A stretch of 33,433 bases of DNA, taken from contig DWXI01000107.1 in the NCBI GenBank assembly GCA_019119265.1, positions 1 to 33,433 of the forward strand, read 5' to 3'. A model generated the notes under the pieces. It did not search any database and was not told where the DNA came from. It worked only from the letters and a program-made list of their open reading frames with translations. This DNA is from Candidatus Mediterraneibacter intestinigallinarum (GTDB taxonomy: Bacteria; Bacillota; Clostridia; Lachnospirales; Lachnospiraceae). A program made the position numbers and the translations under genes. Positions 1-33,433 of the stretch are shown piece by piece (position 1 is the first letter of the stretch; every line of letters begins with the position of its first letter).

Positions 1-989
1 TCGTATTCATCGTGAATTTCCCCTACGATTTCCTCAAGGATATCTTCAAGAGTAATCAGTCCGGCCATTTCGCCGTATTCGTCCAGAACGATAGCAATAT
101 TAAATGTAGATTCCCTCATTTCCACGAGAAGTTCAGAAATGCTTTTATATTCGTATGTGAAATGCGGCTTTCTCATAATATCGCGAATATTGAAAGAATC
201 ATCCCGGGCACACAGAAGAAGGTCTTTCATATTGATGATACCGACGATGTTATCCTGGGAGTCCTCATAGACCGGAAGCCGGGTGAACTTGTCCTCGCGA
301 AAAATGTCGATCAGCTCGCTGTAGGTACTGTTTACATCCGCAAAAGTCACATGTACCCTTGGTACCATGATATCTTTTGCGTTGGCATCTCCCAGATCAA
401 ATACATTATTGATCATTTCCTTTTCATCGGATTCTATAACGCCTCTTTCATGGCTTACGTCAACAATAGTCCTGAGTTCTTCTTCGGTCATTCCCCTTTT
501 GGAAGCAGCGGGATCGACCCGGAGAAGTAGCATGATGGCGCGGGAAAACAGGTTGATAATAAAAATTACAGGTGTCATTATCACCATGAAGAATTTGATC
601 ACTCTGATATACCGCAATGATATTTTTTCCGCATTTATCGTAGCATAATTTTTAGGCGTGATCTCACCGAAAACGAGGATCGCGACCGTGAGTACTGCCG
701 TGGCAATGCTTACCATATATCCGCCAAAAGTGTATGCAAGTGTAGCTGAGAGAGAAGACGCTGAAATGTTTACGATATTGTTACCTATCAAAATGGCGCT
801 CAGCATTTTGGAAGTATGGTTTTCCGTAATATCCAGGACCATTGCGGCCCGTTTATTCCCGTCGTCGGCCAGAGCGCGCAGACGGATTTTATTTACAGTA
901 GTCAGCGCTGTCTCGTTTGATGAGAAAAATGCTGAGAGCATAAGAAGAATGATCAGTATGATAAATTGAAAGGTGTCACCAGAGTCCAC
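1..989 (-). CDS. CNNM/CorC-type membrane protein with CBS domains (5' part)
   Basis: I translated the minus strand by hand from a GTG at 989-987; it stays open to the left window edge (329 codons plus two bases), so the C-terminus lies outside. The N-terminus is hydrophobic with a SNETALTTVNKIRLRAL segment and a GEITPK motif, both typical of the DUF21 membrane domain. A cytoplasmic part follows with MTEEELRTIVD, DIMVPRV and two CBS-like stretches (FTRLPVYED..IVGIINMKDLL and FNIAIVLDEYGEMAGLITLEDILEEIVGEI). This family (HlyC/CorC, CNNM) is linked to Mg2+ or Co2+ export and called 'hemolysin-like' in older annotation; the ion cannot be told here. AAGGAG at 1008-1003 lies 13 bases from the GTG, a somewhat long spacing, but no better in-frame start was seen. 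It is divergent from murB. Confidence 0.9.
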   Translation of the reverse strand, partial: MDSGDTFQFIILIILLMLSAFFSSNETALTTVNKIRLRALADDGNKRAAMVLDITENHTSKMLSAILIGNNIVNISASSLSATLAYTFGGYMVSIATAVLTVAILVFGEITPKNYATINAEKISLRYIRVIKFFMVIMTPVIFIINLFSRAIMLLLRVDPAASKRGMTEEELRTIVDVSHERGVIESDEKEMINNVFDLGDANAKDIMVPRVHVTFADVNSTYSELIDIFREDKFTRLPVYEDSQDNIVGIINMKDLLLCARDDSFNIRDIMRKPHFTYEYKSISELLVEMRESTFNIAIVLDEYGEMAGLITLEDILEEIVGEIHDEY

Positions 990-1060
990 TGTATTTTTTT
1001 CACTCCTTTATCTGTTACAGTGCGTCTGATCTGACGCTGAAAATTCAGAGATACTGCTAC

Positions 1061-1089
1061 ATTATACTATGGATCTGCGAAATTTGCAA
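1061..1089 (-). promoter_or_regulatory. Promoter of the CNNM/CorC gene
   Basis: On the minus strand TTGCAA (1089-1084) and TATAAT (1066-1061) are separated by 17 bases, a near-consensus sigma-A promoter about 70 bases upstream of the GTG start. Confidence 0.65.
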
Positions 1090-1101
1090 GAAACCTGAGG
1101 C

Positions 1102-1130
1102 TTTACATCACAGCTGGCTTGCATTATAAT
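1102..1130 (+). promoter_or_regulatory. Promoter of the murB-rapZ-whiA operon
   Basis: TTTACA (1102-1107) and a perfect TATAAT (1125-1130) are 17 bases apart. Predicted transcription start is near 1137, about 30 bases before the murB start codon. It sits close to, and diverges from, the CNNM gene promoter. Confidence 0.7.
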
Positions 1131-1168
1131 AATGTGGCAAATAATCGAATTAGAAATGGAGTATATCT

Positions 1169-2074
1169 ATGGACCTGTACAACAGACTTTGTTCTATTGC
1201 CGGAGAGAAAAATGTTTTAAAAAATGAGCCTATGTCGCGGCATACTACTTTTCGCATCGGAGGTCCGGCGGATTATTTTGTCATGCCTTCATCCGCAGAG
1301 GAGATCAGACGGATCGTTGCGCTGTGTATTGAGGAAGAAACGCCGCATTATATAATAGGTAATGGAAGTAATCTTCTTGTGGGCGATAAGGGATACCGGG
1401 GAGTCATTATACAGGTATTTAAAAATATGAACGACATCCGTGTAGAAGGAGAGACGATATACGCTCAGGCCGGCGCCCTTCTGGCGAAAGTGGCCTCCGC
1501 AGCATGCGCGGCAGAACTTACCGGCTTTGAATTCGCATCAGGCATTCCGGGAACCCTCGGCGGAGCAGTGCGCATGAACGCAGGCGCTTACGGCGGCGAA
1601 ATGAAGCAGGTGCTGAAGAATGCCGTAGTGCTCACTCCAGAAGGTGAGATTCTTACTCTGTCCGTGGATGAGATGAAGATGGGATATCGAACGAGTATAG
1701 TCTCCAGGATGGATTATGTGGTACTGGAAGCCGAGATAGCCCTGAAAAAAGGAGAACGCGAAAATATTCTTGCGAAGACGGAAGAACTTAGAGAGAAAAG
1801 GGTTTCAAAACAGCCGCTTGAGTATGGAAGCGCCGGCAGCACATTTAAAAGACCGGCAGGGTATTTCGCAGGAAAACTGATTGAAGATGCAGGGTTGAGA
1901 GGACTCAGGGTCGGGAACGCCCAGGTGTCAGAAAAGCACTGCGGGTTCGTGATCAACCGGGGCGGTGCAACTGCAAAAGAAGTAAAGGAACTCATGGATG
2001 AAGTCGTGCGAAGGGTTGAGGCGAACTCAGGAGTTCATCTGGAACCCGAAGTCAAAAGGATAGGAGAGTTTTAA
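1169..2074 (+). CDS. murB: UDP-N-acetylmuramate dehydrogenase MurB
   Basis: Reduces UDP-GlcNAc-enolpyruvate to UDP-MurNAc with NADPH and FAD, the second committed step of peptidoglycan precursor synthesis in the cytoplasm. The 301 residues show the FAD-binding segment GNGSNLLVGD (64-73), SGIPGTLGGAVRMNAGAYGG (124-143), YRTS (173-176), and the type II active-site motif GSAGSTFKRP (220-229) with the proton-donating Ser near 224. The C-terminal LEPEVKRIG holds a catalytic Glu near 292. Length fits the shorter type II enzymes of Firmicutes. A GGAG lies upstream of the ATG. It is the first gene of a tight operon; rapZ starts four bases after its stop. Confidence 0.97.
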   Translation: MDLYNRLCSIAGEKNVLKNEPMSRHTTFRIGGPADYFVMPSSAEEIRRIVALCIEEETPHYIIGNGSNLLVGDKGYRGVIIQVFKNMNDIRVEGETIYAQAGALLAKVASAACAAELTGFEFASGIPGTLGGAVRMNAGAYGGEMKQVLKNAVVLTPEGEILTLSVDEMKMGYRTSIVSRMDYVVLEAEIALKKGERENILAKTEELREKRVSKQPLEYGSAGSTFKRPAGYFAGKLIEDAGLRGLRVGNAQVSEKHCGFVINRGGATAKEVKELMDEVVRRVEANSGVHLEPEVKRIGEF

Positions 2075-2077
2075 CAG

Positions 2078-2959
2078 ATGCGTTTAGTGATCGTGACAGG
2101 TATGTCCGGAGCGGGGAAGACAACGGCGTTGAAAATGCTTGAGGATATGGGATATTTCTGTGTGGATAATCTGCCGATCCCACTGCTTACGCGCTTTGTG
2201 GAGATGTTCAGCGAGCCGGAGGAAGAAGTAAAAAAGATTGCCCTCGGTATTGACGTGAGAGGCGGCCAGGATTTTTCCGGACTGCAGGAAGTTCTGGATG
2301 AGATGGATGAGAAGCATACGGACTATGAGATTCTATTCCTGGATGCCCAGGACGATGTGCTGATCAAAAGATATAAGGAAACAAGACGACAGCATCCGTT
2401 AAGCGGCTCGGGAAGGGTTGATACAGGTATTGCAAAAGAACGCGAAAAGATTATGTTCCTGAAAATGCGGGCTACATATATTCTCGATACGAGCAGGATG
2501 CTGACAAGAGAACTGAAACTGGAGTTGGAAAAGATATTTGTAAAGGGGGAAAGGTTCTGCAGCCTTTATATTACAGTTATGTCTTTCGGGTTCAAGTACG
2601 GCATCCCGCAGGATTCAGATCTCGTATTTGACGTGCGTTTCCTGCCGAATCCATACTATATTGACGAGTTAAAAGAGAAGACTGGAAATGACCCGGAAGT
2701 ACAGGACTATGTGATGGAGAATGATAAATCGCAGATATTTCTGGAGAAACTGACGGATATGGTGAATTTCCTTATTCCGAATTATATTCTTGAAGGTAAA
2801 AATCAGCTTGTTATCGCGATCGGCTGCACCGGGGGAAAACACAGATCTGTAACGCTGGCCAATGCTTTGTATCAGAAGCTGGATAAACAAGAGAATTACG
2901 GAGTACGTATCGAACATCGTGACATCGGGAAAGATGCAGTTACGAAGAGAAAAGAGTGA
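2078..2959 (+). CDS. rapZ: RapZ/YvcJ family nucleotide-binding protein
   Basis: P-loop protein of the RapZ (YvcJ) family. In Escherichia coli RapZ controls glmS expression through small RNA decay and so amino-sugar supply; in Bacillus YvcJ is a GTPase linked to competence. The 293 residues carry a Walker A GMSGAGKT (8-15), the family segment GIDVRGG (57-63), LFLDAQDDVLIKRYKETRR (86-104), the C-terminal domain motif FDVRFLPNPYY (184-194) and GCTGGKHRSV (249-258), a likely phosphate-binding loop. It lies between murB and whiA, the usual clostridial neighbourhood, with only a few bases on each side, so co-transcription is likely. Being next to murB fits a role in cell-wall amino-sugar control, but that is inferred. 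Confidence 0.96.
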   Translation: MRLVIVTGMSGAGKTTALKMLEDMGYFCVDNLPIPLLTRFVEMFSEPEEEVKKIALGIDVRGGQDFSGLQEVLDEMDEKHTDYEILFLDAQDDVLIKRYKETRRQHPLSGSGRVDTGIAKEREKIMFLKMRATYILDTSRMLTRELKLELEKIFVKGERFCSLYITVMSFGFKYGIPQDSDLVFDVRFLPNPYYIDELKEKTGNDPEVQDYVMENDKSQIFLEKLTDMVNFLIPNYILEGKNQLVIAIGCTGGKHRSVTLANALYQKLDKQENYGVRIEHRDIGKDAVTKRKE

Positions 2960-2963
2960 AATT

Positions 2964-3923
2964 ATGTCTTTTTCTGGAAGAGTGCGGGAAGAACTTGCGG
3001 AAAATATTAGTGCGGCGAGACATTGCAGAATAGCTGAAACCGCAGCTTTTATTGGTATGTGCGGAACGGTTGTGATTAATAGTTTTGACCGGTACAGTAT
3101 AAAAATCCATTCTGAAAATCTTCTTGTTGCAAGAAAAGTCTTTACATTGATAGAAAAAACATTTAATATTAAAATTGATATCTCTGTCAGGAGGAATATT
3201 GCAAAACAGAGTGTGTCATATGCGGTTGTTGTAAGACGACATGAAGATGCGCTCCGTATCCTTCAGGCGACAAAGATGGTTGGCGAGCATCAGGAAAGCA
3301 CCGGAGATATTCATCCCTTCAGTCCGCTTGTGATCCAACAGATGTGTTGCAGGCGCGCCTTTTTGAGAGGCGCATACCAGGCGGCAGGGTCTATGAGCGA
3401 TCCAAGGAAGTCTTATCACTTTGAAATTGTCTGTTCGACGCCTCAGGGGGCAGAACAGATCCGGGAAGTGATCTGCAGCTTCGGTTTGGATGCCAAGACT
3501 GTGAAACGGAAGAAATCGTTTGTTGTCTATCTGAAGGAAGGATCCCAGATAGTAGATATCCTTAATGTGATGGAAGCGCATGTCGCTCTGATGGAGCTTG
3601 AAAATGTCAGGATTTTAAAAGAGATGCGTAATTCTGTTAACAGGAAGGTCAACTGCGAAACTGCCAACATCAACAAGACTGTGTCGGCAGCGGTAAAACA
3701 GGTTGAGGACATTACATATCTCAGAGACACGGTAGGCTTTGAACATTTGCCGGATAATCTGGTAGAGGCTGCGACAGCCCGCCTTGAGAATCCTGATGCC
3801 ACTCTGAAAGAGCTGGGGGAGATGCTTGATCCGCCGGTTGGAAAGTCCGGAATCAATCACAGGCTGCGCAGACTAAGTGAGATGGCAGAGAAGGTAAGGC
3901 AGGAACAAGGAGGATTATTATGA
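2964..3923 (+). CDS. whiA: DNA-binding protein WhiA
   Basis: WhiA has an N-terminal LAGLIDADG homing-endonuclease-like fold and a C-terminal helix-turn-helix. It is a sporulation regulator in Streptomyces and affects cell division and chromosome segregation in Bacillus. I chose the ATG at 2964 (MSFSGRVREEL), which gives 319 residues and matches the family N-terminus. The frame is open further upstream, but that would overlap rapZ by about 100 bases and add an unrelated sequence. Visible features are RRAFLRGAYQAAGS in the endonuclease-like domain and KELGEMLDPPVGKSGINHRL in the helix-turn-helix. The stop codon overlaps the next start (ATGA), so the two are translationally coupled. Confidence 0.95.
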   Translation: MSFSGRVREELAENISAARHCRIAETAAFIGMCGTVVINSFDRYSIKIHSENLLVARKVFTLIEKTFNIKIDISVRRNIAKQSVSYAVVVRRHEDALRILQATKMVGEHQESTGDIHPFSPLVIQQMCCRRAFLRGAYQAAGSMSDPRKSYHFEIVCSTPQGAEQIREVICSFGLDAKTVKRKKSFVVYLKEGSQIVDILNVMEAHVALMELENVRILKEMRNSVNRKVNCETANINKTVSAAVKQVEDITYLRDTVGFEHLPDNLVEAATARLENPDATLKELGEMLDPPVGKSGINHRLRRLSEMAEKVRQEQGGLL

Positions 3924-4177
3924 TTAAAACACCTGTTGTAGTTAAGAAGGAAGATGGCTTTGACGGAAGACCGATTGCACTGCTCGTACAGGAAGCGAGC
4001 CAGTATGCAAGCAAGGTATATATACAGATCGGTGAGAAAAACATAAATGCTAAGAGCATTATGGGAATGATGAGCCTGAGCCTTGAGAACGGTGAGAGAA
4101 TTACTGTAGTTACAGATGGCGAAGACGAGAAAAAGGCGGCGGAAGGAATAAGGACATTTTTCGCAAATGCAAAATGA
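3920..4177 (+). CDS. Crh-like HPr family protein (Asp15, Ser46)
   Basis: An 85-residue HPr-fold protein. HPr normally carries a phosphate on His15 in a GIHARPA motif and is regulated at Ser46 by HPr kinase. Here the aligned stretch reads GFDGRPIALL, with Asp exactly at position 15, while the regulatory site KSIMGMMSL keeps Ser at position 46. The protein should therefore be unable to pass phosphate from Enzyme I, but could still be phosphorylated on Ser46 and act with CcpA. This is the pattern of Bacillus Crh, which has Gln15 and is also encoded just after whiA. The ATG overlaps the whiA stop by four bases. The role in carbon catabolite control is inferred from residues and synteny. Confidence 0.88.
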   Translation: MIKTPVVVKKEDGFDGRPIALLVQEASQYASKVYIQIGEKNINAKSIMGMMSLSLENGERITVVTDGEDEKKAAEGIRTFFANAK

Positions 4178-4192
4178 TTACAGGTGGAAAAT

Positions 4193-4216
4193 ATCTTGCC
4201 GGAAGATCGGCAAGAT
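4193..4216 (+). other. Hairpin after the crh-like gene
   Basis: ATCTTGCCG (4193-4201) pairs perfectly with CGGCAAGAT (4208-4216) around a six-base loop. No U tract follows, so it is more likely a 3' mRNA-end or stability element than a terminator by itself. Confidence 0.5.
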
Positions 4217-4238
4217 GAAGATAGAAGGGTGATTTTGA

Positions 4239-4267
4239 AAAAGGCTGTGCGATAGGTGCAGCCTTTT
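4239..4267 (+). terminator. Likely terminator of the murB operon
   Basis: AAAAGGCTG (4239-4247) pairs with CAGCCTTTT (4259-4267). The run of four T at the 3' side is short, so termination may be moderate. It is the only U-tailed hairpin between the crh-like gene and the lipid kinase. Confidence 0.55.
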
Positions 4268-4329
4268 GGTGTCTAAAGTGGATTCATATGTATACGGGGG
4301 CATATAAATAAGGGAGGATATGGGTAATT

Positions 4330-5259
4330 ATGAAAAAAATGTTGTTTATCTATAATCCAAATGCTGGAACAGGGGTGCTGAAACCGAAACTTTCAGATGT
4401 TCTTGACATATTTACAAAAGCCGGCTATGAGATCACGGTATATCCGACTCAGAAATATCATGATGGAACAAACAGGATGGAATCTTGCGCGGCAGGGTAC
4501 GATCTGATTGTCTGCAGTGGCGGAGACGGAACTCTTGACGAGGTTGTAACGGGTATGAAACTGAGAAACTATCAGGTTCCGCTTGGCTATATTCCTGCAG
4601 GAACTACAAATGATTTTGCATCTAGCCTTGGTATCCCGAGAGATGTTCTGGAGGCTGCAGATACGGCTGTAAACGGCGTGCCGTTTCCGTGCGATCTTGG
4701 CTCATTCAATGATGACTATTTTATTTATATTGCGGCCTTCGGGCTTTTTACAGATGTATCTTATGAAACCAAACAGAGTATGAAAAATATCCTTGGACAT
4801 TTGGCTTACGTGCTGGAAGGAACCAAGAGGATATTTAACATTCCTTCTTACAAACTCCGGGTTGTCCATGACGGGATAGAAATAGAGGATGAATTTATTT
4901 ACGGAATGGTGACGAATTCCCGCTCTGTAGGAGGGTTTAAGGGAATTATCGGACCGGATGTGGTATTTGATGACGGTGAATTTGAAGTTACTCTTATAAA
5001 AACACCGAAGAACCCGATGGAATTAAATGATTTGCTCGGAGCAATTATGTTGAAACAGATTAATCCCGAGCGTATGTATTCTTTTAAGTCAGGGGCTGTT
5101 CAGTTTGAATCTATGGAGGCGATTCCATGGACGCTGGATGGAGAGTATGGTGGCAGACATGAAGAAGTTATTGTCAGGAATAACCGTCAGGCGCTTCAGA
5201 TCATGGTGAAGCAGGAAGTTGCTGCCGGCCTTTCGGTGGCAAAAATGGCAGTGAAATAG
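4330..5259 (+). CDS. YegS/DgkB-type diacylglycerol (lipid) kinase
   Basis: A 309-residue member of the diacylglycerol kinase catalytic family. It probably phosphorylates diacylglycerol or a related lipid with ATP at the inner membrane face; in Firmicutes DgkB recycles diacylglycerol released during lipoteichoic acid synthesis. Visible motifs are IYNPNAGTG (7-15), the nucleotide-binding SGGDGTLDEVVTG (63-75) and GYIPAGTTNDFASSLGIP (87-104), all diagnostic. The C-terminal half contains IIGPDVVFDDGEFEV and WTLDGEYGG, also typical of the family. A GGGAGG lies upstream of the ATG. It stands alone between the murB operon and the tRNA gene. The exact lipid substrate cannot be read from sequence, since YegS relatives use phosphatidylglycerol instead. 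Confidence 0.9.
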   Translation: MKKMLFIYNPNAGTGVLKPKLSDVLDIFTKAGYEITVYPTQKYHDGTNRMESCAAGYDLIVCSGGDGTLDEVVTGMKLRNYQVPLGYIPAGTTNDFASSLGIPRDVLEAADTAVNGVPFPCDLGSFNDDYFIYIAAFGLFTDVSYETKQSMKNILGHLAYVLEGTKRIFNIPSYKLRVVHDGIEIEDEFIYGMVTNSRSVGGFKGIIGPDVVFDDGEFEVTLIKTPKNPMELNDLLGAIMLKQINPERMYSFKSGAVQFESMEAIPWTLDGEYGGRHEEVIVRNNRQALQIMVKQEVAAGLSVAKMAVK

Positions 5260-5295
5260 TTATTTACAAAAGTTTACAAAAAAATAAAAAAAGGC

Positions 5296-5324
5296 TTGCA
5301 TATTAGAAAAGTATATGATATAGT
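5296..5324 (+). promoter_or_regulatory. Promoter of tRNA-Glu
   Basis: TTGCAT (5296-5301) and TATAGT (5319-5324) are 17 bases apart. The predicted start near 5331 is about 35 bases before the mature tRNA 5' end, fitting a short 5' leader removed by RNase P. Confidence 0.65.
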
Positions 5325-5365
5325 AATATTCGCTGTGAGGGAAACCAAACGGCGGATATGAATAT

Positions 5366-5437
5366 GGCTCCGTGGTCAAGCGGTCAAGACGCTAGCCTCT
5401 CACGCTGGAATCAGGGGTTCGATTCCCCTCGGAGTCA
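5366..5437 (+). tRNA. tRNA-Glu (anticodon CTC)
   Basis: A 72-base cloverleaf. The acceptor stem GGCTCCG pairs with CGGAGTC, followed by discriminator A at 5437. The anticodon arm CTAGC/GCTGG encloses the loop CTCTCAC, giving anticodon CTC that reads GAG. The T arm contains GGTTCGATTCC. The 3' CCA is not encoded (the genome reads CTG after the discriminator), so it must be added by the CCA enzyme. It is a lone tRNA gene with its own promoter and terminator. Confidence 0.95.
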
Positions 5438-5448
5438 CTGAGGAAGTT

Positions 5449-5484
5449 CCGGGAATGCCAGACGGGTGTTTCCGGTTTTTTCTT
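5449..5484 (+). terminator. Terminator of tRNA-Glu
   Basis: CCGGGAATGCC (5449-5459) pairs along its full length, with G-U wobbles, with GGTGTTTCCGG (5465-5475) around a five-base loop. TTTTTT then CTT follows. Confidence 0.85.
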
Positions 5485-5548
5485 GTTCAGTAAAGCTGTG
5501 TCTTCAAATGACACACGTTTTGGATGGAACTGCGTCTAAAGATACTGT

Positions 5549-5577
5549 TTGACGGACATACTGCTTTCATAATAACT
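5549..5577 (+). promoter_or_regulatory. Possible promoter of the cysteine hydrolase gene
   Basis: TTGACG (5549-5554) is followed after 17 bases by ATAACT (5572-5577), a poor -10. The predicted start would fall just upstream of the GGAGGAG ribosome binding site, leaving a very short leader. Confidence 0.35.
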
Positions 5578-5594
5578 ATTTCGGAGGAGAAAAT

Positions 5595-6119
5595 ATGAAG
5601 CATATACTTTTCCTGATCATAGACATGCAGAATGGATTTATCAACAGTTATACAGAGAATCTTGTAGGGAAAATACGGGATTTCCAGAACAGGATCAAAG
5701 ATCGTGTAATCACGGCGGGCACTCGCTATGTAAATCACGAGCATACGGCATGCTATTTGTTTGAGGGCTGGAAAAGCTGCATGAACGGATCTGAAGAGGC
5801 GGAAATTGTGCCGGAGCTTCGCGATAGCATGGTGAAAGTATTTGCTAAAGATAAGTACAGCTGCTGGAATGATGAGATGAAGGAGTTTGTGCAGGAGAAT
5901 GGGGTTGAGAAGATATATTTCGCAGGCGTAAATACAGGGTGCTGTGTGCTCAATAGTGTGCTCGACTGCTACAATGATCTTGTCGACTGTGCGGTGATAG
6001 AAGACCTCTGCGGCTCAACATCCGGAACGAGAGAGCACGAGGCTGCTCTGACTGTTCTGAGAAGCTGCATTACTGATGCGAGAGTGATTACGTCAGAGAG
6101 AGCGTGTGAAGAAATTTAG
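5595..6119 (+). CDS. Isochorismatase-like cysteine hydrolase
   Basis: A 174-residue member of the isochorismatase-like cysteine hydrolase superfamily, which includes nicotinamidases, N-carbamoyl amidases and isochorismatases. The catalytic triad can be placed: Asp10 in LIIDMQNGF, Lys87 in KDKYSCW, and the nucleophile, most likely Cys117, in AGVNTGCCVLNS. A cis-peptide region precedes the Cys, as usual. The metal-binding Asp-x-His of nicotinamidases is not evident; H48 and H50 (VNHEH) occupy a similar stretch. The substrate is therefore unknown. A very strong GGAGGAG lies eight bases before the ATG. It has no clear operon partner; fba follows with its own promoter. Confidence 0.87.
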   Translation: MKHILFLIIDMQNGFINSYTENLVGKIRDFQNRIKDRVITAGTRYVNHEHTACYLFEGWKSCMNGSEEAEIVPELRDSMVKVFAKDKYSCWNDEMKEFVQENGVEKIYFAGVNTGCCVLNSVLDCYNDLVDCAVIEDLCGSTSGTREHEAALTVLRSCITDARVITSERACEEI

Positions 6120-6120
6120 A

Positions 6121-6149
6121 TTGTTTTTTTTCCTTTGTTACGCTATAAT
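6121..6149 (+). promoter_or_regulatory. Promoter of the aldolase gene
   Basis: TTGTTT (6121-6126) and a perfect TATAAT (6144-6149) are 17 bases apart. The start near 6156 gives a leader of about 75 bases before the ATG at 6232. Confidence 0.65.
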
Positions 6150-6231
6150 AAAAAAGGATTTATAAAACCAGACAAATCCCGGCAGCCTTTAGGACAGGCG
6201 ATGAGGGAGGCAGAATTGGAGGAGAAGAAAT

Positions 6232-7095
6232 ATGTTAGTATCAGCAACAGAAATGCTTCAGAAAGCAAAAGCGGGTCACTACGCAGTAGGACAGTTCAAC
6301 ATCAATAATCTTGAGTGGACAAAAGCGATCCTTTTGACAGCGCAGGAGTGCAATTCACCGGTTATTCTTGGTGTATCCGAGGGTGCAGGAAAATATATGG
6401 CAGGTTATAAGACGGTTGTGGGCATGGTAAATGGTATGCTTGAGGAGCTGAATATTACTGTTCCGGTAGCGCTTCATCTTGATCACGGCAGCTATGACGG
6501 ATGCCTGAAGTGCGTAGAGGCAGGATTCTCCTCTATCATGTTCGACGGATCACATTATCCGATCGACGAGAACGTGGCGAAGACAACAGAGCTGGTTAAG
6601 ATTGCTCATGAGCACGGCATGTCTCTTGAGGCAGAGGTAGGAGCAATCGGCGGCGAGGAAGACGGTGTAATCGGAAAAGGCGAGTGTGCTGATCCGGATG
6701 AGTGCAAGATGATTGCAGATCTTGGCATCGATTTCCTGGCAGCAGGTATCGGAAACATTCACGGCGTATATCCGGATAACTGGGAAGGATTAAGCTTTGA
6801 GACTCTGGACGCAATCCAGCAGAAGACGGGCGATATGCCGCTCGTACTTCACGGCGGTACAGGCATTCCGGATGATATGATCAAGAAAGCGATCGATCTG
6901 GGTGTGGCTAAGATTAATGTTAATACAGAGTGTCAGATCGTATTTGCAGAGGCAACGCGCGAGTATATCGAAGCTGGAAAAGATAAACAGGGCAAAGGCT
7001 TTGATCCGCGTAAGCTTCTGAAACCAGGCACAGAAGCAATTATGGCTAAAGTGAAAGAGAAGATGGAGTTATTCGGCTCGGTAGGAAAAGCCTGA
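6232..7095 (+). CDS. fba: Class II fructose-1,6-bisphosphate aldolase
   Basis: Zinc-dependent aldolase that splits fructose-1,6-bisphosphate into dihydroxyacetone phosphate and glyceraldehyde-3-phosphate in glycolysis and gluconeogenesis. The 287 residues contain HLDHGS (82-87) with the catalytic Asp84 and zinc ligand His85, FDGSHYPIDEN (104-114), the acidic segment EAEVGAIGGEED (133-144), zinc ligands His177 in GNIHGVYP and His207 in LHGGTGIP, and the phosphate-binding KINVNTE (227-233). Length and motifs fit the FbaA type of Firmicutes. Tagatose-bisphosphate aldolases (GatY) are close relatives and cannot be fully excluded; a neighbouring galactan locus makes that worth noting, but it is several genes away with separate regulation. 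GGAGGAG lies before the ATG. Confidence 0.93.
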   Translation: MLVSATEMLQKAKAGHYAVGQFNINNLEWTKAILLTAQECNSPVILGVSEGAGKYMAGYKTVVGMVNGMLEELNITVPVALHLDHGSYDGCLKCVEAGFSSIMFDGSHYPIDENVAKTTELVKIAHEHGMSLEAEVGAIGGEEDGVIGKGECADPDECKMIADLGIDFLAAGIGNIHGVYPDNWEGLSFETLDAIQQKTGDMPLVLHGGTGIPDDMIKKAIDLGVAKINVNTECQIVFAEATREYIEAGKDKQGKGFDPRKLLKPGTEAIMAKVKEKMELFGSVGKA

Positions 7096-7101
7096 AAAAT
7101 T

Positions 7102-7126
7102 TTCAGGAAAACCTGAATAATTTTTT
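7102..7126 (+). terminator. Terminator of the aldolase gene
   Basis: TTCAGG (7102-7107), loop AAAA and CCTGAA (7112-7117) form a short hairpin, followed by TAA and TTTTTT (7121-7126). It starts seven bases after the fba stop codon. Confidence 0.75.
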
Positions 7127-7138
7127 GACAAATTTCAC

Positions 7139-7167
7139 TTGCCTTTTTGGCGTGATTGAGTTATACT
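7139..7167 (+). promoter_or_regulatory. Promoter upstream of glutamine synthetase
   Basis: TTGCCT (7139-7144) and TATACT (7162-7167) are 17 bases apart. The predicted start near 7174 is about 180 bases before the glutamine synthetase start codon. A TTGACA just upstream (7125-7130) has no -10 at the right distance. Confidence 0.6.
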
Positions 7168-7186
7168 GTCAAACGTAGACATGAAC

Positions 7187-7222
7187 AAGGGCGTTCCAAG
7201 ATAGCTTGGAGTGCCCTTTTTT
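7187..7222 (+). terminator. Terminator or attenuator in the glutamine synthetase leader
   Basis: AAGGGCGTTCCAAG (7187-7200) pairs over 14 positions (two wobbles) with CTTGGAGTGCCCTT (7205-7218) around loop ATAG, and ends in TTTTTT (7217-7222). It begins only about 13 bases after the predicted transcription start and lies about 130 bases before the gene. It could be an attenuator that limits read-through, or a second terminator for the upstream aldolase transcript. Confidence 0.8.
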
Positions 7223-7284
7223 CGTAGAAACTATGCTGTAGTTTTACGAAACTGTCTCCGGAAAAGGTCCTGAATACAGACCTT
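7223..7284 (+). other. Two further hairpins in the glutamine synthetase leader
   Basis: Hairpin one (7223-7248): CGTA, bulged G, AAACTA, loop TGCTG, then TAGTTTTACG. Hairpin two (7264-7284): AAGGTC, bulged C, TG, loop AATA, then CAGACCTT. Neither has a U tract. No other promoter was found between them and the gene, so they should be part of the leader RNA. I do not recognise a known riboswitch. Confidence 0.5.
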
Positions 7285-7353
7285 GGGATGGCGGGATATC
7301 TTGTTCCTGCGGTTCCCCGGAAATGGAAAGAAATGAAAAGGAAGGGAAATCAT

Positions 7354-9468
7354 ATGAGCACAGAAAAGATTAATGTAGCTGAAATCTTTGGAGAAAATGT
7401 CTTTAATGACACTGTGATGCAGGAACGTCTGCCAAAGAAGGTTTATAAGAACCTGAAGAAAACGATTGAAGAGGGCAAAGAACTGGATCTTGAGACTGCC
7501 GATGTCATTGCGCACGAGATGAAAGAATGGGCCATTGAGAAAGGCGCTACACACTATACGCACTGGTTTCTACCATTGACAGGTGTTACGGCAGAAAAGC
7601 ACGACTCCTTTATCTCTGCACCGCAGCCAAGCGGAAAAGTGCTTATGAGCTTCTCCGGTAAAGAGCTGATCAAAGGCGAACCGGACGCGTCTTCGTTCCC
7701 GTCGGGTGGGTTAAGGGCTACATTTGAGGCGAGAGGATATACTGCGTGGGATTGTACATCTCCGGCGTTTGTAAGAGAAGATGCAGCGGGAGCAACGCTG
7801 TGCATTCCGACAGCGTTCTGCTCCTATACAGGAGAAGCGCTGGATCAGAAGACGCCGCTCCTTCGTTCTATGGAAGCAATCAATAAACAGGCTCTGCGTC
7901 TGCTGAGGCTGTTTGGAAATACAACATCTAAGAAAGTAACCCCGTCTGTAGGTCCGGAGCAGGAATACTTCCTTGTAGATGCCGAGAAGTTCGAGCAGAG
8001 AAAAGACCTTATCTATACAGGGCGTACACTATTCGGAGCTATGCCGCCGAAGGGCCAGGAACTCGATGATCACTATTTCGGAACGATCCGTCAGAGGATT
8101 GCGGCGTTTATGAAGGATGTCAACGAGCAGTTGTGGAAAGTCGGGGTTACGGCGAAAACTCAGCACAATGAAGTTGCTCCTGCACAGCATGAGCTGGCTC
8201 CGATCTATGCAGAGGCTAATATCGCGGTAGATCACAATCAGATCGTGATGCAGACGCTGAAAAGAGTTGCCTGCCAGCATGGAATGAAGTGTCTGCTCCA
8301 TGAGAAACCGTTCGCGGGTGTTAACGGTTCCGGTAAGCATAATAACTGGTCGATCACGACAGATGATGGAATCAACATGCTGGATCCGGGCAAGACACCT
8401 CATGAAAATACACAGTTTCTGCTTGTACTAACCTGTATCTTGAGAGCGGTCAACATGCATGCGGATCTTTTGCGTGAATCGGCAGCAGATCCGGGCAATG
8501 ACCACAGACTCGGGGCGAATGAAGCTCCGCCGGCAATTATTTCCGTATTTCTCGGCGAACAGCTTGAGGATGTGCTTGAACAGCTGATCAGTACAGGAGA
8601 AGCTACTCATAGCTTAAAAGGCGGCAAACTGGAGACGGGAGTGCGTACACTTCCGGAATTGTCCAAAGATGCGACCGACAGAAACCGTACGTCACCGTTT
8701 GCGTTTACGGGGAATAAGTTTGAGTTCCGTATGGTGGGATCCCGTGATTCCGTTGCATCACCGAATATCGTGCTCAACACGATCGTTGCCGAGGCATTTG
8801 CTGATGCCTGCGATATACTTGAGAAAGCAGATGACTTCGATCTGGCTGTACATGATCTGATCAAAAAATATGCGACAGAGAACCAGAGAATTGTATTTAA
8901 CGGCGATGGTTACTCTGAAGCGTGGGTAGAGGAGGCAGAGAGAAGAGGCCTTCCGAATATCCGCTCTATGGTGGATGCAATTCCGGCGATGGTGACAGAC
9001 AAAGCTGTAAACCTGTTTGAAAGATTCGGCGTGTTTACAAAAGCCGAGTTGGAATCCCGTGCAGAGATACAGTATGAAACATATGCGAAAGCGATCAATA
9101 TTGAGGCGCGTACAATGATAGACATGGCAAGCAAACAGTTCATGCCGGCATTCATCAAATATACAAAGACACTTGCCGACACTGTAAATTCAGTGGCGGC
9201 AGCAGGAGCAGATGCATCCGTGCAGAAAGAAGTACTTGATGAAGTGACATCTCTCATGGGAGAGACAAAGAAAGCTCTCGATGCACTGGTCAAAGTGACA
9301 GATGAGGCTGCTGCAAAAGAAGAGGGCGCTGAGCAGGCAAACTTCTATCATTCAGATGTCTTTCCGGCTATGGAAGCGCTCCGTGCACCGGTTGACAAAC
9401 TGGAGATGATCGTGGATAAAGAAGCGTGGCCGATGCCGTCTTATGGCGATCTTATTTTCGAAGTATGA
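7354..9468 (+). CDS. glnN: Type III glutamine synthetase
   Basis: Makes glutamine from glutamate, ammonia and ATP, the main ammonia assimilation step. At 704 residues it fits the large type III (GSIII, GlnN) class and not the ~450-residue type I enzyme. Motifs include [11 protein letters not shown] (from 199), [18 protein letters not shown] (about 271-288), [10 protein letters not shown] (about 323-332) and the [19 protein letters not shown] segment (from about 444). I chose the ATG at 7354 ([17 protein letters not shown]) because GGAAGGG precedes it and the family begins there. The frame runs open 22 codons further up, but that part covers the leader hairpins. It is a single-gene transcript behind a structured leader, ended by the hairpin at 9531. 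Confidence 0.96.
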
Positions 9469-9530
9469 TCAATAGCATACCGGCGCTGAAAATAGTGCCC
9501 GGAAATACAGTTTAATACAGATACCTGTCG

Positions 9531-9575
9531 CCCGGTGGGGAAAGATATACCTCTCTCTTTCCCTGCCGGGTTTTT
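9531..9575 (+). terminator. Terminator of glutamine synthetase
   Basis: CCCGGTGGGGAAAG (9531-9544) pairs over 14 positions with CTTTCCCTGCCGGG (9557-9570) around a 12-base loop, followed by TTTTT. Confidence 0.9.
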
Positions 9576-9621
9576 CTATATCATTGGTGCGGACGGCGTA
9601 ATTGAGAAATATTCCATCCAT

Positions 9622-9631
9622 TTTGCGCAAA
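9622..9631 (+). promoter_or_regulatory. Operator-like palindrome upstream of the LacI-type gene
   Basis: TTTGCGCAAA is a perfect ten-base palindrome ending four bases before the -35 box. The ten bases TGCGCAAATT (9624-9633) recur exactly at 10755-10764, and TTGCGCAA recurs at 10873. This is a likely self-regulation site of the LacI-type protein. Confidence 0.5.
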
Positions 9632-9634
9632 TTA

Positions 9635-9663
9635 TTGACAGTTTGTTCCTGAAGATGCATACT
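9635..9663 (+). promoter_or_regulatory. Promoter of the LacI-type regulator
   Basis: A perfect TTGACA (9635-9640) and CATACT (9658-9663) are 17 bases apart, about 35 bases before the start codon. Confidence 0.6.
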
Positions 9664-9701
9664 AAATAATAATATGAGTTTGGAAAGAGGGGCGTAATGT
9701 G

Positions 9702-10715
9702 ATGCACGAAAGCGGTGAGAAGGGAAAAAAGATGACTATCAATGATGTTGCGGAACAGCTTGGCGTTTCAATAAGCACGGTATCCCGCGCAATATCGGGA
9801 AAAGGAAGGATTGGGAGCGCAACACGAAGGAAAGTGCTTGAGTTTATTGAAGAGCATGATTACCATCCGAACAGCAGCGCAAAAAGTCTTGCGCAGGCAA
9901 AGACAGAGAATATTGCTCTTCTTATACCGGAAGTAAAGACGCTGGTGGCTCAGCCTTTTTTCTATATGTGTATGTGCGGTGTGAATGAGGTGGCGCAGGC
10001 GCGGGGATATGATATGTTTGTAGTAACTACAAACGGACAGGATATAACAAGATTGAAACGCCTTCTGGATAACGAAAAAGTGGACGGCGTGATTCTTGGA
10101 AACACTCACAGAGATGATGCGTTTGCAAAATTTTTGAAATCCCGGGGATGTCCGTTCGTTGCAATCGGATCCATGGACGATAATTCTGTTATTCAGGTAA
10201 ATCATGACAACATGGGTGCCTGCCGGGATCTTACAGCAATCCTTCTGTCACGGAAGATGCGCAGGATAGCATATATGGGCACGTCTGGCAACCTGATAGT
10301 AAATGAAGAACGATACGGAGGATATCTGCAGGCTTACCGGGATATTGGGATGGATGTGGATATGAGCCTTGTGTATAGAGATAATATGACTGAAACAATC
10401 GTGCGCAAAAATACAGATGAGATTGTGCGTAAAAGAGCTGACTGCATTCTCTGCCAGGATGACGCCATATGTAATGCCGTCCTGCAGGAACTCTACACTC
10501 AGAAGGTGAGAATCCCTGAGGAAATGCGAGTGGCATCCTGCCATAACAGTAAAACTTTAGACAGTTATCCGGTTACGGTTACATCGTTAAAGTTTGATAA
10601 TACAGAGATTGGACGTGTCGCAAGCGATGTGCTGATCGACATGTTGAATGGAAAGGAAGTGCCGGGGAAAACATTACTGGATTATGAAGTTGTCTTGAAA
10701 GAATCTACAAAATAG
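9702..10715 (+). CDS. LacI family regulator of the galactan locus (GanR-like)
   Basis: A 337-residue LacI/GalR-type repressor. The N-terminal helix-turn-helix and hinge are clear: MTINDVAEQLGVSISTVSRA (11-30), then a YHPNSSAKSLA segment. A periplasmic-binding-protein-like effector domain follows (IALLIPEV..VDGVILGNTH..FVAIGSMDD..RRIAYMGTSG). I used the ATG at 9702, nine bases after GAGGGG; a GTG at 9699 and an ATG at 9732 are alternatives. Its position directly before the solute-binding gene, with shared palindromes in both promoter regions, points to control of the galactan transporter operon, as GanR does in Bacillus subtilis. The inducer is presumably a galacto-oligosaccharide, which is inference. 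Confidence 0.9.
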   Translation: MHESGEKGKKMTINDVAEQLGVSISTVSRAISGKGRIGSATRRKVLEFIEEHDYHPNSSAKSLAQAKTENIALLIPEVKTLVAQPFFYMCMCGVNEVAQARGYDMFVVTTNGQDITRLKRLLDNEKVDGVILGNTHRDDAFAKFLKSRGCPFVAIGSMDDNSVIQVNHDNMGACRDLTAILLSRKMRRIAYMGTSGNLIVNEERYGGYLQAYRDIGMDVDMSLVYRDNMTETIVRKNTDEIVRKRADCILCQDDAICNAVLQELYTQKVRIPEEMRVASCHNSKTLDSYPVTVTSLKFDNTEIGRVASDVLIDMLNGKEVPGKTLLDYEVVLKESTK

Positions 10716-10737
10716 TGTTAAAGGGAACAAGAAATTG

Positions 10738-10778
10738 GCAGTCAAAGCGCAAAATGCGCAAATTTGGCTGCTATTTTT
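10738..10778 (+). terminator. Terminator of the LacI-type gene
   Basis: GCAGTCAAA (10738-10746) pairs with TTTGGCTGC (10763-10771); inside, GCGC pairs with GCGC. The tail is TATTTTTA. The inner part contains two tandem nine-base units (GCGCAAAAT, GCGCAAATT) and an exact copy of the operator-like TGCGCAAATT. Confidence 0.7.
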
Positions 10779-10825
10779 ATGCAGAATTTATAAAAAACAT
10801 TTTAAACTAATGTTAAATATGTATA

Positions 10826-10854
10826 TTGTACAAAATATAATAGAGTGTTATAAT
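10826..10854 (+). promoter_or_regulatory. Promoter of the galactan transporter operon
   Basis: TTGTAC (10826-10831) and a perfect TATAAT (10849-10854) are 17 bases apart. The predicted start near 10861 is about 85 bases before the solute-binding gene. Confidence 0.7.
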
Positions 10855-10872
10855 CTTTACAAGAACAAGCGA

Positions 10873-10896
10873 TTGCGCAACAAAAGCGTTGTGCAA
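10873..10896 (+). promoter_or_regulatory. Operator-like inverted repeat downstream of the promoter
   Basis: TTGCGCAAC (10873-10881) and GTTGTGCAA (10888-10896) form an inverted repeat with one mismatch, separated by AAAAGC. It lies about 12-35 bases downstream of the predicted transcription start, a position that would let a LacI-type repressor block transcription. The half-site matches the palindrome in front of the LacI-type gene. Confidence 0.6.
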
Positions 10897-10945
10897 GACG
10901 CAAAAAAATAATTCCGACACAGAAATCGGAAAAGGAGGTTATTTT

Positions 10946-12244
10946 ATGAAGAAAAAGTTGGTAAGCGTATTGTTGTCAGCGGCTATGGTCGCAACACTGC
11001 TCGCAGGCTGCGGCGGCGGATCAGGTGAGTCATCGGACAGCACGGAGGGCGCTGCTTCAGGCGAGAAGCAGACTGTAGCCTTAAGAATGTGGGGCGCAGA
11101 GGAAGATCAGGAGTTTTTAAAAGGAATGGCAGAGTCTTTCGCTGAAGAATATGCTGACGCTGCCGATATTACGGTTGAAGTCGGTGTAGAAAGTGAGTCT
11201 ACGGCAAAAGATACTGTTCTTACAGATGTTGAGGCAGCTGCTGATGTTTTTTCATTTGCTTCCGATCAGCTTCCGGATCTGGTAAATGCAGGAGCACTGC
11301 AGTCCATTGATGAAATGGACGAAGCTCTTCAGGCATATGCCGGAAAAAGCGTAGCGGACGTGGAAGAGGCAAATACGCCGGATTCTGTAGAAGCGTGTAC
11401 ATTCAACGATACTCTGTATGCGTTCCCGAGAACAGCCGATAATGGCTACTTCCTGTTCTATGATTCATCTGTGCTTTCAGAGGATGACGTCGCTTCCTGG
11501 GATTCTCTTCTGGCTGCAGCGGACGCGGCAGGAAAGAAAGTTGGAATGACTCTGGCATCCGGATGGTATAATGCTTCCTTCTTCTACAGTGCAGGATTTA
11601 CAACCGGCCTGAATGATGATGGTTCCACATCCATGGATTGGAACGGGGAGGCTGATTACACAGGAGTAGAAGTGACACAGGCTATGCTGAACATCACAGG
11701 CAGCCCGGCATTTATGGCAGTAGCGGACGGAGATATTTCCAATCAGCTTGCGTCAGGTCAGCTCTGTGCAGCGGTATCGGGAACATGGGATGCGAGTGTG
11801 GCACAGGAAGTATTCGGCGACGGATATGCAGCTACAAAACTTCCTACATTTACAATTGCAGGAGATCAGGTACAGCAGGCTTCTGTATCCGGTTATAAGA
11901 TGGTTGGTGTAAATGCTCACTCTGAGAACGCAGGATGGGCGGCTCTTCTTGCAGACTGGATCACAAGTGAAGCTGCGCAGCAGACACAGTTTGACGAGCG
12001 CCAGATCGGACCGTCCAATAAAGTTATACTTGAGTCTGATGCAGTTCAGTCAAATGTAGCTCTTTCAGCTCTGGCAGCACAGAACGAGTTCGGTGTTGTG
12101 CAGTTTGCAGGACAGAACTATTGGGATCCGGCAGCTACGTTTGGCGAGATGATTGCAAAAGGTGAACTTGATGTAAATGATACGGAAGGAATTCAGGCGG
12201 CTCTCGATACGCTTGTAGAAGGGGCAACAGCTCCTATCAACTAA
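10946..12244 (+). CDS. Galacto-oligosaccharide-binding lipoprotein of an ABC importer (GanS-like)
   Basis: An extracellular solute-binding protein of the maltose-binding (family 1) type, 432 residues. The N-terminus is a lipoprotein signal peptide: MKKK, a hydrophobic stretch, and the lipobox LLAGC with Cys22 as the lipid attachment site, followed by a Gly/Ser/Glu-rich linker. I used the ATG at 10946 because AAAGGAGG lies just before it and it begins the signal peptide. The mature part starts with VALRMWGAEEDQEFLKGM, typical of sugar-binding proteins. The two permease genes and the GH53 galactanase downstream suggest galactan-derived oligosaccharides as ligand; this is inferred from context, not from binding residues. 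Confidence 0.92.
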   Translation: MKKKLVSVLLSAAMVATLLAGCGGGSGESSDSTEGAASGEKQTVALRMWGAEEDQEFLKGMAESFAEEYADAADITVEVGVESESTAKDTVLTDVEAAADVFSFASDQLPDLVNAGALQSIDEMDEALQAYAGKSVADVEEANTPDSVEACTFNDTLYAFPRTADNGYFLFYDSSVLSEDDVASWDSLLAAADAAGKKVGMTLASGWYNASFFYSAGFTTGLNDDGSTSMDWNGEADYTGVEVTQAMLNITGSPAFMAVADGDISNQLASGQLCAAVSGTWDASVAQEVFGDGYAATKLPTFTIAGDQVQQASVSGYKMVGVNAHSENAGWAALLADWITSEAAQQTQFDERQIGPSNKVILESDAVQSNVALSALAAQNEFGVVQFAGQNYWDPAATFGEMIAKGELDVNDTEGIQAALDTLVEGATAPIN

Positions 12245-12291
12245 TAATCAGTGCTGTATTGGATAAAGTTTAACAGGTAACAGCAGTGGAC

Positions 12292-12316
12292 CGGATGGGA
12301 AATTATTTCCCATCCG
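12292..12316 (+). other. Intercistronic hairpin between binding protein and permease genes
   Basis: CGGATGGGAAA (12292-12302) pairs perfectly with TTTCCCATCCG (12306-12316) with loop TTA. ATTTGGG follows, so there is no real U tract. It ends about 20 bases before the permease start and may protect the 3' end of the binding-protein message, giving more of that protein than of the permeases. Confidence 0.7.
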
Positions 12317-12335
12317 ATTTGGGAAGGAGAGAAAT

Positions 12336-13781
12336 ATGGAAAAATCGAAAGGGAAAGTCGCAGGATTTTTTGGCGGCATCGGAAGATTTTTTCGGGGCTT
12401 CGGAGAGGCGGTTGCGAAAGGCGACCTTTTTGTAAAGCTCTCCCTGATTTGGATGGGAGCAGGATATTTCCGTAGAAAACAGTATGTTAAATCCGTCCTG
12501 ATCACAATTTTTGAAGCACTGATTATCATATTCAGTGTAGTGTGTTCGGCACAGTATATACCGAAATTTGGAACTCTTGGAACGGTAAAAAGAGCATCGG
12601 AGTTTAACCCGGTGACCATGAAAAATGAGATCAACGATTATGACAATTCGTTTATGATCCTCTTGTTTTCAGTAGTAAGTATTGTTATCTGGATTGTTTT
12701 CCTGCTTGTCTGGATATCAAATGTCAGACGCGCATATGAGCTCCAGAAGATGGCGGAGAAAGGGGAACATATCAATACGTTCCTGGAAGACCTCAATACT
12801 TATCGAAATGAAAACTTTTATAAGACACTTCTTGCACTTCCGGTTGCAGGAGTAGTTGTTTTTACAGCAGTTCCGCTGCTTATTCTGATACTTGTTGCGT
12901 TTACAAACTATGATCAGCAGCACATGCCGCCGGCAGAACTTTTTACATGGGTTGGCCTTGATAATTTTATCAGCCTGTTTGGGGGCGGCGGATTGACGAT
13001 CACGTTCGGATACTCATTTGTGCGTGTATTGATATGGACGCTCGTGTGGGCCCTGTTCTCCACGTTTACAACCTATATCGGCGGTATCCTTTTGTCGCTG
13101 TTGATCAACCATAAACGGGTAAAATTGAAAAAACTGTGGCGTACAATGTTCATGGTGACAATCGCCGTGCCGCAGTTCGTATCCCTGCTGCTGGTGAGAA
13201 ACTTCTTTGCAGACGGAGGTATTGTCAATACGATCTGTGCAAATGTGGGACTGACAGACTTCCTGAGAGATGTCGGACTGATCAGCACCTCATATATTCC
13301 ATTCCTCACCTCGCCAGGGTGGGCGCATGTAATGATTATCCTGATTAATATCTGGGTAGGCGTGCCGTATCAGATGCTGATCGCAACCGGTGTACTTATG
13401 AACCTGCCCACAGATCAGGTTGAGAGCGCGCGCATCGACGGCGCGACTCCGGTACAGATATTCCGCCATATTACCATGCCGTACGTGCTCTTTATCACGG
13501 GGCCTGCGCTGGTTACGGACTTTGTAAAGAATATCAACAACTTTAACGTAATCTATCTGCTGACGCAGGATGTATACACAACGACGAACCAGGCGCTCGC
13601 CAATTCGCAGGCGAAAGAGGTCGACCTGCTGGTAACGTGGCTGTTCCGTCTGACGCAGGAGTATTACAACTATAAGATGGCTGCCGTTATCGGTATCGTA
13701 GTCTTTGTGCTCTGTGCGGCGTTTACATTGATCGCCTTCGGCCGTATGACCAGAGGAGACCGAGAGGAGGTATATCAATAA
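12336..13781 (+). CDS. ABC transporter permease, MalF/GanP type
   Basis: A 481-residue inner-membrane permease of the carbohydrate uptake (CUT1) class. About eight hydrophobic segments can be counted, with two extra N-terminal ones as in MalF (around residues 50-73 and 107-130). The EAA loop that contacts the ATPase is visible as DQVESARIDGATPVQIFRHI followed by TMPYV, near residues 360-385. It has a GGAAGGAG ribosome binding site and overlaps the next permease by one base at 13781. Together with the lipoprotein and the next permease it forms an importer like B. subtilis GanSPQ. No ATPase gene lies in the window, so a shared MsmX/MsmK-type ATPase is likely. Confidence 0.93.
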   Translation: MEKSKGKVAGFFGGIGRFFRGFGEAVAKGDLFVKLSLIWMGAGYFRRKQYVKSVLITIFEALIIIFSVVCSAQYIPKFGTLGTVKRASEFNPVTMKNEINDYDNSFMILLFSVVSIVIWIVFLLVWISNVRRAYELQKMAEKGEHINTFLEDLNTYRNENFYKTLLALPVAGVVVFTAVPLLILILVAFTNYDQQHMPPAELFTWVGLDNFISLFGGGGLTITFGYSFVRVLIWTLVWALFSTFTTYIGGILLSLLINHKRVKLKKLWRTMFMVTIAVPQFVSLLLVRNFFADGGIVNTICANVGLTDFLRDVGLISTSYIPFLTSPGWAHVMIILINIWVGVPYQMLIATGVLMNLPTDQVESARIDGATPVQIFRHITMPYVLFITGPALVTDFVKNINNFNVIYLLTQDVYTTTNQALANSQAKEVDLLVTWLFRLTQEYYNYKMAAVIGIVVFVLCAAFTLIAFGRMTRGDREEVYQ

Positions 13782-14623
13782 TGAAGATTAAAGTTTCAGA
13801 TATTGTAAGACATGTACTTCTGGCGTTCCTTGCGGTGGTCTGGCTGGTGCCGATCGTATGGCTGCTAGCTACATCATTCAGTAAATATACTGGTATGAAT
13901 TCCTCCACGTTTTTCCCGGAGGAATGGTCGATCGACAGTTACAGAAACCTGCTGTTCGGATCAGATACGGTAGCGCAGTTCCCGAACTGGTTCTGGAACA
14001 CATTTATTATCGCGGTATTTACATGTATTATTTCCACCGCTTTCGTGCTTATGGTGGCGTATGCGACATCCTGTATGAGGTTCCGTGGAAGAAAGACTTT
14101 GATGAACATTGCTGTTATCATTAATCTCTTTCCGGGTGTCCTGGCGATGATTGCTGTATATTTTATTTTGAAGAGCATCGGATTGACAAACAGTCATCTC
14201 GGACTGATTTTTGTATATTCCGCGTCTTCAGGACTCGGCTATCTGATCGCGAAAGGATTCCTGGATACGGTTCCGGTTTCTCTGCGTGAAGCTGCTTATC
14301 TTGATGGTGCGAGTGAGGCGAAGGTGTTCTGGAGAGTGGTTATGCCGATGAGTAAACCGATCATCGTGTATACGGTTATCAGTTCTTTCCTTGTACCGTG
14401 GATGGACTTCGTATATGCGAAGATGATGCTGAACTCCGGCGTGGCGTCGCAGTGGACGGTTGCGATCGGACTTTATAATATGCTTGAGAAGAGTCTGATC
14501 AATACGTATTTTACACAGTTCTGCGCAGGCGGCGTGATTGTCTCGATCCCTATATCGATTCTGTTCATCATTATGCAGAAGTTCTATGTAGAAGGCGTCA
14601 CAGGAGGAGCAGTCAAGGGTTAA
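13781..14623 (+). CDS. ABC transporter permease, MalG/GanQ type
   Basis: A 280-residue permease with about six membrane segments, the second half of the heterodimeric channel. The EAA loop reads SLREAAYLDGASEAKVFWRV and then VMPMSKP (around residues 166-190). The N-terminus LLAFLAVVWLVPIVWLLATSF is the first membrane helix. The ATG shares one base with the end of the preceding stop region, preceded by GAGGAGG, so translation is coupled. Its stop is followed by a strong hairpin with a U tail that separates transport genes from the hydrolase genes. Confidence 0.93.
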   Translation: MKIKVSDIVRHVLLAFLAVVWLVPIVWLLATSFSKYTGMNSSTFFPEEWSIDSYRNLLFGSDTVAQFPNWFWNTFIIAVFTCIISTAFVLMVAYATSCMRFRGRKTLMNIAVIINLFPGVLAMIAVYFILKSIGLTNSHLGLIFVYSASSGLGYLIAKGFLDTVPVSLREAAYLDGASEAKVFWRVVMPMSKPIIVYTVISSFLVPWMDFVYAKMMLNSGVASQWTVAIGLYNMLEKSLINTYFTQFCAGGVIVSIPISILFIIMQKFYVEGVTGGAVKG

Positions 14624-14634
14624 AGAAAATATAT

Positions 14635-14670
14635 AAAGCTGCCGGTGTGAAACCGCTCCGGCAGCTTTTT
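14635..14670 (+). terminator. Terminator or attenuator inside the galactan operon
   Basis: AAAGCTGCCGG (14635-14645) pairs perfectly with CCGGCAGCTTT (14658-14668) around a 12-base loop, with TTTTT at 14666-14670. It lies between the second permease and the GH53 gene. No good promoter was seen between it and the GH53 start, so GH53 and later genes probably depend on read-through. Confidence 0.8.
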
Positions 14671-14687
14671 GACAGAAAGGATATTAT

Positions 14688-15800
14688 ATGGAATCGTTCA
14701 TAAAGGGCATGGATGTCTCCTCGCTGAAAGAACTGGAAGAGCTGGGAGCAAAGTACTACAAAGAAGGACAGGAGAAAGAGCTTCTGGAAATATTAAAAGA
14801 ATATGGTGTAAACTCGATTCGCCTGAGACTGTGGAATGATCCATACAGCGAGTCGGGAGTTCCGTACGGTGCGGGCACCAATGACCTTAAGACGACGACA
14901 GTGCTTGCAAAGAGAGTCCTTGCTAAGGGCATGGGATTTCTTCTGGATCTCCACTACAGTGATTTCTGGGCGGATCCGGGCAAGCAGCGCATCCCGAAAG
15001 CATGGCGTGGCATGGATGTGCCGCAGCTTGAGGAGGCGGTATATGATTATACCAGACAGGTACTTGTATCGCTTAAAGAACAGGATGCGTTTCCGACGAT
15101 GATACAGGTTGGAAACGAACTCTCAAACGGTTTGCTCTGGCCTTATGGAAAAATACCGCAGTATGACAATATTGCGCGATTTTTAAATGCGGGGATACGT
15201 GCGGTGAGAAGTGTAGATCCGGATCTTCCGGTGATGCTGCATCTGGATAACGGCGGCAATAACGCGCTCTATCGAGAGTGGTTTGATGAGTTTATGAAGC
15301 GGGGGGAGGAGTTCGAGGTAATCGGGCTGTCCTACTATCCGTTCTGGCACGGAACCCTGCAAGATCTTGAGGATAATATGCATGATATTTCCATGCGTTA
15401 TGGAAAAGAGCTGATCGTGGCAGAAGTGTCCATGGGATATACAATGGAGGACTATGCCTCTTACGAACAGCTCGGAGAGGGTGAACGCAAAGGAATGGCA
15501 ACAAAACCAGAGCTTGCAGCTAAGGTGGGGTATCCGATGACTCCACAGGGTCAGAGTGATTTTATGCAGGATTTCCTCACAAGGATTTCGAGGGTGAAAG
15601 GCGCCCGCGGATTCTATTACTGGGAGCCGGGATGGCTTCCGGTACCCGGCAGCGGCTGGGCCAACGATGAGGCGCTCGCCTATATTGAAGAACAGGGTCC
15701 GGGTGGAAACGAGTGGGCGAATCAGGCGCTTTTTAACTATAGAGGCAATGCGCTGAAGGCGCTTGATACGATCCGGGATTTTGCAGCAGTTCAGCCATAG
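14688..15800 (+). CDS. GH53 endo-beta-1,4-galactanase, probably cytoplasmic
   Basis: Arabinogalactan endo-beta-1,4-galactanase family (GH53), which cuts beta-1,4-galactan side chains of pectin. The 370 residues contain FIKGMDVSS at the N-terminus, SIRLRLWNDPYS (43-54), LDLHYSDFWADPGKQ (86-100), the acid/base Glu144 in IQVGNELSNGLLWP and the nucleophile Glu246 in LIVAEVSMGYT. The WEPGWLPVPGSGW stretch near the C-terminus is also typical. Unlike secreted GH53 enzymes it begins almost directly at the catalytic domain, with no signal peptide or lipobox. It should therefore act inside the cell on imported galacto-oligosaccharides. It follows the importer genes and is ten bases from the next gene. 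Confidence 0.94.
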   Translation: MESFIKGMDVSSLKELEELGAKYYKEGQEKELLEILKEYGVNSIRLRLWNDPYSESGVPYGAGTNDLKTTTVLAKRVLAKGMGFLLDLHYSDFWADPGKQRIPKAWRGMDVPQLEEAVYDYTRQVLVSLKEQDAFPTMIQVGNELSNGLLWPYGKIPQYDNIARFLNAGIRAVRSVDPDLPVMLHLDNGGNNALYREWFDEFMKRGEEFEVIGLSYYPFWHGTLQDLEDNMHDISMRYGKELIVAEVSMGYTMEDYASYEQLGEGERKGMATKPELAAKVGYPMTPQGQSDFMQDFLTRISRVKGARGFYYWEPGWLPVPGSGWANDEALAYIEEQGPGGNEWANQALFNYRGNALKALDTIRDFAAVQP

Positions 15801-15810
15801 AGGGTGCGGG

Positions 15811-17718
15811 ATGAACTGTCATGAGAGTTTTTTTACAGAAACAGAAAGGTTTGGTATAAATAACATGGATAAATTTGTTGTTAATATTATTCATCGTCCT
15901 GAGATGGTGCCGGAGTATGCCGAGAAGGTGACCGGACATGGAAAAGAAGAGGATATCGGAAGAAAGTCTCTTCTTACAGAGTCTCTCGATATTTTTAAAT
16001 TTCAGCAGGAGACTGCTCATAAGAACGGGCTTAAGACGACGATCCAGATGACGTATGCGTCTCTTTTCAATGAAGAGGCGATACAGATCGCAAAGGATCA
16101 TCATGAGAAATACGGCGACGAGATCGCCCTTTCCCTTTTGGGGCTGCCGTGTACAGAATTTCGTGAGAAATATAAAACAAAGGATTTCTGTATCTGGATG
16201 TTCTCTATGGAAGATAAGAAATCGATCGTGGACGATGTATTTGGAAAATTCTATGATACATTCGGTTTCTATCCGGAGTCAACCGGCTCCTACTATATGG
16301 ACGCAGAGCTGACAAACTATATCAAGGAAAAGTACCCGTCTGTAAAATGTGCCATAGCCACATGCTGGGAAGAGGGCCCCAAGGCATATCATACATGCAA
16401 TAATTCATGGTATACGCTGTTTGACGGCGGTCCGTGGAATCCGTGGATTCCTTCAAAGCAGAATACTCATGCGCCGGCGGCAAACGAGGCGGAGGACAGC
16501 GGAATTGTTGCAATCCCGCATCTTTCCCGCGACCTGCTTGCATGCTATGACGGGAACGGTTCGAATTTCGGCACACATCCGCAGAACGTTCTGCGCGGAA
16601 TGATCTATGATACAAAGACCTGGGAGTATCCGTATCTGTATAATCTTGTCGATCAATACCGCGCTCTTGAAAAATATAACAATGGTTATGCTTATAATAT
16701 GATGTTTGTAGGGCCGGGCTGGCTTAATAAAATGGGCCGATGGGAGGCTCCGTATGAGCTGCTTAAGAAATCCTATGAGGATGGTATGGCATACTATGGA
16801 CAGCTTAAAAAAGAAGGAAAACTTGACGACATGACAATGGCGGAGTTTGCTGATTATTACCGTCAGAAAAAGACTTATACAGAGCCGGAATGCGCACTGT
16901 GGAGAGATATCCTTTATGGCTCCGACAAGCAGATTTTCTGGTATTGCGATCCGTATATGAGAGCCTGTGTCAACATGGATCAGGGCGGTGCGATCGTGGA
17001 TCTGCGTCCGTATGCGGCAAAACTGAAATGGGAAGTAGGAATCGGAACAAAGCATGTACAGGATGCGTCCTATCCGTTCCTGATCCAGGAGAAATACAGA
17101 GCCGGATACTTTACGCATTATGCTGGAGAGGGAACAGTACGCAGCGCGAAACTCACTTATAAGGGAGAGGAAGTTGATCTGTGCCTGTGCCGGACAAAAG
17201 CGCATTTTTCTGAGGAAGAGATAGAAGGCGGAAAGAAAAAGAGAATTCTTACTCTTGATCCGGTGGATATTGAATTCCAGGATTTGACGGTGAAGCTGCA
17301 GACAAGAGTGATCTTTGCAGAGGGAGAGTCCGATATCCGGATTGAGAGAAGAATCCTGGAAATGAGCGATCCGTCTGCAAAAGTGGAGCTCAACGAATAC
17401 ATGGTGGCATGTTACGGTACGACCGAGTATCCGGAGGATATGACGGGAATCACTCTTGCATGTGTAAAAGAGGGAGAAGCGAAGTCCATCAGCTATGAAT
17501 ATAAATGCAGAGAAGAGGAAATGGATGGCGCGGACATTGTCAGCGCTGTGATCCCGGCGATCGAGACAAAAGTATCCATGAGTATGGACAAGAAAGAGTC
17601 AAAAGGCTATGTCCGTGAGGGATATGCATTCTCCCCGATGTTTACGCTGGGATATTCGACAGAAGTTTCTGATAAGGAGGTAGTGTCCACATGGCTCAAG
17701 CTGGAAAAGGCAGATTAA
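15811..17718 (+). CDS. Unrecognised 635-residue protein of the galactan locus, putative carbohydrate-active enzyme
   Basis: I do not recognise the family with confidence. The ATG at 15811 follows AGAGGG and lies ten bases after the GH53 stop; an ATG at 15865 is an alternative. No signal peptide is present, so it is cytoplasmic. Residues about 20-370 look like an alpha/beta barrel: KFVVNIIHRPEM (21-32), GLKTTIQMTYASLF (73-86), AKDHHEKYGDEIALSLLG (94-111), GFYPESTGSYYMDAELTNYI (152-171), CWEEGP (185-190), FDGGPWNPW (204-212), IPHLSRDLL (235-243). This pattern recalls the GH57/polysaccharide deacetylase-like superfamily, but that is only a guess. Residues about 380-635 are beta-rich and charged, like an accessory sandwich domain. 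Position between GH53 and the beta-galactosidases suggests action on galactan fragments. Confidence 0.8.
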   Translation: MNCHESFFTETERFGINNMDKFVVNIIHRPEMVPEYAEKVTGHGKEEDIGRKSLLTESLDIFKFQQETAHKNGLKTTIQMTYASLFNEEAIQIAKDHHEKYGDEIALSLLGLPCTEFREKYKTKDFCIWMFSMEDKKSIVDDVFGKFYDTFGFYPESTGSYYMDAELTNYIKEKYPSVKCAIATCWEEGPKAYHTCNNSWYTLFDGGPWNPWIPSKQNTHAPAANEAEDSGIVAIPHLSRDLLACYDGNGSNFGTHPQNVLRGMIYDTKTWEYPYLYNLVDQYRALEKYNNGYAYNMMFVGPGWLNKMGRWEAPYELLKKSYEDGMAYYGQLKKEGKLDDMTMAEFADYYRQKKTYTEPECALWRDILYGSDKQIFWYCDPYMRACVNMDQGGAIVDLRPYAAKLKWEVGIGTKHVQDASYPFLIQEKYRAGYFTHYAGEGTVRSAKLTYKGEEVDLCLCRTKAHFSEEEIEGGKKKRILTLDPVDIEFQDLTVKLQTRVIFAEGESDIRIERRILEMSDPSAKVELNEYMVACYGTTEYPEDMTGITLACVKEGEAKSISYEYKCREEEMDGADIVSAVIPAIETKVSMSMDKKESKGYVREGYAFSPMFTLGYSTEVSDKEVVSTWLKLEKAD

Positions 17719-17906
17719 ATTACCGCTGTCCGATGTGTTTTATGAGAGATCTTGACATTGATATGTTCTATGATAAGGACAAAGATGAATATTACTGCAT
17801 CCGCTGCCAGTATGTCGGCAATGAGGAGGATGTACTCAAAAGAAATGAAGTCGTGCGCATGAAATACGGTGCGATGATGAAGCGGTATAAGATGGAAGAT
17901 TTTTAA
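17691..17906 (+). CDS. Small zinc-ribbon protein
   Basis: A 71-residue protein with two CxxC pairs, YRCPMC (Cys13, Cys16) and YCIRC (Cys36, Cys39), spaced as in a one-zinc ribbon, followed by a basic/Met-rich tail (RMKYGAMMKRYKMEDF). I take it as real because a perfect AAGGAGG lies just before the ATG, inside the end of the previous gene. The start overlaps that gene by 28 bases in another frame, which implies translational coupling. The function is unknown; zinc ribbons of this size bind nucleic acid or proteins. A hairpin terminator follows. Confidence 0.8.
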   Translation: MAQAGKGRLNYRCPMCFMRDLDIDMFYDKDKDEYYCIRCQYVGNEEDVLKRNEVVRMKYGAMMKRYKMEDF

Positions 17907-17931
17907 AACTAAATTTTTGACATAAAAAGTG

Positions 17932-17965
17932 TGTTCCGGGTATTTCTGATAAAATGCCCGGAACA
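17932..17965. terminator. Bidirectional terminator
   Basis: TGTTCCGGG (17932-17940) pairs with CCCGGAACA (17957-17965) and the stem continues inward (TATTT with AAATG) to about 14 pairs, loop CTGATA. Plus-strand tail TATTTTT; minus-strand tail after the stem contains CTTTTTATG. It serves the galactan operon and the convergent AraC-type gene. Confidence 0.85.
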
Positions 17966-17995
17966 TATTTTTGTTGTTCTTAGGTTCTGGAAAAT

Positions 17996-18802
17996 TCAGT
18001 TCATCCGACGGAATTCCAGCGGTGTGGTTCCGACTGCTTTTTTGAATACGGCGATAAAATGACTGGAATCGGTAAAGCCTGTGCGGCGGGCGACGTCCTG
18101 TATTTCCAGATGCGGATTGATAATCAGGAGCTCTTTTGCCTTGCTTATGCGGTACGCAGTCAGATACTCGTAGACGGAGCAGTTTAGATAGCGATGGAAC
18201 AGGCGTGTCAGATACTGAGGCGTGATAAATACCTTTCTGCCCAGATCTGGCACAGTCAGCGGAAGAGAAAAGTTCCTTTCAATTTCTTTTATTACGGGAA
18301 GAACATAATTTTTATAAAGCGGTGCATCGGCACGGTTGGCCGTGTGGGTAGTGTCTGCAATATTTACCAGAACGGCATAACAGTTGACTGAGAGCCGTTT
18401 TCCGTCAACCGGGTGGGTGCTGTACATTGCGATGCTGTCATCAATCAGACGGGCTATCTGTACGCCCTGCACGGCGCCTACTGGAATAACCTGACGGTTC
18501 CTCATGATCTGCGGGATGCTTCGTTCGGCTGTTCCGGTAAAAGTGGCGAATTTTACAGACCAGATATTGTCGGACTTATTGTAAGAATGACGGATGAACG
18601 GTGCGATCAGCAGTCCTTCATCTTTGTGCAGTGTATATGTGCCGGAAGCTGTCTCTACTTTTCCGGCACCCTGCTCAGTCTGAAGGTAATGATAGAAAGG
18701 ATATCCGCCGAGACGTGTGACGGGATCCTGCTCCCAGTTCTTTCCGAGAGATTCAAATGTGAATGGTTCAGTTACGGGAACGCTGCGGAATACTACATTC
18801 AT
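17996..18802 (-). CDS. AraC family transcriptional regulator
   Basis: A 268-residue regulator with an N-terminal cupin-like sugar-sensing part (GKVETASGTYTLHKDEGLLI..IRHSY, about 50-90) and a C-terminal double helix-turn-helix: LTVPDLGRKVFITPQYLTRL and then IQDVARRTGFTDSSHFIAVF before the conserved GTTPLEFRR end. AGGAGG lies six bases before the ATG on the minus strand. It is divergent from the GH2 beta-galactosidase, and the two promoters share bases, so it most likely controls the GH2-GH42 pair. AraC proteins of this type usually activate in the presence of the sugar; the ligand is not readable. Confidence 0.93.
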   Translation of the reverse strand: MNVVFRSVPVTEPFTFESLGKNWEQDPVTRLGGYPFYHYLQTEQGAGKVETASGTYTLHKDEGLLIAPFIRHSYNKSDNIWSVKFATFTGTAERSIPQIMRNRQVIPVGAVQGVQIARLIDDSIAMYSTHPVDGKRLSVNCYAVLVNIADTTHTANRADAPLYKNYVLPVIKEIERNFSLPLTVPDLGRKVFITPQYLTRLFHRYLNCSVYEYLTAYRISKAKELLIINPHLEIQDVARRTGFTDSSHFIAVFKKAVGTTPLEFRRMN

Positions 18803-18841
18803 AGAGATCCTCCTATGTGAAAGTGTTTCAAAATCTTATAT

Positions 18842-18870
18842 TTTATAGTTTAACATATCATACACCTGAA
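18842..18870 (-). promoter_or_regulatory. Promoter of the AraC-type gene
   Basis: On the minus strand TTCAGG (18870-18865) and TATAAA (18847-18842) are 17 bases apart, about 40 bases before the ATG. Confidence 0.5.
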
Positions 18871-18883
18871 CGTCCAGGAACAC

Positions 18884-18889
18884 TATAAT
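18884..18889 (+). promoter_or_regulatory. -10 box of the GH2 beta-galactosidase gene
   Basis: A perfect TATAAT lies about 73 bases before the GH2 start codon. The -35 position (18861-18866, TACACC) does not match consensus and touches the -35 box of the divergent AraC-type gene. A strong -10 with a poor -35 is usual for activator-dependent promoters. Confidence 0.55.
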
Positions 18890-18904
18890 AAAGGCGTATG
18901 GTAA

Positions 18905-22021
<3,117 letters not shown>

Positions 22022-22058
22022 TACATAAAAATAAAACGGTAAGAAAAGGAGAAGAATT

Positions 22059-24110
22059 ATGTTAGGAGGACATTTACTCCACGGCGGAGATTATAATCCG
22101 GAACAGTGGCTGGACTGCCCGGAAGTTTTAGAAGAAGATATCAGACTTATGAAAGAGGCGGGCGTCAACTGTGTGACGCTGGGGGTATTCTCATGGGCAG
22201 TGCTTGAGCCGGAAGAAGGGATATATGATTTCGGCTGGCTGGAAGAAATCATCGATAATCTGGCTCGAGCGGATATTCAGGTAATTCTAGCGACACCGTC
22301 AGGAGCCATGCCCCACTGGCTGACGCAGAAATATCCTGAGGTAATGCAGGTGCGAGCCGACGGACAGAGAAACCTGCCGGGAAAACGGCATAATTTCTGT
22401 TATACTTCACCGGTGATGAGAGAGAAGATTACGGCGCTTGACGAAGCCCTTTCGGAAAGATTTGGCAGAAAGGATAATGTGATTTTATGGCATCTGTCCA
22501 ATGAACTGGCAGGAAATTTCAGTGATGGGGCATGCCACTGCGATTTATGTCAGAGAGCATTCAGAGAGTGGCTGAAAGAAAAATACGGCACGCTGGAGGA
22601 ATTGAACCATGCGTGGTGGGGCCGCTTCTGGAGCCATGTATATACAGACTGGGAGCAGATCCACAGCCCCGCGCCTCACGGAGAGACAACGGTGACCGGG
22701 CTGGAGCTTGACTGGCGCAGATTTGTTACGGATCAGATCAGTGACTTCTGCGGCATGGAGAGGCGCGCTGTGGCTAAATATTCAGAACTTCCCGTCACGA
22801 CAAATTTTATGGATACGTTCAAGAACATTGATTACAACAGGCTGCAGAAAGAGCTGGATATTATATCTTGGGATAACTATCCGTGCTGGCATAAGGAGAA
22901 AGACGAAGTTCCCGTGGCGGTTCGGGCGTCGTTTAGCCACAGTATGATGCGCACGATGAAGAAGAAGCCGTTCCTCCTTATGGAGAGTGCTCCGTCTGTT
23001 GTTAACTGGCGGAACAACAATCCGGTGAAACGTCCGGGGATGCATATGCTTTCTTCCATGCAGGCGGTTGCCCACGGTTCGGATTCCGTGCAGTACTTTC
23101 AGTGGAGAAAAGGCCGCGGCTCCTATGAAAAATTCCATGGAGCAGTACTGGATCATAAGAACGGAAGTGATACACGTACATTCCGCGAGGTATCCGAGGT
23201 AGGAAAACGCCTGCCGAGACTGGATCAGATGCTTGACAGAACAGTAAACTGTCCGAAGGCGGCTATACTTTTTGACTGGACAAACTGGTGGGCAGTTGAA
23301 GACATTACAGGGCCGAGGCTGGATCTGGATTATCCGGCATGTGTCCTTGCCCATTATCGTGTATTCTGGGAAAAAGGCATTGAGGCGGATATCGTAGATA
23401 TGGATGCGGATCTGAGCAGTTATCAGCTCGTGTCTGCTCCACTGAATTACATGTATAAAAAAGGATGGGATAAAAAAATAAGAAAATTCGTCGAGAGCGG
23501 GGGAGTATTTGTAACTACATATTTCAGTGGTATGGCAGATGAGACAGACCTGTGTTTTACGGGGCATCATCCGTTGGAGGAGGTTCTGGGGATCATCCAG
23601 GAGGAAATTGACGCTCCGTCCAAAGAGTTTGAGAATTTGTTCGTATATGCGGGAAAAGAGTATACGGCGCAACGGATGTGCGAGATCAATCGCGCAAAGG
23701 AAGGCACCGAGGTGCTCTCTGTTTACGAAAGAGATTTTTATGCGGGCTGTCCGGTTGTAACGCGCAATCAATTTGGAAAAGGCGAAGCGTATTATCTGGC
23801 AGCAGAGTCTGATCTTGCATTCCTGCGGGCATTTTACGGTGATGTGTTTGAGCGGACCGGACTGAAAAATGCGCTTGACACAGAGCTGCCCTATGGCGTG
23901 ACAGTAACGGAGCGGACCTGCGCTGATCAGGCTCCGGCAGATGGGGATGCGGAGACGAAAAAACACAAGGGTGTTGTGTTCGTGATGAATTTTAAGAATG
24001 ATCCGGTCTGCGTGGAATGTGCCGGAGAGTGGACGGACGCTGAGACCGGTGAGGTATGCCGGGATAGAATAGAAATGAAAGCGTTCGGCAGCAGAGTGTT
24101 TGTAAGCTGA
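22059..24110 (+). CDS. GH42 beta-galactosidase (GanA type)
   Basis: A 683-residue GH42 enzyme; GanA of B. subtilis, in the gan operon, releases galactose from galacto-oligosaccharides. The N-terminus GGDYNPEQWLDC and VTLGVFSWAVLEPEEG are family hallmarks. The acid/base is Glu149 in LWHLSNELAGN, the nucleophile Glu309 in LLMESAPSVVNW. Cys114, Cys159, Cys161 and Cys164 (CHCDLC) match the zinc-binding cluster of GH42 trimers. A trimerisation-type domain follows (about 390-600, FDWTNWWAVE) and then a short beta domain. The ribosome binding site is AAAAGGAG. No signal peptide, so the enzyme is cytoplasmic. Having both GH2 and GH42 suggests different linkages or chain lengths are handled. Confidence 0.96.
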   Translation: MLGGHLLHGGDYNPEQWLDCPEVLEEDIRLMKEAGVNCVTLGVFSWAVLEPEEGIYDFGWLEEIIDNLARADIQVILATPSGAMPHWLTQKYPEVMQVRADGQRNLPGKRHNFCYTSPVMREKITALDEALSERFGRKDNVILWHLSNELAGNFSDGACHCDLCQRAFREWLKEKYGTLEELNHAWWGRFWSHVYTDWEQIHSPAPHGETTVTGLELDWRRFVTDQISDFCGMERRAVAKYSELPVTTNFMDTFKNIDYNRLQKELDIISWDNYPCWHKEKDEVPVAVRASFSHSMMRTMKKKPFLLMESAPSVVNWRNNNPVKRPGMHMLSSMQAVAHGSDSVQYFQWRKGRGSYEKFHGAVLDHKNGSDTRTFREVSEVGKRLPRLDQMLDRTVNCPKAAILFDWTNWWAVEDITGPRLDLDYPACVLAHYRVFWEKGIEADIVDMDADLSSYQLVSAPLNYMYKKGWDKKIRKFVESGGVFVTTYFSGMADETDLCFTGHHPLEEVLGIIQEEIDAPSKEFENLFVYAGKEYTAQRMCEINRAKEGTEVLSVYERDFYAGCPVVTRNQFGKGEAYYLAAESDLAFLRAFYGDVFERTGLKNALDTELPYGVTVTERTCADQAPADGDAETKKHKGVVFVMNFKNDPVCVECAGEWTDAETGEVCRDRIEMKAFGSRVFVS

Positions 24111-24116
24111 GGAGGA

Positions 24117-24130
24117 CCGGCGTATGCCGG
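24117..24130 (+). other. Small hairpin after GH42
   Basis: CCGGC, loop GTAT, GCCGG, six bases after the GH42 stop codon, without a U tract; probably part of the 3' end. Confidence 0.4.
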
Positions 24131-24148
24131 GATAGAAAAATGCTGATG

Positions 24149-24184
24149 AAAGCCGATTATCCGGGAATGGATGGTCGGCTTTTG
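24149..24184 (+). terminator. Terminator of the beta-galactosidase operon
   Basis: AAAGCCGATTATCC (24149-24162) pairs over 14 positions, with wobbles, with GGATGGTCGGCTTT (24169-24182) around loop GGGAAT. The tail is TTTTG. Confidence 0.8.
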
Positions 24185-24236
24185 TGTATTTTACAACATT
24201 ATTTAGTTCGAAAAAATGTAAAAAATAGCGTTAATG

Positions 24237-24265
24237 TTGACTTAAATGTCGCCGGATACTAAGAT
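24237..24265 (+). promoter_or_regulatory. Promoter of the ATPase/tRNA-editing gene pair
   Basis: TTGACT (24237-24242) and TAAGAT (24260-24265) are 17 bases apart, about 60 bases before the ATPase start codon. Confidence 0.5.
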
Positions 24266-24325
24266 ATGTTCAGTAGATGCACGAATTTTGAGTGAAGACT
24301 TTACATATAGGAAGGAGACATCACT

Positions 24326-26029
24326 ATGCAGTCATCAACAGAACTTAGAAGCCTGTTAAACCGGATCGACCATCGGGGGTATCCGGCTTATAAAGATACA
24401 AGGGGAGCCTACCAGTTCCCTGGATATATATTGTCCATCGACCATGTGCAGGGAGATCCCTTCGCCTCACCCTCAAAGGTGAGCGTCCGCGTGGCCGGGC
24501 GCACGGCCGGATTCCCGCGGGAGCTTTATGGGGGAGACTATCAGAGAATTGCGCTGCAGGATGAGCTGACGAGGCAGTTCGGCAGACGGGCTGAGCAGTT
24601 TGCATTTAAGGCGAAAGGCTCGGGAAAGAGCGGTCTGATATCTGTGAGCCGCTGCTCTCAGGAGGTGTTGGAGCGCACAGCGTGCCGTATTGATCCGAAG
24701 AGCGGAGATATTGTGCTGCGCATGGAGATCGGATTTCCGGCGAACGGAAGGACGATCAATGCAAGAGAGCTGGAGAAGATCCTCTTTGACTTTGTGCCGG
24801 AGTGTGTCAAATACGCGCTGTTCTATAAAAATATGGATGCAAAACGACTGAGGACGATCGTTGATCTTGCAGAAGACCAGCACTATATCCGCGAGATGCT
24901 TCCGCAGATGGGACTCTGCGCCTTCGTGGCGAACGGGAGTGTGCTGCCCAGAGAGTCGGGAATCTCACCGCGGCCGATGAAGGGCGGAGTGAGGTTCCAG
25001 TCACCGAAAGAGCTGGAAGTGACGATGGAGCTTCCGCACAAAGGAAAGATCACCGGTATGGGCATCCGCAAGGGAATCACACTGATCGTGGGTGGAGGCT
25101 ACCACGGCAAATCCACTCTGCTAAAGGCGCTGGAACTGGGAGTATACGACCATATCGCAGGAGACGGCAGAGAGTATGTCATCACGGACAACACTGCTGT
25201 TAAGCTGCGTGCTGAGGATGGCAGGAGTATTCAGAAAACGGATATCTCTATGTTTATCAATGATCTTCCGAATGGAAAGGACACTGTAGGATTCTGTACT
25301 GAGGATGCCAGCGGCAGCACCTCACAGGCCGCAAATGTAGTAGAGAGTATTGAGGCAGGAACCTCTCTCCTTCTGATCGACGAGGATACGAGCGCGACCA
25401 ATTTTATGATCCGGGATGAACTGATGCAGAGAGTCATCCACCGTGATATGGAGCCTATCACGCCGTTTATCGAGCGGATACGGGAACTGTATGACGATTA
25501 CGGCATTTCCACTGTGATTGTTGCGGGGAGTTCGGGGGCTTATTTCCATGTTGCGGACACAATTATCCAGATGGATCGTTATGTGCCGAAGGATATCACC
25601 GCTTATGCGAAAAAAGAGGCAAAGGCTTATCCGGCGGTCAGCGGTCCTGAGGCGCCGGCGGAGCAACCGGATTTCCACCGTTGCCCGAGAACGGCGAAAG
25701 GATTTCGGGAGAATGACAGGATCAAGATGAAAACTATGGGGCGTGAGTCAGTCATGATCAATAAAGAAAGCATTGATCTGCGCTATGTGGAGCAGATTAC
25801 AGACAGTGAGCAGGTGACGGCGCTCGGATACTGCATGAGATATGCCCAGAAGAATATTATGGATGGAAAGAAAGATCTCAGACAGATTGTGGACGAGCTG
25901 GAGCGTGTTATAGAAAAGGGTACGTTGGCGGCGCTGTGCGAGAGCAGTTCGAGTATCTCGTGTATGGCTATGCCGAGACGGCAGGAAATCTTCGCATGTT
26001 TTGACCGTTACCGGAGTTTGAAGATGTAG
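24326..26029 (+). CDS. ABC-class ATPase domain protein (PF09818 type)
   Basis: A 567-residue soluble ATPase of the 'predicted ATPase of the ABC class' family. The N-terminal part (1-240) has the family stretches RGAYQFPGYILSIDHVQGDPFASPS and SPRPMKGGVRFQSP. The core has a Walker A GGGYHGKST (256-264) and a Walker B LLLIDEDTSATNFM with Asp352 and Glu353, and lacks membrane segments. A C-terminal part contains ESIDLRYVEQITDSEQVTALGYCM. The bacterial function is unknown to me; a trypanosome relative, MRB1590, binds RNA in mitochondrial RNA editing. It is 20 bases from the prolyl-tRNA editing gene and probably co-transcribed. A GGAAGGAG precedes the ATG. Confidence 0.9.
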   Translation: MQSSTELRSLLNRIDHRGYPAYKDTRGAYQFPGYILSIDHVQGDPFASPSKVSVRVAGRTAGFPRELYGGDYQRIALQDELTRQFGRRAEQFAFKAKGSGKSGLISVSRCSQEVLERTACRIDPKSGDIVLRMEIGFPANGRTINARELEKILFDFVPECVKYALFYKNMDAKRLRTIVDLAEDQHYIREMLPQMGLCAFVANGSVLPRESGISPRPMKGGVRFQSPKELEVTMELPHKGKITGMGIRKGITLIVGGGYHGKSTLLKALELGVYDHIAGDGREYVITDNTAVKLRAEDGRSIQKTDISMFINDLPNGKDTVGFCTEDASGSTSQAANVVESIEAGTSLLLIDEDTSATNFMIRDELMQRVIHRDMEPITPFIERIRELYDDYGISTVIVAGSSGAYFHVADTIIQMDRYVPKDITAYAKKEAKAYPAVSGPEAPAEQPDFHRCPRTAKGFRENDRIKMKTMGRESVMINKESIDLRYVEQITDSEQVTALGYCMRYAQKNIMDGKKDLRQIVDELERVIEKGTLAALCESSSSISCMAMPRRQEIFACFDRYRSLKM

Positions 26030-26049
26030 GACAGTAAAGGAGAGACAAA

Positions 26050-26601
26050 ATGCATTTATCTGACGGAAGGCCGGAGAATACAGAAGGCAGGCTTGAGAAG
26101 GAAATAAGGACATATGATCTTCTTGATTCTCTCGGCGTTGAATATAAAAGAGTTGATCATGAGGCGGCGATGACCATGGAAGCATGCGAGGAGATTGACA
26201 GAACACTGAGTGAAGGGGTGGAGAAAGGCGTTGCCATCTGTAAGAATCTGTTTCTGTGCAACCGCCAGGAAACAGAGTTCTATTTACTGCTTATTCCGGG
26301 AGACAAACCTTTTAAGACGAAATACCTGTCCGCCCAGATCGGTTCCTCAAGGCTGTCTTTTGCAAAGCCTGAATATATGGAACAGTATCTGGATATCACG
26401 CCGGGGTCGGTGAGCGTAATGGGCCTGATGAATGACAAGGAGAAAAAGGTGCGTCTTCTGATCGACAAGGACGTCCTGAAAGATGAGTATTTTGCATGCC
26501 ATCCATGCATCAATACTTCAAGCCTTAGATTTAAGACGTCAGATCTTGTGGAAAAAGTGATTCCGGCCATGGAGCACGAGCCGGCTATAGTCTGCCTGTA
26601 A
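26050..26601 (+). CDS. ProX-type prolyl-tRNA editing protein
   Basis: A 183-residue YbaK/ProX-domain protein. This family hydrolyses mischarged tRNA such as Ala-tRNA(Pro), in trans to ProRS. Evidence is the N-terminal LDSLGVEYKRVDHEAAMTM, the C-terminal half ICKNLFLCNRQ..FYLLLIPGDK, the SAQIGSSRLSFA and MGLMNDKEKKV segments and the substrate-binding loop ACHPCINTSSLRF, all characteristic of the ProX/PrdX group. The ribosome binding site is AAAGGAG. It is second in an operon with the ABC-class ATPase. The editing specificity is inferred from the family; a role other than proline tRNA is possible. Confidence 0.9.
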   Translation: MHLSDGRPENTEGRLEKEIRTYDLLDSLGVEYKRVDHEAAMTMEACEEIDRTLSEGVEKGVAICKNLFLCNRQETEFYLLLIPGDKPFKTKYLSAQIGSSRLSFAKPEYMEQYLDITPGSVSVMGLMNDKEKKVRLLIDKDVLKDEYFACHPCINTSSLRFKTSDLVEKVIPAMEHEPAIVCL

Positions 26602-26609
26602 AGGCAGAC
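26590..26609 (+). other. Hairpin across the stop codon of the tRNA-editing gene
   Basis: GTCTGCCT (26590-26597), loop GTAA, AGGCAGAC (26602-26609): a perfect eight-base stem whose loop contains the TAA stop. No U tract follows. A second hairpin (AGGGC at 26636, GCCCT at 26647) lies just downstream, also without a U tract. Confidence 0.5.
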
Positions 26610-26644
26610 ACATGAGCGTGAGGAAGCAAGCCGGAAGGGCTGCC

Positions 26645-26674
26645 TTGCCCTGAACGGCCGGATTCTGTTATAAT
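26645..26674 (+). promoter_or_regulatory. Promoter of the membrane protein/sbcDC operon
   Basis: TTGCCC (26645-26650) and a perfect TATAAT (26669-26674) are 18 bases apart, with an extended -10 TG one base before it. The predicted start near 26681 is 60 bases before the ATG at 26741. Confidence 0.65.
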
Positions 26675-26740
26675 AGACTTGGTAAGCAATGGGGCTGCGT
26701 TTATGAGCGGCCGGTATTTGGCACAAAAGAGGAGAAATAT

Positions 26741-27160
26741 ATGATTTCTGAAGAAAATAAGACAACAGAGGAAATGGATATTCAGGATGAGAACCAGGCG
26801 GAGCCGGCTATCCGGCCTGAAGAAGACGAAGCAGCGGCAACGGCAGGAGAGACAGCGCAAGCTGTCCGGGATGCAGGAATGCAGACGGATTTTTCCAGGG
26901 AACAGTGGATCCTGACACATATCGGTGATGAGAATCTGATGGAATATCTGCGTATGGAACAGAAGAAAGAAGAGGACGTACGGAAGGCAAAAGAAGCGAG
27001 ACAGAAAAGGTTTCTCTCGGCATTTCAGCTTACGGTCTCACTTGCTGCAGTTATTATTGTTATGTTCCTTTTGCGGGAAAATCCGACAGTGATGGTAAAT
27101 ATTCTTTATATTATTGCTATCATAGCGGCGCTGTGGATCTGGAAGAATCCGAGATCATAG
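26741..27160 (+). CDS. Small acidic protein with two C-terminal membrane helices, function unknown
   Basis: A 139-residue protein I cannot assign. The first half is acidic and low complexity (EEMDIQDENQAEP, RPEEDEAAA) with a helical, charged middle (EYLRMEQKKEEDVRKAKEARQKR), and two hydrophobic stretches end the protein (about 90-108, SAFQLTVSLAAVIIVMFLL, and 118-134, NILYIIAIIAALWIW). The topology would put the acidic tail in the cytoplasm. AGGAG lies upstream of the ATG, and a promoter precedes it. The next gene, sbcD, starts 18 bases later, so they are likely co-transcribed. The membership of the sbcDC operon may or may not be functional. Confidence 0.75.
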   Translation: MISEENKTTEEMDIQDENQAEPAIRPEEDEAAATAGETAQAVRDAGMQTDFSREQWILTHIGDENLMEYLRMEQKKEEDVRKAKEARQKRFLSAFQLTVSLAAVIIVMFLLRENPTVMVNILYIIAIIAALWIWKNPRS

Positions 27161-27178
27161 GGAAAGGTATGAACAAAC

Positions 27179-28357
27179 ATGAGATTTTTTCACTTATCAG
27201 ACCTTCATATTGGAAAACAGCTGCATCATTATAACCTCCGCGAGGATCAGGAATATGTCCTCGGGGAGGTTATTTCCTATGCGGAAAACCTCCACCCCGA
27301 TGCAGTAATTATTGCAGGAGATATTTATGACAAATCGGTTCCGTCGGGAGAGGCAGTTACAGTATTTGACGATTTTCTTACCCGGCTCTCGGAAATAGAG
27401 CCGGCAATACCGATTTTTATTATTTCGGGGAACCATGATTCTGCCCAGCGTCTGGACTATGCAAGCCGTCTGCTGGGGAGCCATCGGATTTACATTGCCG
27501 GAAAGGTGCCGGAAACGGAAGGAGAGCATCTACGGAAGATCACGCTGCAGGATGAATACGGGGATGTCCATTTCTGGCTGCTGCCGTTTCTGAAGCCGGG
27601 ATATGTACGGGGGCTATGCGGCGGCGAACTTCCGGAGAGCTATACTGCCGCGGTCAGGACTGTATTAGAGCGCGAGCAGATTGATCCGAAAGAACGGAAC
27701 GTGCTGGTATCCCACCAGTTTTATACAGGGAAGGATATAAGTACAGGAGAGGATATTGCTCCCGAGACATGTGATTCAGAGCTGTTGAGTGTGGGCGGTA
27801 TTGACAATGTAGATATTTCTGTTTTGAGAGATTTTGATTACGCCGCCCTCGGACATCTCCACGGGGCTCAGAAAGTTGGAAATGAGCATATCCGTTACTG
27901 TGGCACACTGCTGAAATATTCTGTCAGTGAGTCCGGGCAGGAGAAGACTCTCCATATAGTAGAGCTCGGCGCTAAGGGCGCTCCGGTCAGGGTGGAGAAA
28001 CTTCCGCTCCATCCGCTGCGGGATGTGCGGAAAATACGGGGAGAACTCTCCGAGATCATCGACGCGGCAGAGCCGGAGCACAGGGAAGACTATGTGAGCG
28101 TTACCCTGACAGACGAGATCGACCCGTATAAACCCAGGGAACAACTGGAAAAGGTGTACAGTCATATCCTGGAAGTGAGGATGGATAATGAGAGGACCAG
28201 ACAGAAGCTGGAGTTCGGCGAAGAAGAGCTTCGTATGGAAGATCCGGTGCAGATGTTTTCGGACTTCTTCCGGGAGATGCAGGGGCGCGGGATGTCTGAA
28301 GAAGAGAAAAAATTTACAGAGCAGGTATTTGACAAAGCGAAAGGAGATACAAGGTGA
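27179..28357 (+). CDS. sbcD: Exonuclease subunit SbcD
   Basis: The Mre11-like nuclease subunit of SbcCD, which cuts DNA hairpins and processes double-strand breaks and palindromes. The 392 residues show the metallophosphatase signatures: Asp8 and His10 in HLSDLHIGKQL, AGDIYDKSVPS (46-56, Asp48), GNHDSAQRL (84-92), VSHQF and LGHLHGAQ. Two Mn2+ ions are expected in the site. The C-terminal region (about 270-390) is the helical part that binds SbcC. It overlaps the next gene by four bases. Confidence 0.96.
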   Translation: MRFFHLSDLHIGKQLHHYNLREDQEYVLGEVISYAENLHPDAVIIAGDIYDKSVPSGEAVTVFDDFLTRLSEIEPAIPIFIISGNHDSAQRLDYASRLLGSHRIYIAGKVPETEGEHLRKITLQDEYGDVHFWLLPFLKPGYVRGLCGGELPESYTAAVRTVLEREQIDPKERNVLVSHQFYTGKDISTGEDIAPETCDSELLSVGGIDNVDISVLRDFDYAALGHLHGAQKVGNEHIRYCGTLLKYSVSESGQEKTLHIVELGAKGAPVRVEKLPLHPLRDVRKIRGELSEIIDAAEPEHREDYVSVTLTDEIDPYKPREQLEKVYSHILEVRMDNERTRQKLEFGEEELRMEDPVQMFSDFFREMQGRGMSEEEKKFTEQVFDKAKGDTR

Positions 28358-30999
28358 GACCAGTCCGACTTACAATGTCAGCCTTCGGATCCTATTCGGG
28401 AACGGAAGTGATAGATTTTACGCAGGTGCAGGGCGGCCTGTTTCTGATCACCGGCGATACGGGCGCGGGGAAGACTACCATATTTGACGCGATCACTTAT
28501 GCGCTCTATGACAGGACAAGCGGCGGAGCACGCGACGGCAATATGATGCGCAGCCAGTATGCGGACAATGATACGGATACGTATGTGGAGTATGTGTTTT
28601 CTTACCGCGGAGAGGAGTATACAATCCGGAGAAATCCGGAATATATGCGTGTAGGAAAACGGAAAAACGCAGACGGCACGGCGCGCCTGGTGAAAGAGAC
28701 GGCGAAGGTAAGCCTTTTTATGCCGGACGGAAAAGAATTTCAGGGAAAGAAACGGGAGACTGATCAGAAGATTGAAGAGATTATAGGCTTGGACGCAGGA
28801 CAGTTTACTCAGATCGCCATGATCGCCCAAGGAGATTTCCTGAAGCTGCTGCATGCCGGATCTAAAGAGCGGAAGAAGATATTCTCCAGAATTTTCCAGA
28901 CGCAGATATACTGGCGGATGCAGGAGGAGCTGAAAGAGCAGGGGAAAACTTTGTATGTCAGTCTGAAGAAAAACGAGGATGATATACGAAGAGAGATGAA
29001 TCGGGTGGTTCCGATATGTGCTGACCTGGACGAAAATGAGAAAAATGCAGGAGAAGTCTGGCAGGAACTTCTTGAAAGAGAAATGCCGTCGGCGGAAGAA
29101 GTCAGATCAGTATTAAAACAGATTATAAGAGAGGGAAGAGATTTCGCCGCGGATCTTGCCGGGGAAGAAGAAAAACTTCAGAAAGAGTCCGATGAACTCC
29201 ATACTATGATTGAGAAGAAACAGGAGACAAACCGGCTCTTCGATCTGCTTGACCGGGCCAGGGAGACGGAACAGGCGTTGGAGCGTGACAGAGAACTTTA
29301 TGAGGAGATGAAACAGCAGGCGTTAAAAGGCGAGCGGGCAGAGCGCGCCCGCAGCCTGGAGGTGCAGGCACTCCGAACAAGGAAAGAACAGGAGAATGCC
29401 GAAACGGAAATACAGGCACAGATCACATGGCAGAAAGAACACGAAGCTGACGAGGAGCGTCTCAGAGGAAGGGCGGAGCGTCTGGAGACGGCGCTGAACG
29501 AGTCGGAGCCGCGGATGCAACAGAAGATCCTGCGTCTCAGAGAGATGCTGCCGGGTTATGCAAACGTGCGAAGATTGAGAAAAGAATATGACAAGAAGAC
29601 AATTGAGATGGCGCAATGCATGGATGACTGTCGTCGGGCATCGGAAGTTTATGAAGAAAGATACAGGAGATTTTTCGAAGGGCAGGCAGGGCTAATCGCA
29701 AAAAAACTGAAAGAGGGAATGCCCTGCCCGGTATGTGGCTCCGCTCACCATCCGAAAAAGGCAGTTTTATCAGCCTGCGTGCCGGATCAGGATGAGGTAG
29801 AACAGGCAAAAAAACTTCGTGACCAGGCAGAGCAGAAACGCTCCCGGCTTCAGGAAAAATTTCAGGGCGTGCGCGCCGATCTGGCGGCAGGCGAGGCCGC
29901 TCTGGGAGAGAATCCTCCTGCAGAGGAAGACGCAAAAGCACTGCTCAACGATCTGGAACATCGGCTAAAGAATGAGAAAGAGAAAGTAAAACAGGCGCAG
30001 GAGAATTACCGGAAATGTATGGAAGAAATAAGACGCAGATCCGGACTTCTGGAGAGCCTGAAAGTGCAGAAAACAAGGCTTGAAAAGCGGTTCAGGGAAG
30101 AGCAGGAAGCGTTCCGCAAAGAAATTCGAAGACAGGAGTTCAAAGACCAGGATGAATATCGGGATGCGAAGCAGTGGATCAGTGAGTGGAGGGAGAAGGA
30201 CAGCAGGGTGAAGGCGTATGAAAAGAACGTGCTCCAGTGCCGCACACAGGTTGAGACATTGTTAACACAGACTGAAGGCAGGCGTCGAGAGGGCATAGAA
30301 GCCGACAGGCTTAGGCAGCAGGAGATTGTATCGCAGCTTAAAAAGAAGCGGGAAGAGAGTCTGGATCTGCATGGGAAAAATATGACCAATAAAACGGCAT
30401 ATGATCAGTTAAAAAAGTATTTTGCTTCAGAGGAAGAACTGCGGCAGAAGTATGAGATGATCGGAAATTTAAGCCGTACAGCAAACGGCAATCTAAGTGG
30501 AAGTGTGAAGCTGGACTTTGAAACATATGTCCAGAGAAAGTATTTCCGGCAGATTATCCGGGCGGCAAATAAGAGGCTTGCCCGTATGACATCCAACGAA
30601 TTTATACTTCAATGTCGGGAAATCAGTGCTTTGAGCAGCCAGGGCCAGGCGGGGCTGGATCTCGATGTGTATGATCTGGTAACAGATTCTGTTCGTGACG
30701 TAAAATCGCTTTCCGGCGGAGAATCTTTTATGGCGGCCCTTTCCATGGCGCTGGGTCTGGCTGATATCGTACAGAATACGGCAGGAGCTGTGAGCATGGA
30801 GACAATGTTTGTAGATGAGGGGTTCGGCTCTCTGGATGATGCTTCCAGAGAGCGGGCAATCCAGATATTAAAAGAACTTGCGGGAGAGAAAGGTCTCGTA
30901 GGAATTATTTCCCATGTCAATGAATTGAAAGAACAGATCGACTGGAAACTTAATGTTACGAAAAATGAGCATGGAAGCAGTGCATCATGGGTATTATAA
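28354..30999 (+). CDS. sbcC: Exonuclease ATPase subunit SbcC
   Basis: The Rad50-like ATPase partner of SbcD. It starts at a GTG overlapping the sbcD stop (GTGA), preceded by AAAGGAG. The N-terminal Walker A is GDTGAGKTT (34-42); long coiled coils rich in E, K and R fill about 200-440 and 480-700. Between them is the zinc hook CPVCGSAHHP with Cys458 and Cys461, where two molecules dimerise. The C-terminal lobe has the signature LSGGE (786-790) and Walker B FVDEGFGSLDD with Asp821 and Glu822. The 881 residues are somewhat shorter than E. coli SbcC (1048), because the coiled coils are shorter. Confidence 0.96.
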   Translation: MRPVRLTMSAFGSYSGTEVIDFTQVQGGLFLITGDTGAGKTTIFDAITYALYDRTSGGARDGNMMRSQYADNDTDTYVEYVFSYRGEEYTIRRNPEYMRVGKRKNADGTARLVKETAKVSLFMPDGKEFQGKKRETDQKIEEIIGLDAGQFTQIAMIAQGDFLKLLHAGSKERKKIFSRIFQTQIYWRMQEELKEQGKTLYVSLKKNEDDIRREMNRVVPICADLDENEKNAGEVWQELLEREMPSAEEVRSVLKQIIREGRDFAADLAGEEEKLQKESDELHTMIEKKQETNRLFDLLDRARETEQALERDRELYEEMKQQALKGERAERARSLEVQALRTRKEQENAETEIQAQITWQKEHEADEERLRGRAERLETALNESEPRMQQKILRLREMLPGYANVRRLRKEYDKKTIEMAQCMDDCRRASEVYEERYRRFFEGQAGLIAKKLKEGMPCPVCGSAHHPKKAVLSACVPDQDEVEQAKKLRDQAEQKRSRLQEKFQGVRADLAAGEAALGENPPAEEDAKALLNDLEHRLKNEKEKVKQAQENYRKCMEEIRRRSGLLESLKVQKTRLEKRFREEQEAFRKEIRRQEFKDQDEYRDAKQWISEWREKDSRVKAYEKNVLQCRTQVETLLTQTEGRRREGIEADRLRQQEIVSQLKKKREESLDLHGKNMTNKTAYDQLKKYFASEEELRQKYEMIGNLSRTANGNLSGSVKLDFETYVQRKYFRQIIRAANKRLARMTSNEFILQCREISALSSQGQAGLDLDVYDLVTDSVRDVKSLSGGESFMAALSMALGLADIVQNTAGAVSMETMFVDEGFGSLDDASRERAIQILKELAGEKGLVGIISHVNELKEQIDWKLNVTKNEHGSSASWVL

Positions 31000-31018
31000 G
31001 TGAGAAGGAAGTGATCGG

Positions 31019-31921
31019 ATGCTCGGGAAAATAATTCGGACAGCGGTGGTATTTCTGCTGACCGTCTTGCTTGCGGTAACGGCGGTCATAACTTATGTGA
31101 CTGTGCCGGATGCGGATGAAACGGTTGTTGGGAAAGAGACGCAGGTAGAAGAGACGGGAATGATCGAAAGTGTGACAGCATCTTCTCTGACAGGGAGACA
31201 GGATGTGCATGTTACAGTTCTGGGAGACAGTATAGCGAAAGGATACTCTGATGATGAGAATGTAGTCATTGAACCCTACAGTAGTCTTGCAATGAAGCAG
31301 ATGGCCGCAAAGGAAGATTTTCAGTATGAGATTACAAACTATGCCAGAAACGGACTTGATTCGGAGGGGATGAATGATAAGATTTTGAGCGATGAGGAAG
31401 TCTGCGACAGCGTGAACAGATCTGACATTATATTTGTCACGGTAGGCTCTAATGACCTTCTGAATGAATGTAAAAGTGCTGTGCAGGAGATTCTCGATAC
31501 AGATACGAAATTCAAGAGCGCAGGAGAAGCGTTGAAGGTGCTGCGAGAATCAGTGGCAGGCAATCCGCTTCTCGTCCTTAAAATCATAGAAACGTTGGAA
31601 CAGTGGGATTATCAGGTGTTTGAGGCAAACTGGATAGAGATGATGAACCGCATCAGCGCCATGAAAAAAGAAGATGCGTGGATCATGGTGACCAATATTT
31701 ATAATCCGGTCGCTAATCTGAATGTTCCGTCCACGATGGACCGCGGAGTTGAGAATGTGATCCGGAATATGAATCAGATCATAGAGAAATATGCGGAAGA
31801 GTATGACTATCAGGTGGCGGATATATTCAGTTCAGAAGTCTGTGACCATGTCCAGCCGGACGGACTCCATCCGGACCAGACAGGTCAGCAGATCATTGCA
31901 GATCAGATCTGCGGAAAATAA
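31019..31921 (+). CDS. Membrane-anchored SGNH/GDSL hydrolase
   Basis: A 300-residue lipase/esterase-type protein. Residues about 8-27 form one hydrophobic helix without a lipobox, so it is an N-terminal anchor or uncleaved signal, with the catalytic domain outside. The SGNH blocks are visible: VLGDSIAKGYS with nucleophile Ser71, YARNGLDSEG (Gly/Asn block), VGSNDLL, and DGLHPD with Asp281 and His284. Such enzymes remove acyl groups from sugars, lipids or cell wall polymers; the substrate is unknown. It starts 19 bases after sbcC with an AAGGAAG site, so it may be the last gene of that operon. The GH13 gene converges on it with an 11-base gap and no visible hairpin terminator. Confidence 0.9.
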   Translation: MLGKIIRTAVVFLLTVLLAVTAVITYVTVPDADETVVGKETQVEETGMIESVTASSLTGRQDVHVTVLGDSIAKGYSDDENVVIEPYSSLAMKQMAAKEDFQYEITNYARNGLDSEGMNDKILSDEEVCDSVNRSDIIFVTVGSNDLLNECKSAVQEILDTDTKFKSAGEALKVLRESVAGNPLLVLKIIETLEQWDYQVFEANWIEMMNRISAMKKEDAWIMVTNIYNPVANLNVPSTMDRGVENVIRNMNQIIEKYAEEYDYQVADIFSSEVCDHVQPDGLHPDQTGQQIIADQICGK

Positions 31922-31932
31922 AGACAGGTCGT

Positions 31933-33324
31933 TTAGCACATTTTTAAATACTGTACACTGTAAGCGGGCATGGTGATCTGGCCGTTCAATGTAACCGTAT
32001 CCGCGGCGGCAGCTTCCTGATCACTGAAATTCTCTGCCTCTTCGAGCGCAACTTTAGACACAAGGGCCTTAAATTCGCCCAGGTATGTCAGCATCCGGCT
32101 GAATGTACCGTTCAGCTCGTGGCTGCCGGCAGTGTATTCGGCGTCAGACGCGTTGATCGCCACAAGAACACGTTCGGATTCTGTCCTGCGTTCAAAGACA
32201 AGCTGGTGATTAGTGATCACTACATTGTGATACGTTCCGTTGCAGAGCGCGTCGCTTTCTCTGCGCAGAGCGATCAGCGCTTTGATAAATGCGGTCAGCT
32301 TATTCGGTTTCGGCTCCTCAAAGCACGGGCGGAGAGCATAATCATTGTCCGGAGCTTTTGCACCTTCTTCACCCCACTCGCTTCCGTAATAGATGCATGG
32401 AATACCCGGCATCCCGAACAGAAGGCCATACGCGAGTGGAATGTGATTCTTATTTGTCAGTATTGTGGCAAGTCTTGACACGTCATGATTGTCCACGAAA
32501 GTCATGAGATGCTTTCCTCTATAGATACACCACTGTTCCGGGCCGTACTGCCGGTTCAGCGAATGTGCGATCTCAAACATATTCATACTGTTAAAACTGG
32601 AGTAAATCCCCTTGTAACACTCATAGTTTGTACAGCTGTGCAGCATTTCGTCATTTACGATCAGATTATAGTCTCCAAAGAGAACTTCACCGATCAGCGC
32701 AAAGCCCGGTTTGAGCTCTTCGCAGAAATGGCGGAGCCTCTTCATGAAGTTGTGGTCCAGGCTGTAAGCAACATCCAGTCTGAGTCCATCGATCCCGAAT
32801 TCCTCAATCCACATTTTCACACAGTCGAGCAGATAGTCGACAACCGCCGGATTCTGAAGGTTCAGCTTGACCAGCTCGTAATGTCCTTCCCATCCCTCGT
32901 ACCAGAATCCGTCATTATATCCGCTGTTCCCGTCAAAATTGATACAGAACCAATCTTTGTACGGAGAATCCCATTTCTTTTCCTGAACATCCTTAAATGC
33001 CCAGAAACCTCTTCCTACATGATTGAACACGCCGTCGAGCATGATCTTTACATTGTGATCATGAAGCGTCTGACAGACCTTTTTGAAGTCGCCGTTCGTG
33101 CCGAGACGGCAGTCGATCTTTGTAAAATCTCTTGTGTCGTAACCGTGATTGTCAGATTCAAAAATCGGGTTTAAAATAATGGATCCGATTCCCAGCTCCT
33201 GCAGATATCCTGCCCATTCGCCGATCTTAAGTATGCGGTGCGCCGTGACACCGTCATTGTGTACAGGAGCGCCGCAGAATCCGATCGGATATATCTGGTA
33301 AAAAGTTTCATTGTAAGCCCACAT
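31933..33324 (-). CDS. GH13 alpha-amylase family enzyme, cytoplasmic
   Basis: A 463-residue GH13 glycosidase acting on alpha-glucans or maltodextrins. The catalytic triad is visible: nucleophile Asp184 in GLRLDVAYS, acid/base Glu213 in LIGEVLFGDY and Asp281 in FVDNHDVSRL; region I is DGVFNHVGRG (97-106). The N-terminus ETFYQIYPIGF starts directly at the catalytic barrel, so no signal peptide and no separate N-terminal carbohydrate-binding domain of neopullulanases. A C-terminal beta domain ends near SVQYLKM. Maltodextrin glucosidase, maltogenic amylase or cyclomaltodextrinase activity is likely, and cannot be separated here. AAGGAAGG precedes the ATG on the minus strand. It is a single gene on its own strand. 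Confidence 0.93.
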   Translation of the reverse strand: MWAYNETFYQIYPIGFCGAPVHNDGVTAHRILKIGEWAGYLQELGIGSIILNPIFESDNHGYDTRDFTKIDCRLGTNGDFKKVCQTLHDHNVKIMLDGVFNHVGRGFWAFKDVQEKKWDSPYKDWFCINFDGNSGYNDGFWYEGWEGHYELVKLNLQNPAVVDYLLDCVKMWIEEFGIDGLRLDVAYSLDHNFMKRLRHFCEELKPGFALIGEVLFGDYNLIVNDEMLHSCTNYECYKGIYSSFNSMNMFEIAHSLNRQYGPEQWCIYRGKHLMTFVDNHDVSRLATILTNKNHIPLAYGLLFGMPGIPCIYYGSEWGEEGAKAPDNDYALRPCFEEPKPNKLTAFIKALIALRRESDALCNGTYHNVVITNHQLVFERRTESERVLVAINASDAEYTAGSHELNGTFSRMLTYLGEFKALVSKVALEEAENFSDQEAAAADTVTLNGQITMPAYSVQYLKMC

Positions 33325-33416
33325 AGATTAGCACCTTCCTTTACTGCTGATTTACGTTTTTGTATGATTTCACAGGTCGGATCAGCATAGCCGGCCGGCC
33401 TGCGTATAGCCTAATT

Positions 33417-33422
33417 ATTATA
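33417..33422 (-). promoter_or_regulatory. -10 box of the GH13 gene
   Basis: TATAAT on the minus strand, about 90 bases before the start codon. The matching -35 would lie just outside the window. Between it and the gene is a GC-rich palindrome, GGCCGGCCGG-like (33391-33400). Confidence 0.45.
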
Positions 33423-33433
33423 GCATACCATTA

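Follow-up and report, generated by a model that had tools for sequence, protein, structure and literature searches.

The main finding of this analysis is, as we consider it, a small gene that lies across the 3′ end of an unnamed gene in a galactan utilization operon, and that was absent from an earlier sequence-only reading of the same DNA. The window, which is the whole stretch of 33,433 nucleotides that was analysed (contig DWXI01000107.1 of Candidatus Mediterraneibacter intestinigallinarum), carries in this order genes for a LacI-type regulator, a sugar ABC importer, a GH53 galactanase and the larger protein, here termed X, followed by an AraC-type regulator gene on the opposite strand and then by GH2 and GH42 beta-galactosidase genes (Table 1). 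The product of the smaller gene, Y, has a sequence (MAQAGKGRLNYRCPMC...CIRC...) that follows a Cys4 zinc-ribbon pattern. Dietary fibre commonly includes galactan derived from pectin, and if X and Y were needed for the use of this galactan, the pair would represent an overlooked step in Lachnospiraceae, which are common gut bacteria. It would have been overlooked because X has no family name while Y is shorter than ordinary size limits for open reading frames, for instance 100 residues, the minimum of the listing used here, below which the 71 residues of Y fall. The pair also shows cleanly how overlapping genes can be conserved, the final codons of one protein being dictated by the signals that initiate the other.

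Table 1. Features of the window discussed in the text, with positions counted from its first letter.
Feature	Position	Strand	Description and basis
LacI-type regulator	9699..10715	+	Pfam
Sugar-binding lipoprotein of ABC importer	10889..12244	+	Pfam SBP_bac_8
ABC permease	12336..13781	+	Label by sequence reading; conserved neighbour cluster
ABC permease	13781..14623	+	Label by sequence reading; conserved neighbour cluster
GH53 endo-beta-1,4-galactanase	14688..15800	+	Pfam E 1.3e-115; no evident signal peptide (sequence reading)
X	15865..17718	+	Cytoplasmic protein, probably 617 aa; predicted GH57/NodB-like barrel and galactose-mutarotase-like C-terminal domain; reading frame open from ATG 15811 too
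Y Shine-Dalgarno AAGGAGG	17674..17680	+	Within X codons D-K-E-V; GGAGG in 76/79 loci; codons frozen
Y	17691..17906	+	71-aa zinc-ribbon protein (RCPxC ... CxxC); -1 frame relative to X; overlaps the final 28 nt of X (counting its stop codon)
AraC-type regulator	17996..18802	-	Pfam
GH2 beta-galactosidase	18920..22021	+	Pfam
GH42 beta-galactosidase	22059..24110	+	Pfam

The sequence-only reading had described an open reading frame of 635 residues (15811–17718, forward strand), with its ATG ten bases past the GH53 stop at 15800, no signal peptide and no recognizable family, and this description is accurate. The motifs DHH (96–98), CWEEGP (185–190) and FDGGPWNPW (204–212) are where it had placed them, the GH53, GH2 and GH42 labels of the neighbours were each verified by Pfam, and the N-terminus does not read as a signal peptide. 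X had no family match in Pfam or NCBIfam at E up to 10 and no sequence match in the PDB, where profile searches with the A2 profile and the clade C profile were likewise negative. The protein is probably shorter than the open frame, with 617 residues and a start 64 bases past GH53, since homologues align from M19 and a start codon at M19 (15865), or at most one codon away, is present in all 80 kept loci; as far as can be read, both candidate starts in the window have a weak Shine-Dalgarno sequence. Residue numbers in what follows (D146, E169, D223 etc.) are counted from M19, unlike the motif positions just given. Conservation is strong for CWEEGP and the DGGPW / PSK stretch and only partial for DHH.

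A search with the single sequence of X in 398 genomes from across the phylum matched only the window itself, and relatives were therefore sought with profiles. A separate scan found relatives in at least 444 stretches, well beyond what chance would give, from which 80 loci of 81–96% identity were kept, the nearest matches, among those listed, being MAGs of Candidatus Mediterraneibacter; a scan of viral contigs gave no relative. The gene occurs in 23 of 146 near-relative genomes (counting the window's own genome and one weak match), in 54 of 397 genomes drawn from the family (profile search, two weak clade C matches, G060 and G559, being dropped, and some of the 54, such as G850 and G868, having fragments only) and in 24 of 391 genomes drawn from the class (weak matches and two family members counted). 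Three clades were distinguished. Clade A, to which the window belongs, has ~60–96% identity to X and consists mostly of Lachnospiraceae, plus seven other members of the class; clade B has 33–39% identity; clade C, with ~20–25% identity over an alignment covering mainly the barrel, is joined to A and B by hhalign (probability 99.7, E 2.2e-26, 338 columns). X evolves slowly, with a mean column identity of 85% in 43 kept sequences and of 91% for the barrel part in 52 sequences; in L171, for example, identity to the reference neighbours is at best 89% for X, 64% for GH53 and 50% for LacI. The clade C barrel proteins (e.g. L034:9568-11982) make up another unnamed family, which lacks the zinc-ribbon partner; some have chitobiase-like or F5/8 C-terminal domains, and phmmer searches with two of them gave as sole match the chitobiase-like tail of one.

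Y is present in all 79 kept loci that have DNA beyond X, where its ATG always precedes the end of the X stop codon by exactly 27 bases, and in 190 of the 190 fetched stretches that cover the 3′ end of X and beyond (124 distinct Y sequences), across which its residues M, R, C, P, C, D, C and C are invariant. Three of 193 stretches had been set aside from this count, one that ends at the X stop (L065) and two without the X 3′ end (L025, L041); some of the 190 come from the same genomes, and neither the overlap counts nor the linkage counts are corrected for common descent. As start, the scan accepted the first ATG encountered from −60 onwards, which puts two cases, as scored, at −51. The pairing extends to relatives of 33–39% identity in loci that are not devoted to galactan, and in the clade B genes inspected Y is present and overlaps X in the same frame, while the 400 bases downstream of nine clade C genes contain no Y-like motif. 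When a Y profile was used to search 185 genomes, all 25 strong matches (E 1e-27 or better) overlapped X on the same contig, and one weak partial match (G075, E 1.5e-4) did not; in G678, Y contains an internal TGA. The pairing of the two genes, seen in every clade A and clade B case open to checking, is strongly supported. Three Y proteins compared with Pfam and NCBIfam gave matches that were all below cutoff, among them YheV/DUF2387, TFIIB and DnaG ribbons, and Y was assigned to no known zinc-ribbon family. Small zinc ribbons often bind nucleic acid, and these weak matches would suit a Y that acts as a regulator, for example as an RNA- or DNA-binding protein reporting the synthesis of X, the X enzyme working alone. 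We regard this as quite unlikely, as a one-to-one pairing with X across unrelated loci better suits a subunit.

Selection acts on both reading frames. Over the last 14 codons of X, synonymous-codon identity is 2.43 times the expectation; none of 161 other 14-codon windows within the final 200 codons exceeds 1.42. Outside the overlap, Y has a median dN/dS of ~0.09 in the 218 of 3081 pairs that fell within the range of synonymous distance used. The GGAGG upstream of the Y ATG takes the form TAAGGAGGTA in 58 of the 76 loci that have it, and the ATG falls on an X residue that is W (TGG) in 77 of 79 loci and C (TGT) in the two others, W or C being found in clade B too. It might be argued that programmed −1 frameshifting makes Y a C-terminal extension of X and not a separate protein, Y being in the −1 frame at the end of X with a Shine-Dalgarno site upstream, as is known for some frameshift sites, e.g. 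that of dnaX. This is improbable in view of several features of the overlap: in the 13 overlaps inspected, the ATG closely trails a Shine-Dalgarno-like stretch but lies at different distances from the X stop (−18, −27, −30, −33), and clade B keeps the ATG as this distance shifts (−18, −30, −33); W and C are residues with TGN codons; and, by reading, no slippery heptamer was seen. The conservation of the Shine-Dalgarno sequence and of the ATG, the frozen X codons, the shifting distance from ATG to stop and the dN/dS of Y favour a separate initiation of Y, probably by translational coupling. Because the signals that would start Y, Shine-Dalgarno sequence and start codon alike, lie within the last X codons, ribosomes ending X could start Y on the spot, and both proteins would be made together.

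The barrel-like N-terminal half and beta-rich C-terminal half attributed to X on first reading were seen again in structure prediction and fold matches, in models of low confidence (mean pLDDT 64 for the first and 54 for the barrel alone, most of residues 165–295 being poorly modelled). GH57 and NodB-type enzymes are the top fold matches of the barrel, and the barrel-only model, despite its lower pLDDT, gave the same top match; the Foldseek superposition of X on 1k1x is poor overall (TM 0.29), and the C-terminal domain matches unrelated proteins, such as the periplasmic domain of YidC, as well as mutarotases. With moderate confidence, X may be understood as having two parts, first a (beta/alpha) barrel that belongs to the GH57/GH38/NodB superfamily and then a beta-sandwich of the galactose-mutarotase-like kind. 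An alignment of 22 relatives (six of clade A, seven of clade B, nine of clade C) shows N7, C167 and D223 to be invariant, with E or D at positions 169 and 327 in 22/22 each, and D146 and E86 in 21/22 each; E170, W182, H219, R222, H238, W286 and R381 separate the Y-bearing clades A and B from clade C, W286 also being present in the Parabacteroides distasonis X-like and DUF3863 sequences considered below. The catalytic acids would be, as candidates drawn from this alignment, D223 with E169 or D146. D146 belongs to a stretch, G-S-Y/W-x-x-D, whose likeness to the GH38 nucleophile motif is visible by eye but was not confirmed by profile comparison. One clade B member had a sub-cutoff match to PRiA4_ORF3 (E 0.0007), which was taken as chance.

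X is a glycan gene, for which beta-galactan is the main setting in clade A, though others exist. Among the 79 kept loci with X called (a count that omits L113, where the caller of open reading frames lost X though tblastn finds both X and Y), GH53 is in the same stretch in 71, and in 60 it is directly next to X on the same strand; of the eight without GH53, four end within 2.6 kb downstream of X. The caller can also lose GH53 to longer frames on the opposite strand, as it did in L185, where GH53 is placed as in L172. A GH53 gene lies within 1.5 kb of X in 23 of the 30 best-scoring loci of the family, in 6/7 clade A loci outside the family and in 0/6 clade B loci. The link to galactan loci therefore stands for the close clade and fails for clade B, and homologues situated mostly outside such loci, which had been named beforehand as speaking against the link, are what is found in clade B and not in the close clade. 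Among the 397 family genomes, 45 have X and GH53, nine X only, 41 GH53 only and 302 neither (odds ratio 36.8, Fisher p 1.9e-26, shared ancestry being ignored), and nearly half of the GH53 genomes are therefore without X; 93 GH53 genomes had been reported, of which 89 were above the Pfam cutoff and 86 were kept, seven with E from 1.2e-4 to 7.7e-4 being dropped.

In four of the nine genomes with X only, X is beside a second ABC importer and a GH2 gene, in three it is at most two genes from a divergent GH36-like gene, in one (G850) it is truncated, and one, of clade B, has it beside a fucosidase-like gene; clade B neighbours also include GH36-like, GH31, rhamnosidase and GH42 genes. The substrate of X need not be galactan, because X is also present at GH2/GH36-like loci and because clade B is found in loci for other sugars. 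Where GH53 was not found, X repeatedly has in its vicinity, in clade A as in clade B, a divergent GH36-like gene with Melibiase or Raffinose_syn matches (L032:17796-19601, L158:11143-12900, L162:17776-19605, L192:3423-5174, L193:10865-12853). Near a clade B X-Y pair, L193:12853-18598 contains two gene pairs that read as resembling a glycyl-radical enzyme and its activase. A secreted GH13-like lipoprotein, again labelled by reading, is encoded in 11 of 79 X loci, e.g. L102, and is unexpected for a galactan locus. At L161:9616-11249, in G850, X and LacI are both truncated and a Y-coding match remains, possibly in a decaying copy of the locus.

We can picture X and Y as together forming a single cytoplasmic carbohydrate enzyme, with X as the catalytic and Y as the zinc-ribbon subunit. 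This enzyme would be a glycosidase or transglycosidase, and would act on imported beta-1,4-galacto-oligosaccharides or on their side groups, once the ABC importer has brought them in, and would work together with GH53 and the GH2/GH42 beta-galactosidases. To a two-subunit glycosidase or transglycosidase of imported galactosides we give an even chance, where we infer the binding of Y to X, the zinc in Y, the activity, the substrate and the catalytic residues. The sequence-only reading had guessed at a new enzyme for galactan fragments, which has partial support here, and X may well be the hydrolase that it named first. Against a galactan glycosidase it counts that beta-galactosidases are already encoded at the locus; furthermore, GH57 and GH38 enzymes act on alpha bonds, which makes an awkward fit with beta-galactan. 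The presence of beta-galactosidases beside X might mean that another step is wanted, and GalT-like and GalK-like genes are near X in 16/79 and 14/79 loci, respectively, so that a two-subunit isomerase, epimerase, lyase or phosphorylase of galactose or galactobiose has also to be considered. It is unlikely when set against the GH57/NodB-type top fold matches of the barrel, though fold is not proof of function. A glycosidase or transglycosidase has also to be weighed against a de-acetylase, which had been among the first guesses and would, as a NodB/CE4-like enzyme, remove acetyl groups from imported galactan fragments. The metal site of CE4 enzymes is made of an Asp at the end of strand 1 and a His-x3-4-His pair. 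X shares their barrel fold and differs both in its mutarotase-like C-terminal domain and in this site: inspection of the alignment shows that the end of strand 1 reads N-x-x-H-R, with no Asp, that an invariant His-x3-4-His pair is absent, and that the invariant or near-invariant histidines 10, 52, 219 and 238 lack the proper spacing. Deacetylation of the CE4 type is disfavoured because this site is missing, and we think it very unlikely, though X might have a metal site of another kind. An hhalign comparison of X with CE4 gave no significant match, with a CE4 set that was faulty, at least one of its three loci having as longest open frame something other than a deacetylase.

Open-access literature on overlapping genes, zinc ribbons, glycoside hydrolases, galactan and GH53 yielded no description of the X-Y pair, which, as judged from these searches, is undescribed. 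Predicted GH53 loci have been reported in Roseburia hominis A2-183 and Roseburia faecis M72/1, with hypothetical genes drawn white (PMC5320581), and no X is named in the parts consulted of that article and of PMC6344614. One near parallel is the DUF3863/DUF3864 protein BDI_3119 (PDB 3lm3), with the same barrel fold as X; no open-access paper was found on the function of DUF3863, DUF3864, BDI_3119 or 3LM3. The profile of DUF3863, PF12979, gave no match to X, was not listed for 13 members of clades A and B at E up to 5, and reached two of nine clade C members below cutoff (E 0.022 and 0.039). The DUF3863 sequence keeps E86, D223, E327 and D379 and differs from X in having S at positions D146 and E169. 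In Parabacteroides distasonis (NZ_OY725801.1, L246:7587-10710), a SusC/SusD locus that also has GH2 encodes, directly next to DUF3863, a protein distantly similar to X that is annotated as hypothetical and begins like a lipoprotein, and both families may cooperate; the three forward frames over 300 nt at the end of this X-like gene have no zinc-ribbon motif.

As for better known systems, GH38 alpha-mannosidases gave full-length Foldseek matches to X (7ufs, 7uft) with poor superposition, and their W-L-P-D stretch, which contains the nucleophile, looks by eye like G-S-Y-Y-M-D in X and G-S-W-L-L-D in its relatives; hhalign found no significant profile-profile match between X and GH38. The gan operon of Bacillus subtilis has GH53, GH42, an ABC importer and a regulator, as does the X locus, and to our knowledge it has neither X nor Y. 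The GH57 4-alpha-glucanotransferase 1k1x has the layout predicted for X, a barrel and then a mutarotase-like beta-sandwich. X differs from GH57 enzymes (this one and the amylopullulanases) in having no PF03065 match, one clade B member showing a weak local match (E 0.083, 33 residues); for their Glu nucleophile and Asp acid-base, X offers D146, E169 and D223 as candidates, and we know of no Y-like partner of a GH57 enzyme. The fold superfamily is known, and X and Y are outside all named families in the libraries searched. It is conceivable, at somewhat less than an even chance, that the pair represents a new two-subunit type of carbohydrate-active enzyme and a new CAZy family, in which a GH57/NodB-type barrel would need a zinc-ribbon microprotein, tied to galactan in Lachnospiraceae and to other glycans elsewhere in Clostridia.
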